Shown here: positions 1-64,000 of the stretch, piece by piece | Numbering within the stretch: position 1 is the first letter of the stretch | How the letters are laid out: every line of letters starts with the position of its first letter | Assembly (NCBI GenBank): GCA_030433215.1 | Contig: JAUIMC010000006.1 | Coordinates: 119,588-183,587 of the forward strand | Reading direction: 5' to 3' | DNA length: 64,000 nt | Origin: Alphaproteobacteria bacterium | Lineage (GTDB): Bacteria; Pseudomonadota; Alphaproteobacteria; Caulobacterales; Parvularculaceae | Notes under the pieces: generated by a model | What the model was told of the DNA's origin: nothing | The model's database searches: none | The model's input: only the letters and a program-made list of their open reading frames with translations | Program-made: the position numbers and the translations under genes

Positions 1-2
1 CT

Positions 3-704
3 TTATGGGGCCCAGCATACAGACAAATCCGGTCGTGTGCGGATGATAGCGCGAACAGGCATGTCTTCGTCCGCGCCTTCTTCCAAAGCCTGTTCGAACA
101 CGCGCCGCTTTTCCGCGCCCGTCAGCATCAGGCAGATAAAGCGCGCGGCTCTCACCGCGCCGAGCGTCAGCGTCATGCGGTCGAGATGATCGCCCGTGAC
201 GGCGCTTTTCTTGGCTTTCACCGCCGCAAGGCGCGGCCCGTCAGCACGAAACGCGCGCGCCAGCCCTTTCGCATGGGGAAACCAGGAGGCCGTATGACCA
301 TCCGGCCCCATGCCGAGAATGGCGACATCGAAAGAGCCTTTCACAGCTTCATAGCGCGCTTCCGCCTCATTCAACCCTTCCCTTGGAGACGGAGCATCCG
401 ACCACAGCCCCAACAGGCGAACATCCGCGGCCCTGTTTTGTTGCAGCTTTGCGCGGACGAAACTTTCATTCGAGCCTTCTTCGCCGGGCGCGACCCAGCG
501 TTCGTCCACCAGCGCCACGGTCACCCGCTTCCAGTCGAGATCGCATTGCGACAACGCCTCGTAGAGGTCCGCCGGCGTCGATCCGCCGGAAAGCGCCAGC
601 GACGCTTCGCCCCGTTCTTCAAGCGCGCCGCGCAAGCGGTCCGCGATGTCGTCGGCAAGCCATTGGGCCATGTCGCCGCGCGAGGGGAAATCGATCAGCT
701 TCAC
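3..704 (-). CDS. pgl: 6-phosphogluconolactonase
   Basis: Hydrolyses 6-phosphogluconolactone to 6-phosphogluconate in the cytosol, the second step of the oxidative pentose phosphate and Entner-Doudoroff routes. The 233-residue protein has the usual Pgl length and the family motifs LALSGGSTP near residue 40, VDERWV near 67 and ILGMGPDGHTASWFP near 130. The start is a GTG (702-704) one base after the zwf stop, so it is probably translated by coupling. It is the last gene of a kdgK-zwf-pgl unit read leftwards. The TAA stop lies at the very edge of the window, so the gene is complete and what follows it is not visible. The identification is firm. Confidence 0.95.
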   Translation of the reverse strand: MKLIDFPSRGDMAQWLADDIADRLRGALEERGEASLALSGGSTPADLYEALSQCDLDWKRVTVALVDERWVAPGEEGSNESFVRAKLQQNRAADVRLLGLWSDAPSPREGLNEAEARYEAVKGSFDVAILGMGPDGHTASWFPHAKGLARAFRADGPRLAAVKAKKSAVTGDHLDRMTLTLGAVRAARFICLMLTGAEKRRVFEQALEEGADEDMPVRAIIRTRPDLSVCWAP

Positions 705-705
705 G

Positions 706-2202
706 TCAGACGCCCTCGAACCATTCGCGCCCGTCCCGGTCGAGCATCATCGCGGCTTGCGCCGGTCCTTCGGTTCCGGCTGCATAGGAATAAGCGGGCG
801 TGCCGTCGGCCGACCACGCCTCAAGAATGCCGTCGACCCAGCGCCACGCCGCCTCGACCTCATCGCGTCGCATGAAAAGCGCGAGATCGCCGCGCACCAC
901 CGCCATCAACAGGCGCTCATAGGCGTCCGGATAGCGCGCCTTGAAGGCGTCGGCGTAAGAGAGGTTCAAGGGCACATAGCGCAGGCGCATGCCGCCGGGC
1001 CCAGGATCCTTGGTCACAAGCAAAAGCCGCACGCCTTCATCGGGCTGCAGGCGGATGACCATGCGCGTCGGCGGCAGGGGGCCGCCGTCATTGATGAGCG
1101 CATGGGCGACTTCCTTGAACTGGATGATGATCTCCGAGCGCCGGTCCTTCATGCGCTTGCCGGTGCGCAGATAAAGCGGCATCCCCTTCCAGCGCCAATT
1201 GTCGATATTGGCCTTGATGGCGACGAAGGTTTCCGTCGTGCTTTCCGCGCCGAGTTCTTCCGCATAGCCCGGCGCCACGGCGCTGTCGGCGGCGCCCTTG
1301 CCATATTGGCCGCGCACCGTCGTCTGGCGCGCATTCTCCTTGGTGATGGGCCGCAGCGCGCGCAGCACCTTGATCTTTTCATCGCGCAGCGTGTCCGGCT
1401 CGAGATCGAGCGGCGGCTCCATGGCGACCAGACATAAAAGCTGCAACATATGGTTCTGCACCATGTCGCGCAGGGCGCCCGCCTTGTCGTAGTAGCTCGC
1501 CCGCCCGCCCGCGCCGATGGATTCGGCGACGGTGATCTCGATATGGTCAATGGCGTTGGCGTTCCACACCGGCTCGAAGAGCGAGTTCATGAAACGCAGG
1601 ACGATCAGGTTCTGCACCGTCTCCTTGCCGAGATAGTGATCGATGCGGAAAATCGAGTCCTCCTCGAAGACCGCGCCCACCGCCTCGTTGATGGCGTGCG
1701 CGCTTTCAAGATCGGTTCCGATGGGCTTTTCAAGCACGATGCGCGCGCCTGGCGATTTCAGGCCCGCCGCGTCGATATTGGCGGAAACGGCGCCGTAAAG
1801 GCCGGGCGCCAGCGCCAGATAGAAAACCCGCTGCTTGTCTTCCCCGCCAGCGAGCAGCTCTTTCATGCGGGCCCAACCGTCGCCCTCTTCTTTCGCGGCA
1901 TCGAGCTCTACATAAAAAAGCTGGCTCGCAAAGGCGTCCCATTCGCTGTCGTCGATGATTTCGCCGGGATGGAATTGGCGGAAACTTTCGATCGCCAACT
2001 TACGGAATGCGTCGTCGTCCATGGCGGTGCGCGAGACGCCAACGATTTTCGATTCCGCCGGGATCTGGTTGTCGCGCCAGCGGTGAAACAACGCCGGAAT
2101 AAGCTTGCGCAAGGACAAATCGCCCGCCGCGCCGAACACCACAAGATCGAAGGCGGTGACGGGAACGAATTGCGGGCTGGCAGATGACGGGTTCAAGGAC
2201 AT
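706..2202 (-). CDS. zwf: glucose-6-phosphate 1-dehydrogenase
   Basis: Oxidises glucose 6-phosphate to 6-phosphogluconolactone with NAD(P)+. The N-terminal Rossmann motif VVFGAAGDLSLRKLIPALF, the substrate-binding RIDHYLGKETVQN block and the downstream EKPIGTDLESA are all present. With the ATG at 2202 the protein is 498 residues, normal for the family; an in-frame TTG at 2232 would overlap kdgK and is less likely. The ATG is 13 bases after the kdgK stop, with a GAAGAA ribosome site. Placement with kdgK puts NADPH supply and Entner-Doudoroff entry under the same promoter as uronate catabolism, apparently controlled by the operator at 3268-3281. Confidence 0.95.
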   Translation of the reverse strand: MSLNPSSASPQFVPVTAFDLVVFGAAGDLSLRKLIPALFHRWRDNQIPAESKIVGVSRTAMDDDAFRKLAIESFRQFHPGEIIDDSEWDAFASQLFYVELDAAKEEGDGWARMKELLAGGEDKQRVFYLALAPGLYGAVSANIDAAGLKSPGARIVLEKPIGTDLESAHAINEAVGAVFEEDSIFRIDHYLGKETVQNLIVLRFMNSLFEPVWNANAIDHIEITVAESIGAGGRASYYDKAGALRDMVQNHMLQLLCLVAMEPPLDLEPDTLRDEKIKVLRALRPITKENARQTTVRGQYGKGAADSAVAPGYAEELGAESTTETFVAIKANIDNWRWKGMPLYLRTGKRMKDRRSEIIIQFKEVAHALINDGGPLPPTRMVIRLQPDEGVRLLLVTKDPGPGGMRLRYVPLNLSYADAFKARYPDAYERLLMAVVRGDLALFMRRDEVEAAWRWVDGILEAWSADGTPAYSYAAGTEGPAQAAMMLDRDGREWFEGV

Positions 2203-2215
2203 AGAAAAACGTTCT

Positions 2216-3139
2216 TCAAACGGGTTCAACAAAAATGGCGGTGCGCGGGGCTATTGCGCCTTCATGGCGAATGACGTCGCCGGCGACTTTATTGCCGAGC
2301 GCGGCGGCTTCCTCGGGCGCCTTGCCCGAGAGAAGGCCCGCCAGAAAGCCGGCGTTGAAACTGTCCCCAGCGCCGGAGGTGTCCACAGGGTTGATGATTT
2401 CGGAAGGGCGGACCTGGCCCGTAAAGGCCTCAGCGGAAATGTAAGCGCCCTCAGGCCCGTTTTTCACCGCGACAACGGACGCGCCCCATTCCCGCCAGCG
2501 CTTTGCGCTATCCGCCGCTCCGTCGCCGCCGAAAAGCAGGAGATCGTCTTCGATGGTCGGCAGCGCAATCGTCGCCACAGCCCCGAGCGCCGCCATGGCG
2601 CGCCGCGCCTGATCCGCGTCGCGCCATCCCGCAGGGCGATAATTCGTATCGAACGCGATCTCCGCGCCTCGCCCACGCCAATAGCGCGCTCTTTCACAAA
2701 ATGCGTCAACAGCTTCAGCGGTCATCAGCGAAAGCGTGATCCCGCTGAGATAGACAAGACCCGCCCCCTCCATCTCCCGCTCGAGATCATCGAGACATGC
2801 GCCAGTTTGAAAATAGGCGCGCGCAGCGCTGTCGGAGCGCCAGTAATCGAAAGCACGTTCGCCATTGGCGTCAGTGCGAATGATATAGAGGCCGGGCATG
2901 CGGGACGCGTCGCGAGCTATCGCGGAAACGCCGACGCCCTCATCGGCGAGCATGGCCAGCATCGCCTCGCTATAGGAATCGCGCCCGAGCGCGGTAGCGA
3001 AACGGCAGTCAACGCCGAGCCGGGAAAGATAGACCGCCGTATTCATGACGTCGCCGCCATAGCGGACCGTCATGGAGCCGGGCCGGCCGGAAATTTCCAC
3101 CATGCCTTCGCCGAGGCACACGCATGTCATCTCAATCAT
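2216..3139 (-). CDS. kdgK: PfkB-family sugar kinase, probable 2-keto-3-deoxygluconate kinase
   Basis: Predicted to phosphorylate 2-keto-3-deoxygluconate to KDPG in the cytosol, the last step joining hexuronate breakdown to the Entner-Doudoroff pathway. The ribokinase/PfkB signature is visible: CLGEGMVEISGRPGSM at the N terminus with a GGDVMNTA sugar-binding motif, and the C-terminal NPVDTSGAGDSFNAGFLAGL that holds the catalytic Asp and anion hole. I place the start at ATG 3139 (or 3130) because KdgK proteins begin just before the GE-MVE motif; an in-frame ATG at 3220 would add an unsupported 27-residue tail. It heads the kdgK-zwf-pgl operon and diverges from uxaC. KdgK is chosen over fructokinase from the sequence type and the uronate context. 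Confidence 0.88.
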   Translation of the reverse strand: MIEMTCVCLGEGMVEISGRPGSMTVRYGGDVMNTAVYLSRLGVDCRFATALGRDSYSEAMLAMLADEGVGVSAIARDASRMPGLYIIRTDANGERAFDYWRSDSAARAYFQTGACLDDLEREMEGAGLVYLSGITLSLMTAEAVDAFCERARYWRGRGAEIAFDTNYRPAGWRDADQARRAMAALGAVATIALPTIEDDLLLFGGDGAADSAKRWREWGASVVAVKNGPEGAYISAEAFTGQVRPSEIINPVDTSGAGDSFNAGFLAGLLSGKAPEEAAALGNKVAGDVIRHEGAIAPRTAIFVEPV

Positions 3140-3267
3140 CGCGAAATCTGCATCTCGTGCGGTCAGCGTAATCGCGTTATGCCGCATTGCAAAATAAACT
3201 GACGAACCTGAATCCGCCATGAACAGCGCGCCCGCCCAAGGCCGTGCTTTTACAGGAAAAACAATTA

Positions 3268-3281
3268 TGTTAGCCTTAACA
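3268..3281. promoter_or_regulatory. LacI-type operator dyad between kdgK and uxaC
   Basis: The sequence TGTTAGCCTTAACA is a near-perfect dyad, extended by one base on each side (A...T). It lies in the divergent gap, upstream of both kdgK-zwf-pgl and uxaC-uxuB-esterase. It matches five other dyads in this window that also sit in promoter gaps of xylan or glucuronate genes. The likely ligand is the LacI-family protein encoded at 16068-17132; this is inference from pattern and position. Confidence 0.7.
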
Positions 3282-3356
3282 TAAATCCGCCGACCGGCCT
3301 AGACGTCCGCCCCGTCTATGTGGGACAGCGAATAAAAAAACAGGGGTGAAACCATC

Positions 3357-4769
3357 GTGACGAGACTGTCCCTCCATCCGGACCGGCTTTTTCCGGCCGG
3401 CGAAACCGAACGCGCCATTGCGCGCCGGCTCTTCAGCCAAGTCGAAACCCTGCCGATCATCAGCCCGCACGGCCACACGGACCCGTCCTGGTTTTCGCAA
3501 AACGACTCCTTCGCCGATCCGGCCTCGCTGCTGATCGTCCCAGATCACTATCTTTTCCGGATGCTCTTTTCCCAGGGCGTGCCGCTTGAAGCGCTCGGCG
3601 TTCCTTCGCGCGACGGAACGAAGGTGGAAACCGATCCCCGGAAAATCTGGCGAATCTTCGCCGAGCATTATTATCTCTTTCGCGGCGCGCCGGCCCGGAT
3701 GTGGATGGACTGGGTCCTTTCCGCCGCTTTCGGCGTCACGGAGCAGTTGAACGCCAAAAGCGCCGACCGGATATACGATGCGATCAGCGAGCAGCTCGCC
3801 AAAGACGACTTTCGCCCGCGCGCCCTCTTCGACCGGTTCAACATCGAAGTGCTGGCGACCACGGAAGGCCCGCTCGACGAACTTGAGCATCACAAAGCGA
3901 TCCGCGACAGCGACTGGCAGGGCCGGGTCATCACCGCTTATCGCCCGGACCCGGTGATCGATCCGGATTTCGAAGGTTTCGCGGAAAACGTCGCCCGGCT
4001 CGGCGAGATGACCGGCGAGGACACGCAAAGCTGGCTCGGTTATCTCGCCGCCCACCGCAAGCGCCGGGCGTTTTTCAAAACCATGGGCGCGACCTCCACC
4101 GATCACGGCCACCCGACGGCGCGCACCGAGAATTTAAGCCAGGCGCAAGCCGCGGCGCTTTACAAAGACATTCTCTCCGGCGATTTCAGCGCCCAAGACG
4201 CGGAACGCTTCCGCGCCCATATGCTGACGGAAATGGCGCGCATGTCGCTCGACGACGGGCTCGTCATGCAGCTCCATCCGGGCTCTTTCCGCAATCACAG
4301 CGCCGCGCTTTACGGACGCTTCGGGCGCGACAAGGGCGCCGACATCCCCATGCAGACCGATTATGTCCATGCGCTGAAACCGCTGCTCGATGAAGTCGGC
4401 TGCGCGCCGGATTTCACGCTCATTCTCTTCACCCTCGATGAGACAGCCTATTCACGCGAACTGGCGCCGCTGGCCGGGGTCTATCCGGCGCTGCGGCTCG
4501 GGCCGCCATGGTGGTTTCACGACAGCCCCGAAGGCATGCGGCGGTTTCGCGAACAGGTCATGGAAACCGCCGGCGTTTACAACACTGTCGGCTTCAATGA
4601 CGACACCCGCGCCTTTCTGTCGATCCCCGCGCGGCACGATGTGGCGCGGCGCATGGACTGCGTCTGGCTTTCGCGGCTTGTGGCCGATCACCGCCTGCCC
4701 GAAGACGAAGCCGCGGAGATCGCGGTCGATCTCGCCTATAATCTCGCCAAGAAGGCGTACAAGCTTTGA
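3357..4769 (+). CDS. uxaC: glucuronate (uronate) isomerase
   Basis: Isomerises D-glucuronate to D-fructuronate (and galacturonate to tagaturonate), the first cytosolic step for uronic acids from glucuronoxylan. The 470-residue length is standard. The metal-binding PHGHTDPSWF block near residue 34, the RTENLSQA and QLHPGSFRNHSAALY blocks and the LGPPWWFHDSPEGMRRFRE region near 380 are typical of UxaC. The start is a GTG preceded by CAGGGGTGA nine bases upstream. The stop TGA overlaps the TTG start of the next gene in a TTGA arrangement, so the pair is translationally coupled. It is the first gene of uxaC-uxuB-esterase, driven from the operator gap at 3268-3281. Confidence 0.96.
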   Translation: MTRLSLHPDRLFPAGETERAIARRLFSQVETLPIISPHGHTDPSWFSQNDSFADPASLLIVPDHYLFRMLFSQGVPLEALGVPSRDGTKVETDPRKIWRIFAEHYYLFRGAPARMWMDWVLSAAFGVTEQLNAKSADRIYDAISEQLAKDDFRPRALFDRFNIEVLATTEGPLDELEHHKAIRDSDWQGRVITAYRPDPVIDPDFEGFAENVARLGEMTGEDTQSWLGYLAAHRKRRAFFKTMGATSTDHGHPTARTENLSQAQAAALYKDILSGDFSAQDAERFRAHMLTEMARMSLDDGLVMQLHPGSFRNHSAALYGRFGRDKGADIPMQTDYVHALKPLLDEVGCAPDFTLILFTLDETAYSRELAPLAGVYPALRLGPPWWFHDSPEGMRRFREQVMETAGVYNTVGFNDDTRAFLSIPARHDVARRMDCVWLSRLVADHRLPEDEAAEIAVDLAYNLAKKAYKL

Positions 4770-6271
4770 GCGCTTCCCTGGAAAACGCGCCGCGCCTCTC
4801 GGAGGCGACGCTCTCCGGTCTGCGTAAGGATGTGCGCCGCCCCGGCTTTGACCGCGGCGGCGTGTCTATCGGCCAGGTTCATCTCGGCGCCGGGGCGTTC
4901 TTCAAAGCGCATCTGGCGCCCCACACCCAAACCGCGCTCGAAGAAGCGGACGGAAACTGGGCAATCTGCGGGGCGAGCCTGCGCAGCCCGGAAGCGCGCG
5001 ACACGCTGGCGCCCCAGGACAATCTGTTCACCGTCACGGAAAAAGACGGCGCCGGCGCGCGAACCTCCCTTGTCACGGTTTTAAAAGAAATGCTGGTCGC
5101 GCCGGAAAACCCGGCGGCGCTTATCGGCGCCATCGCGGATCCGGCCGTCAGAATCGTGACGGCGACGATCACGGAAAAAGGCTATTGCCTCAATCCGGCC
5201 TCCTCCGGGCTCGATTTCGATCATCCGGATGTCAAACACGATCTTGAAAACCCCGCCGCGCCGAAAACGGCGATCGGTCTGCTTGCGGCGGCGATCGACA
5301 AACGCATCGCCGCGCGCGCGCCGCTCACCGTGGTGAGCTGCGACAACCTTCCGGGCAATGGCGCGCTTTTCAAAAACGCCGTCAGGGATTTTATCGGCGA
5401 AGCCTATCCCGGCGCGGCTTCGGCCTTTGACGACCATGTGCGTTTTCCTTCCACCATGGTGGACAGGATCACGCCCGCGACAACCGACGAAGACCGCCGG
5501 GACGTCTTCATGAACACAGGTCTTTACGACGCCGCGGCGGTTGTCACCGAACCTTTCACCCAATGGGTGATCGAGGACCGTTTCGCCGCCGGCCGGCCGC
5601 AATGGGAAAGCGCCGGCGCGCTTCTCGTCGCCGATGTCGCGCCTTACGAGACCGCGAAGCTGCGTTTGTTGAACGGCGCCCATTCCGCGCTTGCCTATCT
5701 CGGCTATCTCATGGGCTGTGATTATGTTTCCGACGCTATGGCGCAGCCCGAACTCGCCGCCTTCATCCGCGCCATGCAGGAAGAAGAAATCGCGCCGAGT
5801 TTTCCCGCGCCCGCTGATCTTCCGCTCGGCCCCTATATCGCCGACCTCAACACCCGTTTCCGCAACCCGGCGCTCAAACACCGCACCTGGCAGATCGCCA
5901 TGGACGGCTCGCAGAAACTGCCCCAGCGCTGGGTCGAAACCATCAGGGCGCAGCTTGCGCGCGGCGGCCCGGTCAACCGGCTCCCGCTCGGCGTTGCCGC
6001 GTGGACGCAATATGTCTCCGGCGTCGACGAGAAAGGCGCGGCCATCGATGTGCGCGACCCCATGGCCGAGCGGCTGAAACGCATCGGCGCTGAAGCCGGC
6101 GGCGATCCGGCGGATCGCGCGCGGGCGTTTTTGAGCATCCGGGAAATTTTCGGGAGCGACCTTCTGCAATCAGCGCTGTTCACGAAACTGCTGACCGACG
6201 CCATCGCGCTTTTGCGCGCGGAAGGCGCGGCGGCGGCCGTCATGAAAATCAACAGGGAGAATGGCAGATGA
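4766..6271 (+). CDS. uxuB: mannitol dehydrogenase-family fructuronate reductase
   Basis: Predicted to reduce D-fructuronate to D-mannonate with NADH, the step between UxaC and mannonate dehydratase. The 501-residue protein matches the long-chain polyol dehydrogenase family: the early VSIGQVHLGAGAFFKAHLAPHTQ block, TITEKGYCLNP near residue 135, the VSCDNLPGNGALFKNAV block near 190, FPSTMVDRITPAT near 229 and the catalytic-region KLRLLNGAHSALAYLGYLMG near 297. The start is TTG at 4766 inside the uxaC stop. Its stop overlaps the next ATG (ATGA). A mannitol or tagaturonate role cannot be excluded from sequence, but the neighbours uxaC and manD favour fructuronate. Confidence 0.9.
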   Translation: MSASLENAPRLSEATLSGLRKDVRRPGFDRGGVSIGQVHLGAGAFFKAHLAPHTQTALEEADGNWAICGASLRSPEARDTLAPQDNLFTVTEKDGAGARTSLVTVLKEMLVAPENPAALIGAIADPAVRIVTATITEKGYCLNPASSGLDFDHPDVKHDLENPAAPKTAIGLLAAAIDKRIAARAPLTVVSCDNLPGNGALFKNAVRDFIGEAYPGAASAFDDHVRFPSTMVDRITPATTDEDRRDVFMNTGLYDAAAVVTEPFTQWVIEDRFAAGRPQWESAGALLVADVAPYETAKLRLLNGAHSALAYLGYLMGCDYVSDAMAQPELAAFIRAMQEEEIAPSFPAPADLPLGPYIADLNTRFRNPALKHRTWQIAMDGSQKLPQRWVETIRAQLARGGPVNRLPLGVAAWTQYVSGVDEKGAAIDVRDPMAERLKRIGAEAGGDPADRARAFLSIREIFGSDLLQSALFTKLLTDAIALLRAEGAAAAVMKINRENGR

Positions 6272-8205
6272 TGCGTTTCGCCAGCTTGTTGTCGGGTCTT
6301 GCCGCGCTTCTGGCGCTTCCCGCCGCCGCCGCAGAGCCGCTCCTCAATCCGGTGTTCACCGATCACATGGTGCTCCAGCGTGAGGCGCCGATCGCCCTCT
6401 GGGGCGAAGCCGACCCGGGCGCGAAAGTTTCCGTCCGGCTCGGCCGGCGCACCAGGACCATCGAAGCGGATGCGCACGGCGCCTGGCGCGCAACCTTTCC
6501 CGCCATGAAAGCGGGCGGGCCTTACGACTTAGCGGTCAGCGCCGGGGACGGAGCGCAAGAGACGGTTTCGGATATTCTCATCGGCGATGTTTTCTTATGC
6601 GCGGGACAATCCAATATGGAGTTTTCCGTTTCGCGCGCGCTTAATCCGGCCCTGGAGCTTTCAAACGCGGCGAACGATAACATTCGGTTGCTGCATATCG
6701 CTCATGCGGACGCCGTCTCGCCCCGCCGCGCGTTCGAGCAAGCGCCGCACTGGCAGGTCGCCTCCCCCGAAAGCGTGAAGGATTTTTCCGCGCTGTGCTT
6801 TTTCTTCGGCCAGGACATCATCGCCGATGCGGCGGCGCCGGTTGGACTGATCGATTCTTCCTGGGGCGGCTCGCGAATCGAAGCCTGGATCAGCGAGGGC
6901 GCGTTGCGCGGCTTTCCGGAGCTTGAGGAGACGCTCAATCTCCTCGCCGCCTATCGCAGCGACCCGCAAAAAGCCGGCGAAGGCTATGCGGCGCTCTGGA
7001 TCGACTGGTGGAAAAGCAATGACGCCGCCCCGCCGCTGCCTCTGGAGGACATGCGCCCGGCGACATGGAAAAAAGCCCCGCGTGAAAAGATAAACTGGAA
7101 GACATGGGGCGATCCCGCCCTTGCCGAGCATAACGGCATGGTCTGGTTTGCAACGGACTTTACGTTGGACGAAGCCCAGGCCGGACAGGATGCGACGCTG
7201 ACCATAGGCGGCGTCGACGAGGTCGACATGACCTGGTTGAACGGCGCGTTCATCGGCGGCGCCTTCGGCTGGGGCGATGCGCGCCGTTATGACGTTCCGG
7301 CGCGCGCGCTGAAAGCCGGCGAAAACCGTCTTCTCGTCAATGTCTATAATTCCTGGGGCGCGGGCGGCATGTACGGTCCCGATGAAGAGATGGCGCTTTC
7401 CTTCCCCGACGGCTCGTCCGTGTCGCTGAGCGAGGGCTGGCGCTACCGGAAGGCGCCGGCGGCGATGGGCGCGCCGCCGCAAGCGCCCTGGCAATCGATC
7501 AACGGCCTGACTGGCATCTACAACGCCATGATCGCGCCCCTGGGGGAATTAAACCTGAAAGGCGCGATCTGGTATCAGGGCGAGTCCAATGCAAACAGCG
7601 CTGATCAATATGAAAGCCTGCTGCGCGCCCTGACGGCGGACTGGCGCGGCCGCTTCGGCGCCAATCTTCCTTTCATGATCGTGCAGCTTCCGGTTTTCGG
7701 CGCGCTCCCCGGAAGGCCGTCGGAGTCCGGCTGGGCGCGCATCCGCGACGCGCAGCGCTGGGCCGCCGCAAGCGATCCGCAGACCGGCCTCATCGTCGCG
7801 CTCGACGCCGGCATCCCCAATGAACTGCACCCGCCGGACAAACAGCTTGTCGCCAAACGCGCTGCGGCGCTCGCCCGCAGCCTTGTCTATGACAAAAAAG
7901 GCGCCGGTAACGCGCCGGCGCCGAAACGTGCTTATGAAGACGGCGGCGCCGTCATTGTCGAATTCAGCGGCCTTACCGGCCGCGAAAAAACCATCAGCGC
8001 CGCGCAGCCGATTGCGTTTGAATTATGCGCCGGCAATACGTGTCAGTTCGTTTCCGCTACGCTCGAAAACGACGGAGTGCGCCTCGCCAAACCCGAGGGT
8101 CTTGCCCCCATCTATGTGCGCTATTGCTGGGGCGCCGCGCCGGTGTGCAACTGGTATGACGAACAGGATACGCCGATAACGCCCTTCGAACTCGCCATCG
8201 ACTAG
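6268..8205 (+). CDS. secreted SGNH-hydrolase, sialate O-acetylesterase family (probable acetylxylan esterase)
   Basis: Predicted to remove O-acetyl groups from sugars in the periplasm or outside. A cleavable signal peptide spans about residues 1-22. The SGNH catalytic blocks are present: AGQSNMEF with the nucleophile Ser115, DSSWGGSRIEAW, IWYQGESNAN, and the NELHPPDKQ block that supplies the catalytic His. The region between the second and third blocks carries a beta-sandwich domain, usual for this 640-residue family. The name sialate O-acetylesterase is historical. In an operon with uxaC and uxuB the natural substrate is more likely acetylated glucuronoxylan fragments, which is inference. 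The stop forms one arm of a hairpin with the stop of the convergent GH3 gene. Confidence 0.88.
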   Translation: MMRFASLLSGLAALLALPAAAAEPLLNPVFTDHMVLQREAPIALWGEADPGAKVSVRLGRRTRTIEADAHGAWRATFPAMKAGGPYDLAVSAGDGAQETVSDILIGDVFLCAGQSNMEFSVSRALNPALELSNAANDNIRLLHIAHADAVSPRRAFEQAPHWQVASPESVKDFSALCFFFGQDIIADAAAPVGLIDSSWGGSRIEAWISEGALRGFPELEETLNLLAAYRSDPQKAGEGYAALWIDWWKSNDAAPPLPLEDMRPATWKKAPREKINWKTWGDPALAEHNGMVWFATDFTLDEAQAGQDATLTIGGVDEVDMTWLNGAFIGGAFGWGDARRYDVPARALKAGENRLLVNVYNSWGAGGMYGPDEEMALSFPDGSSVSLSEGWRYRKAPAAMGAPPQAPWQSINGLTGIYNAMIAPLGELNLKGAIWYQGESNANSADQYESLLRALTADWRGRFGANLPFMIVQLPVFGALPGRPSESGWARIRDAQRWAAASDPQTGLIVALDAGIPNELHPPDKQLVAKRAAALARSLVYDKKGAGNAPAPKRAYEDGGAVIVEFSGLTGREKTISAAQPIAFELCAGNTCQFVSATLENDGVRLAKPEGLAPIYVRYCWGAAPVCNWYDEQDTPITPFELAID

Positions 8206-8217
8206 CCGGGACGGCTA
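8203..8217. terminator. hairpin built from the two convergent TAG stops
   Basis: TAGCCG-GGA-CGGCTA is a perfect 6-bp stem with a 3-base loop. Its outermost triplets are the TAG stop of the esterase gene on the plus strand and the TAG stop of the GH3 gene on the minus strand. There is no T-tract, so a terminator role is a guess. Confidence 0.4.
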
Positions 8218-10776
8218 ATCGGCTTCGACCGTCCCGCAATCCTTGACGCCGTTCGCATCCTGAACGAGACGCACATCCGCAATCGCGAGGCGCGCGGCGC
8301 CGGCGGTTTCAATCGCGAAGGGCGCCGAGAGCGAAGCCATGTCGGCGCCGGCGTCCGCAAAACAGGCGAGCGTGACGCGCATGCGCCGCCAGCCAGCACC
8401 TTCTTCCGCGCGCAAGGCGCTGCTGACATCGATCAGGCCCGCGCAGCCTTCGCCGCACAGGACGCCGATATTGACAGCGCCATCGCCCAGCTCATCCGCC
8501 CTGACCGCCAAAGACAGCTCCAACTGGCCGACGGTCTCGCGCGAAAGATCGATCAGCCCGGCGCTCGCCAGCACCGCCGCGCCGCCGCTTTCGGGGAAAC
8601 TCAACTCGATCGCGTCTTCCTGCGCCCGGCGATCCACGCGGCTGACGGAGACCGCGTTCCCGCTTTCGGAAAGAGAAGAAAGATCTGCGCCCGTCGTCAG
8701 CATGAGGGACGGCGCCAGCTCGCCGCCTGCGAAATAGACGCCCGGCGTTCCCTTTTCGCCTTCATCTAATCCAGAGTCTTCTGAAAGCTCAGGCAGAGCG
8801 CCGTCCTGCTCGTAAGTGAGGCCATAGCCTAGCGCGAATAGCGGGTCGTAATTTTCATCGCCCTTGTTAAGCGGCGTTTGCGCCGCGGTCTTCGGCCAGG
8901 AATAGGAAAGCGTTCCGGTGAAATCTTTATTCACCGCGCCGTCATGATCGCGGAAAAGCACATCCGCGACGCCCCCGCCTTCGGTTCCGGGCAGCCAGGC
9001 CGCCACGAAAGCGTCGGACGCATTCAGTTCCGGGTTCACCCATAAGGGCCGGCCGGAAAGAAACACGGAAACGACCGTAACACCGTCGGCCTTCAGCTTG
9101 CGCATCATCTGAAGCGCCTGCCCCGAAGGATCGGTAAAGGCGACATCATCGAGATCGCCCTGAAACTCCGCATAAGAATCTTCGCCGAAAACAATGATGG
9201 CGACGTCGGGCCTTTCATCATAGGCGCCCGTTTCGCTCATCACGATGCGCCCGCCGCCGCTTTCCACCGCGTCCTTTAGGCCGCCGAAAATCGACTGGCC
9301 GTTCGGGAAGAGCGCGTTGTCGAGCCCCCCGCCCTGCCAGGTCAGCGTCCAGCCGCCGCTTTGTTTGGAAATATCGTCGGCGCCGTCGCCCGCCACCAGA
9401 ACGTTGAGATCGCGCCGCAGGGGCAGAACGCCGTCATTGTTCTTCAACAGCACCAGCGACTTGCGCACCGCCTCGCGCGCCAAGGCCTTGTGCTCCGGAG
9501 CGCCGAGCACGGTTTCGTCGCCCGAAAGCGGGCGGTCGGACGGGCGGCCTTGGTCGAACACGCCCAGAAGCAGTTTCGCCCGCAGGATGCGCCGCACCGC
9601 ATCGTCGAGACGCGCCTCGGAAATTTCTCCCGAGCGCGCCTGTTCCAGCGTGTTTTCGTAAAGCCCTTTCCAGCTATCCGGGGCCATGAACATGTCGAGC
9701 CCGGCGTTTATCGCCGCGGGGCAGTTTTCATTGGTGCAGCCTTCGACTTTCGCATGGCCGTTCCAGTCGCCGACAACAAAGCCCTGAAATCCCATGCGGT
9801 CTTTCAGGACATCCGTCAGCAGATGCTCATGCCCGTGCAGCGCCTCGCCGTTCCAGCTTGAAAAGGACGCCATGACCGAAAGCGCCCCGGCCCGGATCGC
9901 CGGGGGATAGCCGGCGCCGTGAATGCGCGCGAGATCGGCTTCGCTCGCCTTCGCGTCGCCCTGGTCGCGTCCGCCCTCGGTGCCGCCGTCGCCGAGATAA
10001 TGCTTCGCCGTGGAGACGACCTTGTCCGGCCCCATGAACGCGCCGCTGCCGAAATCGCCCTGCAGGCCTTCGACGATTTCGCCCGCATAAGACGCGACGA
10101 CAGCCGGATCTTCGCTGAAGCCTTCGTAAGTGCGCCCCCAGCGATCGTCTTGCGGGACGGCGACCGTCGGCGCAAAGGTCCAGTCATGGCCTGTCACGCG
10201 CAATTCTTTCGCCGTCACGACCGCGATGCGCCGGACGAGATCAGGATCATGCGCCGCGCCGAGCCCGATATTGTGCGGAAAGACCGTGCCGCCGATGACA
10301 TTGTTATGCCCGTGCACCGCATCGATGCCGAGGAGGATCGGGATCGCCGTTTCAACACCGTCCGGATCGACCGACGCGTCATAAAAGGCGTCCGCCATGG
10401 CGAGCCATTCGTCGGCGCTCGCATAGGCATGGTCGCCGGGGGCCGAATTGCCGCCGCTCAACACCGAGCCGAGGCGGTAATGTTTGACCTCTTCCGGCGT
10501 CACCGATGAACTGTCCGCCTGAATGACCTGACCGACTTTTTGTTCAAGCATCATGGCGGCGATCAGCGTATCGATGCGCGCTTCGGACTCATCGTCGGTC
10601 AGCGGCGTTTCGATCTGCGGCCAGACCGAAACGCCGTCGCGGCTTTCAGCGTCAGCGGCAGCGGACGCATCGGGCGCCTTCGCCATTTCTTCATTCTCTC
10701 CGGCGCAGGCGGAAAGACAAAAACAACAAACCGCAGCAACCCCGAAGCGGGCGCGCCTTTTGTACCTGTCGGTCAT
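8215..10776 (-). CDS. GH3-family exo-beta-glycosidase lipoprotein
   Basis: Predicted to release terminal glucose or xylose from oligosaccharides at the cell envelope. An 853-residue protein with a lipoprotein signal ending LSAC at about residue 24. The GH3 N-terminal barrel is clear (LLGIDAVHGHNNVIGGTVFPHNIGLGA near 160; TAKHYLGDGGTEGGRDQG near 280; the GFVVGDWNGH block with the nucleophile Asp near residue 360), followed by the second alpha/beta domain with ARKSLVLLKN-type motif AVRKSLVLLKNNDGVLPL and a C-terminal beta domain. It resembles marine exo-1,4-beta-glucosidases. In this locus, beta-xylosidase activity is equally plausible. It has a strong AGGAGG site and sits 16 bases behind the epimerase gene as the second gene of that unit. 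Confidence 0.92.
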   Translation of the reverse strand: MTDRYKRRARFGVAAVCCFCLSACAGENEEMAKAPDASAAADAESRDGVSVWPQIETPLTDDESEARIDTLIAAMMLEQKVGQVIQADSSSVTPEEVKHYRLGSVLSGGNSAPGDHAYASADEWLAMADAFYDASVDPDGVETAIPILLGIDAVHGHNNVIGGTVFPHNIGLGAAHDPDLVRRIAVVTAKELRVTGHDWTFAPTVAVPQDDRWGRTYEGFSEDPAVVASYAGEIVEGLQGDFGSGAFMGPDKVVSTAKHYLGDGGTEGGRDQGDAKASEADLARIHGAGYPPAIRAGALSVMASFSSWNGEALHGHEHLLTDVLKDRMGFQGFVVGDWNGHAKVEGCTNENCPAAINAGLDMFMAPDSWKGLYENTLEQARSGEISEARLDDAVRRILRAKLLLGVFDQGRPSDRPLSGDETVLGAPEHKALAREAVRKSLVLLKNNDGVLPLRRDLNVLVAGDGADDISKQSGGWTLTWQGGGLDNALFPNGQSIFGGLKDAVESGGGRIVMSETGAYDERPDVAIIVFGEDSYAEFQGDLDDVAFTDPSGQALQMMRKLKADGVTVVSVFLSGRPLWVNPELNASDAFVAAWLPGTEGGGVADVLFRDHDGAVNKDFTGTLSYSWPKTAAQTPLNKGDENYDPLFALGYGLTYEQDGALPELSEDSGLDEGEKGTPGVYFAGGELAPSLMLTTGADLSSLSESGNAVSVSRVDRRAQEDAIELSFPESGGAAVLASAGLIDLSRETVGQLELSLAVRADELGDGAVNIGVLCGEGCAGLIDVSSALRAEEGAGWRRMRVTLACFADAGADMASLSAPFAIETAGAARLAIADVRLVQDANGVKDCGTVEAD

Positions 10777-10792
10777 GGCCTTGATCCTCCTG

Positions 10793-11710
10793 TTATGTCT
10801 GCTTTTTTTGTTCTCTGTTAAAAACGCGCAACTTCATTTCCGCCGCCCAGGACTCGCCGGGCTGAAGGACGCGCAGTCCCGTATCCTCGCGGCGGTTGGC
10901 CCAGTTGACCGCATCGTTCATCTGGCTCACAGGCTCGAAACAAAAGCAGTTCTCTTCCCGGGAAACATAAACGACCGCAAAGCCGATCGACGGGTCGGCG
11001 GTGATTTCGACGCCGACAGGCCGGTCGCGCCATTCGATCCGCGCAGGCCCGCGCCAGCCCGTAAAACAATGATCGAGAGACAAGCCTTCCAGCGGCCTGG
11101 CGTCTGAGAAATCGAGATCGCCGTCGGCGGCGCGCCATTCCCGCGGCAGGCAGCTTTCGTCGGGCATCCACACGCCTTCTGCATCAAAACACAAAACCGC
11201 CGTTTCCGGATTTGAAAAATACGGATGAAAACCAAGACCGGCGGGCATCGCCCTATCGGACTCGTTCCGTAATGACAGCCGGATGGCGAGCGTGTCGTCC
11301 TTGACCGCGATTTCCTGTTGCAGCGAGAACGCCCAGGGCCACGCCTTTCCGGCGCGGTGAATATAGCTCAGCGCCGCCGCGCGGTCCGACTGCGCCTGGA
11401 GCGTCCACTCTCCCTTCCAGGCGGCGCCATGCAGGGGATGCGCGTGGTCCGGCGCATTCGGCTCTATACGGATCGTCTTTCCGTCAAATTCAAAACGCCC
11501 GTCTCTGATGCGGTTCGAATAAGGCGCAAGCGGAAAACAACTGAAGCTGAATGCATCATGGCGCCAATCGCTTTTCAGATTAGTACGGCGGAGGATTTCG
11601 TTATGTACGTTAGCGCACCAAACAATGGCGCCCGACGCCGGCGCGACGCCAATCGACCAGCCGTCAGCTTCGATTTCGAGAACTTCGATGATGTTGACCG
11701 CCGCGTTCAA
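10793..11710 (-). CDS. aldose 1-epimerase-family mutarotase
   Basis: Galactose-mutarotase-like protein (305 residues) that probably interconverts alpha and beta anomers of a sugar released by the glycosidases. The family features SNRIRDGRFEFDGK near residue 66, NAPDHAHPLHGAAWKGEW near 86 with the catalytic His, and LGFHPYFS near 160 with the second His are present; EPVSQMNDAVNW near 264 is in the region of the catalytic acid. The only reasonable start is TTG at 11708-11710, which shares bases with the TGA stop of a 30-codon upstream reading frame (TTGA), implying translational coupling. No signal peptide, so it acts in the cytosol. Forms a unit with the GH3 gene; the operator at 11820-11833 lies upstream. 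Confidence 0.88.
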   Translation of the reverse strand: MNAAVNIIEVLEIEADGWSIGVAPASGAIVWCANVHNEILRRTNLKSDWRHDAFSFSCFPLAPYSNRIRDGRFEFDGKTIRIEPNAPDHAHPLHGAAWKGEWTLQAQSDRAAALSYIHRAGKAWPWAFSLQQEIAVKDDTLAIRLSLRNESDRAMPAGLGFHPYFSNPETAVLCFDAEGVWMPDESCLPREWRAADGDLDFSDARPLEGLSLDHCFTGWRGPARIEWRDRPVGVEITADPSIGFAVVYVSREENCFCFEPVSQMNDAVNWANRREDTGLRVLQPGESWAAEMKLRVFNREQKKQT

Positions 11711-11799
11711 ACTGCGGCCGCCGCTTCATGCGCGTCTTGACGCAATGCGCGAAATTCACGCGCCTTTCCGTCTATGGCGGATATGAAACACTGCGTCAT
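11707..11799 (-). CDS. possible 30-residue leader peptide before the epimerase gene
   Basis: An ATG at 11799 preceded by a strong AGAGGGGA site opens a 30-codon frame, MTQCFISAIDGKAREF followed by RALRQDAHEAAAAV. It ends in TGA at 11707-11709, overlapping the TTG start of the epimerase gene. The epimerase TTG has no ribosome site of its own. The peptide has no recognisable family. It may be a coupling leader, or the frame may mark a frameshift in a longer epimerase N terminus; the family usually starts close to the TTG, so I favour the leader. Confidence 0.45.
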   Translation of the reverse strand: MTQCFISAIDGKAREFRALRQDAHEAAAAV

Positions 11800-11819
11800 G
11801 GGGCTCCCCTCTGTTTTTA

Positions 11820-11833
11820 TGTTTACGGTAACA
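11820..11833. promoter_or_regulatory. LacI-type operator dyad upstream of epimerase-GH3
   Basis: TGTTTACGGTAACA, flanked by A and T, matches the consensus TGTTAGCGNTAACA at 10 of 13 defined positions and keeps the TGTT and TAACA ends. It lies 20 bases upstream of the leader ATG on the minus strand, where a repressor of the epimerase-GH3 unit would sit. Confidence 0.6.
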
Positions 11834-12325
11834 TGATGCGGACGGCGCGCAACGTGTTTGCTCTGACGCAGCCTGGGGCGGCAATTAAGTCATTGAATTT
11901 GTTCTATTATACTTGGAAAGGTTTGGGTCGGGCGGTTTCCGACGCGCCCCTCACCGCTGGCGCGTTTTTTCATCGCCGGCTCGTTCGCCGAGTCCCCCGA
12001 GAGCGTCGTAAAACTACTGACATTCCCGTTATCAACCATCAATCGGCGCGTCTTTTCTGCAAAGGCGCCTTTATCACGGTGGAAGGATATGTTTCCCTTT
12101 GCTTGAAGAATGATCAGTGGGCTGTCCAAGGGCCCGCATGGAGCGCATACAGATCACGCATAGCGTACGCATTGCTTCCAGCAAAAAGGCTCTTTCGCGC
12201 ATCAGCAACGCGTTTGGAAGTGCTCATAACGGCCCGCAAACTGATCTTTTCAGCAACGCCTTGCCTGACGCCGCAGCATTAATCCGCTTCAACATCTTCG
12301 CACATCAGACCTCTGCTATTTTATT
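11834..12325. other. intergenic stretch, about 490 bases, no supported gene
   Basis: This stretch separates the epimerase-GH3 unit from the DUF6445 gene and is visibly richer in A and T than its surroundings. Open frames exist on both strands, but none has a ribosome site, a family resemblance or a plausible protein composition. I see no terminator or strong promoter in it. Confidence 0.5.
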
Positions 12326-12982
12326 GTGACCTTTAAAGTCGAGAAAATAGGACAGGAACAACAGCCGGTCGTCATGCTCGATAACGCGATGACGGACGCC
12401 GGCGCGTTGCGCGATATCGCCGCGAACAGGAATTTCAAGGCGACAGCCGCCCAGCAAACCGATTTGCGCGCGCCTGCGCCCATCGACTTCGCGCAAACCG
12501 TCTTGACGAATTTCGAAGATCTGATTTCACAGACTTTCGATCTGAGGCCGCTCTCTCTTGCCGTCACGGCTAGCGAATTTTCCATGGTGATCTCGCCGCC
12601 CCCGAATTCTCCGCTCGCACAGCAGTTTCCGCAACATGACGGCGCGGATCAGACCCTTGTCGCCGTTCTGCACTTTCTTTCCGGGGAGGAGCAGGGCGGC
12701 ACGGCGTTTTACCGTCACCGCGCCACCGGTTTTGAAACCGTCAACCAGGCGCGCCTCAGGCGCTACAGGATGGTTCTGGAAACTGAAATCGCAGAACAGA
12801 GCGGCGGGTCAGCGCCGCTTTTCGATGAGATTGCGTGCTTTCCGGCCGCCTTCAATCGCATTTTGATTTACAGAAGCATCGCCTTGCACTCACCGCACAT
12901 TCCGGAAAACGCCTCGCTGCCGAAGGACCCGAAAAACGGCCGCCTGACGGTCAAGACCCTGATCAAGGGTGCGGGGGGCTGA
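12326..12982 (+). CDS. DUF6445-type protein of unknown function
   Basis: A 218-residue cytosolic protein that I recognise as resembling the DUF6445 family, often found near tryptophan halogenase-like genes and TonB receptors in alphaproteobacteria. Visible traits are an opening VMLDNAMTDAGALRDIAAN segment, FPQHDGADQTLVAVLHFLSGEEQGGTAFYRHR near residue 105, a pattern reminiscent of 2-oxoglutarate-oxygenase-like cupins, and RILIYRSIALHSPHIP near 180. The start is a GTG without an obvious ribosome site. It stands alone between convergent and divergent xylan genes with no halogenase in sight. Family assignment comes from memory of the pattern and the function is unknown. Confidence 0.65.
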   Translation: MTFKVEKIGQEQQPVVMLDNAMTDAGALRDIAANRNFKATAAQQTDLRAPAPIDFAQTVLTNFEDLISQTFDLRPLSLAVTASEFSMVISPPPNSPLAQQFPQHDGADQTLVAVLHFLSGEEQGGTAFYRHRATGFETVNQARLRRYRMVLETEIAEQSGGSAPLFDEIACFPAAFNRILIYRSIALHSPHIPENASLPKDPKNGRLTVKTLIKGAGG

Positions 12983-13023
12983 CCAAGCCTCGCCGCCATG
13001 CGAGGGCCGGCGTTTGATAAAAC

Positions 13024-14727
13024 CTATTCGGCGTAGACGCCGAACACCGCCCCGACAAATCCGCCGGCCACATGCGTGGAAAGGATTTTCCCGTCTGCGC
13101 CTTTTTTAAGGCTCGTCCACGCCCCGCCTTCCTGGGCATAGTCGAAATCATAGACATCGCGGCGCGCGCGAATACGCAGCCTGACGGGCGCGCCAGCTTC
13201 TCCGGCAAGCGGCGCGGACGCCAGGACTTCTCCGTCGGATCCCATTTCTGACCCGGCGCGGCGACGCAGTTGAACGATGCGTTGGCCGCTTTCATCCAGG
13301 GTCACGCCCATGGCGTAAAAATAGTCGTCATTCTGAAAGACAGCGAGGCCCGCCTCTTCGTCCACCGCCTGAGGATCGAATGACAGAACGGTCTCGGCTA
13401 GCGCGTTCAGATGCTGCTGGCGCCGGACGAGAAAAGCCGGATAGCCGACATCGCCAAGACCGTCTCGTTGCGCGGTCAGGACGAGAGCCCCGTCTTCTAT
13501 CTCTAGCCACTCATCCGCCGGCCCGCGCAGGGAAAGCCAGTAAGGCGCAAGGTCGTCTTTATCAAAATCCTCCGTCACGGAAAAATCGCCGCTCATGGGC
13601 ACCGGCGGCGTTGCGCCGGCCGCCAAGGCGGGACGTTTCGCTTTCAGGGGCGCCGGCTCGCCCCGTGAAAGGATCACCGGCCAGCCGTCGCGCCACTCCA
13701 CTGGCAAGAGAAACGTCTCGCGGCCCGTATTGTAATAGTCGCCTTCATAGGGGCGAACGCCGAGAAACACTGCCTGCCACCCGCCCTCGCCTGTATTCAC
13801 AAGGTCGGCATGCCCCACCGACGTCACCGCATCCTTGCGGTCAGGAGGAAGATCGCGCTGGGTGAGGATGGGATTGCCGTCATAGGGCTCATAAGGCCCG
13901 AGCACATTGTCCGCGCGCAGCACAACCTGTGAATGATTGACGGCCGTGCCGCCTTCCGCCGCGCTCAGATAATAGGCGCCGCCCACCTTGTAGATATGCG
14001 GGCCTTCGATCCAGATCGGTTTTTCTTCCGGCCTGACGCCGCCGTCGATCAGCACAATCGGCTCTTCCAGCGATTGAAAGGTTTGCGGGTCGATTTCGCG
14101 AATCCATATGGCGCGATGGCCGTCATATTTCGCCGCGCCAGGAGGCGCGTCATTGTTCATAAGATAAACGGCCCCGTCATCGTCGAAGAAAAGCGACGGA
14201 TCAATGCCGCCGATCTCCGGCAGCCAGACCGGGTCGGACCACGGCCCCGCCGGGTCTGTCGCCGTCACGATAAAATTGCCGCCGCAGTCGACGCAGGTGT
14301 TCGCGACGTAAAATACGCCGTCATGATATTCGATAGTCGGCGCAAAGACTCCGCGCGACACGCCGAGCGTTTTGAAATCGAGCATGCCTTCGCGGTCGAT
14401 GACATTGCCGATCTGCGTCCAGCTGACGAGATCGCGGCTTTTAAAAACCGGAATGCCCGGAAACCAGGAAAAGGTGGAATTGACGAGATAATAATCGTCG
14501 CCTGCTCTGGTGATGCTCGGATCGGGATAAAAGCCCGCGAGAATGGGATTGCGATACTCATCCGCCGCCGGCGCGCCGGAAAAGTCAGCCCCTTCATAAT
14601 AAAAGCTTTCAAAGCGCGCGGCGCCGGGCTGTCTTTGATCGGCGGGCGGGAAAGACGACTGGCAGGCCGCGAGCAGCACCATGAGAAGCCCTGTAAAACA
14701 AGATTTCGCGTTCATCGCTTTCTGCAT
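13024..14727 (-). CDS. GH43-family beta-xylosidase / alpha-L-arabinofuranosidase lipoprotein
   Basis: Predicted to cleave xylo-oligosaccharides or arabinose side chains at the cell surface or in the periplasm. ATG 14727 follows GGAGGAGCGAGA and gives 567 residues; the signal peptide ends in LLAAC, a lipobox. The five-bladed propeller motifs are present: NPILAGFYPDPSI with the catalytic base Asp, GGIDPSLFFDDDG with the pKa-modulating Asp, and WIEGPHIYKVGGAYYL with the general acid Glu. The C-terminal 200 residues form a beta-sandwich of the DUF1349/GH43 C2 type. It diverges from the GH10 gene across an operator and converges on DUF6445. Confidence 0.93.
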   Translation of the reverse strand: MQKAMNAKSCFTGLLMVLLAACQSSFPPADQRQPGAARFESFYYEGADFSGAPAADEYRNPILAGFYPDPSITRAGDDYYLVNSTFSWFPGIPVFKSRDLVSWTQIGNVIDREGMLDFKTLGVSRGVFAPTIEYHDGVFYVANTCVDCGGNFIVTATDPAGPWSDPVWLPEIGGIDPSLFFDDDGAVYLMNNDAPPGAAKYDGHRAIWIREIDPQTFQSLEEPIVLIDGGVRPEEKPIWIEGPHIYKVGGAYYLSAAEGGTAVNHSQVVLRADNVLGPYEPYDGNPILTQRDLPPDRKDAVTSVGHADLVNTGEGGWQAVFLGVRPYEGDYYNTGRETFLLPVEWRDGWPVILSRGEPAPLKAKRPALAAGATPPVPMSGDFSVTEDFDKDDLAPYWLSLRGPADEWLEIEDGALVLTAQRDGLGDVGYPAFLVRRQQHLNALAETVLSFDPQAVDEEAGLAVFQNDDYFYAMGVTLDESGQRIVQLRRRAGSEMGSDGEVLASAPLAGEAGAPVRLRIRARRDVYDFDYAQEGGAWTSLKKGADGKILSTHVAGGFVGAVFGVYAE

Positions 14728-14772
14728 TCTCGCTCCTCCAGGCAATCTTGCGGCAGCGGACGTCCGCTATTA

Positions 14773-14786
14773 TGATAGCGATAACA
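14773..14786. promoter_or_regulatory. LacI-type operator dyad between GH43 and GH10 genes
   Basis: TGATAGCGATAACA lies midway in the 109-base gap between the divergent GH43 and GH10 genes, positioned to control both. It differs from the consensus TGTTAGCGNTAACA at one defined base (A for T at position 3) and shares its core and right half with the xylB site at 24770. Confidence 0.7.
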
Positions 14787-14836
14787 ATACGCCCTGAAAA
14801 GCCGAACCGCCGGGCTAGGGAGGAGCGAGAACGACC

Positions 14837-15967
14837 ATGAGCACCGTCACGCGCCGCCAGTCCCTGAAATTCGCCGCCGCCGCGGGCGCCCTCCCCCTCT
14901 TCGCGGGCGCCTGCGCGTCGGACGGCGGCGGACCGTCAGCGCCCGCCGGGACAATGCCGCTGAAAGATCTCGCCGCGGCGAAGGGCCTACGCTTCGGATC
15001 GGCCATCTCCGCGCGTCAACTGAACGATCCCCGCTATGTGGAAATCGTGCTGCGCGAATGCGGCGTCCTCGTCGCCGAGAATGAACACAAGCAATATACG
15101 ATCCTGGCCGAGCCCGATGAATGGAATTTTACGCCGGGAGACGCGCTCGCAGCCTTCGCAAAAACCAACGGGCTCGGGATGCGCGGCCACACATTGTTGT
15201 GGAACCGCACACGGTGGACGTCGGACTGGCTGAATGAAACCGACTTCGCTTCCGCGGCTGAGGCTGAAAGCTGGCTCGATGCTTATATTGCGCGCGTCGC
15301 CGGCCGGTATCATCCGTTCATTTATTCCTGGGACGTGGTCAACGAAACCATAGATCCCGAAACGGGCGCCTTGCGCGACACCGTATTTTCAAAAGCGATG
15401 GGGCCGGAGCTGATCGACTTCTGTTTCCATAAAGCCAAAGAGGCCGCGCCGGATGCGACGCTCGCCTATAACGACTATATGAGCTGGGAAAACGGCAACG
15501 AGAATCATCGCGCCGGTGTCTTGCGGCTGCTGGAGCGGCTTCTCGGGAACGGCGTTCCTGTGGACGCGCTCGGCATCCAGAGCCATTCCAATTACGACAT
15601 GCCGGACGAATTCACCCCCGAAAAACAGCGCACCTGGCGCGGTTTCGTCGAGGAGGTCATCGGCATGGGGCTCGAGATTTATCTGACCGAGTTCGATGTC
15701 AACGACACGGAGCTTGGGCCCGGCGTCAACGCGCGCGACCGCCTCATCGCCAGCTATGCGAAAGACTATCTCGACATGATGCTGAGCTATGAGGCAACCA
15801 AAGACCTCCTCGTCTGGGGGCTCGTCGATTCCGACAGCTGGCTTCAGGATTTCCTGCCCCGCGATGACGGCGTCGAGAAACGTCCGGCCCCGTTCGATTC
15901 GGCCTATCGTCCCAAGCCCCTGCGCGGCGCCATCGCCGCGGCGCTGGAGGCCGCGCCGGTGCGTTAA
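14837..15967 (+). CDS. GH10 endo-1,4-beta-xylanase
   Basis: Cleaves internal beta-1,4 bonds of xylan with retention. The 376-residue protein starts with a twin-arginine-like segment TRRQSLKF and a hydrophobic stretch ending LFAGAC, so it is probably a Tat-exported lipoprotein. The GH10 barrel is complete: ENEHKQYTI (substrate-binding Glu and His), RGHTLLWN, the acid/base Glu170 in WDVVNE, GIQSHSNY and the nucleophile Glu285 in YLTEFDV. The ATG follows GGGAGGAGCGAGAACGACC. It diverges from GH43 across the operator at 14773-14786 and is followed by the regulator gene on the same strand. Confidence 0.96.
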   Translation: MSTVTRRQSLKFAAAAGALPLFAGACASDGGGPSAPAGTMPLKDLAAAKGLRFGSAISARQLNDPRYVEIVLRECGVLVAENEHKQYTILAEPDEWNFTPGDALAAFAKTNGLGMRGHTLLWNRTRWTSDWLNETDFASAAEAESWLDAYIARVAGRYHPFIYSWDVVNETIDPETGALRDTVFSKAMGPELIDFCFHKAKEAAPDATLAYNDYMSWENGNENHRAGVLRLLERLLGNGVPVDALGIQSHSNYDMPDEFTPEKQRTWRGFVEEVIGMGLEIYLTEFDVNDTELGPGVNARDRLIASYAKDYLDMMLSYEATKDLLVWGLVDSDSWLQDFLPRDDGVEKRPAPFDSAYRPKPLRGAIAAALEAAPVR

Positions 15968-16067
15968 CCCTCACGCCGGCGCCTGCGGCTTCTTATCCGC
16001 CCCATTGGCAATCCGTCCGACTGCGCCTTATAGAGGAGGAGCGGACGAATTCAGCCAGGGCAGAAAG

Positions 16068-17132
16068 ATGAAACCAAATGGCCGCCGGGGCAAAAAGCGC
16101 CAGGTTGTGACCATCAAGGAAGTCGCCGAAAAAGCCGGCGTCTCTCAGATGACGGTGTCGCGCGTCCTCAATCAGAAAGAAATCGTCAAATCCGCGACCC
16201 GCGAAAAAGTCGAAGCGGCGATGACCGCGCTGAATTACCGTCCGAACATCATGGCGCGCGGGCTCGCCGGCGGCAAATCGGTGCTGATCGGCTTTCTCTA
16301 TCACAATCCGAGCTATGGCTATCTCAACGAATTCCTGATCGGGGCGCTCGATGAATGCCGCGAGCTCGGCCACCATCTCGTGGTCGAGGCGATCGACGTG
16401 GACAACATGAAATCGGCGCGGGACCGCTATGCGGAGCGCGTCAGACGGATCGGCGTCGACGGCATTATCGTCAATCCGCCTTTGAGCGAAAACCGCGATC
16501 TCATTGACGCCCTCCACAATATCGGCCTGCCATTCGTGCGCATCGCCCATGGCGATCTTTCCTGCGTCGATCTCAGCGTCGTCATCAACGACACCGAAGC
16601 GGCGAAAATGATGACGAACTATCTCATCAAGAAAGGCCACCGCCGCATCGCCTTCATTCTCGGCGCGCGCAACCACACCTCGACTGCGATGCGTCTCGCC
16701 GGCTTCAAGGCGGCCATGACCAAGCACAAGCTGACCTTCGGCAAGGCCTATCTCGAATCCGGCAATTTCACCTTTCAGTCCGGCGCCGAGGCCACGGACA
16801 GGCTGCTCTCGCTGCCCGAACCGCCCACCGCGATTTTCGCCAGCAACGATGAAATGGCCGCCGGCGCCATCGCCGCCGCGCATAAGCGCGGCCTCACCCT
16901 GCCCGAGGACCTGTCGATTGTCGGTTTCGACGATACGGCGATTGCGCAATCGGTCTGGCCGGCGCTGACGACCGTCCGCCAGCCGATCGCCGACATGGCG
17001 CGCAAATCCGTTTCTCTCCTCGCCGAGAGCATCAGCTATGGCGACATCGAACTCGCCGAGCGGCTGCAAATTCTCGACGTGGCCCTCGTGGAGCGGGATT
17101 CCGTCGCGCCGCCGCCCAAATCGGGCAAGTAA
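16068..17132 (+). CDS. LacI-family transcriptional regulator of the xylan/glucuronate locus
   Basis: A 354-residue repressor with an N-terminal LacI helix-turn-helix, VTIKEVAEKAGVSQMTVSRV at about residues 12-31, the hinge-helix region YRPNIMARGLAGGKS, and a periplasmic-binding-protein-like sensor domain (FASNDEMAAGAIAAAHKRG; IVGFDDTAIA; PALTTVRQP). The ATG at 16068 is chosen because the DNA-binding domain begins just after it; the frame stays open much further upstream but overlaps the xylanase gene. The locus holds six dyads of LacI type (TGTTAGCGNTAACA), none directly in front of this gene, so autoregulation is not evident. The effector is unknown; xylose or a xylo-oligosaccharide is the natural guess. 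Confidence 0.93.
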   Translation: MKPNGRRGKKRQVVTIKEVAEKAGVSQMTVSRVLNQKEIVKSATREKVEAAMTALNYRPNIMARGLAGGKSVLIGFLYHNPSYGYLNEFLIGALDECRELGHHLVVEAIDVDNMKSARDRYAERVRRIGVDGIIVNPPLSENRDLIDALHNIGLPFVRIAHGDLSCVDLSVVINDTEAAKMMTNYLIKKGHRRIAFILGARNHTSTAMRLAGFKAAMTKHKLTFGKAYLESGNFTFQSGAEATDRLLSLPEPPTAIFASNDEMAAGAIAAAHKRGLTLPEDLSIVGFDDTAIAQSVWPALTTVRQPIADMARKSVSLLAESISYGDIELAERLQILDVALVERDSVAPPPKSGK

Positions 17133-17156
17133 AGTTCTACATAAAGAGTAACAAAC

Positions 17157-17184
17157 AAGAGCGGGCGCTGTCGCGCCCGCTCTT
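17157..17184. terminator. bidirectional terminator between LacI and MFS genes
   Basis: An 11-bp perfect stem AAGAGCGGGCG / CGCCCGCTCTT with a 6-base loop, flanked by T-tracts when read from either strand. It sits between the 3' ends of two convergent genes. Confidence 0.88.
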
Positions 17185-17196
17185 TTGCGCGACGCG

Positions 17197-18618
17197 TTAG
17201 TGGCGCATTTCCTCAAGCTCCAGGCCCTTGGTTTCGCGCACGGCGAGGATCACGAAAGCGATCGAGATCACCGCGCATATCGTATAGAAGCCATAGGCGC
17301 CCGTGAGGCCGATCCACGCCGTCGTCAACATGATCGGGAAGGTCATGGTGATCGCGAAGTTCGACACCCATTGGAAGAAACCGGCCACCGCCAGTCCAAG
17401 ACCGCGGATCTGGTTCGGGAACATTTCCCCGAGCGCCACCCACATAACCGGCCCCCAGGACATGTTGAAGAAGAAGACATAGGCGTTTGCGGAGATGAGC
17501 GCGGTCCGTCCGACGCCCTGGGGCAGCGACACCGCGCCATTCACGACGCTCGCCTGGGAAAAGGCAAAAGCGAGCACGCCCAGCGTCACCGCCATCCCCA
17601 CCGAGCCGATAGCGAGCAAGGGCTTGCGGCCGACCTTGTCGATCAGGATCAGCGCAACGATCACCGCGAGAATTGAAACGGCGCCGCTGATGACGTTGAT
17701 GAGGAGCGCATCACCCTCGGAAAAGCCCACGGCCTGCCAGAGAACGGCGCCGTAGTAAAAGACGACATTGATGCCCACAAGCTGCTGGAACGTGGCGAGG
17801 CCGATCCCGATCCACACAATCGGACGAAGGATGGTTTTCTGCTGAAAGAGATCGCCAAACTGCGGTTTGTGATCGCGCGCGAGGGATTCCTCGATCTCGT
17901 CGACCTTCTTCTTTGCGCGCGCCGCGCCGCCGATGCGCTCGAGCACGCCTTGCGCCTGGCTCGGCTTGCCGCGCACCACCAGGAAACGCGGACTTTCCGG
18001 AATGAACAAAAGCGCGACGAGAAAAATCGTCGCCGGAACAAGTTCGATCCAGAACATCCAGCGCCACGCCTTAAAGCCCATAAGCCAGTCCGCATTGGCT
18101 GAGCCCGCCGCGCCGGCAATCAGGAAATTGCTCAGGAACGCAATGAAGAGCCCGGTGATGATCGCCACTTGCTGGATTGAGGACAAGCGGCCGCGCAAAT
18201 GCGCCGGCGCGACTTCGGAAATATAGGCCGGGGCCATGACGCTCGCGCCGCCCACGGCGAGACCGCCGATGACGCGATAGACGACGAACTCCAGGGACGA
18301 TCCCGCGATGCCCGAGCCCCAGGCGCTGACCACGAAGAAAGCGGCCGCGACGATCATCATGGTGCGCCGCCCGAACCAGTCAGACAGCGTGCCCGCCAGC
18401 GCGGCGCCGACCGCGCAGCCGAGCAGCATCGACGCAACATTAAATCCGGTGCCGACGCTGTCGGAATTGAAGGCGGCCTGAAGCCCGTCGACGGTGCCGT
18501 TAATGACCCCGCTGTCGAAGCCGAACAGGAAACCGCCGATGGTGGCGACGCAACTGATGAGCAGAACGAAGGCGAAATCGCCATCCGGCTTCGCCGGCGC
18601 GGTGACTGTTGCTGACAA
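17197..18618 (-). CDS. MFS sugar porter, probable xylose:H+ symporter
   Basis: Inner-membrane transporter of 473 residues with 12 predicted membrane segments. Sugar-porter signatures are clear: GFDSGVINGT in helix 1, DWFGRRTMM, YISEVAPAHLRGRLSS, PESPRFLVVRGK at the end of helix 6, DKVGRKPLL and the terminal ETKGLELEEM. It resembles XylE/GLUT-type proteins; xylose is inferred from the locus. The start is TTG at 18618 with GGGAGG five bases upstream. A LacI-type operator lies 71 bases upstream of the start. Confidence 0.9.
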   Translation of the reverse strand: MSATVTAPAKPDGDFAFVLLISCVATIGGFLFGFDSGVINGTVDGLQAAFNSDSVGTGFNVASMLLGCAVGAALAGTLSDWFGRRTMMIVAAAFFVVSAWGSGIAGSSLEFVVYRVIGGLAVGGASVMAPAYISEVAPAHLRGRLSSIQQVAIITGLFIAFLSNFLIAGAAGSANADWLMGFKAWRWMFWIELVPATIFLVALLFIPESPRFLVVRGKPSQAQGVLERIGGAARAKKKVDEIEESLARDHKPQFGDLFQQKTILRPIVWIGIGLATFQQLVGINVVFYYGAVLWQAVGFSEGDALLINVISGAVSILAVIVALILIDKVGRKPLLAIGSVGMAVTLGVLAFAFSQASVVNGAVSLPQGVGRTALISANAYVFFFNMSWGPVMWVALGEMFPNQIRGLGLAVAGFFQWVSNFAITMTFPIMLTTAWIGLTGAYGFYTICAVISIAFVILAVRETKGLELEEMRH

Positions 18619-18688
18619 TGGTCCCTCCCAGGTTAGGGATTGTTTCTCTTATCTTTTTGCCGCCATGTCTCTGGCGGTCTGCAGCGCA

Positions 18689-18702
18689 TGTTAGGGCTAA
18701 CA
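18689..18702. promoter_or_regulatory. LacI-type operator dyad upstream of the MFS sugar porter
   Basis: TGTTAGGGCTAACA is a near-perfect 14-bp dyad (only the central G-G/G-C positions deviate). It lies in the gap between the divergent sugar porter and GGDEF-EAL genes, so it could also affect the latter. Confidence 0.72.
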
Positions 18703-18889
18703 GTAGGCTTCGTCCATACGCAACTTAAACAGATTACCGGCGCCCTCCTATCTGGCGGGGCGCGCACGCAGGGAAAGTCCCTGTCGGAGACGCCCTACCA
18801 TTTGAGGATATGCCGCCCGGCCCGATCTCCTATTCTGGTCCGCCTTCATTTTCAGGCGGCGCGGGTCTTTGCGCCAATGCTTGAAGGCA

Positions 18890-20473
18890 ATGGATCGGAC
18901 CATGACAAATTGGCGGGCCCCGATGATAAAAAAATTCGAATTCTGGCTGGTTATCACGGTTTCCGTGCTCCTGGCGGAAATCTGCATCTATTTTGAAACC
19001 TTCGAACACCTGGCGACCTTCGTTAAAAACCACGAAAGCTGGGAACTCGACGAGCTTATCGTCTTCTTCCTGATTGGCGGCGTCGCATCGATGATCCTGC
19101 TCGTCCTGCGCGCAACGGAACTTCGCGCGGAAGTGAAGCGCCGCCAGGACGCGGAAGAAGAAGCCACCCGGCTCGCCCGGCATGACACGTTGACGGGGCT
19201 TCCCAACCGGCGCGTCTTGACCGAAGAACTGGAAGCGGCGCTCGATGGCGTGCGCGCCTCAGGCGGCGAATGCGCCGTCTTCCTTATCGATCTCGACCAC
19301 TTCAAGCCGGTCAATGACGTATACGGACATGCCGCAGGCGACGCCCTTCTCATTGAAGTCGCGACCCGCATCAAGTCGATTGTCGGCAAGCTGGGCGTCG
19401 TCGCGCGTCTGGGCGGCGATGAATTCGCCTGCATCATTCCTTATGCCGCCGGCAGCGATGCGCCCAACCGCCTCGCCGCCCAGATCGTCCGCAGCATGAA
19501 TCAGGCCTTCTATATCGAGGGCGCCAGGGTGCAGATCGGATCGACGGTGGGCATCGCCTGCGCGCCGCGGGACGCCGTGACGGCCTCTTCGCTCCTCCAT
19601 TGCGCAGACCTCGCCATGTATGAAGGAAAGCGCGCGGGACGCGGCGCCTATCGCTTTTTCCATGCGGAAATGGACGAGCGCCTAAGGCAGCGCACAGCGC
19701 TTGAAAACGACCTGCGCAAAGCCGTCGCAGACAACGTGATCGTACCGCATTTCCAGCCCGTCATGGAACTTTCCGACGGCCAGATTACGGGCTTCGAGGC
19801 CTTGGCGCGCTGGCCGCATCCGACGCGCGGCATGATACCGCCCGAAGTCTTCATTCCCATCGCGGAAGATCTGGGGCTTGTCGACCGGATATCCTCCACG
19901 ATCCTACGCAGCGCTTGCGCCATCGCGCGGGACTGGCCGAAGACCATGACGCTGTCGGTCAACATATCGCCCGTTCAGCTTAAAGACCCGTGGCTCGCCA
20001 CGCAGATCCTGGCGATTCTGACCGAAACCGGCTTCGAGCCCGGCCGGCTGATCGTCGAGGTGACCGAGAATGCAATCATTGAAGATGTGGACAAAGCCCG
20101 CGAGGTCTTCCGGTCGCTGCAAAATGTCGGCGTACGCATCGCGCTCGATGATTTCGGGAAGGGCTATTCCAGCCTCTATCATTTACGCCAGCTCAATTTC
20201 GATCATCTGAAGATCGACGGGTCGTTCGTACACGCCATGAGCTCGCCGGAAAGCGCCAAGATCGTGACGGCGGTGACCGGGCTTGGCAAATCGCTCGGCA
20301 TGCCGGTGACGGCGGAAGGCGTCGAAACCCAGAAAGAAGCCGATGCGCTGCGCGCCCTCGGCTGCGAAATGGCCCAAGGCTTTCTCTTCGGCAGACCGCT
20401 CGACGCAAGCGAGACCGCGGCCCTGCTGCGCGGCGAAACAGACAACATCATCCGGATAGACCGTTCAGCCTGA
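18890..20473 (+). CDS. membrane GGDEF-EAL protein (diguanylate cyclase / c-di-GMP phosphodiesterase)
   Basis: Inner-membrane signalling protein of about 527 residues that could make or break c-di-GMP. Two membrane helices (about residues 15-35 and 58-76) frame a short periplasmic loop; a short coiled linker follows. The GGDEF domain has DTLTGLPNRR, DLDHFKPVNDVYGHAAGD and an intact LGGDEF, without an RxxD inhibitory site. The EAL domain keeps FEALARW, VNISPVQLK, VEVTENAII, DDFGKGYSS, LKIDGSF and EGVET, so it is probably catalytically competent. ATG 18890 is used; 18902 and 18923 are alternatives, as no strong ribosome site decides. It lies inside the xylan locus, divergent from the sugar porter and convergent with manD. 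Confidence 0.92.
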   Translation: MDRTMTNWRAPMIKKFEFWLVITVSVLLAEICIYFETFEHLATFVKNHESWELDELIVFFLIGGVASMILLVLRATELRAEVKRRQDAEEEATRLARHDTLTGLPNRRVLTEELEAALDGVRASGGECAVFLIDLDHFKPVNDVYGHAAGDALLIEVATRIKSIVGKLGVVARLGGDEFACIIPYAAGSDAPNRLAAQIVRSMNQAFYIEGARVQIGSTVGIACAPRDAVTASSLLHCADLAMYEGKRAGRGAYRFFHAEMDERLRQRTALENDLRKAVADNVIVPHFQPVMELSDGQITGFEALARWPHPTRGMIPPEVFIPIAEDLGLVDRISSTILRSACAIARDWPKTMTLSVNISPVQLKDPWLATQILAILTETGFEPGRLIVEVTENAIIEDVDKAREVFRSLQNVGVRIALDDFGKGYSSLYHLRQLNFDHLKIDGSFVHAMSSPESAKIVTAVTGLGKSLGMPVTAEGVETQKEADALRALGCEMAQGFLFGRPLDASETAALLRGETDNIIRIDRSA

Positions 20474-20495
20474 AGCCGAACGCGCCTTCAGGCTG
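20466..20495. terminator. hairpin between GGDEF-EAL and manD genes
   Basis: CAGCCTGAAG / CTTCAGGCTG is a perfect 10-bp stem with a 10-base loop. The left arm contains the TGA stop of the GGDEF-EAL gene. T-tracts are weak, so it is a probable rather than certain terminator. Confidence 0.6.
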
Positions 20496-20508
20496 CAAAT
20501 CCTTTCGC

Positions 20509-21717
20509 TCACCAGTTCCACATGGAGCCGTCCGTAAGGCGCGCCACGGGCAGTTGTTTGGGATCGTAAGGGTATTTCGACGCCAGCTTTTCGTCGATGT
20601 CGACGCCATGGCCCGCCGCCTCGCCCGGGTGGAGATAGCCGTCCTCGAAACTGTAGGCGTGCGGGAAGACGGCGTCGGTTTCCTCGGTGTGCATCATATA
20701 TTCCTGGATGCCGAAATTCGGAACCCAGAGATCGAAATGCAGGGCCGCGCCCATGGTGACGGGCGATAAATCAGTGGCGCCGTGACAGCCAGTGCGCACA
20801 TGATAAAGCCCCGCAAGATCGGCGATGCGCCGCAGATGGGTGATGCCCCCGGCATGCACGACCGTCGCGCGGATGTAATCAATCAGTTGCTCTTCAAGCA
20901 GCGTGCGGCAGTCATGGATGGAATTGAACACCTCGCCGAGCGCGATCGGCGTCACCGTGTGCTGACGGATAAGCCGGAACGCCTCCTGATTCTCCGCCGG
21001 CGTCGGGTCTTCCATCCAGAAAAGACGGAAAGGCTCGAACGCCTTGCCGAGACGCGCCGCTTCGATGGGCGTCAATCTGTGATGAATGTCATGCAAAAGC
21101 TCAATAACCGGCCCGTGCGCATCGCGCAGGCGTTCAAAAAGTTTCGGCGCGAAATTGAGATAGGCTGTCGTGTCCCAAACAGTTTCTGTCGGTGCGGCCG
21201 CATCCGCCGGTTCATAATACATCTTGCCGCGCGCGACGCCGTACGCGCCCTTGACGCCCGGAATGCCCGCCTGCGCGCGGATCGCCTTGTAGCCAAGGGA
21301 GATATAGCGCCCGACCTCGTCGACGGTCGCTTCGATATCCGCGCCGTTGGCATGCCCGTAAACCAGCACGCGATCACGCGAGGCGCCGCCTAAAAGCTGA
21401 TAGAGCGGCATCCCCGCCGCCTTCGCCTTGATGTCCCAAAGCGCTGTATCTACGGCGGAAATCGCCGTCATGGTGACCGGCCCGCGGCGCCAGTAGGCGC
21501 CGCGATAGAGGAACTGCCAGATATCTTCGATGCGGCTCGCATCGCGCCCGATAAGGATCGGCGCTACATGGTCTTCCAGATAAGACGCGACGGCTTTTTC
21601 ACGCCCGTTCAAGGTCGCGTCGCCAATCCCATAGACGCCTTCATCGGTTTCGATCTTCAGCGTAACGAAATTTCGTCCCGGACAGGTGACGATGACTCTG
21701 GCGGATTTGATCTTCAT
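20509..21717 (-). CDS. manD: D-mannonate dehydratase, enolase-superfamily ManD
   Basis: Dehydrates D-mannonate to 2-keto-3-deoxygluconate, linking the fructuronate reductase to KdgK. With ATG 21717 it has 402 residues, the standard ManD length, and ends in DGSMWNW as ManD proteins do. Enolase-superfamily features are visible: [18 protein letters not shown] loop, [11 protein letters not shown] with the first metal ligand, [12 protein letters not shown] with the second, IALGEVFNS with the third, and [10 protein letters not shown] with a catalytic-region His. Some ManD-subgroup proteins have low or no activity, but this genome context (uxaC, uxuB, kdgK, no UxuA visible) supports the catabolic role. 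It diverges from the TRAP genes across an operator. Confidence 0.92.
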
Positions 21718-21783
21718 GGTTTCATCCCTGAGGCGCGCCGGTCTTTTTGGATGTCGGTTGACAGAGTTCAGCAGGCTTGCCAT

Positions 21784-21797
21784 CGTTTGCGCTAACA
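21784..21797. promoter_or_regulatory. LacI-type operator dyad between manD and the TRAP genes
   Basis: CGTTTGCGCTAACA keeps the GCGC centre and the TAACA half of the consensus. It lies in the middle of the 130-base divergent gap, 67 bases from manD and 51 bases from dctP, so it could serve both. Confidence 0.62.
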
Positions 21798-21847
21798 TCC
21801 TGCCTCGAAACAACAATAATTTTCAATGGCAATGTGGAAACGCCCGG

Positions 21848-22942
21848 ATGCGCCGACAGACGGTTCAACGCAACACGCCTAAGGCGCGCGCTCACGCGCG
21901 CCATTCTTGTCATATCGAAAAGAAGCCCGCTCCCCTTCTGAACAGGCGGGCGGCGACGGCCGGTCTCGCCATGGGCGCCGGTCTTTCCCTGCTCGGTTGC
22001 GGCGGACAAAATGATAGAGTGCTGCGCTCCGCCGATGCTCACCCTGCGGACTATCCGACGGTGCTCGCCGTCAACGAGATGGGCCGGCAGCTGGAAGAGC
22101 GCTCAGGCGGCCGCCTTGCGATCAAGACCTATGCGGGCGCCCAGCTTGGCGCCGAAAAAGACGCGCTCGAAATCACGATCTTCGGCGGGCTGGACCTGAC
22201 GCGGGTCAGCATCGCGCCCTTGAGCGCCATCGCCGCCGAGGCCGTGGTGCCGGCTCTGCCCTTTCTTTTCCGCGACACCGCGCATATGCGCGCCGCGCTC
22301 GACGGCGCGCCGGGGGAACAGATCCTCGCCGCGCTGGAGCCGCACGGGCTCATCGGGCTTTGTTTTTACGACGGCGGCGCACGGTCTTTTTACACAAGGG
22401 ATCGCGCCATCATGGCCCCGGAAGATCTCAAGGGCCTCAAGATCCGGGTCATGAATTCCGACATGTTTGTTTCCATGGTGGAGACCCTGGGCGGCGACGC
22501 TGCGCCCATGCCCTATGGCGAAGTCTACCAGGGGCTGATGCAGGGCGTCGTCGACGGCGCGGAAAACAACTGGCCTTCCTATGAAAGCTCGCGCCATTTC
22601 GAGGTGGCGCCGGCCTACAGCCTCACGCAGCATGTCATGGCGCCGGAAGTCCTCGTCATGTCGGTGAAGCGCTGGCGCAAGCTCGGCGAAGAAGACCGCC
22701 GGCTTATCCGCGACTGCGCGAAAGACAGCGTGCCTTTCATGCGCGCGCTCTGGGACGAACGCAGCCGCAAGGCCGAAGCCCATCTGCGCGCGGCGAATGT
22801 GGAGATCCACACGCCGGATACTGAAGCCTTTGTGGAGAAGGTGCGGCCCGTCTGGGACAAATATCTGACAACGCCCGCCCTGCGCAAACTTGCCGACGAC
22901 ATCCAGGCCGTGGGCGCGTCGAAGGAAACCGGCGATGTTTAA
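21848..22942 (+). CDS. dctP: TRAP transporter solute-binding protein, DctP family
   Basis: Periplasmic binding protein that delivers an organic acid to the DctQM membrane complex; here probably glucuronate or a related hexuronate. The N terminus carries NRRAATAGLAMGAGLSLLGC, a twin-arginine-like signal with a lipobox. Family features follow: ALPFLFRDTAHMRAAL, GGARSFYTRDRAIMAPEDLKGLKIRVMNSDM with the conserved carboxylate-binding Arg, MPYGEVYQGLMQGVVDGAENNW. ATG 21848 gives 364 residues, but the first 30 are longer than a usual signal and the true start may lie downstream. Its end overlaps dctQ by 8 bases. Confidence 0.9.
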   Translation: MRRQTVQRNTPKARAHARHSCHIEKKPAPLLNRRAATAGLAMGAGLSLLGCGGQNDRVLRSADAHPADYPTVLAVNEMGRQLEERSGGRLAIKTYAGAQLGAEKDALEITIFGGLDLTRVSIAPLSAIAAEAVVPALPFLFRDTAHMRAALDGAPGEQILAALEPHGLIGLCFYDGGARSFYTRDRAIMAPEDLKGLKIRVMNSDMFVSMVETLGGDAAPMPYGEVYQGLMQGVVDGAENNWPSYESSRHFEVAPAYSLTQHVMAPEVLVMSVKRWRKLGEEDRRLIRDCAKDSVPFMRALWDERSRKAEAHLRAANVEIHTPDTEAFVEKVRPVWDKYLTTPALRKLADDIQAVGASKETGDV

Positions 22943-23432
22943 GCTTCTCTCTGCTTTATCAAAGCTCACGAGCCGGGCGGCGCTTTACATCTCTTTCGCC
23001 GGGCTGATCGGCATGACGATCATCATTTCATGGCAGTTCTTCGCCCGTTACGTGCTGAACGCCGCGCCCTCATGGACGGAGCAGGCCGCGCTTCTTTTGA
23101 TGCTGTGGTTCATCCTGTTTGCGGCGGCGGCGGGCGTGCGCGAAGGCTTTCACATCCGTCTGACGCTGGTCCAAGAAGCGCTGCCCCCCAACCGCAAGCG
23201 CCTCCTTCGTCTTTTCTGTCACGGCGTCGTTCTCTTCTTCGGCGCGGCGATGGCGTGGGCCGGCGGCGGTCTCGTCATCGAAACCTGGAGCCATACGATT
23301 CCGACCCTGGGGCTTTCGCGCGGCGTCGCCTATCTGCCGATCGCCCTCTCCGGCGCGCTGATCGTGCTTTACGCTGTGGAACGCATCATCCTCGAAATGC
23401 AGGGCGGGGAAGCGGAGTCGGTATGGAACTGA
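22935..23432 (+). CDS. dctQ: TRAP transporter small membrane subunit, DctQ family
   Basis: Four-helix inner-membrane subunit of 165 residues that pairs with DctM. Typical DctQ sequence is present: FAGLIGMTIIISWQFFARYVLNAAPSWTEQAALLLMLW, GVREGFHIRLTL and the last helix ALSGALIVLYAVERI. The ATG overlaps the end of dctP and its stop overlaps dctM (frame shift by two), so the three genes are co-translated. Transport substrate inferred from location beside manD. Confidence 0.92.
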   Translation: MFKLLSALSKLTSRAALYISFAGLIGMTIIISWQFFARYVLNAAPSWTEQAALLLMLWFILFAAAAGVREGFHIRLTLVQEALPPNRKRLLRLFCHGVVLFFGAAMAWAGGGLVIETWSHTIPTLGLSRGVAYLPIALSGALIVLYAVERIILEMQGGEAESVWN

Positions 23433-24703
23433 CGCTTCTGCTTCTGGCGCTGGCGGCGCTCCTCGCCGCCGGCGCGCCGGTGGCCTTTGCGCTCGGGGCG
23501 GCAAGCCTCGCCGCATTTTTTATGCTCGACATTCCCGCCATTGTCGCCTTTCAGCGCCTCGCCGCGAACATCAATGTGTTTTCCCTGATGGCGATTCCAT
23601 TTTTCGTTTTCGCAGGCGAATTGATGGCGCGCACCGGCATCGCCGAGCGTCTCATTCATGTCGCGGAAGGCGCGTTCGGGCGCACGCGCGGTGGGCTCGG
23701 ACAGGTGGATGTTGGCGCCAGCATGCTGTTCGGCGCGGTCTCGGGATCGGCGGCCGCCTCGGTTTCCGCCATGGGCTCGACCCTGATTCCGATGATGAAA
23801 CAGCGCGGTTATGACGAGGATTATGCGGTCAATGTGACGATCACCGCGGCCATCCTCGGCATTCTCATTCCGCCGTCGCACAACATGATCATCTACGCCG
23901 CCGCCGCGCCGGTCGGGATCGACATCGGCGCTCTGTTTCTGGCCGGCGTCATGCCCGGCCTCCTCGCCGGGGGCGCGCTGATGATCGCGGCCTGGGCGGT
24001 CGCGGCGAAGCGCAACTATCCGCGCGGCGCCTTTCCGGGCTGGCGCGTTTTCCTGCGCGCGCTCGCCGCCGCCATTCCCGGCCTGATGACCGCTCTGATC
24101 ATTGTGTTCGGCGTCCTGCTCGGCGTCTTTACGCCGACGGAAAGCGCCGCCATCGCCGTCGTTTACACCATCATCATCGGCGCGACGCTTTACCGGACGC
24201 TCGGCTTCAAAGAATTTTTCGCCGCAGCTTCGGCCGCCGTCAAAACCACCGCCATGGTGATGCTGATCATCGGCGCGGCGGGCATGTTCGGCTGGCTCTT
24301 CGCTCTGCTTGAAGGGCCGCAGGCGCTCGCAGGGCTGCTGACGGCCGCATCGAGCGAACCCTGGGCGGTGATGCTGATGGTGGTCATGATCCTGCTCGTT
24401 CTCGGCGCCTTCATGGACATGGCGCCGCTGCTCATCATCACAACGCCGATCTTCCTGCCCGTCGCCGTCAGTGTCGGGATCGATCCGATCCATTTCGGCG
24501 TCGTCATGCTGTTGACCCTCGCCATCGGCCTCGTCACGCCGCCCGTGGGCTCGGTGCTGTTTCTTGGCTGCGCGGTCGGGGGCGCGAAACCAGAGACGGT
24601 CGTCAAAACCATCTGGCCGTTCTACCTCGCCCTGATCGCCACCCTGGCGCTGGTCGCCGCGATCCCCGCCCTGACCCTCTGGCTGCCAGCGCTTTTCGAG
24701 TAA
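23423..24703 (+). CDS. dctM: TRAP transporter large membrane subunit, DctM family
   Basis: Large permease subunit of 426 residues with about 12 membrane helices that moves the substrate with a sodium or proton gradient. Signature blocks are present: IPFFVFAGELMARTGIAERLIHVAEG, FGAVSGSAAASVSAMGSTLIP, AAILGILIPPSHNMIIYA, GVFTPTESAAIAVVY and the final GLVTPPVGSVLFLGCAVGG. ATG 23423 lies within the dctQ end; the same frame is open further left but that part overlaps dctQ and has no homology. It ends the TRAP operon. Confidence 0.94.
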   Translation: MELTLLLLALAALLAAGAPVAFALGAASLAAFFMLDIPAIVAFQRLAANINVFSLMAIPFFVFAGELMARTGIAERLIHVAEGAFGRTRGGLGQVDVGASMLFGAVSGSAAASVSAMGSTLIPMMKQRGYDEDYAVNVTITAAILGILIPPSHNMIIYAAAAPVGIDIGALFLAGVMPGLLAGGALMIAAWAVAAKRNYPRGAFPGWRVFLRALAAAIPGLMTALIIVFGVLLGVFTPTESAAIAVVYTIIIGATLYRTLGFKEFFAAASAAVKTTAMVMLIIGAAGMFGWLFALLEGPQALAGLLTAASSEPWAVMLMVVMILLVLGAFMDMAPLLIITTPIFLPVAVSVGIDPIHFGVVMLLTLAIGLVTPPVGSVLFLGCAVGGAKPETVVKTIWPFYLALIATLALVAAIPALTLWLPALFE

Positions 24704-24769
24704 AAGCCCATATAATTCATTAGCTTGGCAAGAATCTTACGCCGCCGTCTCGCCAAGCGCCCTGAAAAA

Positions 24770-24783
24770 TGTTAGCGATAACT
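24770..24783. promoter_or_regulatory. LacI-type operator dyad upstream of xylBA-tal
   Basis: TGTTAGCGATAACT matches the consensus at all but the last base. It lies between dctM and xylB, 187 bases upstream of the xylB ATG and 27 bases upstream of a small GTG-started frame. Confidence 0.68.
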
Positions 24784-24809
24784 AAAACAATAATCAGAGG
24801 GAGGTCAGG

Positions 24810-24899
24810 GTGCTCCGTCCCCATTGCAAAACCTGCTCACAGCCAGTGCGGCGCGCAGACTTGTCTTCGGGGCGCGCGCAACGCGTAGTCCTGCCATGA
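24810..24899 (+). CDS. possible 29-residue leader peptide upstream of xylB
   Basis: A GTG at 24810 preceded by AGGGAGG with good spacing opens a 29-codon frame beginning MLRPHCKTCSQPVRRADL and ending at TGA 24897-24899. It lies directly downstream of the operator. The true xylB ATG, 70 bases further on, has no Shine-Dalgarno sequence. No family is recognised. A leader peptide or a chance frame are both possible. Confidence 0.35.
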   Translation: MLRPHCKTCSQPVRRADLSSGRAQRVVLP

Positions 24900-24969
24900 C
24901 GCCGCTTGCGGGGCTTCGAGATTGCGGCGCCCGCACTCGTCACACACTCATAAGTCATTATTTCTTTTT

Positions 24970-26427
24970 ATGTTTTTAGGCATCGACATAGGCACATCAG
25001 GAGTGAAGGCGGTCGCCGTCGACGAGAGCGGAACGGTCGTCGACCAGTCCGTGGTCGAACTCAGCGTCTCGCGCCCGGCGCCGCTTCAGTCCGAGCAGGA
25101 TCCCGCCGACTGGTGGGCTGCAACGAACAAGGCGGTCGCCAATATCGCCCGGGAGCACCGCAAGGCGGTAAAGGCGATCGGCCTTTCCGGCCAGATGCAC
25201 GGCGCGACCCTGATCGACAAATCCGGCGCCGCGATCCGCCCCGCCATTCTGTGGAATGACGGCCGCAGCCTGAGAGAATGCGCGGAGCTCGAGGAAAGCC
25301 TCCCGGCGCTGGGCGAGATCACCGGCAATCGCGCCATGCCGGGCTTTACCGCGCCGAAGCTCTTATGGCTGCGCAAGCACGAGCCGGAGAGTTTCGAGAA
25401 AACCGCAAAAGTGCTGCTGCCGAAGGATTATGTCCGTCTGCGGATGACTGGCGATTACGCCTCCGACATGTCGGATTCCGCCGGCACGCTTTGGCTCGAC
25501 ACAAAGGCGCGGGACTGGTCCGATGCGGTTCTCGAAGCCTGTTCCTTAAACCGCAATCACATGCCGGCGCTTTACGAGGGCAATGAGTTCACTGGCAAAC
25601 TGCGCGGCGAGCTCGCCGAAGCCTGGGGCATGGAGCGCGTTCCCGTCGCCGCGGGCGGCGGCGACAACGCCGCCGGCGCCGTCGGTTCCGGCACAGTGCG
25701 CACCGGGGACGCGTTTTTGTCCCTCGGCACGTCGGGCGTCACCTTTCTCGCGGACAGCGAATACCGTCCGAACCCCGAAGGCGGCGTTCATACCTTCTGT
25801 CATGCGCTCCCCCACCGCTGGCACGAGATGTCGGTGATGCTGAGCGCGGCGAGCGCCGTCGACTGGGTCGCGAAAACCACGGGCTTTCCCGACCCGGGCT
25901 CGCTCTTCGCCGCCGTTGAACAGCGCAACACGCCCGCCTCGACGGAAATGTTCCTGCCCTATCTCTCAGGCGAACGCACGCCCCACAACAACCCGCTGGC
26001 GCAAGGGGTTTTCTTCGGTCTGACGCCATCCTCAGACGCCGTGTCTCTCGGCCAGGCCGCGCTCGAGGGCGTCGCCTTCGGCCTTGCGGACGGCATCGAC
26101 GCGCTGCACGCCACTGGCGCGCGCATCGAAACCCTGACCGTCATCGGCGGAGGCGCACGCTCGCATTATTGGGGCCGGATTTTAAGCTCGGTCTTCGACC
26201 AGCCGCTGATCTATCGCAAAGGCGGCGAGGTCGGCCCCGCTTACGGCGCGGCGCGGCTCGCACGTCTGGCGCTGACGGGAGAGGCCATCGAAGACGTCTG
26301 CACCCCGCCGCCCATCGAAACGATCATCGAACCATCCGAAAAACTCGCCGAACGCCTCGCCGCGCGCCGGCCCCTGTTCCAGGCGCTCTACACATCGCTG
26401 GAACCGCACTTCAAGGAGAACGCATAA
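24970..26427 (+). CDS. xylB: xylulokinase
   Basis: Phosphorylates D-xylulose to xylulose 5-phosphate in the cytosol. ATG 24970 gives 485 residues, normal for the FGGY family, and starts directly with [15 protein letters not shown], the phosphate-1 loop. Other features are [13 protein letters not shown] with the catalytic-region motif, [28 protein letters not shown] with the catalytic Asp, LGTSGV and the FGGY C-terminal signature region [12 protein letters not shown]. The ATG is preceded by an A/T-rich stretch without a ribosome site, which is unusual. The stop overlaps the xylA ATG by one base (TAATG). Confidence 0.95.
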
Positions 26428-27746
26428 TGTCACGCGGATATTTTTCCGACATTCCCAATATCGAATTCAAGGGCCCGGAAAGCAGCGATCCGTTCTCTTA
26501 TCAATATTACGATAAGAACCGCGTCGTGCTCGGCAAGACCATGGAGGAGCATCTGCGCTTCGCCGTGTGCTACTGGCACAGCTTCTGCTGGGACGGCTTC
26601 GATATTTTCGGCGCCGGCACCTTCGAACGCCCATGGCATGCGGGCGAACTCAATCAGGAAGCCGCCGAGCACAAGCTCGACGAAGCGTTCGATTTCATCT
26701 CCAAACTCGGCGTTCCCTATTTCTGTTTCCACGATGTCGACGTCATGGCCGCGGCGGCGACCCCGAAAGAGCATGTCAAAAACCTCTCCGTCATGGTCGA
26801 CAAGATCGAAGAGAAAATGGGCGAGACCGGAATCAAGCTCCTCTGGGGCACCGCCAATCTCTTCAGCCACCCCCGTTACATGGCGGGCGGCGCCACGAAC
26901 CCCGACCCGGATGTCGCGGCTTACGCCGCCATGCAGGTGCGCAGCGCCCTTGAGGCCACGCACCGGCTTAACGGCGAAAACTACGTCCTCTGGGGCGGCC
27001 GCGAGGGGTATGACTGCGCGCTCAACACCGCCATGGGCCATGAGCTCAACCAGCTCGGGCGGTTCCTCAACATGGTCGTCGAACACAAGCACAAGATCGG
27101 CTTCAAGGGCACGGTGCTGATCGAACCGAAACCGCACGAGCCGACAAAACATCAATATGATGTGGATGTCGCCACCGTTTACGGCTTCCTCAAACGCTAC
27201 GGTCTTGAAGACGAGGTCAAGGTTAATGTGGAGGCTAACCATGCGACCCTCGCCGGCCATTCCTTCGAACACGAAATCCAGCTCGCCAACGATCTCGGCA
27301 TTTTCGGCTCCATCGACCTCAATCGCGGCGATCCCCAAAACGGGTGGGACACGGACCAGTTCCCCAATGACCTCCGCGAGATCACGCTAGCGGTCTATTA
27401 CATCCTTCAGGGCGGCGGCTTTGAAACCGGCGGCTTCAATTTCGACGCCAAGGTGCGCCGTCAGAGCATCGACGCCGAAGACCTGTGTCACGGGCATGTG
27501 GGCGCCATCGACCTGACTGCGCGGGCGCTGTTGAACGCCGCCGCGATGATCGAAGACGGCACGCTCGAAAGCTTTGTCGAGGATCGCTACGCCGGCTGGA
27601 AGTCGGGCCCCGGCGCGAAAATGCTGTCCGGCGATCTCGATCTCGCGGGGATGGCCGACTACGCCGTCGAGAACAACATCACGCCTCAACAAAAATCAGG
27701 CCGTCAGGAATATCTCGAGAACTACGTCACCAGACACACAAAATAG
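26427..27746 (+). CDS. xylA: xylose isomerase
   Basis: Interconverts D-xylose and D-xylulose in the cytosol. ATG 26427 follows AAGGAGAA and gives 439 residues, the longer class II type. Metal and catalytic residues are in [10 protein letters not shown] (catalytic His), [24 protein letters not shown] (metal-binding Glu and following Lys), [18 protein letters not shown] and [20 protein letters not shown]. Its presence shows the isomerase pathway rather than the oxidative Weimberg route used by Caulobacter. Second gene of xylBA-tal. Confidence 0.97.
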
Positions 27747-27761
27747 CGGAAGGCGGCGCCC

Positions 27762-28415
27762 ATGAAATTCTTCGCGGACACCGCAGATGTTGAAGACATC
27801 AAATCGCTGAACGACGCCGGCATGATCGACGGCGTCACCACCAATCCGTCGCTGATCAAAAAGGCCGGTCGCGATTTCCGTGAGGTCATCGCCGAGATTT
27901 GCGAGGCGACGCCCGGCCCCGTCAGCGCCGAGGTGACCGCGCTCGAAGCGGACGCCATGGTGAAGGAAGGCCGTTCGCTTGCCGAACTCGCCGGCAATGT
28001 CACGGTGAAGCTGCCGCTGACCATGGACGGGCTCAAGGCCTGCCGCCGGCTCGCCGATGACGGGACGAAAGTCAACGTCACCTTGTGTTTCTCCGCCAAT
28101 CAGGCGCTGCTGGCGGCGAAAGCGGGCGCGAGCTTCATTTCGCCTTTCATCGGACGCCTCGACGACATCCATATTGACGGCCTCGCGCTCATTCAGGAAA
28201 TCCGGACGATCTACGACAATTTCGGATTCGAGACCGACATTCTCGCCGCGTCGATCCGCTCGGCCAATCACATCAAGGACTGCGCGCTGATCGGCGCGGA
28301 CGTCGCCACGGCGCCGCCGGCAGTCTTATGGTCGCTCGCAAAACACCCGCTGACCGACAAGGGCCTCGACGCCTTCTTGAAAGACTGGGCCGCGACGGGA
28401 CAGTCCATCCTCTAG
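27762..28415 (+). CDS. tal: transaldolase, short (TalC/FSA-like) type
   Basis: Transfers a dihydroxyacetone unit between sugar phosphates, moving xylulose-derived carbon through the non-oxidative pentose phosphate pathway. The 217-residue protein has the short-family N terminus [31 protein letters not shown], the Schiff-base Lys in [34 protein letters not shown] and [11 protein letters not shown]. An FSA-like aldolase activity cannot be excluded, but the xylose operon supports transaldolase. It starts 15 bases after xylA. Confidence 0.93.
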
Positions 28416-28427
28416 CGGCCTGACGCC

Positions 28428-28464
28428 GAGCCGCGCGGCCCCACCCTCCCGGACCGCGCGGCTC
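28428..28464 (+). terminator. hairpin after the xylBA-tal operon
   Basis: GAGCCGCGCGG / CCGCGCGGCTC is a perfect 11-bp stem with a 15-base loop, just past the tal stop. The T-tract after it is poor, so efficiency is uncertain, but no gene reads through until cioA. Confidence 0.65.
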
Positions 28465-28610
28465 TACGTTGCCGCGACCGGTCCCGCGCCTTACGCAAAT
28501 TGACGCAAGCCCGCCGGCTCGGCTTGAAACGCGCCGGCATAAGGCGCAAGAAATTCCCATCACGCGTATCTCTTGTGAAAACGCCGGTCCGGCGAAATGA
28601 AAGACGCCTG

Positions 28611-30020
28611 ATGGAACTCGACGCTCACCTGCTCGCGCGCATCCAATTCGCGTTCACGGTCAGTTTTCACATCATTTTCCCGGCGTTCACCATCGGGCTT
28701 GCCAGCTATCTCGCGGTGCTTGAAGGGCTTTGGCTGAAGACCAAGGACGACGCCTATCTGACAGTCTATAAATTCTGGCTGACGATTTTCGCCGTCGCTT
28801 TTGCGATGGGCGTCGTCTCCGGCATTGTCATGAGTTACCAGTTCGGCACCAACTGGGGGCCGTTTGCGGAAAAGACCGGGCCGGTGCTCGGGCCGCTTCT
28901 CGCTTATGAAGTGCTGACCGCGTTCTTTCTCGAGGCCGGTTTTCTCGGCGTCATGCTGTTCGGCCTCAACCGGGTCGGCCCGAAACTACATTTCACGGCG
29001 ACTTTGCTCGTCGCGATCGGCACGCTCATCTCAGCTTTCTGGATTCTATCCGCAAACAGCTGGATGCATACGCCCGCCGGCTATCTGATCGAAGACGGGC
29101 GATATGTGCCGGGCGACTGGCTCGAGATTATTTTCAATCCCTCATTCCCCTACCGCTTCACTCATATGGTGCTCGCCGCCTATCTGACGACGGCCTTTGT
29201 CGTCGGCGCGGTCGGAGCCTGGCACCTTCTGAAAAACAAGGCCAACAAGCCGGCGCGCCTGATGTTCGCTATGGCCGTCATGATGGCGGCTGTGGTCGCG
29301 CCGTTGCAGCTTTTTGTCGGCGACATGCACGGGCTCAACACGCAGGAGCACCAGCCCATGAAGGTCGCGGCCATGGAAGGTCATTTCGAAACGCAAGAAG
29401 GCGCGCCGCTCATCCTTTTCGGCCTGCCGGATCTTGAAGAGGCGGAAACCAAATACGCCGTGGGCGTGCCGAAACTCGGCAGCCTCATCCTCGCCCATGA
29501 TCCCAATGGCGAAGTCACCGGCCTCGACGCCTTTCCGCGCGAAGACTGGCCGAATGTCCCGCTCGTTTTCTGGTGTTTCCGGATCATGGTGGGCGTCGGC
29601 ATGTTGATGATCGCTTTCGGCCTTGCGGGCGTCGTCAATGCGCTGCGCAAAAAGCTTTTCGAGGCGCGCTGGCACCATTATTGGGCGCTCGCCATGGGGC
29701 CGCTCGGCTTTGTTGCGATATTGGCGGGCTGGTTCGTCACGGAAGTCGGGCGCCAACCCTATGTCGTTTACGGCCTGATGCGCACCAGCGAGGCGGCCTC
29801 GCCCATCGGCGCGCCGGGCGTCGCCGGCTCGCTGCTCGGCTTTTTCATCGTCTATCTCATCGTGTTCTCGGCGGGTGTTTTTTATATTCTCCGGCTGATG
29901 CGCCGCACGCCGGGCGCCGATCCGGAAAAACCGCTGAAGGAAGGACCGTTGCGCCCGAGCCATCTGGCCGACGAGATCCTTGACCAGGGCGAAACGGGTG
30001 CGGGAGCGGAGCATGCTTGA
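28611..30020 (+). CDS. cioA: cytochrome bd quinol oxidase subunit I, CioA (cyanide-insensitive) type
   Basis: Inner-membrane terminal oxidase subunit that oxidises quinol and reduces oxygen to water. ATG 28611 gives 469 residues, about 9 helices. Conserved elements are ARIQFAFTVSFHIIFPAFTIG with the first haem His, FGTNWGPFAEKTGPVLGPLLAYEVLTAFFLEAGFLG, THMVLAAYLTTAFVVG with a second haem His, GDMHGLNTQEHQPMKVAAMEGH (short Q-loop) and GWFVTEVGRQPYVVYGLMRTSEA. The short Q-loop and GLNTQEHQP pattern point to the CIO subgroup. The open frame extends upstream to 28500 but without family similarity. Translationally followed by cioB eight bases before its own stop. Confidence 0.93.
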   Translation: MELDAHLLARIQFAFTVSFHIIFPAFTIGLASYLAVLEGLWLKTKDDAYLTVYKFWLTIFAVAFAMGVVSGIVMSYQFGTNWGPFAEKTGPVLGPLLAYEVLTAFFLEAGFLGVMLFGLNRVGPKLHFTATLLVAIGTLISAFWILSANSWMHTPAGYLIEDGRYVPGDWLEIIFNPSFPYRFTHMVLAAYLTTAFVVGAVGAWHLLKNKANKPARLMFAMAVMMAAVVAPLQLFVGDMHGLNTQEHQPMKVAAMEGHFETQEGAPLILFGLPDLEEAETKYAVGVPKLGSLILAHDPNGEVTGLDAFPREDWPNVPLVFWCFRIMVGVGMLMIAFGLAGVVNALRKKLFEARWHHYWALAMGPLGFVAILAGWFVTEVGRQPYVVYGLMRTSEAASPIGAPGVAGSLLGFFIVYLIVFSAGVFYILRLMRRTPGADPEKPLKEGPLRPSHLADEILDQGETGAGAEHA

Positions 30021-31014
30021 CCTGCCGACAATCTGGGCCGGGCTCATCTGCATTGCACTGCTCGCCTATGTGGTGCTCGACGGGTTCGATCTCGGCGTCG
30101 GCATTCTTTTTCCGTTGGGCCGCAACAAGGACGAGCGCGACGTCATGATGAACAGTGTCGCGCCGGTCTGGGACGGCAACGAGACCTGGCTCGTGCTGGG
30201 CGGCGGCGGGCTGTTCGCCGCCTTCCCGCTGGCTTATTCCGTCTTGCTCACTGCGTTTTACGCGCCGGTCATCGCGATGCTGCTGGCGCTGATCCTGCGC
30301 GGCGTCGCCTTTGAATTCCGCTTCCGGACAGAGCGCGCCCGCAAATACTGGGACTGGGCGTTTATCGGGGGATCGACCGCCGCCGCCTTTTTTCAAGGCG
30401 TCATGATCGGCGCCTTCGTGCAGGGCGTCGCGGTCGAGGACGGCGCTTATGGGGGCGGCTGGTTCGACTGGCTGTCGCCTTTCAGCCTGCTTTGCGGCGT
30501 GGGGCTTGTCGCCGGCTATGCGTTGCTGGGCGCGTCCTGGCTCGTCATCAAGACCGAAGGTGAAATCCAGGCGCGTATGCGCGCCTTGCAGCTTCCCCTC
30601 GGGGCCGCTGTCATTCTCTTGATCGGACTTGTCAGCACGGGAACGATTTTCGAAAATGAATGGGTGCGCGAGCGCTGGTTCAATCTCGGCTCCTATGTTT
30701 TCCTCTGGATCATCCCGATTTTCACAGCGGCGCTCGCCGGCGCCTTTTTCCTGGCGGTGCGCGCCAAAAAGGAAGTGACGCCTTTCCTCCTGACGCTCGG
30801 CCTCTTCGGCATGTCCTTCGCCGGTCTCGCGGCAAGCCTGTCGCCTTACATGATCCCGCCCGCGATCACCTATTACGAAGCCGCTAATCCCGATTCGAGC
30901 CTTGCCTTCATGCTGGTCGGCGCGCTCATTCTTCTCCCGGTGATTCTCGGCTATACCGGCTACGCCTACTGGATTTTTCGCGGCAAGGTTAAGGTGGGAG
31001 AAGGATATCACTAA
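30013..31014 (+). CDS. cioB: cytochrome bd quinol oxidase subunit II, CioB type
   Basis: Second integral membrane subunit, 333 residues and 8 helices, that pairs with CioA. Family blocks are AYVVLDGFDLGVGILFPLGR, MNSVAPVWDGNETWLVLGGGGLFAAFPLAY, ILRGVAFEFRFR and SLSPYMIPPAITYYEAA. ATG 30013 follows GGGAGCGGAG and overlaps the end of cioA. Its TAA stop overlaps the ATG of a small third gene by one base (TAATG). Confidence 0.94.
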   Translation: MLDLPTIWAGLICIALLAYVVLDGFDLGVGILFPLGRNKDERDVMMNSVAPVWDGNETWLVLGGGGLFAAFPLAYSVLLTAFYAPVIAMLLALILRGVAFEFRFRTERARKYWDWAFIGGSTAAAFFQGVMIGAFVQGVAVEDGAYGGGWFDWLSPFSLLCGVGLVAGYALLGASWLVIKTEGEIQARMRALQLPLGAAVILLIGLVSTGTIFENEWVRERWFNLGSYVFLWIIPIFTAALAGAFFLAVRAKKEVTPFLLTLGLFGMSFAGLAASLSPYMIPPAITYYEAANPDSSLAFMLVGALILLPVILGYTGYAYWIFRGKVKVGEGYH

Positions 31015-31145
31015 TGTCAGAACGCAATGATATTCCTGTCTGGAAAAAACTCGGCTGGTTTGTCTTATTCTGGCTCGCCGGGGTCGGCGGCGTCCTGCTT
31101 CTGGCGTCCTTTCTGAAGCTTGCCATGGGAAGTTTCGCCGCCTGA
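31014..31145 (+). CDS. DUF2474-type small membrane subunit of the CIO oxidase
   Basis: A 43-residue protein beginning MSERNDIPVWKKLGWFVLFW and consisting of one membrane helix (about residues 14-38) with a charged N-terminal tail. The ATG shares a base with the cioB stop and AAGGTGGGAGAAGGA provides a ribosome site. DUF2474 proteins are known to sit right after CioAB and are thought to be analogues of CydX, needed for assembly or stability of the oxidase. Too small for most gene callers; position and sequence together make it convincing. Confidence 0.85.
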   Translation: MSERNDIPVWKKLGWFVLFWLAGVGGVLLLASFLKLAMGSFAA

Positions 31146-31302
31146 AGCGCTACGCGCCTGCCGCGTCGCAGGATTCCCGTTCAAGGCTTGATAAATCCAT
31201 GAGATAGTTGACATAGTGGGGCCCTGTGGCGCGCCTTGCCAAAGGCCGGAACGCCGGCGGCGTTCAGCATGAAGCCGGTTGCAGAGAACAGGAAGACCGA
31301 TC

Positions 31303-31836
31303 TTGTCAAAATCCACTCCAGCGATCGCCGAACAAAACAATAACGCCGCACGACAAAACGCTCTGCCCTCCCGCGAAGACTATCCAACGCGCGACTTGCG
31401 CTTGACGATGTCCATCGTCCGCACCGGCCGCGTGTGGCGATCCATCGTTGACGAGCATTTGCGCCAGATCGGACAGAGCGCATCGCGCATGGAAGTGATG
31501 GCGACGATTTATTATTCGCCGCCCTATACGACCCAGATACAGATCGCCAAGCGGATCGGCATTGAAGGCCCGACCCTGACGCGCACGCTCGACATGCTCG
31601 AAGCCGACGGCCTTGTGGAGCGCCTGCCCGACCCTTCCGACCGCCGCAACAAACATTTGCGCGTCACGGAAGACGGCGTCGCCGCCCTGAACGACATCAT
31701 GGCCATCGCGGACAAGCTTCGCGACCGCCTGCTCGCCGGCATCCCGCCCGAAGAGACAGAAATCGCCAACAAGCTGCTCGCCCTCATGCAGGGCCGGCTG
31801 GACGAAGGACTGCCGCCGCCCGAAGGCGAAGCGTGA
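31303..31836 (+). CDS. MarR-family transcriptional regulator
   Basis: A 177-residue winged-helix regulator. The MarR fold is visible from about residue 40: SIVRTGRVWRSIVDEHLRQIGQSASRMEVM, then the recognition segment TTQIQIAKRIGIEGPTLTRTLDMLEADGLVERL, then the wing PDPSDRRNKHLRVTEDG. I favour TTG 31303, which has GGAAG seven bases upstream; TTG 31279 is an alternative. It precedes the thiamine-diphosphate enzyme gene by 28 bases on the same strand and may regulate it or the neighbouring cioAB genes. Effector unknown. Confidence 0.88.
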   Translation: MSKSTPAIAEQNNNAARQNALPSREDYPTRDLRLTMSIVRTGRVWRSIVDEHLRQIGQSASRMEVMATIYYSPPYTTQIQIAKRIGIEGPTLTRTLDMLEADGLVERLPDPSDRRNKHLRVTEDGVAALNDIMAIADKLRDRLLAGIPPEETEIANKLLALMQGRLDEGLPPPEGEA

Positions 31837-31864
31837 CCAGCGGGCTCCCGCCGGATATCCGATT

Positions 31865-33496
31865 ATGAAAGCATGCGATGCAATTGCGGAGATCCTCAAG
31901 CGCGAAGGCGTGGACGTGCTGTTCGGCTATCCGCGCAACGCGCTGCTTGAGGCGGCGGCGCGCGCCGACATCCGCACGATCATTCCGCGCCAGGAGCGCA
32001 CGGGGCTTCATATGGCCGACGCCCTGTCGCGCCTCACCCGCGGCGAGCGCATAGGCGTTTTCTGCTGCCAGCACGGGCCAGGAACGGAAAGCGCTTATGG
32101 CGGCGTTGCACAGGCTTTTTCAGAATCTGTCCCGCTCCTGTTTCTGCCCGGCGGCTATCCGACCGCAACCGCTCATGTGGGCCGCAACTACAACGCCGTG
32201 CGCAATATGGGCGCCATCACGAAGTCGGCGGAACCGCTGACGGCGCCGGCGCAGACAAGCGCCGTGATGCGCCGCGCTTTCACGCAATTGCGCAATGGGG
32301 CACCGGGGCCGGCGCTGGTGGAGTTGCCTTTCGATCTTCTCGAAGCTGACGGCGCCGATGCGGGCTATGCGCCCGCGCCGCGCGGGCGCTACGCGCCTGA
32401 TGGCGAAAGCGTCGCCAGGGCGGCGGAAATTTTATGCGCCGCCAAACGCCCTGTGATCTATGCGGGACAGGGCGTTCACTGGGCGAACGCTTATGATGAA
32501 CTGCGCGCGCTTTCGGAACTGCTCGCCATTCCCGTCTGCACGAGCCTGCCGGGCAAAAGCAGTTTCGATGAAACGCATGCCCTGTCGCTCGGTTCCGGCG
32601 GCGCGGCGATGCCCCATGCGGTGCGGCGCTTTCTCGACGAAGCCGATGTAATTTTCGGCGTCGGTTGCAGCTTCACGGCGACGCCTTTCGGCGTGCGCAT
32701 GCCCGAAGGAAAGCGCGTCATTCATGCGACGCTGGATCCGGCGGCGCTCAATCGCCAGGTGCCCGCGGAGGTCGCACTGATCGGCGATGCGAAACTGACG
32801 CTTTCCGCTTTGCTCGAGGCATGCCGTACCCATTACGGCGCCGCGCCGCGCGACCGCAGCGCCGTCGCCAGCGAAATTGAAACGGTGTCGGCGGCGTGGA
32901 TGCAGCAATGGCTGGCGAAACTCACCAGCAACGAAACGCCGATGACGCCCTATCGCGTCCTTTGGGACCTTCAACATACTGTCGACGTTGCAAACACAAT
33001 CATCACCCATGACGCCGGCAGCCCGCGGGATCAGTTGAGCCCGTTCTGGAAAACCACAACGCCCCTCAGCTATATCGGCTGGGGCAAGTCAACCCAGCTC
33101 GGCTACGGCCTCGGCCTCGCCATGGGCGCGAAGCTCGCCTGTCCCGACAAGCTGTGCATCAATGTCTGGGGCGACGCCGCCATCGGCTTTACGGGCATGG
33201 ATTTCGAGACGGCGGTGCGCGAACGCCTGCCGGTTCTCTCGATCCTGCTGAACAATTCCTCTATGGCGATGGAGCTGAATGTCATGCCTGTCGCGACGCA
33301 GAAATTCCGCTCGACAGATGTTTCCGGCCATTACGCCGATTTCGCAAAAGCCCTCGGTGGCTATGGCGAACGCATCACGGCAGTCGAAGACATTATTCCC
33401 GCCATCAAGCGCGGCGTCGAAGCGACGGAACGCGGCCAGCCGGCCCTGCTCGAATTCATAACTGCGCAGGAGCTCGACTTCTCCCGTTACCCTTAA
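31865..33496 (+). CDS. thiamine-diphosphate-dependent enzyme, acetolactate synthase-like, substrate unknown
   Basis: A 543-residue cytosolic ThDP enzyme of the pyruvate oxidase/decarboxylase superfamily. The Pyr domain has the activating Glu in IIPRQERTGLHMADALSR (about residue 43), the central domain follows, and the PP domain binds Mg-ThDP through NVWGDAAIGFTGMDFETA ending LLNNSS; it has GDA where most members have GDG. The protein is a member of poorly characterised ThDP proteins often annotated simply as thiamine pyrophosphate-requiring enzyme. It lacks FAD-type acetolactate synthase hallmarks that I can point to. Convergent with a second ThDP enzyme gene, preceded by a MarR gene. Confidence 0.85.
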   Translation: MKACDAIAEILKREGVDVLFGYPRNALLEAAARADIRTIIPRQERTGLHMADALSRLTRGERIGVFCCQHGPGTESAYGGVAQAFSESVPLLFLPGGYPTATAHVGRNYNAVRNMGAITKSAEPLTAPAQTSAVMRRAFTQLRNGAPGPALVELPFDLLEADGADAGYAPAPRGRYAPDGESVARAAEILCAAKRPVIYAGQGVHWANAYDELRALSELLAIPVCTSLPGKSSFDETHALSLGSGGAAMPHAVRRFLDEADVIFGVGCSFTATPFGVRMPEGKRVIHATLDPAALNRQVPAEVALIGDAKLTLSALLEACRTHYGAAPRDRSAVASEIETVSAAWMQQWLAKLTSNETPMTPYRVLWDLQHTVDVANTIITHDAGSPRDQLSPFWKTTTPLSYIGWGKSTQLGYGLGLAMGAKLACPDKLCINVWGDAAIGFTGMDFETAVRERLPVLSILLNNSSMAMELNVMPVATQKFRSTDVSGHYADFAKALGGYGERITAVEDIIPAIKRGVEATERGQPALLEFITAQELDFSRYP

Positions 33497-33500
33497 GCGA

Positions 33501-35048
33501 TTAGGGAACGATCGCCTCGATGAGACGCGGGCCTTTTTCCGCCATGGCGTCCGCAAACGCCTTGTCGAACTCTTCCGCCGTCGTCACTTTCACAGCCGGC
33601 ACGCCGAAGCCTTCCGCGATCTGCGTCCAGCTCATATCCGGGTTGCCGAGATCGAGCAGCGACATGGCCTTGGGGCCGGGATTTTGCGCGCCCACGCGCT
33701 GTAATTCGATATTCAAGATCGCATAGCGCGAATTATTGATCAGCACCGTAACGACATCGAGCTTTTCACGCGCCATGGTCCAGAGCGCCTGCACCGTGTA
33801 AAGACCGCTGCCGTCCGCCTGTAAATTGACAACCTTGCGGTCCGGCGCCGCAATGGCCGCGCCAATGGCGAGGGGCAGCCCCTGCCCGATGGCGCCGCCG
33901 GTCAGGGTCATCCAGTCATGGCGTTTGGCGCCGGCTGTCATCGGATAAAGCGCAATGCCCGCGGTTGCGCCTTCATCGGAGACGATGGCGTCTTCGGGCA
34001 AATGCGCGGCGACAACCGCCCCCAATCCCATGACGTCAAGCGGGCCGTTTGGCGTCGGCGCCAGCGGCGCGAGCGGGCCCGGCTGAGGTTCTTTCGGCGC
34101 ATCGAGCGCATCCGCGAGCGCCGTCAATCCCGCCAGCACGTCTTCTCTCGGTTCCGCCAGCGTGATGCAGTCGGCGCCCTCGGGCACAAGCACGCTTGGC
34201 TTTTCCGGATAGGCGAAAAAGGCGACCGGCGCCGGCGCGCCGGCGAGCACCATGTGACGCACGCCATGCAACGCATCGAGCGCCGCTTCGCCGAAATAAG
34301 GCAGGCGCTCCACCAGAGGGCGGCCCGCACCGCGCTGGATGCGCGCCGGAAAGGTCTCGCAGACAAGCCTTGCGCCCGTCGCCTCTGCAATACGCGCCGC
34401 CTGGTTGAGCGCCTCTTCCGACAAAGCAGGACCGCCGAGATAGAGCACCGCCGCGTCGCCGGAGGCGAGCGCGGCGCGGGCGCTTTCGATCGCCGCGTCT
34501 TCCGGAACCCCCGGCGCAGGCGTCGCGACCGGCGCCGCGGGCAAGCCAGCCTCGCCCCAGGCCGCATCGGCCGGCACGATCAGCGTCGCGATCTGGCCGG
34601 GAAATTCGCGCGCGGCCGCAACCGCGGCGGCGCCGTCGACGGCGAGCCCTTCGGCGGAAATCGAGGAATGCACCCAGTCGGAAACGGGACCGGCGATGCC
34701 GACGATGTCCGAGGTCAGCGGCGCGTCATATTGTAAATGATAGGTCGCGTGATCGCCGACAATGTTGACGATCTGCGAGCGCGCGCGGCGGGCATTGTGA
34801 AGATTGGCGACGCCATTGCCGAGCCCCGCCCCGAGGTGGAGAAGCGTCGCGGCGGGCTTTCCGGCGATCCGCGCGTAACCATCCGCCGCGCCCGTCGCCA
34901 CGCCCTCGAACAGGCACAGGACGGCGCGCATGGATTGAGACCGGTCTATGGCGGCGACAAGCTGCATCTCGGACGTGCCGGGATTGGCGAAACAGACCTC
35001 GACGCCGCTCTCGGTCAGCGTTTCAAGCAGGGCCTCAGCTCCATTCAT
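33501..35048 (-). CDS. thiamine-diphosphate-dependent enzyme, benzoylformate decarboxylase / acetolactate synthase-like
   Basis: A 515-residue ThDP enzyme of unknown substrate, commonly labelled acetolactate synthase large subunit in related genomes. The Pyr domain shows EVCFANPGTSEMQLVAA and the conserved Glu in LCLFEGVATGAADGYARIAGK; the PP domain has GGAIGQGLPLAIGAAIA and NLQADGSGLYTVQALWTMAREK ending LINNSRYAI. The early ANPGTSE motif and DHATYHLQYDAPLTSDI resemble benzoylformate decarboxylase-type enzymes more than housekeeping IlvB, and no small-subunit gene is adjacent. It faces the other ThDP gene with only four bases between the stops. Confidence 0.85.
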   Translation of the reverse strand: MNGAEALLETLTESGVEVCFANPGTSEMQLVAAIDRSQSMRAVLCLFEGVATGAADGYARIAGKPAATLLHLGAGLGNGVANLHNARRARSQIVNIVGDHATYHLQYDAPLTSDIVGIAGPVSDWVHSSISAEGLAVDGAAAVAAAREFPGQIATLIVPADAAWGEAGLPAAPVATPAPGVPEDAAIESARAALASGDAAVLYLGGPALSEEALNQAARIAEATGARLVCETFPARIQRGAGRPLVERLPYFGEAALDALHGVRHMVLAGAPAPVAFFAYPEKPSVLVPEGADCITLAEPREDVLAGLTALADALDAPKEPQPGPLAPLAPTPNGPLDVMGLGAVVAAHLPEDAIVSDEGATAGIALYPMTAGAKRHDWMTLTGGAIGQGLPLAIGAAIAAPDRKVVNLQADGSGLYTVQALWTMAREKLDVVTVLINNSRYAILNIELQRVGAQNPGPKAMSLLDLGNPDMSWTQIAEGFGVPAVKVTTAEEFDKAFADAMAEKGPRLIEAIVP

Positions 35049-35155
35049 GACACTTCCTCTCCTTGCGGGCGCACGGTTTCGGCGGCGCTTCGGGTTCCGG
35101 GCGAACTATATGGGCTGCACGGCGCGATGCGAACCGCAAAACGCAGTCTCCCAGA

Positions 35156-37150
35156 CTATCGGTAATCGGACAGCGCAGGCCCGAGCGCGTCTTTCAGAGG
35201 ACCCAGATAAGGCTCGAACCGCCGCCATTGATCGACGCCGGCTTTATTGATGGGCTGGCGCACCTGTTCCGAACTCGCGGTGCGCACGGCGCGTTCGGTC
35301 TTGTGAAAATCGAGACAGGCCTGCTCGAAAGGCAGCCCGCAAAAATCGAGCATGCGCCGCACCTGCGTTTCAAGATCGTCGAGCACGTCTTCATGCTGCA
35401 CGCGCAGCACCTTGCCGGGCAACGCCTCGTCCCAGTGCCGCATCAGATCCACATAATCGCGATAGTACCGGCCGATATTTTCAAGCCCGTAAGTAAATTC
35501 CTGGCCTTCCGCGAAAAGCTGCTTGAAGCCGCTAAAACAACAAGCCATGGGTTCGCGGCGCGCATCGATGATCTTGGCGTTCGGCAGAATCAGATGGATG
35601 AGCCCGACATGCCGGAAATTATTCGGCATCTTGTCGATGAAATAGGGTGCGCCGGCGCGGTGAATGCGCGTGTCCTCAATGAATTTCTCGCCGAGGCCCG
35701 ACAGCGCTTCCTTGTCCATGTGATGCAGGGCCTGCGGATAGGGCGTTCCCTTCTCGCCGCTCCCGCTTCTGCGCAGGCGATGCGCCATGGCGAGGATGTA
35801 AGGCAGCTCAAACGTGCCGTCGACCTCACTGTGCGAAGCGAGGATCTGTTCCAGCAAGGTCGAACCCGCACGCGGCAGCCCGACAATGAAAATAGGATCG
35901 GGGACGGCAAAGCCCTTTCCCGACTGCTTTTCGAACAGCGAGGCGTCGCAGATCTCGGCCTGGATCTGAAGCTCGCGCTCCATTTCATCGGCGTCATAGC
36001 GGCATTGCACGCGTTTCAGGTCGTTGCCCTTGTTGTAATAGGCAAACGATTTCTCGTAATCGCCTTCGTCCTCGAACGCCTTGCCGAGGGAAAAACAAAG
36101 CTGGATGCGATGGGCGTAAGGCAGCCGGCCGCTTGTCTCCTGCGTCTGCATCAACGCGACTTCGTCTTCGGTGAAGCGATAAGTCTTGAGGTTCGCCAGC
36201 CCGTAATAGGCGTCCCCAAGACTGGGACGCGCGCCATAGGCGGCGCGATAGGAGGCGACCGCCGCCTCATGGCGCCCTTGCGTCTTCAGGGCGTGACCTC
36301 GCGAGACAAGCGTAGAGGGATCATCCGGAACTTTTGTGAGGATGTCGTCGAAGAGCGAGAGCGCCGTTTCGTAATCGTCCATATTCATGCAGTCGATGGC
36401 GAGCTGCGACTGGAAGAAAACGTCGTCGGGTTTCGCTTCGTGAAGCGCGCGCGTCAGCTTATGCGCGTCGGCGAATTTCTGGCGCTTTCGGAGAACAGAG
36501 ATGTAGTCGATGCGCGCGCCGAGATTGTCAGGTTCGAACTCAAGCGCGCTTTCGAGAAGAAACTCCGCGTCATCGTAAACGCTGAACTTCACGCCAAGCT
36601 GCGCCAGAAGACGCATCCCCTCCACATGGCGCGGATTTTTCTGCATGAAAGCGCGGCATAATTTCTCCGCCTGCAAAAGGCGGCCTTCATGCATCAGATG
36701 ACTGACGGTTAGCAAAGGCTTCGGCAAGCGCGCCAGCGAGGCCGCCTGCTGCGCCGCGGCGTCTGCCTCGCGCGTTCTGGCGAGCCCTTTCAACAGCTCA
36801 GCCTGTGCGCGCCAACTGGCTTCGAGCGCCGGGTTGAAACGGCAGGCTTCACGATAAGCGGCGAGCGCCTCTTCCGGTCTGCCGAGGGCGCGCAAGACAT
36901 GCCCCTCTTCCTGGGCGCCGCGCCCGAACTCCGGCGCCGCGCTTTTCAGGGCGCGCAGCGTCTCAAGCGCTGCATCCATGCGCTTCAGGTAACGCTCGCA
37001 CACCGCCTTCATGTAGAGCGCTTCCGCAGCGTCCGGCGTTGTTTCCAGAATTTCATCCGTCAGACGAAGCGCGTCTTCGTACCGGCCTTCAACAATCAAG
37101 GCCTTGGCGTCTTTAAAGCGCTGCTGACTATCCGGACTGTCGTTCGTCAA
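35156..37150 (-). CDS. TPR-repeat sulfotransferase
   Basis: Predicted to transfer sulfate from PAPS to an unknown acceptor. The N-terminal 380 residues are tetratricopeptide repeats (for example the EALYMKAVCERYLKRMDAALETL and RAYGARPSLGDAYYGLANL segments). The C-terminal half is a sulfotransferase with PIFIVGLPRAGSTLLEQILASHS as the 5'-phosphosulfate loop near residue 410 and DARREPMACCFSGFKQLF as the 3'-phosphate motif. I place the start at TTG 37150 (664 residues), because the frame further upstream runs through a terminator hairpin. Such TPR-sulfotransferases frequently follow TonB receptor genes in alphaproteobacteria, as here. Confidence 0.86.
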   Translation of the reverse strand: MTNDSPDSQQRFKDAKALIVEGRYEDALRLTDEILETTPDAAEALYMKAVCERYLKRMDAALETLRALKSAAPEFGRGAQEEGHVLRALGRPEEALAAYREACRFNPALEASWRAQAELLKGLARTREADAAAQQAASLARLPKPLLTVSHLMHEGRLLQAEKLCRAFMQKNPRHVEGMRLLAQLGVKFSVYDDAEFLLESALEFEPDNLGARIDYISVLRKRQKFADAHKLTRALHEAKPDDVFFQSQLAIDCMNMDDYETALSLFDDILTKVPDDPSTLVSRGHALKTQGRHEAAVASYRAAYGARPSLGDAYYGLANLKTYRFTEDEVALMQTQETSGRLPYAHRIQLCFSLGKAFEDEGDYEKSFAYYNKGNDLKRVQCRYDADEMERELQIQAEICDASLFEKQSGKGFAVPDPIFIVGLPRAGSTLLEQILASHSEVDGTFELPYILAMAHRLRRSGSGEKGTPYPQALHHMDKEALSGLGEKFIEDTRIHRAGAPYFIDKMPNNFRHVGLIHLILPNAKIIDARREPMACCFSGFKQLFAEGQEFTYGLENIGRYYRDYVDLMRHWDEALPGKVLRVQHEDVLDDLETQVRRMLDFCGLPFEQACLDFHKTERAVRTASSEQVRQPINKAGVDQWRRFEPYLGPLKDALGPALSDYR

Positions 37151-37168
37151 GCGGGCGATCCCTTCACG

Positions 37169-37198
37169 AAAAAACGCCCCGTGAAAGGGGCGTTTTTT
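37169..37198 (-). terminator. strong terminator hairpin between TonB receptor and sulfotransferase genes
   Basis: AAAAAACGCCCC-GTGAAA-GGGGCGTTTTTT is a perfect 12-bp inverted repeat with a 6-base loop and a T6 tract on both strands. It starts 40 bases after the TonB receptor stop and ends 19 bases before the TTG of the sulfotransferase gene on the same strand. Confidence 0.88.
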
Positions 37199-37238
37199 GC
37201 TATCATGGCTGCCCGCCAAACGGCAAGCGGACCTTTCA

Positions 37239-39803
37239 TCAGTATGTGTAGCCGAGGCGAATACCGATGGTGCGTGGGCGGAGGACCGTCACCCGCTCGC
37301 GGTCGAACACGAAATTGTTCGACAATTCGCCATAGGTATTACCGAGATTTTCAGCGTAGAGCTCGACCGACCATTTGTCGGAAGAAACGCCAACCGAGGC
37401 GCCCACTGTCATCCAGGCGTCGACCTTGGCCTTGTTGATCTCGATGACGTCGCTGAAGGACGATCCCGAATAAACCACCTGGGACTGGATATGCGCGCTG
37501 TACTGGGTCGAGAGGTCCCATTCATAGCGGGCGCGCACATTGCCCTGGAAGTTCGGCGCGAAAGCGAGTTCCGAGCCCTCGATCACATCGTCGGTCGGCG
37601 TCAGGACTTCCGTGATTTCCGTATCGAGCACGGAGAACGCGCCAGACATCGTCAGCCCCTGAATGGCTGCCGGCGCCCAGATCACATCGCCTTCAACGCC
37701 CATGATTTCAGCATTGGCCGCGTTGTCGGAGAAGAACAGGTTGGTGATGCTCGGGTCGAAAATCGTCGTCTGCAGGCGTTGCACGTCAACGTAGAACGCG
37801 TTGCCGTTGAGCTGCAGCTGATTTTCAAAGAGCTGCATTTTCCAGCCGACTTCGTAATTGGTGACCTCGTCCGTATCGATGGCGTAAGGCACCGTGAAGC
37901 CGCCCGGACCGGCCGCGCCGCCGGGGCGGTTTAGAAGACCGGGACGGAAGCCTTCGGAATAAGTCGCGTAGAACAACAGATCGTCGGTCGGCGTCCAGCT
38001 GACATTGCCCTTGAAGATGAAGCCGTCGGTTTTCGCCGCATCCGGCGCGCCGACCGTGTTGTCGGGCGCGAACTGGGCGCTGATATTCGTGCCGTAAGCC
38101 TGTGCGTCCACCGGATCGCCATTGGTGTCCGTATCCGGGAACAGGCGGTCAAAGGCCGAGTTGGCGCTGCCTTCGAAGTCGACCTCGATGTCGTAATAGC
38201 GCGTGCCGAAAGTCAGCGTCAGCGTGTCCGGAACGAGATCGAAATTGACTTCGCCGAAAAAGCCGAGCTGTTCGTCCGTACGGCGAATGTCGTTGCGGAA
38301 GATGACAGCGTCCGGAAACGGGCCGGCGTCGCTGAAATAGCCGCCGTCGATCTCGTTTCCGATCTGGCCGGCCGTCGCCGCGCCATTCGTCAGCGGGTAG
38401 TTATCGGGAAGCGCGCCGATGCCGACCGAGCCGTCGGAATTCACGATCTGCAACGCGCCCGGATAGGTGAAATCGTTGCGCTCATCCAGCGTAAGGTCGC
38501 TGTAGAAGGCGCCCACAGTTGCCCGCAGGCGCTTGTCGGCGGGCGTGTTGAAGCGTAGCTCGTGGGTAAAGACCTGGGTCTCCGTCACCGAGTCCACATA
38601 AAGATTGGGCGGCTGACACGTCCCCATGGGCGCCCCCGACGGATAGACGACCTCATAGTCGCAAATATAGTCAGGCAGGTACTGACCGACAAAGAGGTAA
38701 TCGGAATAGTCTACGCGCTGGTCCGTGTCGCGGTCGGTGTAGGCGCCGGTGTAAACCGCTTCCAGCGCGCCGATGCGGCCTTCGACGGTCCAGCTCGTGT
38801 TGTTGAAACTATCCTCCAGCCGGTCGTCCTCGAAACGCTGGATCTCATATTCCTCGAGATCAGGATCCGCAAAGAAGAAGCCGTCGGAGTCAAGATCCTG
38901 ACGCGCATGGGTGACGGTGACGCGCCAGTCGGGATTGATTTCGTAAAGCGCGGAGGCGCGAAAGCCTGTATAGCGGGTGTCGTTGAAGTCTTCCTGAACG
39001 AGATTGGCGTTATCGGCCTCGAGGAAGGTCACGCCCGACAGATCGGACGTCGACTGAAAGCCGGCCCGCGTCGAGGAAACCGGCACGCCATTGTCGCGCA
39101 CCGTGCCTTCCGGCCGGAAGCGGCCCGATTGCGACGCGTCCCGCACGCCCGGCACATTGTCGATATAGCCGCCCTGATCGTCGATATAGCCGACGACGCG
39201 CAGCGCCAGCGCATCCGAGACCGGAATGTTCAGCATGCCCTCGAACTTGCTGCTCACCTCGCCGCCTTTTGTGGTCTCAAAGCTCGACGTTGCGGAGGCT
39301 TCGAATTCACCAAGACGCGGCTTGTTGGTGATCAGGCGGATCGTGCCGGCCTGGGAGCTCGCGCCGAAAAGCGTGCCTTGCGGACCGGGAAGAACTTCAA
39401 CGCGCTCAAGGTCGACCGCATAGACGTCGAGATTGCGGCCCGGCTGGGCAAGCGGCTGTTCGTCGAGATAGAGCGCCACGTTCGGCGCCAGGCCGGCGAC
39501 GCCCGCCGTCGTAAGGTTGGGCGTCGTCGAGGCGAGACCGCGAATATAAATCGTGCTTTGCCCCGGACCGCTGCCGCCGGCGGTGACGCCGGGCAGCTGT
39601 TTCAGATAATCGGTGAAGTTGTCGACGCGCAGATCGTCGAGATTTTCAGCGCCAAGCGCCTGCACGGCGACAGGAATGTCCTGCGCAGTCTCGCTGCGCT
39701 TAGTGGCGGTGACGACAATCTGATCGACCTGCGCCTGAACGGCCGAGGCGGAAAAGACTGTGGATACGGCGATCAGAGACGCGCCCGTCAGATATTTTTT
39801 CAC
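37239..39803 (-). CDS. TonB-dependent outer-membrane receptor
   Basis: Outer-membrane beta-barrel importer of 854 residues. GTG 39803 follows AAAGGTG and begins a clean signal peptide MKKYLTGASLIAVSTVFSASAVQAQ; an in-frame extension upstream is rejected. The TonB box is IVVTATKR directly after cleavage; the plug continues with PVAVQALGAENL, IYIRGLAST and LYLDEQPLAQPG and the DLERVEVLPGPQGTLFGASSQAGTIRLITNKP segment. The barrel ends in RPRTIGIRLGYTY with a terminal aromatic. The class resembles Sphingomonas/Caulobacter receptors for non-siderophore substrates. Substrate unknown. The sulfotransferase gene follows it across a terminator. Confidence 0.93.
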   Translation of the reverse strand: MKKYLTGASLIAVSTVFSASAVQAQVDQIVVTATKRSETAQDIPVAVQALGAENLDDLRVDNFTDYLKQLPGVTAGGSGPGQSTIYIRGLASTTPNLTTAGVAGLAPNVALYLDEQPLAQPGRNLDVYAVDLERVEVLPGPQGTLFGASSQAGTIRLITNKPRLGEFEASATSSFETTKGGEVSSKFEGMLNIPVSDALALRVVGYIDDQGGYIDNVPGVRDASQSGRFRPEGTVRDNGVPVSSTRAGFQSTSDLSGVTFLEADNANLVQEDFNDTRYTGFRASALYEINPDWRVTVTHARQDLDSDGFFFADPDLEEYEIQRFEDDRLEDSFNNTSWTVEGRIGALEAVYTGAYTDRDTDQRVDYSDYLFVGQYLPDYICDYEVVYPSGAPMGTCQPPNLYVDSVTETQVFTHELRFNTPADKRLRATVGAFYSDLTLDERNDFTYPGALQIVNSDGSVGIGALPDNYPLTNGAATAGQIGNEIDGGYFSDAGPFPDAVIFRNDIRRTDEQLGFFGEVNFDLVPDTLTLTFGTRYYDIEVDFEGSANSAFDRLFPDTDTNGDPVDAQAYGTNISAQFAPDNTVGAPDAAKTDGFIFKGNVSWTPTDDLLFYATYSEGFRPGLLNRPGGAAGPGGFTVPYAIDTDEVTNYEVGWKMQLFENQLQLNGNAFYVDVQRLQTTIFDPSITNLFFSDNAANAEIMGVEGDVIWAPAAIQGLTMSGAFSVLDTEITEVLTPTDDVIEGSELAFAPNFQGNVRARYEWDLSTQYSAHIQSQVVYSGSSFSDVIEINKAKVDAWMTVGASVGVSSDKWSVELYAENLGNTYGELSNNFVFDRERVTVLRPRTIGIRLGYTY

Positions 39804-40201
39804 GAAGACACCTTTCGGATTTTTGCGCCCGCCCGCTGGGACGGACTTTTCTGCGCCGGGAGGCGAAGACGCATGACTGCGCCTCAACGCGTGCTCACTC
39901 CGGCAAATGCATATTGTGCGGCGCTTATAAAGAATATTTTGAAAAACGAAACAAGGGACGGCGGCAGCCTTCCCGCTTCTGTTATAACTTATTGATTTTA
40001 AATAGTATTATTCGAAATCAGGGTTGCATAAATAGCACAGTCCCTGTTTTTATTTCGACTTTCGAATATTGACACTCTCGGACCGCTCGGCCCCCACGAT
40101 CCCGGGCCCGCCCGCCACCAAGCCGGCGCATAAAAAAACGGCCGCAAGCCCGCTTTCACGAATGCTTGCGGCCGCCTGGGAGCAGGCGCTGTTTCCGGCG
40201 C
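39804..40201. other. 398-base gap between two TonB receptor genes
   Basis: The gap holds the promoter region of the receptor gene at 39803, with an A/T-rich segment around 39980-40070, and the terminator of the other receptor gene at 40132-40174. A single TTCG-N5-CGAA element lies at 40054-40066. I see no gene in it. Confidence 0.6.
40132..40174 (-). terminator. Rho-independent terminator after the second TonB receptor gene
   Basis: CGGCCGCAAGC / GCTTGCGGCCG is a perfect 11-bp stem with a 14-base loop, followed on the minus strand by seven T. It lies 28 bases after the receptor stop. Confidence 0.88.
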
Positions 40202-43200
40202 CTAGAAGTTCACCCGCGCGCCCAGCACGAAACGCCGCCCCAGGACGTCGAACAGGGACGCGTTATATTGCTGCGCATAGCCGAGAAACGCGCTGTAGTA
40301 AGGCGTCACCGGCGGATCCTGATCGAGCAGATTGGTCATGGTGCCGTAGAACTCAATCCCGGCCCCGCTGTCGAGTTCATGACGATAGGTCAAACCCAGA
40401 TCGACATAGAAGGCGCTGTCGACATGGTTGCTGGCTATGTCGACGCCTTCCTCAAGGCTGTTCTCGATCGTGCCGCTGCCGATATAGCGCCCTTGCAGGA
40501 AGGTGCGCAGCGGCCCGTTCTCATAGGTGAGATTGGTCGTGAATTTGAACTCCGGCAGCGCATAGGCGAAGCCGTCGGATTGCTGAATGCCCGTCTGGCC
40601 GGCCCTGTCGATCTTGTCCGTGCCGGCGAGGGTTTCTGAATTTTCTTCCAGCCAGGTGCCGAAGAATCTCCAGCCCACGGACTCCTCGCCGCCAAAGAGG
40701 CTGACATCGCGCTGATAAGACGCCTCAAGATCAATGCCGCTGATCTTGGCTTCATCGACATTGATGAACACATCGCCGATCAGCACGATGCGGTCCGTCA
40801 TGGTGTCACGCGTGACGAGGGAACACAGATCCGTCGCCCCTTCCTCGCAGCGGTCGGCCACCGCCTGCACGCCAAGCTGGCCGATCGCGTCTTTGATTTC
40901 GACCTGATACCAGTCCATGGAAAGGGACAGACCTTCAACAAAAGATGGCTGATAGACGAAGCCCACGGTGATCGTGTCGGCTTTTTCCGGAGAGACTTCC
41001 GGGTTGCCGCCGGAGAACCGGGTCACGTTGATGGCGCCATCGCCGGGATAGCGCGGATCGGTGAGCGTCGCCGAACCGCCCGTCTTGTCGAAGCGTTCGG
41101 AAAGATTGGCGGCGCGCACGTCACGCGAATAGGTGCCGCGCAAGCGGAAATCTTCCGTCACCTGCCAGTCGAGGCCGCCTTTCCACGCCCAGATGCTGCC
41201 CGATCCGGAATAATCGGCCCAGCGCGCCGCGCCGTGCAGCGTCACCTGCTCCATCAAGGGCGCGTCCGCGATCAGCGGCACCAGCAATTCGGTGAACGCT
41301 TCTGTGACCGTGATCTTGCCGTTGATGTTCGAGACTTTCGAATATTGCAGGCCGACCGTATTGGCGCAGTCCGGCGCGCTGACGCCGCGCAGGCCAGCGG
41401 CGATGGCTTCGGGATCGCTGTCGCACAAGACCGGACGCGCGTCCTCATGGTCGGAGGCCGGGTTTGTCGGGTCCCGCACGATCTGGCGGATTTTTTCCTC
41501 GCGATGCGACCCGCCGATTGCCATGGAGATCGGTCCCGCGCCCCAGCCCTCATAGAGCTCGCCATTCGCCGACAACTCGAACAGGTGCTGGCGCATATTG
41601 GTGATGTTCAGCTTCGCTTCCTGCGTGGTGTAGGTGTCCATCAGGCCGAGATCGTAACCGCTGTCCGCAAAGAAAAGCGGTGTGGTGATGGTCTGACCGG
41701 GCTCGTACCCGACCACCCAGTCCACCGCTTCGGGCGAGGCGTTGCCGCGGCCGAAGAGGTTGAGCGGTTCGCAGTCGGCGAACATGTCGTTGAATAATGT
41801 CGTGCGGCAGACGATCTCGTCCGTTTCCGGATCGCGCACCGCATCGACGGCGGCGTGAATGCGGTCGACGCGCAAGCCCACCTGGTACCATTTCCGGGTG
41901 TTGCGGCCATATTGGTAATAGCCGTCCACAGCCCAGTCATTCATAAAGCCGCCGCTGTCGATCTGCCAGTTAAAGCCGCCGGTGATCGAGTGCAGAACGC
42001 TGTCATCGGAGATGCGCATGTCGGCGCCGATATCCTGCAGGCTGCCCATGCGCTTTAACGTGAAGGAGTCGATGTCCTCATCGATCATGGTTTGCCGCAC
42101 GGCGTCAGGCAGGAACGCATTGTCCTGAAAGATCGTGATCGAGGTCGGCGTGCCGTGCAACGAACCGCGCGGCGTGTTGTATTGCGAAGTCTTGTTCTGG
42201 CCCCGAATATATTGCGCAAAGACCGTGAAGTTGTCGGCCACTTCATAATCGGCGTAGGCGAAAATATTGTTGCGGTCGACATCCGGATAGAGCGACGGCG
42301 CCTCGGCGCCGAGATCGTCGCCGCTGCCGCCATTGGTGATCGAATGTCGCGCCGGCGGAATGCCGAACGGAAGGGCGGTCACCGAACTCGTCACGAACGG
42401 CATAATGCCCGACCCGTCTTCCAGAAACTCTGTCTGATTGAGTGATGTTCCAGGCGCCACAATGATGCCGTCAAAACTGGAATTGCGCGACACCACATCG
42501 GGAACAATCTGCCCGACGCCGCCCGCATCGGGAATGACGCTCCAGCCCTGATACCAGTCCCGGTCCTTGTAACTGAAGACGCCGTCCTGGGCGAACAACT
42601 CGCCGGACACCAGAACATGGCCGCGATCGCCGATATCCGCGCCGAAAGACGCGGATATCTCGTAATTATCGCTGTCGCCCCGCGTGGTGGAGCCCCACTG
42701 GGCGTGCGCCTGGCCGCCCGTAAAGTCCGTGTCGAGAATGAAGTTCGTGACGCCTGCGACAGCGTCGGTGCCGTAAGCCGCCGAAGCGCCGCCGGTAACG
42801 GTCTCGACCCGGCTGATCATCGCTTCCGGAAAGGCGTTGATGTCGACGCCGCCGAAAGCCGTCGACGAAATCATTCGCCGGCCATTCAGAAGGGTCAAGG
42901 TGCGGTTAATACCGAGCCCGCGCATATTGAGGTTGCCGTAGCCGCCGCGGATAAACCAGCCGTCGGCCGAATTCGGCGTCTGGTTGCCGAAAAATTGCGG
43001 CAACTGGCTGACGCCCTCGATGATATTTCCCGGCGCCATGGTTTGGAGAATTTCCGCATCGACCGCCGTCACGGGAACCGGTGTTTGCATGCCGGTCTGG
43101 CTGATCCGCGTGCCCGTCACCATGATGACGTCGTCGTCGCCCTCGCCCTGCGCGTAGGCCGGCATCATGCTCAACCCCAGCGCAGCGCAGGCCAGGCTAT

Positions 43201-43258
43201 AAGGCAGCTTATGGGCGCGCCCCGCCGCCTTTCTCAGTCTTGCTTTGCAATTCCTCAT
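40202..43258 (-). CDS. TonB-dependent outer-membrane receptor beside the sulfatase gene
   Basis: A 1018-residue outer-membrane receptor. ATG 43258 follows GGGAGGAAGAG and starts a long signal peptide ending ALGLSMMPAYAQ. The TonB box is VIMVTGTRI; the plug shows PVPVTAVDAEIL, NMRGLGINRTLTLLNGRR, INAFPEAMISRVETVTGGAS and AAYGTDAVAGVTNFIL. The barrel carries the YSRDVRAANLSERF and PSFVEGLSLSMDWYQVEIKDAI blocks and ends GRRFVLGARVNF with C-terminal Phe. It is the long type common in Caulobacter-like bacteria for carbohydrates and other organics. The sulfatase gene ends 78 bases upstream on the same strand, so both may share one transcript. Confidence 0.93.
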   Translation of the reverse strand: MRNCKARLRKAAGRAHKLPYSLACAALGLSMMPAYAQGEGDDDVIMVTGTRISQTGMQTPVPVTAVDAEILQTMAPGNIIEGVSQLPQFFGNQTPNSADGWFIRGGYGNLNMRGLGINRTLTLLNGRRMISSTAFGGVDINAFPEAMISRVETVTGGASAAYGTDAVAGVTNFILDTDFTGGQAHAQWGSTTRGDSDNYEISASFGADIGDRGHVLVSGELFAQDGVFSYKDRDWYQGWSVIPDAGGVGQIVPDVVSRNSSFDGIIVAPGTSLNQTEFLEDGSGIMPFVTSSVTALPFGIPPARHSITNGGSGDDLGAEAPSLYPDVDRNNIFAYADYEVADNFTVFAQYIRGQNKTSQYNTPRGSLHGTPTSITIFQDNAFLPDAVRQTMIDEDIDSFTLKRMGSLQDIGADMRISDDSVLHSITGGFNWQIDSGGFMNDWAVDGYYQYGRNTRKWYQVGLRVDRIHAAVDAVRDPETDEIVCRTTLFNDMFADCEPLNLFGRGNASPEAVDWVVGYEPGQTITTPLFFADSGYDLGLMDTYTTQEAKLNITNMRQHLFELSANGELYEGWGAGPISMAIGGSHREEKIRQIVRDPTNPASDHEDARPVLCDSDPEAIAAGLRGVSAPDCANTVGLQYSKVSNINGKITVTEAFTELLVPLIADAPLMEQVTLHGAARWADYSGSGSIWAWKGGLDWQVTEDFRLRGTYSRDVRAANLSERFDKTGGSATLTDPRYPGDGAINVTRFSGGNPEVSPEKADTITVGFVYQPSFVEGLSLSMDWYQVEIKDAIGQLGVQAVADRCEEGATDLCSLVTRDTMTDRIVLIGDVFINVDEAKISGIDLEASYQRDVSLFGGEESVGWRFFGTWLEENSETLAGTDKIDRAGQTGIQQSDGFAYALPEFKFTTNLTYENGPLRTFLQGRYIGSGTIENSLEEGVDIASNHVDSAFYVDLGLTYRHELDSGAGIEFYGTMTNLLDQDPPVTPYYSAFLGYAQQYNASLFDVLGRRFVLGARVNF

Positions 43259-43336
43259 CTCTTCCTCCCATGCAAATTTGATTTTTCTTTGTTCTTTTTC
43301 GGAACACGCTTGCAGCGGACGGGCGCCGACCATGGG

Positions 43337-45103
43337 TCAGGGCCGCAATCCGTTTTGCGCGTGATAGTCTTCCCAAAGCGCTGTCATCGCTTTCAGACGC
43401 TGAGGCTCGGCGTCGCTCAGATCGTTTTGTTCCTGCGGATCATCCGCCAGGTTGAAGAGCAGCCAGCCTTCTTCCTTGTCCGCACTGGCGTCCCAGACGA
43501 GTTTCCAGTCGCCCTGGACAATCGCTCGGTGATCATAGAGCTCCCAGCCGACATAATCGGATGCGCCGCGAGGCTTGCCGTCGGGATCCGTCAAAGACGG
43601 CAGCAGGGAACGGCCTTGCATCGGCAAGACCGGCCGGCCCTCATAGGTTTCGCCAGGATGATCCGTACCCGCTAGGTCTAGAAAGGTCGGCATCAGATCC
43701 ATGACCGTGGTGAAGCGGTCGCTACGGACGCCGCCTTCGATATGCTCCGGAAAGGAAGCGAAAGCCGGCACATGAATGCCGCCTTCGAAGCCCGTCCCCT
43801 TGGCGCGGTAAAACGCGGTCGAGCTGGCGCGCGCCCAGTTGGGCCCGTACATCACGTAAGAGTCGCCGTCGCCGAGATTTTCGTAGGAATTGTCGCAGCA
43901 TTCGGCGACCCATTCGGACAGCGGCGCATCCAGATCGCGGCGCAAGGCTTCCGGCCCATTGTCCGACATGAAAAAGACGAAGGTGTTTTCGTATTCGCCG
44001 ATGGATTTCAGATAGCCGACGACTTCACCGATATAGGCATCGAGGTCGCTGACCATCGCGGCGTAGATTTCCATCTTCCGGGCTTCGACGCGCTGCTGAT
44101 CCGGCGTCAGCTCGTCCCAGGCCGGCTGTCCTTCGACGGGCGGCAGACCCGGCGCATCCTCGGGAATAAAGCCCAGCGCCTTCATGTTTTCGAAGCGCCG
44201 CTGATACAGCGCCTCATAACCGTCGTCATAGTGTCCGGCGAATTTTTCGATGCTCTCGCGCGGCGCCTGCAAGGGCCAGTGCGGCGCGGTGTAGGCGAGG
44301 TAAGCAAAAAACGGCTTTTCATCGGCGCGCCCGCTCTCGATGTAATCAATCATGCGGTTGGTGTAGAAACGCGTCGTATAAAAATCCTCGCCCACGGTGA
44401 CGAGCTCTTCGCCGTCGCGATAGGGCGCGAGTCCCGGTCCGTCCCAAGACAGGCCGCCAAGATGGCTGGCGCCGTCGATGGAGATGAAGGATTGCTCAAA
44501 ACCGCGCGCGCGCGGACCGGTTTCGACCGTCTCACCCAGATGCCACTTGCCGGTCATATAGGTGTGATAGCCGGCGTCCTTCATGAGGTTCGCCAGGCTC
44601 GCAACGCGAAAGTTCAGATAGCCTTCATAGCCGGGCTGGCCCTGCTGGGCCGGATCGGTCGGCGCGCCCATCACCCCAAGACCCGCCAGATGATTGTCGG
44701 TTCCCGACATCAGCATCGCCCGCGTGGGCGAACAGGCCAGATTGGCGTAGAAATTCGTCAGCAGCACGCCCTGGCGCGCCAGCGCATCGATATTCGGCGT
44801 TGGAATCTCACTGCCGAAAATGCTGAGATCGGCATAGCCGAGATCGTCTGCGACAATAAGCAGAATGTTCGGCCGCGCCGCATCTGCCGCAAACTCCGCC
44901 GGCGGATCACCCGCGGCGGCTTCGTCGCCGATCTGCTGACAGCCGGCGGCCAGCGCCGCAAGATGCAAGCATGCGAACAAAGCTATGCCATTCGCTCGAA
45001 ACAGAACGCCCCTCCCCGGAAGCCATCCGGCGCGATTTATTCGCGCTCTTGGCCCTTTATGATGGTCAACACCGCCACGCTGGCGGCCTATCCGACAGTC
45101 CAC
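43337..45103 (-). CDS. arylsulfatase (type I, formylglycine-dependent) lipoprotein
   Basis: Hydrolyses a sulfate ester in the periplasm. The N terminus of the sulfatase domain RPNILLIVADDLGYADLS holds metal-binding Asp residues, NLACSPTRAMLMSG contains the C-x-P-x-R signature whose Cys becomes formylglycine, and MTGKWHLGE provides catalytic Lys and His. It resembles Pseudomonas AtsA. The signal peptide ends LAALAAGC (lipobox). The annotated GTG 45103 puts 33 odd residues before this signal; a CTG at 45004, six bases after GGGAGG, would give a clean lipoprotein of 555 residues and may be the true start. The maturase gene is at 46008-47039. Confidence 0.92.
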   Translation of the reverse strand: MDCRIGRQRGGVDHHKGPRARINRAGWLPGRGVLFRANGIALFACLHLAALAAGCQQIGDEAAAGDPPAEFAADAARPNILLIVADDLGYADLSIFGSEIPTPNIDALARQGVLLTNFYANLACSPTRAMLMSGTDNHLAGLGVMGAPTDPAQQGQPGYEGYLNFRVASLANLMKDAGYHTYMTGKWHLGETVETGPRARGFEQSFISIDGASHLGGLSWDGPGLAPYRDGEELVTVGEDFYTTRFYTNRMIDYIESGRADEKPFFAYLAYTAPHWPLQAPRESIEKFAGHYDDGYEALYQRRFENMKALGFIPEDAPGLPPVEGQPAWDELTPDQQRVEARKMEIYAAMVSDLDAYIGEVVGYLKSIGEYENTFVFFMSDNGPEALRRDLDAPLSEWVAECCDNSYENLGDGDSYVMYGPNWARASSTAFYRAKGTGFEGGIHVPAFASFPEHIEGGVRSDRFTTVMDLMPTFLDLAGTDHPGETYEGRPVLPMQGRSLLPSLTDPDGKPRGASDYVGWELYDHRAIVQGDWKLVWDASADKEEGWLLFNLADDPQEQNDLSDAEPQRLKAMTALWEDYHAQNGLRP

Positions 45104-45312
45104 AGGCGGGCCCCGAAGGGCTCAGCCCGTGACACGCATCTCTCCCCCTGCGATTTATGCGTAAAGCAACCCGCAAACCCTGTTCGCGCCGGCGCTTTGC
45201 ATGATAAAGCCCAGTCTCCAGTTCGCTCCCGATTTACATGGATGGCCGAAGTGAAGCAGAAACGCCTTCCCGCATTTCATGACGCCGCACCGGGATTTTT
45301 GAGGCCGCCCAT

Positions 45313-45347
45313 AATATGAACCTGTATATATATTATGACTTCATATT
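45313..45347. promoter_or_regulatory. A/T-rich inverted repeat upstream of the TetR gene
   Basis: AATATGAA (45313-45320) and TTCATATT (45340-45347) form a perfect 8-bp inverted repeat across a 19-base, nearly pure A/T spacer. It lies 31 bases before the TetR ATG and between the divergent sulfatase and TetR genes, the expected place for a TetR operator. Confidence 0.5.
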
Positions 45348-45377
45348 TTTTCTGTCAAGCAGGAAAGCCCCGGCGCA

Positions 45378-45989
45378 ATGATGGACAAACTCAGCCGTTC
45401 CCCGCAGCAGGAAAGAAGCCGCCTCACGACCAAAAAATTCGTGGAGGCCGCGCTCAAACTTCTGGAAAAACAGACCTATGCGGAACTGTCCGTGGTCGAC
45501 CTGGCTAAGACAGCCAAGCGGTCCGTGGGCACCTTTTACCAGCGCTTCGGCAGCAAGGATGAATTCCTGAAAATCCTCCTCACGGACTTTCTGGAAGCCA
45601 GCATCGAGGAAGGCGTCACCAAATGGCGCGGCAGAAACCCACGCGACATCTTCCTGCTATTCATGAGCGACACCTATGAGCATGTGCGCCAGAACCGCAA
45701 TCTCTGGCACGCCGCGCTGGAGCGCTCATCCACCCAGCCTGATTTCTGGTCTACTTTCGCAGACCTTCGCACCCGCAGGCTGAGCCTCGCCGTGGATGCG
45801 ATGGAGGAGAGCCGCGGCAAGAAACTCACGCAAAGCGAGCAGCGCCGCCTCATGATCGCCATTCAGGTGTTCAACAGCGTCATCAACAACCAGGTCATCA
45901 ACAGCCCCGGCCCGCTGTCGCTCGATGACGACAAATTTCTGTCGACCATGACGAAAATCGCGCTCGACGTCGCGGATCTCGGGAAATAG
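45378..45989 (+). CDS. TetR-family transcriptional regulator
   Basis: A 203-residue regulator with a TetR helix-turn-helix at about residues 13-60: TTKKFVEAALKLLEKQTYAELSVVDLAKTAKRSVGTFYQRFGSKDEFLKIL, which has the typical VGTFYQRFGSK recognition helix. The C-terminal ligand-binding domain is not diagnostic. It is divergent from the sulfatase gene and convergent with the sulfatase-maturase gene, so it probably controls this cassette through the dyad at 45313-45347. Start at 45378 or three bases later. Confidence 0.92.
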   Translation: MMDKLSRSPQQERSRLTTKKFVEAALKLLEKQTYAELSVVDLAKTAKRSVGTFYQRFGSKDEFLKILLTDFLEASIEEGVTKWRGRNPRDIFLLFMSDTYEHVRQNRNLWHAALERSSTQPDFWSTFADLRTRRLSLAVDAMEESRGKKLTQSEQRRLMIAIQVFNSVINNQVINSPGPLSLDDDKFLSTMTKIALDVADLGK

Positions 45990-46007
45990 CCGCGCGGGCT
46001 TCGCCTT

Positions 46008-47039
46008 TCACTCCTGCCTGGGCGCCCGGTCATAGGCGACGCGGAACCCGATATGATTGGTTCCCAGCCCGGTTTCCTGCGCATGGCGCGCCGCCGGCCT
46101 GTAGCGCATGCAGTAATTTTCCGCGCACAGATAGCTGCCGCCCTTGATGACCCGCACCGGAACGCCCGGACTCGCGGGATCGCCGCTGGCCTCTTCAGGG
46201 GGGCCTTGCGGGTCCTTCGCCTCATCGGCGCGGCGCGGGGCATACCAGTCGGCCGTCCATTCCCAGACATTGCCGATCATGTCGTAGAGCCCGTAAGCAT
46301 TGGGCGCGAAGCAACCGACCGGCGCGACGCCCTCAAATCCGTCTTCTTTCGTATTTTGAACGGGAAAAAAGCCCTGCCAGGTGTTCGCATGCGCCGGCGG
46401 GGCGAAGCCGGTTGAGTCTGCATCGCTTCCAGCCCGCGCGGCATATTCCCACTCCGCTTCCGTGGGCAGCCGTCCGCCGGCCCAGGCGGCGAAAGCGCGC
46501 GCATCCTCAAAAGCGATCTGCGTCGCCGGCTCATCCGGCGCGGCGGCCGGCCGGTCGCCCCCGCGCGGATGGCGCCAGGTCGCGCCGGGCGCATATCTCC
46601 ACCAATTCAGACCGCTCGCGACCGTCTCGGCCGTCGGGTCAAAGACGGCGCCCCCGGGCTCCAGCACCGTTTCGTCGGTAACCTCCAGGTTTCCCAGCGT
46701 GGCGGGGTCGACCGGCATTTCCGCGACGGTGACATAGCCGGTTTCCGCAACGAAAGCGGCGAACCTCTCAACGGTGACTTCCGTCGGCTCGATCCAGAAA
46801 GAGGAAACAGCGACCTCGCGCGCAGGTCCCTCTTCCGGATAGGCGTCGTCCCGTCCCATGCGAAAGCGGCCGCCTTCGATGAACACCGGCTCTGAAGGCT
46901 GTGCGCATGCCGTTGTCTTCGGCGCCGCATCATCCGGCGCGCCCCCGCAACCGGCTGCAACGATGAAAAGTCCGGACGCGGCCAATACAGACAGCCTTCT
47001 CATAAAATTTCGTCCGGTTTCGCACTCTGATCGTTTCAT
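46008..47039 (-). CDS. formylglycine-generating enzyme (sulfatase maturase)
   Basis: Converts the active-site Cys of type I sulfatases to formylglycine using oxygen and copper. ATG 47039, behind CTGGAG, gives 343 residues with a lipoprotein-like signal ending IVAAGC; ATG 47003 is an alternative. The FGE-sulfatase domain is complete: FIEGGRFRMGRDD, EVAVSSFWIEPTEVTVERFAAFV, RLPTEAEWEYAARAG, YDMIGNVWEWTADWY and the C-terminal GGSYLCAENYCMRYRPAAR with both catalytic cysteines (Cys305 and Cys310), followed by HIGFRVA. Many FGE-like proteins lack these cysteines, so this one is likely a real maturase, and export means it would act on the sulfatase in the periplasm. Confidence 0.9.
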   Translation of the reverse strand: MKRSECETGRNFMRRLSVLAASGLFIVAAGCGGAPDDAAPKTTACAQPSEPVFIEGGRFRMGRDDAYPEEGPAREVAVSSFWIEPTEVTVERFAAFVAETGYVTVAEMPVDPATLGNLEVTDETVLEPGGAVFDPTAETVASGLNWWRYAPGATWRHPRGGDRPAAAPDEPATQIAFEDARAFAAWAGGRLPTEAEWEYAARAGSDADSTGFAPPAHANTWQGFFPVQNTKEDGFEGVAPVGCFAPNAYGLYDMIGNVWEWTADWYAPRRADEAKDPQGPPEEASGDPASPGVPVRVIKGGSYLCAENYCMRYRPAARHAQETGLGTNHIGFRVAYDRAPRQE

Positions 47040-47117
47040 CACCAAACTCCAGCGGTAAAACATAACAGGAATGGCGCAAAAGCCGAACGGAAAACCGCCA
47101 CGGCAAAGGATCCGATC

Positions 47118-48029
47118 ATGCCCCTGCCAAGACCAGCTGCTTTCATCCTTCGCGACCCGCTGGCGCATTTTCTTCTCGCCGCCGCTGCGCTTTTCGTTCT
47201 TCATAGCGCCGTAACCAGGGAAGCGGCGCCGAACGCAAACCGGATCGAGGTCACGCGCGCCGATATTCTGACCTACATGCAAAACAGCGCGCGCGCCTAT
47301 GCCGGCGAGCCATTCGAGACGCTCCTCGACGAACTTCCCGATGCAGAACGCCGCCGGCTGATCGATGGTTATGTGCGCGAGGAAGCCCTTTACCGGCGGG
47401 CCAAAGCCCTCGATCTCGACAAGGAAAATTACGCCGCGCGCCTGCGGCTTGTGAAGCAGCTTGAATTCATTCTTCAGAGCACGGCGCAGGCGAACGCTTC
47501 CCTCTCCGAGTCCGAGGTGGACGCGTTCTACAACGATTATAAAAGCGATTTCGCAGAGCCGGCGCTCGTCACCTTTTCTCAAGTCTATTTCGCCGCTCGC
47601 GACGAGACGGCGCGGCAGCGCGCGGAGGAAACGCTCGCCCGTCTCAACGCCGAGGCCGCGCCCTTCGATGCCGCGACCGCTTATGGCGATCGCCCGCTCT
47701 ATCACCAGTTTTACGCACGGCGCGACAGGACTTATATCGCCAGTCATTTCGGCGATGACTTTGCTGACGCTGTTTTCAGCTTCCCCGCCAAGAACGGGCG
47801 CTGGCAAGGGCCGGTCCGGTCGGCGCGCGGCTGGCATCTCGTTCAGCTAACGGCGAAAACCGAGACGCGAACGCCCGAGCTCGACGAGATCAGGGCGGAA
47901 GTCGAAGACAGAGCGCTGGCCGCGCGTCAGGCGAGCCTCGTCAATGACGCCATCACCTCTATCGCCGCTTCTTTCGAGGTCACCGTCGACGAGGCCCTCG
48001 ATCCCGCGGCGCCGGAGCCCGGATCATGA
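47118..48029 (+). CDS. membrane-anchored parvulin-type peptidyl-prolyl isomerase
   Basis: A 303-residue periplasmic PPIase anchored by one N-terminal helix (FLLAAAALFVLHSAV, about residues 18-33). A SurA/PrsA-like chaperone region precedes the parvulin domain (about 150-250: LVTFSQVYFAARDE ... GRWQGPVRSARGWHLVQLTAKTE). It diverges from the maturase gene and its stop overlaps the HupE-like gene (ATGA). A helper for folding of an exported protein, perhaps the sulfatase, receptor or the HupE-like partner, is suggested by context only. Confidence 0.85.
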   Translation: MPLPRPAAFILRDPLAHFLLAAAALFVLHSAVTREAAPNANRIEVTRADILTYMQNSARAYAGEPFETLLDELPDAERRRLIDGYVREEALYRRAKALDLDKENYAARLRLVKQLEFILQSTAQANASLSESEVDAFYNDYKSDFAEPALVTFSQVYFAARDETARQRAEETLARLNAEAAPFDAATAYGDRPLYHQFYARRDRTYIASHFGDDFADAVFSFPAKNGRWQGPVRSARGWHLVQLTAKTETRTPELDEIRAEVEDRALAARQASLVNDAITSIAASFEVTVDEALDPAAPEPGS

Positions 48030-49060
48030 TCGCAAAACAATGCACGCACGCCGCACTCGCGGTCCTCACCGCCTTTTTCGCCATGGCGTTCACGATGGCG
48101 CACGCCGATGAAAGCCGCCCGTTGTTCATCGGGCTGACGGAAGCGGCTCCCGGGGAGTACCGGCTCGACTGGTCCATGCCGGCCGCGACAGTTGAGGCCA
48201 ACCGGCCCATACTTGAGGCGCCGCCAGTCTGCGCCTTTACCGACGGCGCACAGACCAAAAGCTTGACGGCGCTGACGGGAACGGCCTCCCTCTCCTGCCG
48301 CGCGCCGATTTCAAGCCACCCCCTCGTTATTCGCTATCCACGCTTCAACCCGTCGCTTTCAACGGTGTTTCGTCTCACGACCTTGTCGGGAGAAGACCAT
48401 CTCGGCCTGTTGACGCCTGGCGAGACCCGCTGGACGCCCCCGACGGCGGAAACGGGCGCGAGCGTGGCGCGCCAATATATGCGCCTCGGCGTGCATCACA
48501 TCTGGGAAGGCAAGGATCACCTTCTCTTTCTGGTGTGCCTGATCTGGATCGCCGGAAGTTTCAAACGCGTGCTGATCACCGTGACGGGCTTTACGCTCGC
48601 GCATTCGGCGACGCTCGCGCTATCCGCTTTCAGCGTCGTCACGCTGCCGGTTCCGCCCGTGGAAGCCGCCATCGCCTTGTCCATTGTCTTTCTCGCCCGC
48701 GAGATCGCGCTCGGCCGGAACGACAGCCTCACCTGGCGTCACCCTATCGCGGTTTCGAGCTCCTTCGGGCTTTTGCATGGGCTCGGCTTCGCCGCGGTGC
48801 TGGGCGAGATCGGCCTGCCCCAGACGCAGGCCGTGACCGGGCTTTTGTTTTTCAATATCGGCGTCGAGATCGGACAAGTCATCTTCGTCGCCGCCGCAAC
48901 GCTCGCCATGGCGGCCTTGAATCACGCGGCGAAAAGCAGATTCCTTTCCTTCGTGCAGGAGGGGCGCGCACATGCCGCCGCCGGAAGGCTCGCCGGCTAT
49001 GGCGTTGGCGTGATCGCCGCCTACTGGCTCATCGAACGCACGCTGTCTTTCGGCGTCTGA
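48026..49060 (+). CDS. HupE/UreJ-type membrane protein
   Basis: A 344-residue protein with signal peptide (to about residue 28), an extracytoplasmic domain of about 110 residues and a C-terminal block of about six membrane helices. The helices carry family-like His-rich motifs: LGVHHIWEGKDHLLFLVCLI, TLAHSATLALSA and SSFGLLHGLGFAAVLGEIGL. HupE/UreJ relatives transport nickel or cobalt, but this two-domain form, coupled to a parvulin, is not a characterised hydrogenase accessory protein and no hydrogenase or urease is in the window. Its 3' end overlaps the convergent LysR gene by 40 bases. Confidence 0.83.
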   Translation: MIAKQCTHAALAVLTAFFAMAFTMAHADESRPLFIGLTEAAPGEYRLDWSMPAATVEANRPILEAPPVCAFTDGAQTKSLTALTGTASLSCRAPISSHPLVIRYPRFNPSLSTVFRLTTLSGEDHLGLLTPGETRWTPPTAETGASVARQYMRLGVHHIWEGKDHLLFLVCLIWIAGSFKRVLITVTGFTLAHSATLALSAFSVVTLPVPPVEAAIALSIVFLAREIALGRNDSLTWRHPIAVSSSFGLLHGLGFAAVLGEIGLPQTQAVTGLLFFNIGVEIGQVIFVAAATLAMAALNHAAKSRFLSFVQEGRAHAAAGRLAGYGVGVIAAYWLIERTLSFGV

Positions 49061-49956
49061 AGCGTATGATGCGCCTGGAGAATCTCCGTCAGAAACGCCG
49101 CCACCGGCGCGGTCTGCGGCGACGGCTTCTCCGCCTGAAAGAGACAACGATAGACGGAAGGCAACGCAAGACCGAGATTGATGACCTCGCCGGTCTCTTC
49201 CGCGTCGCGCACCATAGAGTGCATCAGAACGGCGGCGCAGCGGTTCTGTCTGACCATGCCCAGCATCACATCCGTATATTGCGTGCGCGCATAGACGTTT
49301 GAGCAGACAACGCCGCTGTCCTTCAGCAGCTCCCTGATCCGCACATCCACAAGCGAGCCCTCAATCGGCAGGACAAACGGCAGTGCGCCGATCTCTTCAG
49401 GGGAGGCGTTCACACAAGACGCAAAGGCCGGACCCGCATAAACGCCCATCCCAGTGGCGCCGAACGTCCGGACGGCGCCGGCATGCGCATAGGCGCCGGG
49501 ATCGGCGACCGAGAAGACCACCATGTCCGCCGCGCCGCGCCGGATAAGGCTGACGCCTTCTTCCGCAGATTTTACGGGATGGCACTCGAGCAGCGCCTCC
49601 GGATGGTTCGCATAAAACGATCCGAGATTGGGCCGGATGCAATCCTCCAGAAGGTGCGGACCGCCGAAAAGCCGCACGACGGCTTTCCCGGCATGCGCCG
49701 GTCGGTTTTTCATGTCACCTGCACGGTCGCGATACGCGTTCGCCTTCTTGCGAAACGCGGCGCCGTCTTCCGTCAGCATCGGCGTATCGCCTTTGCGGCG
49801 GACAAAGAGCGCCTTGCCGAGTCGTTTTTCGAGATTGGCGATATGTTTGGTGACGGCCGGCTGGGAGACGCCGAGACGGGCCGCCGTGCGCTTGAAATGA
49901 CAGTCTTCGGCGGCCGCCAGAAAGATCTCGATTTGCCGCGCCGTGCCCGGAAGCAT
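49021..49956 (-). CDS. LysR-family transcriptional regulator
   Basis: A 311-residue LysR regulator. The N-terminal winged helix is clear, RQIEIFLAAAEDCHFKRTAARLGVSQPAVTKHIANLEKRLGKALFVRR, followed by a substrate-binding-like effector domain (about residues 92-295). It lies downstream of the DUF3604 gene on the same strand, 85 bases away, and overlaps the 3' end of the HupE-like gene. A LysR-style dyad upstream of DUF3604 (51889-51912) is a possible target. Confidence 0.92.
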   Translation of the reverse strand: MLPGTARQIEIFLAAAEDCHFKRTAARLGVSQPAVTKHIANLEKRLGKALFVRRKGDTPMLTEDGAAFRKKANAYRDRAGDMKNRPAHAGKAVVRLFGGPHLLEDCIRPNLGSFYANHPEALLECHPVKSAEEGVSLIRRGAADMVVFSVADPGAYAHAGAVRTFGATGMGVYAGPAFASCVNASPEEIGALPFVLPIEGSLVDVRIRELLKDSGVVCSNVYARTQYTDVMLGMVRQNRCAAVLMHSMVRDAEETGEVINLGLALPSVYRCLFQAEKPSPQTAPVAAFLTEILQAHHTLQTPKDSVRSMSQ

Positions 49957-50041
49957 CGTAAGGGGTCCCGTTCCTGTTCAGCGCATAAAGTCTGGCATAT
50001 CCGGCGCCTTCTCGCCAGTCGCAGGGCGTAAACGCCGGCCC

Positions 50042-51823
50042 CTACGGCGCGTACCAGATAGGCGAGGAATAGGCGCGTTCCTGTATGGCCGCCGGATAGT
50101 CCAGCGATGCGGGATCAAGCCCCATGGCCGCCGCATCATAGACGTGATGGCGCGGCGTCGGAATCTCCAGGACCCGGACATAGTAGAAGGCGGGCAAGGC
50201 GGGATCGAACTCCGGATCGCGCCAGACCGTCGACAGGCTCTCGGCGCCGATGGCGTTCGTATAGGACGCGGTTTCAGGATCGACCGTCGACCCGACCGCC
50301 GGCAGTGTTCCGTCATCGGAGAGACTTCTGTCGTCGCTCCAGACGGCGTCGAAAACCTTCTCCTGTTTGACGCCGTTCTCGTCGATCCAGCCTTTGACGA
50401 CCTGCACCCGGTCGAGATTGGCGCTTACCGGGTCTTTCACCGCATGGATAAGCAAGGACGGGCTTTTGTTTTTCGGCGCATTCGCGATGTCGCCCCCCAT
50501 GGGCGTTCCGCGCTTGTAGCCGATAGCGGCGATATCTCTTGCGCCGGCGTGACTGTCCTTGAACTTAAAGCCCCCGAAAACGCGCAAGGAAATGCGCGGG
50601 CCCGTCGTTGCGTAAACTTCCTTGCGTTTGAACGCCGCGGCGATGGATGGGCGGGTGTTCTCCTCCGCCCAGACGCCGGCGAGCCCCGAAGACGACAATT
50701 CCCAGGCCGGAAAAATGCCCGTCTTTTCGACGCGGTCTTCGGGCAAGGGATCAATCAGGGTCTTGCCGTAGAAATTGCTTTCCTCAACCGCAGCCAGACC
50801 GGTATGGGAATCGGAGCTGCCGATCATGCCGAATTTATAAGGATTGGCGCCGGTCTTGCGCCCGATGTCGAGACCGGTCAGAAGCGCGCTGCGCGCATAG
50901 GAGCCCGGCTCCCCCGGCTGTTCGTCACCGATCAGCAACTTGCTGCGAATTTCAAATCCGGCGAATTCGTCGTTCGGCGACAGGATGGGATGCGTTTCCG
51001 ACGTTCCCTTATATTGCGTCACCTCGACGACCGGCTCCCAACGCATGCGGCGGCTGGCGTAGTCGGCGGTGATCGCGCGTCCTTCGCTGTCGGTCGTTTC
51101 GAACATCAGCCCGGCGGACATGTTGGAGTTGTGGGGGATGGCGATGAACTCCGCCCCGGTGCGCTCGCTCGTTTCCTGTAGCCAGGCCCACAGATCTTCC
51201 GGCTTCTGGCTGTCGAAGGAGCTGAACGGCGTGAACTGTTTCGCGACCTCGCCGCTGGCGGGCGTAAAGATCACGCGATGGAGATTGGCCCAGTCGGGCG
51301 CCGAGGACCATTCCCACCCGATCAGCGAAGTGAAAACGCCGGGGAAATTGTGCTTTTCGGCAAGGTCCACCTGGCGCGGCCAGACCGTGGCGCGTTGCTC
51401 GCGCGTATAGAGCTGCGCCAGCGCCGCGTCCCGGCTCTCTTCGGTATTCAGGTCCAAGAAAATGTCGCGCCCGTTCATTTCTTGATAGGCGCGCCCCTTG
51501 GGCGTTGAAACGAACGCCGGATCTCCCTCCTTGATGCGGATCTGCAATTGCAGCCATTCGGCGTGATCGGCGACGACCAGGAAATCGAGCGGCCGCTCGA
51601 TGCGGATGCGCTGGCGGGTCGTCGGATGAAGAACCGGCAGTCCGCGCGCATAGCGATAAGCGACATCCGGGTCGGCGAAGACATTGCCCGTGGCGTAGGC
51701 GTCGACGGAATAGGAGCTGTGAAGATGCGTGTCGCCCCACAGCAATTGCCGCTCCTGCGCGTTCGCTGCGGCGCCGGCCCCGAACCATAAAAGAAAAGCA
51801 GCGATGAGGCGTTTTTTATTCAT
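50042..51823 (-). CDS. secreted DUF3604 protein with PHP-like metal site
   Basis: A 593-residue exported protein: signal peptide ending GAAANAQ, then LLWGDTHLHSSYSVDA with the HxH pair (His33, His35), FLVVADHAEWLQLQ, an EFIAIPHNSNMS His and GMIGSSDSHTGLAAV with another metal-type Asp/His. These four elements recall the PHP phosphoesterase fold, so a metal-dependent hydrolase in the periplasm is a fair inference. DUF3604 itself has no characterised function that I know. ATG 51823 has AGGGAGGAGCAATGTC upstream. It lies at the edge of the sulfatase cassette with LysR following it. Confidence 0.86.
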   Translation of the reverse strand: MNKKRLIAAFLLWFGAGAAANAQERQLLWGDTHLHSSYSVDAYATGNVFADPDVAYRYARGLPVLHPTTRQRIRIERPLDFLVVADHAEWLQLQIRIKEGDPAFVSTPKGRAYQEMNGRDIFLDLNTEESRDAALAQLYTREQRATVWPRQVDLAEKHNFPGVFTSLIGWEWSSAPDWANLHRVIFTPASGEVAKQFTPFSSFDSQKPEDLWAWLQETSERTGAEFIAIPHNSNMSAGLMFETTDSEGRAITADYASRRMRWEPVVEVTQYKGTSETHPILSPNDEFAGFEIRSKLLIGDEQPGEPGSYARSALLTGLDIGRKTGANPYKFGMIGSSDSHTGLAAVEESNFYGKTLIDPLPEDRVEKTGIFPAWELSSSGLAGVWAEENTRPSIAAAFKRKEVYATTGPRISLRVFGGFKFKDSHAGARDIAAIGYKRGTPMGGDIANAPKNKSPSLLIHAVKDPVSANLDRVQVVKGWIDENGVKQEKVFDAVWSDDRSLSDDGTLPAVGSTVDPETASYTNAIGAESLSTVWRDPEFDPALPAFYYVRVLEIPTPRHHVYDAAAMGLDPASLDYPAAIQERAYSSPIWYAP

Positions 51824-51888
51824 GACATTGCTCCTCCCTGAAAAGGAGTGTGCACGGGAGCGGCGGACGCGGCAAGCGCCGCGTAAGT

Positions 51889-51912
51889 TATAACCTGCCC
51901 AGAAAGGTTATA
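51889..51912. promoter_or_regulatory. dyad upstream of DUF3604, LysR-style
   Basis: TATAACCT (51889-51896) and AGGTTATA (51905-51912) form a perfect 8-bp inverted repeat with an 8-base spacer, 66 bases upstream of the DUF3604 ATG. The layout suits a dimeric regulator such as the nearby LysR protein; the link is inference. Confidence 0.5.
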
Positions 51913-52187
51913 CCTCTCCCCGAAACGGTGTTTCTTAAAAATCAGAACACGCGCTGGGTCATCGTCCATCTCCGTTCAATTTGTATACAGATTATTATAT
52001 TATATCTTTACACAAACCATTTGGATTGCCGGCGCTGCGGACGCCGCCGGCGGCGCTTTCAGGCGCGCGAGGGTGGTAGCGCCAGTGATGGCCAAAACCG
52101 CCGCAACCGGGAGGCGACAGGCGCCGGACCGGCCTCTTCACTCAGGGGCGCCTACAAGCCCCGGGGCGCCCGCCATGGAACAGAATT

Positions 52188-52260
52188 TTTTCGCGAAATG
52201 CGGCGCGCAGCATGGCATAGAGGCTATCTAGGATGGTCGAATAATGCGCCTGCGCGAAAA
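52188..52260 (+). other. nested inverted repeats in the leader of the MetF-like gene
   Basis: TTTTCGCG (52188-52195) pairs with CGCGAAAA (52253-52260); inside it GGCGC (52202-52206) can pair with GCGCC (52246-52250), and ATAG/CTAT (52217-52227) forms a small inner hairpin. The structure ends 12 bases before the GGAGG ribosome site. It does not match any riboswitch class I can recognise. Confidence 0.3.
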
Positions 52261-52285
52261 GCGTCCCGGTCGGAGGAAACCTGTT

Positions 52286-53167
52286 ATGTCATATGCTGAA
52301 ATCCACCCTAACTGGGAGACCTTGTCTTCCGACATGTTGGACGGCTACTCCCTGGAGATTACCGCCAAGGACGTTCCCTCGCTGCGCGAAGCCGCGCCCA
52401 TGATCGCCCCGCAGACGCCCATCGCCGTCACTTTCCTTCCCGGCGAGGAGATGGAAGACCGCATCAACGCGGTGAAGGCGGTGCGCGAGCTCGGTTTCGA
52501 ACCCATGCCGCACGTCTCCGCCCGGCGCATCCAGTCGCAGGCCATCCTCGAGAACATGCTCGAGCGCGTGACCGGCGAATCCGGCGTGAAACGCATCTTC
52601 CTCATCGCCGGCGACCCGCCGACCCCGGAAGGGCCGTTCGAGGATTCCCTCCAGGTCATCAAAACCGGCCTTCTGGAGAAAAACGGCATCAAGGCGATCG
52701 GCATTGCGGGCCATCCCGAAGGCCACCCCAATGTCTCACGCGACGAGCTTTGGGTCTGGATGGAAAACAAGATCGCCGACATTCGCGATCGCGGCATGCT
52801 GCCGATCATCGTCACGCAGTTCGGTTTTTCCGCCGAGCCCTTCCTTGACTGGCTCGAGGAAATGCGCGCGCGCGGCATCGACGCGCCGGTGCGCATCGGC
52901 GTACCGGGACCGGCGGGCATCAAGCGCCTGCTCGGCTTTGCGGCGCGCTGCGGCGTCGGCGCCTCGGCGGCGGTGATGGCGAAATACGGCGTCTCGCTCA
53001 CGAAGCTGATGGGCACCGCCGGACCGGACAAGCTGGTCGGCGCCATCGAGGAAGGGCTCGACTTCAACAAGCATGGCCGCGTGCGGCTTCACTTCTATCC
53101 CTTTGGCGGCCTGCCCAAGACGCTGGAATGGATTCACGAACACGAGAAAAAACGCGGCCTCAGCTAA
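52286..53167 (+). CDS. methylenetetrahydrofolate reductase-like protein
   Basis: A 293-residue TIM-barrel protein of the MetF family, which reduces methylenetetrahydrofolate to methyltetrahydrofolate or runs in reverse in C1-oxidising pathways. Family-like segments are SLEITAKDVPSLREAA, PMPHVSARRIQSQAILENML, RIFLIAGDPPTPEGPFEDSLQVI, IAGHPEGHPNVSRDEL, IIVTQFGFSAEPFLDWLEEMR and VRIGVPGPAGIKRLLGFA. ATG 52286 follows CGGAGG. It differs clearly from housekeeping MetF and resembles catabolic paralogues that recycle methyl-folate during demethylation; no demethylase gene is in view. Confidence 0.82.
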   Translation: MSYAEIHPNWETLSSDMLDGYSLEITAKDVPSLREAAPMIAPQTPIAVTFLPGEEMEDRINAVKAVRELGFEPMPHVSARRIQSQAILENMLERVTGESGVKRIFLIAGDPPTPEGPFEDSLQVIKTGLLEKNGIKAIGIAGHPEGHPNVSRDELWVWMENKIADIRDRGMLPIIVTQFGFSAEPFLDWLEEMRARGIDAPVRIGVPGPAGIKRLLGFAARCGVGASAAVMAKYGVSLTKLMGTAGPDKLVGAIEEGLDFNKHGRVRLHFYPFGGLPKTLEWIHEHEKKRGLS

Positions 53168-53254
53168 GCGAGGCGGCGGCTTCAATCCGGCGCTCATCCC
53201 GGCTAAGGTGAGCGACGGTTAAATCGACATCACTCGAAAAGGACGACGGCGTTC

Positions 53255-53623
53255 ATGGCTCCTTTGCGATTACATTTGAAAATGGCGGCGGCAGGCCTTG
53301 CCCTGACGGCGACGGTTTCCACCGGCTTCGCGGCGAACGAAACCGAGACGGAGGCCGAGGCGCCGCAACTTTCAGAGGAGCAAATCGCAGCCGGGCGAGA
53401 CATGTTCCGCACCTGGTCCTGCGGCAGCTGTCACGTGCTGGCGGACGCCAAAGCCATGGGGCCGATCGGGCCGTCGCTCGATAACAACCCGAACCTCACT
53501 TATGAGTTCGTGGTGAACCGCATCGCCAATGGCCAGGGCGCCATGCCGCCTTATGGCGGACAGCTGAAGGACGAGCAGATCGCGCAGCTCTCCGCCTATA
53601 TCATGCAGGTTTCAAAGAAATAG
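53255..53623 (+). CDS. periplasmic class I cytochrome c
   Basis: A 122-residue exported mono-haem cytochrome. Signal peptide to about residue 27, then an acidic linker, the haem-binding CGSCH (Cys56, Cys59, His60) and the likely axial Met97 in GQGAMPPYGG. It is a candidate electron acceptor for the PQQ dehydrogenase encoded 1 kb away on the other strand. Its TAG stop is part of a 16-base palindrome shared with the stop of the next gene. Confidence 0.93.
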   Translation: MAPLRLHLKMAAAGLALTATVSTGFAANETETEAEAPQLSEEQIAAGRDMFRTWSCGSCHVLADAKAMGPIGPSLDNNPNLTYEFVVNRIANGQGAMPPYGGQLKDEQIAQLSAYIMQVSKK

Positions 53624-53636
53624 GCGCCGGCGCCTA
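53621..53636. terminator. perfect palindrome joining two convergent TAG stops
   Basis: TAGGCGCCGGCGCCTA is a perfect 16-base palindrome. Its first triplet is the stop of the cytochrome gene and its last, on the other strand, is the stop of the double-VOC gene. It parallels the hairpin at 8203-8217. As RNA it can only fold with a minimal loop; a terminator role is not proven. Confidence 0.4.
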
Positions 53637-54536
53637 ATTATCGGGATTGCCGCCGACCTGCGCGAAGTAATTCGTCACGCCGCCCGGATCGTTCAGCCAG
53701 ATAAAACGCAGATCGAAGCCCGGAAGACCGCCAAGCGGCGTTTCCACCGTGACATTGCGCGCCCTGGCTTTCGCATCGACGGCGTCGACGTCATTCACCA
53801 CATATTGCATGCCGGCGCTGCCCGTATCGGCCGGCAAATCTTCGCCCGCCGACCAGACATTCACAGTCGTCGCACCGTTGCGATAGGGATATTTCGTGAC
53901 GCCGAGCAGCTCGTCCTCGACCGCCGGCAATTCGTCGAGCCCGACAAATTCGCGGTAAAAGCTGCGGCTTTCTTCCAGATCGGCGGCATTGACCCCGACC
54001 TCGACCTTTTCATAGGTCTCCGGCGGCGCGTCCGGCGCGACAACAAGCTTTAAGGTGAACCCGCCCGGATCTTTCACCAGCGCGGCGCGCGCGCCATCGC
54101 CGATATCCGTAAACTCAGGCGCGGCGGCGCCGAACGCTTCAAACCGCGCCTTCAACGCCGCTTCGTCGGGGAAATAGAGCGTGAAAAGACGGATGCCCGT
54201 CCCGTCCTTGACCTCGCCCAGGTGATATTGCCGGTCTTCCTTGAGGCCCGTCGCAAGCTTGATCTGCGCGCCGCCGATCTTGAACAGGATCATCTCCATG
54301 TCGCCGAGATCGATGGGCTGCAAGGGCTCGAGGTCCAGCACTTCGTCATAGAACCGGATCATCGCTTCGCGGTCTTCATCAACGAAACGCCGGTAGACGT
54401 TCATGGAGTCCTGAACGATCACGGGCCGCACGGAGTTCATCGTTTCGGCCTTTTGTGTTGCGTGCTCTTCAGCAAAAGCGGACGGCGCCGCGAGGGCCAG
54501 TCCGAGAAACAAGGCTGTCTTCAAACGCATCTGCAT
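53634..54536 (-). CDS. exported double-VOC (glyoxalase-fold) protein
   Basis: A 300-residue protein with a signal peptide ending APSAFAEE and two VOC half-domains: about residues 37-160 (NVYRRFVDEDREAMIRFYDEVLDL ... VKDPGGFTLKLVV) and 172-295 (YEKVEVGVNAADLEESRSFYREFVGLDEL ... IWLNDPGGVTNYFAQV). VOC proteins include glyoxalases, extradiol dioxygenases and epimerases and are usually cytosolic; export is uncommon. It follows the PQQ dehydrogenase gene by 15 bases, so the two are co-transcribed. Reaction unknown. Confidence 0.82.
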   Translation of the reverse strand: MQMRLKTALFLGLALAAPSAFAEEHATQKAETMNSVRPVIVQDSMNVYRRFVDEDREAMIRFYDEVLDLEPLQPIDLGDMEMILFKIGGAQIKLATGLKEDRQYHLGEVKDGTGIRLFTLYFPDEAALKARFEAFGAAAPEFTDIGDGARAALVKDPGGFTLKLVVAPDAPPETYEKVEVGVNAADLEESRSFYREFVGLDELPAVEDELLGVTKYPYRNGATTVNVWSAGEDLPADTGSAGMQYVVNDVDAVDAKARARNVTVETPLGGLPGFDLRFIWLNDPGGVTNYFAQVGGNPDN

Positions 54537-54551
54537 GACTTCCTCTCCTCT

Positions 54552-56489
54552 TTATTCCGGCAGCGCGTAAACCACGAGGGATTCGTTGTTCAGCGGCATG
54601 CCGTCCGGCCCCGTCGCGCCGACGCCGAAATTCGCCGCCATGACCGCCACATATTGCCGGCCGTCCTTGCCGAGATAAGTGACCGGCACGGCCTGCGCGT
54701 GATAGTCGAGCGTCGTCGTCCACACTTCTTCGCCGGTTTTGGAATCGAAGGCGCGGAAGCGGTGATCGTTCGTGGCGCCGATAAAGACGAGCCCGCCGGC
54801 GGTGACGATGGGTCCGCCGAACGTGTTGTGCGTGCCTGTCGCCCACTTGTCCTCGGGCAACCCTTCGCTGACGCCGAGCCGCGTCTCCCAGGCGATTTCG
54901 CCGGTATTTGCGTCGATCGCAAAGAGGCGCCCCCAGGGCGGGCGGATGCACGGCAGGGTGATTTTCTCGCCGTCTTCATTTTCAAAGCTGGCGCTGAAGC
55001 TCGTATAGGCGCCGGGGCCGGAAAGACTGGCGCGGTCGTAAACCTGGTTGGAGCCGCCGGTGCCGCGTCCATAATCGGCGCCCTCTTTGCGCTTTTCGGT
55101 AAAGCCGATGCTGCCGCCGGTGCTGGAGTTCACGTAGATATAGCCGGTGGTCGGGTCCGCAGCGCCGCCGCCCCAATTGGCGCCGCCATTATGCGGAATG
55201 TTGATCGACGCTTTCACGGGCTTGCCTTCCTCATAGAGGAAAAACGGCGTGAACGCGCCCGAGTTGAAGAACGTCCCGCCATAGGTGTCGAGCAGCGCGT
55301 GACAGGCCGCCACATGCTCTTCATTTGTGTCTTCGGGCGTGACGATGTCTTCCGGCGTCCAGTCGCTGCGCGACAGGCGCGGCGGCTTCACCGGGAAAGG
55401 CTGCGTCGGCGAATACCATTCGCCCGGCACGTCGCCGGCCTCAACGGGCCGCTCCTCAACGCCGAACACAGGTTCGCCCGTCTCGCGGTCGAGAATATAC
55501 ATGAAGGCCGTCTTGCCGGTTTCGGCGAGCGCAGGGACCTTCTTTCCGTCGACCTCGATATCGAGGAGCACCGGCGGCGCCGGCAGATCGGAATCCCAGA
55601 GATCGTGATGAATGGTCTGGAAGTGCCATTTATACTCGCCGGTCAGCGCGTCAACGGCGACCACGGAATTGCCGAACAGATTGTCGCCGGGCCGGTCGCC
55701 GCCATAATAGTTCGCAGACGGACCGCCGACCGGCATGTAGAGCGTGTCAGTGTCCTCATCGACGGTCATGTACCAGATCCAGACATTGGTTCCGGACCGG
55801 CCTTTCCAGCCGTCATCGAGCCAGGTGTCATGGCCGACTTCCCCGGGGCGCGGCACGGTGTGAAACGTCCAGAGTTTCTCTCCGGTGCGCGCATCGAAGG
55901 CGCGCGAGTCGCCGGGCTCGCCAACCTGCATCTCAAGTACATTGGCGCCGATGATCAGCACATTCTTGTAAACAGTCGGCGGCGAGTTGTAGCCGACGTC
56001 GAGCGCGATGGCGCCGTCATCGCCGAACGCCTTGTCGACCTCGCCGGTCTCAGGATCGAGCGCGACAATGGATCTGCCGCTGGAATAGAAAATCCGCGCG
56101 CCGTGCTCGCCGTCGCCGGGCCAGTAGGAAACGCCGCGGCGGGCGAGCCCGCCGGTCACGCCATGGCGCCAGAGCTCTTCGCCTGTGTCGCCGTCAAGCG
56201 CCACCACCGCGTCACCGATAGGAAGATAAAGCACCGTGTCGATGACGATGGGCGTCGCGGAGCTGACCAGCATGCCGCCGCCTTCGGGCTTGACGCGGAA
56301 AGACCAGGCCTCGGTCAGTTCCGCAACATTCTCCGTGTTGATCTGATCGAGCTGGGAATAGCGCGTGCCTTCGAGATTGCCGGCGTAACGCGGCCAGTCG
56401 CCCGCCTCAAGCGAAGGCCCGCCGGAACTGGCGCAGGCGCCGAGGCCGATCATTGCGGCGGCGGAAACCGAGGCAATCCGAAGTCTCAT
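54552..56489 (-). CDS. PQQ-dependent dehydrogenase lipoprotein (quinoprotein glucose/alcohol dehydrogenase type)
   Basis: A 645-residue eight-bladed propeller enzyme that oxidises an alcohol or sugar in the periplasm and passes electrons to cytochrome c or quinone. Signal ends MIGLGAC (lipobox). Propeller-blade W motifs recur (DWPRYAGNLEGTRYSQLDQI; GDTGEELWRHGV; DARTGEKLWTFHT; DALTGEYKWHFQTIHHDLWD; DANTGEIAWETRLG; DSKTGEEVWTTTLDYHAQAVPVTY). No haem motif and no vicinal Cys pair typical of methanol dehydrogenases, so it needs a separate acceptor such as the cytochrome at 53255. Substrate unknown. A very long antisense frame over it is a codon-bias artefact. Confidence 0.9.
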   Translation of the reverse strand: MRLRIASVSAAAMIGLGACASSGGPSLEAGDWPRYAGNLEGTRYSQLDQINTENVAELTEAWSFRVKPEGGGMLVSSATPIVIDTVLYLPIGDAVVALDGDTGEELWRHGVTGGLARRGVSYWPGDGEHGARIFYSSGRSIVALDPETGEVDKAFGDDGAIALDVGYNSPPTVYKNVLIIGANVLEMQVGEPGDSRAFDARTGEKLWTFHTVPRPGEVGHDTWLDDGWKGRSGTNVWIWYMTVDEDTDTLYMPVGGPSANYYGGDRPGDNLFGNSVVAVDALTGEYKWHFQTIHHDLWDSDLPAPPVLLDIEVDGKKVPALAETGKTAFMYILDRETGEPVFGVEERPVEAGDVPGEWYSPTQPFPVKPPRLSRSDWTPEDIVTPEDTNEEHVAACHALLDTYGGTFFNSGAFTPFFLYEEGKPVKASINIPHNGGANWGGGAADPTTGYIYVNSSTGGSIGFTEKRKEGADYGRGTGGSNQVYDRASLSGPGAYTSFSASFENEDGEKITLPCIRPPWGRLFAIDANTGEIAWETRLGVSEGLPEDKWATGTHNTFGGPIVTAGGLVFIGATNDHRFRAFDSKTGEEVWTTTLDYHAQAVPVTYLGKDGRQYVAVMAANFGVGATGPDGMPLNNESLVVYALPE

Positions 56490-56694
56490 ACAACATCCCT
56501 TCCCGGAGCGTACGTTTATGCGAAGCCTGTCGACTGCAAAAACCTATCGGCAGTTTCCCGGCGCCGCAAATCATTCGAAAATCAATTATCCGCGAAAACG
56601 CGAAGTCGCGTTGTTCCAAAGCGGCGCCTGAATCGCCGCTGCCGGGAAAACGAGGGCATGGAAGGGAAATAACTTATGCGCCGCCGCATAGATT

Positions 56695-56721
56695 GCGGCG
56701 GCGCCGCAAAAACGCCGCCGC
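56695..56721 (-). terminator. hairpin after the small secreted protein gene
   Basis: GCGGCGGCG / CGCCGCCGC is a 9-bp stem with a 9-base loop, 14 bases past the stop of the small gene. A second hairpin TATGCG / CGCATA follows at about 56675-56690. T-tracts are short, so termination is likely but not certain. Confidence 0.5.
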
Positions 56722-56734
56722 CGTCAGTGCGCGA

Positions 56735-56992
56735 TCAGTTAATCTCGGGAAAGCACTGAAGCCCGATTTCTTTCATTTCGTCCGAGGCGTCGCTCTCCCA
56801 GTCCGAAACATTGTTCACATAGTCTTCGGCCTGTTCGTCGGTCATGGCGCCGACAAAGCAGGCGCACTGGCCTTCGGGGTCGGGAGACCCGAGCGGCTCC
56901 ACCACGGAGACGCATTTGTCCATGGCCTCGCCCGCAAAAGCGCTGGTCGAAAACAGCAGCGCGCCGGCGATCATCGCGATTTTAGTCTTCAT
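56735..56992 (-). CDS. small secreted protein with four cysteines, unknown function
   Basis: An 85-residue precursor with a clear signal peptide MKTKIAMIAGALLFSTSAFA and a mature acidic domain of 65 residues holding four Cys (KCVSVVEP; GQCACFVG; LQCFPEIN). GAGGAGGAAATTCA before the ATG is a strong ribosome site. The pattern with one Cys near each end and a CxC in the middle suggests two disulfides. It lies between the PQQ dehydrogenase gene and the hydrolase gene; a composite IclR-type site 108 bases upstream ties it to the adjacent catabolic genes. I do not recognise the family. Confidence 0.82.
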   Translation of the reverse strand: MKTKIAMIAGALLFSTSAFAGEAMDKCVSVVEPLGSPDPEGQCACFVGAMTDEQAEDYVNNVSDWESDASDEMKEIGLQCFPEIN

Positions 56993-57099
56993 TGAATTTC
57001 CTCCTCTTGGCCGGGACGTGAGACCGTGGTCCAGCCATTATACCGCCGCCGGAAACGGCGGACGGGCGGTTTTTCGAACGGATGAGAACGCAACAGAAA

Positions 57100-57131
57100 T
57101 TCGATATCCGAATTTTCTTTCGGATATCGCA
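57100..57131. promoter_or_regulatory. composite IclR-type site C
   Basis: Reads TTCG-ATATC-CGAA, six bases, TTCG-GATAT-CGCA, so it fits the composite pattern TTCG-N5-CGAA-N6-TTCG-N5-CGAA except one base in the last quartet. It also contains an 11-bp inverted repeat CGATATCCGAA / TTCGGATATCG. It lies upstream of the small secreted protein gene and past the 3' end of the hydrolase gene. Confidence 0.65.
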
Positions 57132-57214
57132 ATCGTATGCCGGGGCCTGAACACTGTCAAACCTCAGCCGGGTGAAATTCGCGGCCACGCCAATTATCTG
57201 TACGGGAATTAATA

Positions 57215-58030
57215 TCAGCCGAGCGTGTCGATGAAGGCCGCAAACACATCGTTATATTGCGCCGGGTTGCACAGATTGCACAAATGCCCGGCGTTTTCGA
57301 TGGTCGCCCTTTGCGCACTCGGCGCGCCGTTCGCAATGGCGTCGGCGACGCGCCGGCGCGCGGCCGTTTCCTGATCGCCTGTGACGACCAGCATCGGCGC
57401 GCCAAGGCTCGACAGCGCATCCGGACCGACATTAAGGCGCGAAGGCGGCGCCAAAAGATCGCGGCCGTCATAAGTCTGAAGAATGGCGTCGACGATTTCG
57501 CGCGCCTTCGCATTGGTCACATGCATGAGCGGGTGTGCGCGCCAGGCCTCACGCATCTCGTCAATTTTGCCGGCGCGTATGAGCGCGCTGTATTCGCCCA
57601 CTGGGATCACTTCCGCCTCGTTCGCAGCCGGCCTGAAGCCGTCAAGCTGCGCGCCCTGAAGCACAAGCGCCTTGACGCGCACCGGGTGGCGCAGCGCGCA
57701 GTCGAGCGCGATGCGGCCAGCCTGGGACATGCCTACAAGGACGCAAGATTCTATGGAAAGCGCGTCGAGAATGGCGACGACGTCATCGGCTTCCTTGTCG
57801 AGGGCCGGCGGCGCCGTCGAACGCCCGAAGCCGCGCCGGTCAGGCGCGATTACCGCCTGCCGCGCCGACAGGGCCTCCATCTGCGGCGCCCACATGCGCC
57901 AGTCGAGGGTCCAGCCATGCAGAAACAGGATCGGCGCGCGCGCTTCGCCGCTTGCGCTTTCGCGCCATGCGATTTCCAGATCGCCGCCCTCAACGGCAAG
58001 CTGAATAATCTGCGTCGCCGCGCCGCCCAT
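57215..58030 (-). CDS. alpha/beta-hydrolase, ring-cleavage or enol-lactone hydrolase-like
   Basis: A 271-residue cytosolic serine hydrolase. Oxyanion-region ILFLHGWTLDWRMWAPQM, the DRRGFGRS loop, the nucleophile elbow VLVGMSQAGRIALDCAL (Ser in GMSQAG), the acid region PMLVVTGDQE and the catalytic His in IENAGHLCN are all present. The shape is that of PcaD/BphD-like hydrolases that open lactones or cleave C-C bonds of ring-fission products. Last gene of TonB-wrbA-VOC-hydrolase, all read leftwards; the VOC gene ends 22 bases upstream. Confidence 0.87.
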   Translation of the reverse strand: MGGAATQIIQLAVEGGDLEIAWRESASGEARAPILFLHGWTLDWRMWAPQMEALSARQAVIAPDRRGFGRSTAPPALDKEADDVVAILDALSIESCVLVGMSQAGRIALDCALRHPVRVKALVLQGAQLDGFRPAANEAEVIPVGEYSALIRAGKIDEMREAWRAHPLMHVTNAKAREIVDAILQTYDGRDLLAPPSRLNVGPDALSSLGAPMLVVTGDQETAARRRVADAIANGAPSAQRATIENAGHLCNLCNPAQYNDVFAAFIDTLG

Positions 58031-58052
58031 CAGACCTCACGCATCAGCGCGC

Positions 58053-58586
58053 CTAGCGATAGTCGTTGTTGTTGTGGTGATCGCCTTCAAGCCAGCGCTT
58101 CAGTTCCGAATGCGCCCTGCCCCGCCATTCCTCGGCGCGGTCGACGGCGTCCGGAAGATCGAGCACGAATTCGACAATCATGCCGTTCGGATCGACCACA
58201 TAGACCGAGCGGCAATAACCGTGTTCGAGCACATAGGTGTCAGGCTCTTTAAAGCCCGCCTTGGCGATGCGTTCTTCCATGGCGGCCTGCGTGTCCGCAT
58301 CCACATCGAGCGCGATATGATGAAACGGAGACGGCGGCATTTCAGGTCCGAACTCAGCCTGGTCCGCAGGGTCCGCGAACTGGAAAAACGCCAGCGCGCT
58401 GCCGTCGGCGATGCCGAAAAAGCAATGGATATAGGTGCGCTCTTTTCCGAACAGCACGTCCTTTTCGCACCATGTCGCCACAAGCGGAAATCCGAGAACA
58501 TCCTCGTAGAACTTCCGCGTCGCTTCCATGTCCTTGGTGACGTAAGCGGTGTGATGCAGCCGGTTTGGCAGGGATCCCTTCGCCAT
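58053..58586 (-). CDS. VOC-family protein, extradiol dioxygenase/glyoxalase-like
   Basis: A 177-residue cytosolic VOC protein. It begins LPNRLHHTAYVTKDMEATRKFYEDVLGFPLV, with His in the first metal position, then FHHIALDVDADTQAAME with the second His, and SVYVVDPNGMIVEFVLDLP with the metal-type Glu. These three ligands fit an iron- or manganese-dependent dioxygenase or isomerase. Being next to the hydrolase gene it could produce that enzyme's substrate; this is inference. The start is ATG 58586 behind AGGAGACGCGAGACA. Confidence 0.85.
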   Translation of the reverse strand: MAKGSLPNRLHHTAYVTKDMEATRKFYEDVLGFPLVATWCEKDVLFGKERTYIHCFFGIADGSALAFFQFADPADQAEFGPEMPPSPFHHIALDVDADTQAAMEERIAKAGFKEPDTYVLEHGYCRSVYVVDPNGMIVEFVLDLPDAVDRAEEWRGRAHSELKRWLEGDHHNNNDYR

Positions 58587-58633
58587 TGTCTCGCGTCTCC
58601 TTTAATACGATGTTCGCCAGATCGCGCCCGCCC

Positions 58634-59236
58634 TCAACCGGCGAGACGCGCTGCGGTTTTGGCCACATGGCGGCCCTGAAACTTTGCGCCTTCAAGCTCG
58701 TTCTCGCTCGGCATGCGCGCGCCGTCGCCGCCGGTGATGGTCGAGGCGCCGTAAGGCGTGCCGCCGCTGAGCTCGCTCATGATCGACGCGCCTTCCCACT
58801 CGTAAGGCAGGCCGACAATAATCATGCCGTGATGAAGAAGCGTCGTATGGAACGACGTGATCGTCGTTTCCTGGCCGCCATGCTGGCTGGCGGTCGAGGT
58901 GAAGACGCTGCCGACCTTGCCCACAAGCGCGCGCGACATCCACAACGGCCCCGTCTGATCGAGGAAGTTGCGCATCTGCGCGGCCATGTTGCCGAAGCGC
59001 GTCGGCGTGCCGAAGATGATGGCGTCGTAATTTCCAAGTTCGCCGGGCTCAGCGATCGGCGCATCCTGATCCAGCTTGACGCCGGATTTGACGGCGATCT
59101 CCTCCGGCACGATTTCTGGCGTGCGCTTGACGTCGACCGTCACGCCGGAAACGGAGGCCGCGCCCTCGGCGATGGCTTTCGCCATCGCCTCGACATGACC
59201 GTAACTTGAATAATAAAGCACCAAAACCTTGGTCAC
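58634..59236 (-). CDS. wrbA: NAD(P)H:quinone oxidoreductase, WrbA family
   Basis: A 200-residue flavodoxin-like enzyme that reduces quinones by two electrons with FMN. The FMN-binding loop [23 protein letters not shown], the [19 protein letters not shown] motif and [13 protein letters not shown] are characteristic of WrbA. In this catabolic unit it may reduce a quinone formed from an aromatic substrate or protect against it. It follows the TonB receptor gene by 37 bases. Confidence 0.93.
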
Positions 59237-59273
59237 TAATGTCTCCTTGCTCGGCTACGGGCGCGCAAGCCGT

Positions 59274-61526
59274 TTAGAACCGTACGGTCAGGTCAACGCC
59301 CCACCGCATGGGCTGCGCCTTGAACAAAAACCCGCCGGGAGAATATTCGGTATTGTACTCCTCGTCGAACAAGTTCTTCGACCAGAACATCAAAGACCAG
59401 TGATCATTCATGATCCCGGCGCGCAGATTGACGAGATCGACGGGATCGCGGGCCACCGGCATGGCGTCGAGGGCAAGCTCGGGCGCGCTGAACGGGATCG
59501 TGAAGATCGTATCGCCCAAGCGGTTGTAATCGACGCGGATCAGCCCTTCGATATCGCCCCAGAGCGGCGCCTGATATTCCGCGCCGACATTGAGGGTGTA
59601 TTCCGAGACCAGCGGCGCCTGGGCGCCGATGGCGACGGGGTCCGGGAATTCCGTGATTTCGCTGTCGGTGTAGCCAAAGCCCGCATTGAAGGCGAAGTTG
59701 TCGGTCACCTGCGCGTTCAGCTCCACATCGAAGCCCTTATACTCGACCTCGTCGATATTGCCGAGATTCTGGGTCGAGTTGGCGGCGATGAAGACGAAGA
59801 AGTAAGTGCCTTCGGCCTTGGTGTAATAGCCGCTGGCGTTGAGATTGACGCGGCCGTCCATGAAGGCGGATTTGAAGCCGGCTTCATAGGTGTTCGCGGT
59901 TTCCTGATCGAACAGATCGCCGACATTGAAAAATCCGCCGGACGACGCCAGCGCGCCGACGCCCGTCTGGTTAAAGCCGCCGCTGCGGAAGCCGCGGCTA
60001 TAGCTGGCGAACAGGTTGAGATTGTCGCTCGCCGCATAGCTCAGGATCGCCTGGGGCTGCCAGTCGTCCCATGAGTTTTCACGCACCAGGCCGGAGCTGC
60101 AGGTCGGTCCCGGCGTGCAGGGCAGGAAAGCCGATGGCGTCAGCGTCGTGTTTTCGCGCTTGTCGTGGTCGTAGCGCAGGTTGAGCGACAGCTCGAGACT
60201 GTCGGTGATGTCGTAGGACGTGTTGAGATAGACCGCCCAGGCGAACTGATCCTGCGCATCCGCGAGGAAGGTGAGCTGCGGATGGTCCGGATCGGTGCTC
60301 GGCTCGCGGTAGACCGGAATGACGCCCATGCCGGTGTCGATCTGGTTGCCCGTCGAGATATAGCGGTCGGTCGCATAGATCTGACCGCCGACAATATAGC
60401 GGAAACGGTTTTCAGCGGGCGAGGTGAACCGCACTTCCTGCGTAAACGTATCGACATCCAGGAACTGCGTCTGGCTGAAGTTGAAGCCGACCCGGTTGAT
60501 CGGGAACGGCCCGAACGGGTCGAACGGATAGCCGTCGCCGGTCAGCAATTCCTCGACGCTGTTATAGCCGGTGATCGAGGTGATCGTGCCCGCATCCGTC
60601 TCATAGGACAGCTTCAGCGCGGCGTCGTAAATATCGCGCTCGTTGGTGCCCGAGTTATTCAGATCGATGGGACGGTCCGTATAGTTCGGGTTATTGAAAT
60701 TCGGATTGGAGAAATCCGGGATCACGTAATAAAGCGCGCGGGTTTCGAGGATGTCCGCGGACAAGCGCAGATCGGCGCTGAAATTATCCGTCGGCTCATA
60801 AAGGAAGGACAGGCGCGCATTCAGATCCTGGACGGGATCGACATTCTCTTCGGCGCTCGCATCGGCCGTGTTGACATTGGTGAGGTGGCCCTCCGTGTCG
60901 AACCAGGAGACAGAGCCGCGCATGGAGAAGTCATCGCCGAGCGGCACAGTGACGGCGCCCTGCACCTTGTAGCCGGGCCCGGATTCATAGCCGGCCGTGA
61001 ATTTTCCTTCGAACTCGTCGCCGGGTTTTTTCGTCGTGATGACAATGGCGCCGCCGATTGCGTTGCGTCCGTAAAGAGCGCCTTGCGGTCCCTTCAGGAC
61101 TTCGATCTGTTCAATGTCATAGAGCGCCTGGTTGAATTGAGCCGGCTGCGTCATCGGCACGCCGTCAACGACGATCGCGGCGGACGGTTCGCTGTTGCGC
61201 GCCTGTGAAATGCCGCGAATGACAAGAAAGCTCGTCCCGGCGTTCTGCGTTTCAACGAAGGTGACGTTCGGCACCTGCTCGATGAAATCCGACGGCCGTT
61301 CGATGCCGCGGTTCTGGATCGCCTGTTCATTCAGAACAGTGACCTGCGCGGGAACGTCGATAATGGATTCGTCGCGCCGGCGCGCAGTGACCACGATGCG
61401 GTCGCCTGAGGACGCCATGGTCCCGTCGCCGCTGTCGGATTGCGCCCATGCAAATGAAGGCGTGAAAAACGTCGCCAAGGCCGTAGCCGACAACAAGGCG
61501 CGCGCATGTTTCGATGCAATGCCCAT
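59274..61526 (-). CDS. TonB-dependent outer-membrane receptor of the catabolic locus
   Basis: A 750-residue outer-membrane importer. ATG 61526 follows GGGAGGAACTAG and begins a signal peptide ending FFTPSFAWAQ; the frame upstream is rejected. The TonB box is IVVTARRRDESI, and the plug carries PAQVTVLNEQAI, SFLVIRGISQARN, YDIEQIEVLKGPQGALYGRNAIGGAIVITTKKP. The barrel ends AQPMRWGVDLTVRF. This class is typical of receptors near aromatic and terpenoid degradation genes in sphingomonads. First gene of the unit TonB-wrbA-VOC-hydrolase; its promoter overlaps composite site A. Confidence 0.93.
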   Translation of the reverse strand: MGIASKHARALLSATALATFFTPSFAWAQSDSGDGTMASSGDRIVVTARRRDESIIDVPAQVTVLNEQAIQNRGIERPSDFIEQVPNVTFVETQNAGTSFLVIRGISQARNSEPSAAIVVDGVPMTQPAQFNQALYDIEQIEVLKGPQGALYGRNAIGGAIVITTKKPGDEFEGKFTAGYESGPGYKVQGAVTVPLGDDFSMRGSVSWFDTEGHLTNVNTADASAEENVDPVQDLNARLSFLYEPTDNFSADLRLSADILETRALYYVIPDFSNPNFNNPNYTDRPIDLNNSGTNERDIYDAALKLSYETDAGTITSITGYNSVEELLTGDGYPFDPFGPFPINRVGFNFSQTQFLDVDTFTQEVRFTSPAENRFRYIVGGQIYATDRYISTGNQIDTGMGVIPVYREPSTDPDHPQLTFLADAQDQFAWAVYLNTSYDITDSLELSLNLRYDHDKRENTTLTPSAFLPCTPGPTCSSGLVRENSWDDWQPQAILSYAASDNLNLFASYSRGFRSGGFNQTGVGALASSGGFFNVGDLFDQETANTYEAGFKSAFMDGRVNLNASGYYTKAEGTYFFVFIAANSTQNLGNIDEVEYKGFDVELNAQVTDNFAFNAGFGYTDSEITEFPDPVAIGAQAPLVSEYTLNVGAEYQAPLWGDIEGLIRVDYNRLGDTIFTIPFSAPELALDAMPVARDPVDLVNLRAGIMNDHWSLMFWSKNLFDEEYNTEYSPGGFLFKAQPMRWGVDLTVRF

Positions 61527-61603
61527 CCCTAGTTCCTCCCTAAAAGCATCGTTGTTCGCCGGGCGGTTCTCCGCCTCTTTAGGCCAGCGATTCTTGCGGC
61601 GGC

Positions 61604-61645
61604 ATCGTAAAACTTCGTAGATCGAAGTCAAGTTCGATATTCGAA
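61604..61645 (-). promoter_or_regulatory. promoter and composite IclR-type site A of the TonB receptor unit
   Basis: Site A (61614-61645) reads TTCG-TAGAT-CGAA, GTCAAG, TTCG-ATATT-CGAA on the plus strand. On the minus strand a -35 element TTGACT (61626-61631) lies between its two dyads and a -10 TACGAT (61604-61609) follows after 16 bases. The dyad at 61614-61626 therefore covers the promoter spacer, as expected for repression. Confidence 0.7.
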
Positions 61646-61711
61646 ATCCAGATAGCGCACACAGCGTCACGCCCCGGCTTTCGCCGGGTCTCGCAGCCAT
61701 GGGACGGGGCT

Positions 61712-62524
61712 TCAGTCGCTGCTGAGGGAATGGGAAATATAGGGGTGGCGCGACAGCGCCGTCTGGATCTCCCGCGCCGCGCGCTGGAGCACCGGCACAT
61801 GGGCGCGGATCAGCTCATCGACAGAGATCCGGGTCGTCGAGGTCGAGCAGTTAACGGCCGCCACGATCCGCCGTTCGCGGTCGAAAACCGGCGTCGACAC
61901 GGAAACGATGCCGTAATCAAGCTCGTCGAGCGCGGCGGCGTAGCCGTCCTCGCGCACTTTCGCCAGGACTTTGCGTAGCTCGCCGGGATCGGTGACGGTG
62001 CGCTCGGTGAAGCGCGTCAGCGGCGCAGTCTCCAGATAGTGCTCAAGCGCCTCATCGGTCTGGAAGGCCAGCAGCACCTTGCCGAGCGAGGTCGCATGGG
62101 CCGGAAACCGCGTTCCCACATTGGCGCTGAGGCGGATCGGGCGCAGCGTCGAGACATGCGCCACATAGAGAACGTCGCGCCCGGACAGAACCGCCATGGA
62201 CGAGCTGTCGCCGGTTTCGTCGCGCACCGCCTGAAGAAAGGGCAGCGCCACCGTCTCGAGATTCATCGAGGAAATATAGGACCAGCCGAAGGCCAGCACT
62301 TCCGGGCGCAACAGGAAACGGCGCCCATGCTTGGCCACATAACCAAGCTTCACCAGCGTGTTGAGGCAGCGGCGCGCCACCGCGGGGCTGAGATTGGTGA
62401 CGGCGGCGACTTCGCTGAGCTGCATTTCCGGGCGGCTCTGGTCGAAGGCGCGCAACACGGAAAGCCCGCGTTCCAGCGTCGAGAGGTATTCCGGCTCCTT
62501 TTCGGAGTTCTTGGCCCTGGCCAT
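61712..62524 (-). CDS. IclR-family transcriptional regulator
   Basis: A 270-residue regulator of the PcaR/PcaU/PobR branch. The N-terminal winged helix spans about residues 14-70 (STLERGLSVLRAFDQSRPEMQLSEVAAVTNLSPAVARRCLNTLVKLGYV), and the effector domain has RLSANVGTRFPAHATSLGKVLLAF, YAAALDELDYGIVSVSTPVFD and a C-terminal ALSRHPYISHSLSSD. It lies between the CoA-transferase gene and the TonB unit, all on the minus strand. The three composite sites in this region make it the obvious candidate regulator, including of its own operon. Confidence 0.94.
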   Translation of the reverse strand: MARAKNSEKEPEYLSTLERGLSVLRAFDQSRPEMQLSEVAAVTNLSPAVARRCLNTLVKLGYVAKHGRRFLLRPEVLAFGWSYISSMNLETVALPFLQAVRDETGDSSSMAVLSGRDVLYVAHVSTLRPIRLSANVGTRFPAHATSLGKVLLAFQTDEALEHYLETAPLTRFTERTVTDPGELRKVLAKVREDGYAAALDELDYGIVSVSTPVFDRERRIVAAVNCSTSTTRISVDELIRAHVPVLQRAAREIQTALSRHPYISHSLSSD

Positions 62525-62604
62525 GCGCGGCGCCTTAAAAATTCTAGCGCCGTGGCTTATCGCGCTCCGGCGGCGAAATCCAGCACTGAGCGCGCATTGG
62601 CCGG

Positions 62605-63753
62605 TTACTCGGCCGCATTCTTGGCCGAGCGGCGGCCGAGAATTTCTTCATTATGCTCGCCGAGGGTCGGCGGCGCCTTCACCTCGCTCGTACGTTCGCG
62701 GTCGAAACTGATGGGCGAGCGCACGGTGCGGAATTCGCCCATTTCCGAATGCGTGTCCTTGAGCTCAAGGCCGAGATGGCGCGCCTGCGGGCTATCGAGC
62801 ACTTCCGGCGGATTGCGCAGCGGCGAATGGGGGACTTCGCCTTCCGCCAGCCGCGCGCACCATTCCTCGAGCGTGCGGGTCTTGAAGATCGGCGCCAGAA
62901 AATCGTTCACCCCTTCGTAATTCGCGATGCGCGCATTGCGGTCGGCGAATTCCGGACGGTCGAGCATGTCCGGCTGGTCCACGGCTTTCGCGAGGTTTTC
63001 CCAGAATTTCGGCGGCGAGGACATGTGCAGCGCCAGCCAGCGCCCGTCGCCGCATTCGAAGACATAGGACTGCGAAACATGCGGGCGGCTATAGGGGCCC
63101 ATGATCTCGCCGGCGGACAGGTAATGGGTGAAGTCGTCGAGATTGAAATGGCACATCGCCTCGAACATCGAGGTCTCGACGAGGCGGCCTTTGCCCGTGC
63201 GTGCGCGTTCATTAAGCGCCGCGAGCGTCCCAAAGGCCGCGTAAAAGCCGGTGACCGCATCGCCGATCGCCGGGCCGACCACGCGGGGATGTTCCGGATT
63301 GACGAGCAGGCGCAAAAAGCCGCTGGCGGCCTGCGCGACGCTGTCGAAGGCCGGACGCTCCTTGTCCGGACCATCGGGGCCGAACCCGGAAATCGAACAG
63401 TAAACGAGTTTCGGATTGATCTTTTGCAGGCGCTCGTAATCGACATTGAGGCGGCCCGCGACGCCGGGCCGGAAATTCTGGATGAAGACATCCGCCTCCG
63501 CCACGAGCCGGTCCAGCGCCGCCAGATCTTCCTCGTCTTTGGTGTTCAGCGTGATGCTGCGCTTGTTGCGGTTATATGTCCGAAAGTGCGGACTGTAGAG
63601 CTCGCCCTTGAACGCCCGAAAAGGATCGCCGGTTACAGGCTGCTCGATCTTGATGACATTCGCGCCGAGGTCGGCAAGCAACATGCCCGCCGCAGGCCCA
63701 GTAATGAAAGTGCCCATTTCGAGCACCGTTATATCTTTGAGCACTTTAGCCAT
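62605..63753 (-). CDS. CaiB/BaiF-family (type III) CoA-transferase
   Basis: A 382-residue cytosolic enzyme that would move CoA onto an organic acid. Family blocks are LEMGTFITGPAAGMLLADLGANVIKIEQP, GDPFRAFKG, YNRNKRSITLNTKDEEDL, DVFIQNFRPGVAGRLNVDY, YCSISGFGPDGPDKERPAFDSVAQAASGF, GDAVTGFYAAFGTLAALNERARTGKGRLVETSMFEAM and the C-terminal LGLELKDTHSEMGEFRTVRSPI. I could not assign the nucleophilic Asp with certainty by eye. First gene of the CoA-transferase/IclR unit, with composite site B upstream. It would activate the acid handled by this locus; the acid is unknown. Confidence 0.92.
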   Translation of the reverse strand: MAKVLKDITVLEMGTFITGPAAGMLLADLGANVIKIEQPVTGDPFRAFKGELYSPHFRTYNRNKRSITLNTKDEEDLAALDRLVAEADVFIQNFRPGVAGRLNVDYERLQKINPKLVYCSISGFGPDGPDKERPAFDSVAQAASGFLRLLVNPEHPRVVGPAIGDAVTGFYAAFGTLAALNERARTGKGRLVETSMFEAMCHFNLDDFTHYLSAGEIMGPYSRPHVSQSYVFECGDGRWLALHMSSPPKFWENLAKAVDQPDMLDRPEFADRNARIANYEGVNDFLAPIFKTRTLEEWCARLAEGEVPHSPLRNPPEVLDSPQARHLGLELKDTHSEMGEFRTVRSPISFDRERTSEVKAPPTLGEHNEEILGRRSAKNAAE

Positions 63754-63872
63754 CGGACTGCTCCCTGGACTTTAGACATTGAGCGGCGTTGCCTTACACG
63801 ACACCATGCGCACGGAGCTTTGCGCGCTTGATCAAGGTTTGATCCTCAAAATCTGGCGTTCTCCTTGACATT

Positions 63873-63915
63873 TCTATAGAAAATTCGAATAACGAAGACA
63901 AGTTCGGAATGCGAA
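63873..63915 (-). promoter_or_regulatory. promoter and composite IclR-type site B of the CoA-transferase/IclR unit
   Basis: Site B (63884-63915) reads TTCG-AATAA-CGAA, GACAAG, TTCG-GAATG-CGAA. On the minus strand a -35 TTGTCT (63896-63901) lies between its dyads and a -10 TATAGA (63873-63878) follows after exactly 17 bases. The geometry is the same as at site A. Confidence 0.72.
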
Positions 63916-64000
63916 ATTTTTGCGCGCTTCCAATCGAGCGCATGGCAAACCGGCTCAAACATGCGATTTCACCTGAGGGGTTTAGCGCCCGGCTCAGATG

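Follow-up and report, generated by a model that had tools for sequence, protein, structure and literature searches.

Operators built from two tandem palindromes are already described for the IclR family of regulators. In the part of Suvorova and Gelfand (2021; PMC8222616) used here, tandem IclR palindromes with centres 18–22 nt apart are reported for 94 orthologous groups and read as tetramer sites. The same part gives a group 1 palindrome type, GKTYCRY-W3-RYGRAMC, and the motifs of PcaU and of P. putida PcaR, which contain the dyad frame of the sites described below. An excerpt of PMC13273656 describes a further member, PheR of the sphingomonad Sphingobium sp. SHPJ-2, as an IclR repressor that joins aromatic uptake and breakdown and affects TonB functions.

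We compared these systems with a locus in a 64-kb window (the whole stretch of DNA analysed, 64,000 nucleotides), where three composite sites, A, B and C, are built on the dyad TTCG-N5-CGAA (Table 1). As in the group 1 operators, the boxes TYCR/YGRA stand five bases apart around an A/T centre, and the distance of 19 nt between dyad centres falls inside the published range. The PcaU motif TTTGTTCGATWATCGMACAMA contains TTCG-N5-CGMA, which is the same dyad as at our sites, whereas PcaU, PobR and HmgR have an extra direct half-site in place of the second full dyad seen here (PMC8222616, in the part used). A preliminary description of this DNA had held that the double-dyad layout sets the sites apart, a claim that finds no support beside the tandem palindromes of 94 IclR groups in that paper. 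Unlike the systems in the sections of PMC8222616 consulted, the gene content here comprises a TonB receptor and citryl-CoA-lyase-like and methionine-synthase-like genes, and one operator overlaps two predicted divergent promoters. The present group may be one of the 181 in that paper. The joint control of uptake and breakdown proposed here resembles that by PheR, which differs in its minimal motif (GCAACG), operon and substrate, as given in the same excerpt of PMC13273656. The operator layout is already known for the family; the likely novelty is the pathway.

Composite sites and genes of the locus

A scan of the window with the 32-bp pattern matched all 16 fixed bases at A and B and 15 of 16 at C, reproducing exactly the counts first claimed. 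At up to three mismatches, a single further match was found, at 42176 with three mismatches, which we rejected as a real site and accepted as a chance match. The sites had also been described as beyond chance in 64 kb, and the shuffles agree: in 300 dinucleotide shuffles of the window, matches of at least 15/16 had a mean of 0.003 and a largest count of 1, against 3 observed, while 16/16 matches, of which there are 2, never appeared. Given these counts, a chance origin is rejected for the 15/16 and 16/16 matches. At up to three mismatches the excess was mild, with 4 observed against a mean of 1.02 in 100 shuffles (4 of the 100 reached 4) and of 1.09 in the 300-shuffle run. The 19-nt dyad spacing is built into the search pattern and follows by construction; the number of sites does not. 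The linkers, GTCAAG in A and GACAAG in B, differ at one base, as had been stated.

The 20 loci examined for this yielded 39 exact sites, of which 37 are distinct. Outside the fixed bases the sequence drifts: the 78 dyads contain 42 different N5 spacers, whose central three bases are 94% A/T. Of these dyads, 40 had Y and 28 had R at the outer spacer positions, no enrichment relative to the published consensus Y and R, which is itself an average over many groups.

The gene names first proposed (CoA-transferase, IclR, TonB, wrbA, VOC and hydrolase) agree with the Pfam and NCBIfam results. The "small secreted protein" stands in part: a small gene of 85 aa does follow site C, and "secreted" is a judgement of its N-terminus by eye, with no Pfam match to the protein. 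Against TIGR02431, the IclR protein scored 268.6 bits (268.4 in a second search), under the curated cut-off of 284.75, and it was the better of two matches to this model in its own genome at E 1e-10, the other scoring 68.1 bits. The neighbourhood of this model is common to PcaU, PcaR, PobR and our regulator, whose sequence suggests a place near that group; its second-best PDB match, 8eju, is named Pca-regulon regulatory protein.

Table 1. Window coordinates of candidate operators, predicted promoters and genes
Feature	Position	Strand	Description
Site A	61614-61645	.	Composite operator candidate, iclR-receptor gap; two 13-bp dyads TTCG-N5-CGAA, 19 nt apart
Site B	63884-63915	.	Composite operator candidate, divergent caiB / citryl-CoA-lyase-like gap
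Site C	57100-57131	.	Composite operator candidate preceding small 85-aa gene
Predicted receptor promoter	61604-61631	-	-35 TTGACT 61626-61631 in A linker; 16-nt spacer holding one dyad; -10 TACGAT 61604-61609
Predicted caiB-iclR promoter	63873-63901	-	-35 TTGTCT 63896-63901 in B linker; 17-nt spacer over dyad 1; -10 TATAGA 63873-63878
Predicted divergent promoter to citryl-CoA-lyase-like gene	63865-63893	+	-35 TTGACA 63865-63870; 17-nt spacer; -10 AATAAC 63888-63893 within B dyad 1
Predicted small-gene promoter	57132-57160	-	-35 TTGACA 57155-57160; 17 nt; -10 TACGAT 57132-57137; 10/12 consensus
IclR-family regulator	61712-62524	-	HTH_IclR 53.7 bits and IclR_C 158.3 bits, both above cut-offs
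CaiB-type class III CoA-transferase	62605-63753	-	PF02515 (CoA_transf_3), E 5.1e-109
TonB-dependent receptor	59274-61526	-	750 aa from ATG at 61526; PF00593, PF07715
WrbA-type NAD(P)H:quinone oxidoreductase	58634-59236	-	TIGR01755 309.1 bits, cut-off 132.5; Pfam FMN reductase/flavodoxin
VOC protein, predicted hydroquinone-type ring-cleavage dioxygenase	58053-58586	-	Pfam glyoxalase/VOC
Alpha/beta hydrolase, PcaD-like	57215-58030	-	PF00561; TIGR02427 104.5 bits, below cut-off 255.85
Small 85-aa protein	56735-56992	-	Signal-peptide-like start, conserved Cys; orthologues in 3 relatives

Distribution of site and regulator

The genome-wide scan called for in the preliminary description showed no scatter of exact matches: the own genome contains just A, B and one additional copy of B. 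No more regulon members were found there at up to two mismatches, which adds one match (C19) inside long open frames; a reversed control pattern gave 4 matches at the same tolerance. Across all sampled genomes, the regulator was found in 21 of 675, and the exact site in 21/21 of these and in 2 of the 654 others. Conservation of the sites had been expected in relatives that keep the genes, and among 100 relatives (own genome included) site, regulator and citryl-CoA-lyase-like gene occurred in six each, the same six; these 100 were the scope of the lyase-like gene search. The site was present in 4/385 genomes of the class sample and 15/199 of the family sample, the regulator in 3/385 and 14/199, and all 3 and all 14 genomes with the regulator had the site. 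For the relatives, the regulator was called at E 1e-60 with a single sequence; for the class and family samples, at E 1e-80 with alignment A1.

Two genomes, G106 and G602, lack the regulator but each carry a single exact site, and both were kept in the counts. The G106 site is on a 3.1-kb contig with no match to the 16 query proteins, and its neighbour is, by eye, a Tct-type binding protein. Nine of the 15 site-bearing genomes in the family sample were read: G421, six more, and the pair G589 and G671, whose coordinates or site sequence identify them as the named loci L031 and L032. For G480, G498, G582, G633 and G643, coordinates alone, with genes unread, place the regulator between or near two exact sites. 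Part of the co-occurrence reflects linkage and common ancestry, so the 21 genomes do not count as independent events.

We read 19 loci spanning Parvularculales, Sphingomonadales and one gammaproteobacterium. All 19, each with the regulator, have a site before the TonB receptor gene (18 at 16/16, one at 15/16), and in 17 it lies within the iclR-receptor gap, L032 and L087 being the exceptions. Site B is present at 16/16 in the divergent caiB gap of 18 of the 19 loci, a count that includes the window, whose contig stops before the lyase-like gene. The one exception, L032 of Parasphingopyxis, has rearranged sites, two of its three at 15/16. Site C stands at 15/16 before the small gene in all three relatives where that gene was found; tblastn at thresholds from 1e-5 to 1e-12 gave no match for it in the other loci, and the contigs of L026, L027 and L028 end ahead of the place of site C.

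Relocated genes are usually headed by new sites. The receptor operon of L087 has been relocated together with a 16/16 site, L085 and L090 have an extra 16/16 site heading VOC-hydrolase, and a 15/16 site heads the relocated methyltransferase gene of L090. In L031 and L085, where MetE2 stands in its own direction, no site of at least 15/16 precedes that gene. The 20 kb examined of L085, L086, L089 and L090 showed no MetE1, neither methyltransferase gene was found in L055 or L033, and wrbA was not found in L088 or L032. Taken together, site conservation, co-occurrence and the sites at moved genes strongly support the original proposal of a regulon linked to the encoded IclR protein.

Predicted promoters and mode of regulation

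Promoter boxes were predicted as consensus matches, and counts were taken over 12 A, 13 B and 4 C sites, with L032 and L085–L090 left out. TTG stands in the linker register at all 12 scored A sites and all 13 scored B sites, and the predicted promoters have one dyad in the spacer at A and B, as had been claimed. Receptor promoters score 7 to 9 of 12 consensus bases, and the caiB promoter of L031 just 5/12. The predicted caiB-iclR promoter of the window has 8/12 and is hence absent from the list of the general promoter scan, which gave 5 matches in 56700–64000 against a shuffle mean of 2.2. The divergent B promoter is also unlisted, since the scan rule demands a T ending the -10. Its -35, TTGAC[AT], is at offset -19 in 10 of the 13 B sites and at -20 in one, with two B sites lacking it, and the predicted divergent promoter overlaps the operator in 11/13 B copies. 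On the corresponding side of the A sites, TTGAC was found within 60 nt in 0/12. At the C sites, TTGACA keeps a constant offset in 4/4 and the -10 hexamer is kept in 2/4; in the window, site C directly adjoins the predicted -10, starting at the next base.

From these sequence patterns, we consider it probable that the three sites are operators of the IclR protein encoded in the locus, which would repress a predicted regulon for aromatic uptake and breakdown. The protein would probably bind as two dimers, each on its own dyad and both on the same side of the helix, with dyad centres 19 nt, or about two turns, apart. Bound protein would cover the -35 box and spacer at A and caiB, the -10 box of the divergent B promoter, and at C the predicted start. 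Repression through promoter overlap is a plausible mode, favoured by the different offsets at the three sites. Repression would be released by a pathway compound, an aromatic ligand, and autorepression by IclR would be expected since caiB and iclR are co-directional behind site B.

The same protein could instead act mainly as an activator, or as an activator with inducer and a repressor without it. The characterised proteins nearest to it, PcaU, PcaR and PobR, are activators, and activators of this group can work from sites centred on the -35 box, which is where the centre of the site falls at A and caiB. The match of the regulator to the PcaR/PcaU/PobR model at 268.6 bits and to 8eju also favours this possibility. 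However, the sites occupy three offsets relative to the predicted promoters (over the -35 and spacer, over the -10, and directly after the -10); no single activating geometry fits all three, while steric repression does, and we regard activation as unlikely. That the sites belong to another regulator sharing the cassette seems very improbable: a further, remote match to the IclR-type model, at 68.1 bits, does exist in the own genome, but that gene is far from the PcaR/PcaU group, the site is carried by 21/21 genomes with the IclR regulator, and the dyad is of the published PcaU/PcaR type (PMC8222616, in the part used). A terminator-like hairpin (57129–57102) is one possible reading of site C, yet repeats arising by chance or as structural features such as hairpins and terminators, with no regulator, are hardly credible given the chance level of 0.003, the constancy of 16 fixed bases while spacers and linkers drift, and the coupling of site positions to predicted promoters and to gene starts.

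Predicted pathway and its implications

Repression by the encoded IclR protein would extend to genes outside the window, which ends at the contig end; the second gene set of site B is on another contig. Across the B gap, beyond the window, are a citryl-CoA-lyase-like gene and methionine-synthase-like genes. Contig C12 opens within another copy of caiB (95% identity over 85 aa) and carries an intact site B although the gap is 178/246 identical. This second copy of caiB and site B may be a paralogue or may come from another strain in the assembly; the regulator and the citryl-CoA-lyase-like gene were found once each in the own genome.

In the proposed pathway, the TonB receptor would take up an aromatic, hydroquinone-type compound, WrbA would keep the quinone reduced, and the VOC enzyme would open the ring, yielding a product on which the hydrolase would act. 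A CoA thioester would be made and split by CaiB and the citryl-CoA-lyase-like protein, and the methionine-synthase-like proteins would move a methyl group to a thiol. The VOC protein agrees in fold and in metal and acid-base residues with the small VOC homogentisate-type dioxygenase 9u42, and is predicted to cleave a hydroquinone ring. Its best match shares about 25% identity with it, glyoxalase and Fos-type folds score close behind, and the substrate assignment rests on remote homology.

The closest PDB match of MetE1 is 3rpd, termed MesD by Price et al. (2021; PMC7857596), the excerpt of which used here gives the roles of the MesD zinc and homocysteine residues. MetE1 keeps the Zn ligands H, C, E and C, of which the Glu was taken from the alignment, along with S, E and D for homocysteine. 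It resembles MesD (PMC7857596) in residues and PDB match, but lies in a catabolic regulon. Its score against the nearest NCBIfam model, NF006589, is 276.8 bits, below the cut-off of 392, and MetE2 matches 3rpd far more weakly, at 25.5 bits. No MesX gene was recognised among the neighbour proteins scanned with Pfam, which are part of the neighbours.

In the open-licence full-text literature, no published cluster with these genes was found to fit, and the portion of PMC12478193 consulted does not concern the genes of the regulon. The pathway seems to be undescribed. As a tentative and rather doubtful extension, the locus might encode an undescribed route for a methylated or methoxylated hydroquinone, with ring opening by a VOC dioxygenase, CoA-thioester splitting by the CaiB and citryl-CoA-lyase-like proteins, and folate-free, MesD-type methyl transfer to homocysteine, in which one IclR tetramer would shut two divergent promoters through a single 32-bp operator, and regulator and operators would have moved between bacterial classes.

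The analysis brings loosely named genes together into one co-regulated set of receptor, quinone reductase, dioxygenase, hydrolase, CoA-transferase, lyase and methyltransferases. The 32-bp tag marks this gene set with few false matches, in 2 of 654 genomes without the regulator. The main puzzle is the presence of methionine-synthase-type enzymes inside a ring-cleavage regulon, and the proposed control at site B makes the substrate directly testable.

The composite sites and their genes

The preliminary description had placed three composite sites (TTCG-N5-CGAA-N6-TTCG-N5-CGAA, two 13-bp dyads joined by a 6-base linker) in the window, and all three were found there, with sites A and B matching all 16 fixed bases and site C matching 15. 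In 300 dinucleotide shuffles, 0.003 matches of at least 15/16 were expected per window, compared with three observed, and no 16/16 match arose, compared with two observed. The genes named beside the sites were likewise borne out: a CaiB-type CoA-transferase and an IclR regulator; a TonB receptor, a WrbA quinone reductase, a VOC protein, and a hydrolase; and a small protein, which matched no Pfam family.

The end of the window is also the end of contig C35. A search of the own genome (3.75 Mb, 37 contigs) revealed a single additional exact composite; it lies on contig C12 and adjoins the start of a second caiB copy. This copy and the window are identical at 225/255 in the caiB coding part and at 178/246 in the gap between caiB and the lyase-like gene, with site B and the bases adjoining it unchanged, while the C12 gap is nearer to that of Marinicaulis flavus (current name Hyphococcus luteus; 222/269 identical). 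The copy could be either a paralogue or sequence from a second strain. Beyond site B, C12 carries a citryl-CoA-lyase-like gene, two cobalamin-independent-methionine-synthase-like (methyltransferase) genes, and a transporter gene. A 467-aa protein encoded there had no Pfam or NCBIfam match, and its relatives are present in three other loci (L025, L026, L027). Marinicaulis flavus has the entire set in one uninterrupted row: the methyltransferase genes and the lyase-like gene, then site B with caiB and iclR, then site A with the receptor, wrbA, VOC, and hydrolase genes, and last site C with the small gene.

Genes for a PQQ-type dehydrogenase, a VOC protein, and a small cytochrome c adjoin the regulon in the window, a set matched at the same place only in Marinicaulis flavus among the loci searched. 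A methylenetetrahydrofolate-reductase-like protein is encoded near the regulon and is conserved in Marinicaulis flavus, and a weaker relative (40%) adjoins the cluster in L027; it may serve one-carbon handling in the pathway.

Locations of sites and genes in the window and in other loci
Feature	Location	Remark
Site A	window 61614-61645	iclR-receptor gap
Site B	window 63884-63915	caiB / lyase-like gap
Site C	window 57100-57131	before 85-aa gene
Small 85-aa protein	window 56735-56992	conserved Cys, signal-peptide-like start
PQQ-type dehydrogenase, VOC, cytochrome c genes	window 53255-56489	
Methylenetetrahydrofolate-reductase-like protein	window 52244-53167	
Second caiB start and site B	L006 1-513 (G000:C12, own genome)	compared with window 63499-64000
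467-aa protein gene	L006 2491-3894	between the two methyltransferase genes
225-aa / P450 stretch	L032 6561-8546	15/16 site between transporter gene and 225-aa gene; then P450, on to caiB-iclR
Lone exact composite	L057 1891-1922 (G106)	genome without regulator
Lone exact composite	G602:C1:2076485-2076516	genome without regulator

Sites and regulator across genomes

A scan of named genomes yielded ten loci (regulator 61-93% identical), including Parvularculales, Sphingomonadales, and the gammaproteobacterium Aestuariibacter salexigens. With the window, loci from genomes G273 and G421, and six family-sample loci, 19 loci were read, their regulators being 59-93% identical to that of the window. 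A site precedes a TonB receptor gene in all 19, at 16/16 in 18 and at 15/16 in Aestuariibacter, and it lies within the iclR-receptor gap in 17. Of the 19 loci, 18 have a 16/16 site B separating caiB from the lyase-like gene; this count includes the window, whose contig stops short of the lyase-like gene. The exception is the rearranged locus of Parasphingopyxis marina (L032), where a 16/16 site precedes a receptor gene without a match to the window receptor, a 15/16 site heads the P450-caiB-iclR stretch, and a further 15/16 site precedes the lyase-like gene. Its 225-aa / P450 stretch suggests a lineage-specific additional regulon member. The small gene turned up in four loci, all within the window's family (window included), with a 15/16 site C ahead of it every time. 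Adding C12 to the 19 loci read gives 20 loci with 39 exact sites, which comprise 37 distinct sequences; the 78 dyads of these sites show 42 forms of the five-base spacer, whose three central bases are 94% A/T.

Among 100 relatives (own genome included), the exact site, the regulator, and the citryl-CoA-lyase-like gene each occurred in six, the identical six genomes. The class-wide sample of 385 genomes had the site in four and the regulator in three (site in 3/3 regulator carriers), and the single-family sample of 199 had them in 15 and 14 (14/14). Once repeats (5 and 4 genomes) were dropped, the pooled 675 genomes held the regulator in 21, the site in 23, and both in 21, with the site alone in 2/654. 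A hypergeometric test of co-occurrence gave about 7e-38, a value that overstates independence, given the relatedness of the genomes and the location of the sites within the gene cluster itself. The reversed control pattern was seen in 1/100 relatives and 1/385 class genomes. The lone sites of G106 and G602 may reflect either chance or sites for another protein.

Rearranged loci argue most strongly against linkage alone. In L085 and L090 (family sample), an additional 16/16 site heads the VOC and hydrolase genes, which are located behind the lyase-like gene, and L090 also has a moved methyltransferase gene preceded by a separate 15/16 site. The receptor operon of L087 is situated on the other side of the lyase-like gene and still begins with a site. 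Counting against this pattern, the MetE2 genes (one of the two methyltransferase genes) of L031 and L085 run in a direction of their own and have no site of at least 15/16 ahead of them.

Predicted promoters and direction of control

Promoters were read by consensus. On the caiB side of site B, TTGTCT in the linker and TATAGA are 17 nt apart with dyad 1 between them; at site A, TTGACT and TACGAT are 16 nt apart. TTG keeps an identical linker register in 12/12 A sites and 13/13 B sites scored, and the best-scoring -10 differs among loci in spacing and quality. Linkers contain TTG or CAA in 36 of the 39 exact sites (three are without), which fits a -35 box located there. On the opposite strand of site B, TTGAC[AT] lies 19 nt ahead of the composite in 10/13 copies (20 nt in one more), and in those ten AATAAC, AATATC, or AATAGC follows after 17 nt inside dyad 1; therefore, a single operator at B seems to cover two divergent predicted promoters. 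No TTGAC occurred within 60 nt on the corresponding side of the 12 A sites. Site C has TTGACA 29 nt ahead in all four copies and starts at the base directly after the -10 hexamer, with TACGAT kept in two of the four.

The composite is thus placed over the -35 and spacer, over the -10, or just after the -10 of predicted promoters. From these sequence features, we favour repression, since a steric block by bound IclR would explain all three placements, which one activating geometry cannot. A pathway compound would release the repression, and the caiB-iclR unit would provide autorepression. Activation by the IclR regulator stays the main rival because its PcaU-type relatives are activators.

Relation to known IclR operators

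The window regulator scored 268.6 bits against the PcaR/PcaU/PobR model, below the cut-off of 284.75, and is therefore not filed in that subfamily. Suvorova and Gelfand (PMC8222616) distinguish two motif types for the IclR family. They also report palindromes in tandem, their centres separated by 18-22 nt, for 94 orthologous groups, and sites of three boxes for 32 groups, and tabulate the PcaU motif as TTTGTTCGATWATCGMACAMA, which contains the same dyad as the window sites. The double-dyad layout, which the preliminary description had contrasted with PcaU, is therefore already known; what stands of the contrast is a third half-site in PcaU versus a second dyad here. Every composite consists of four alternating boxes, compatible with both published arrangements at once. 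When two group 1 dyads are set 19 nt apart, their inner boxes form CGAA-N6-TTCG. The group 2 motif of that paper permits this spacing, and because of this fit the tandem and three-box forms of the family may be one alternating four-box array.
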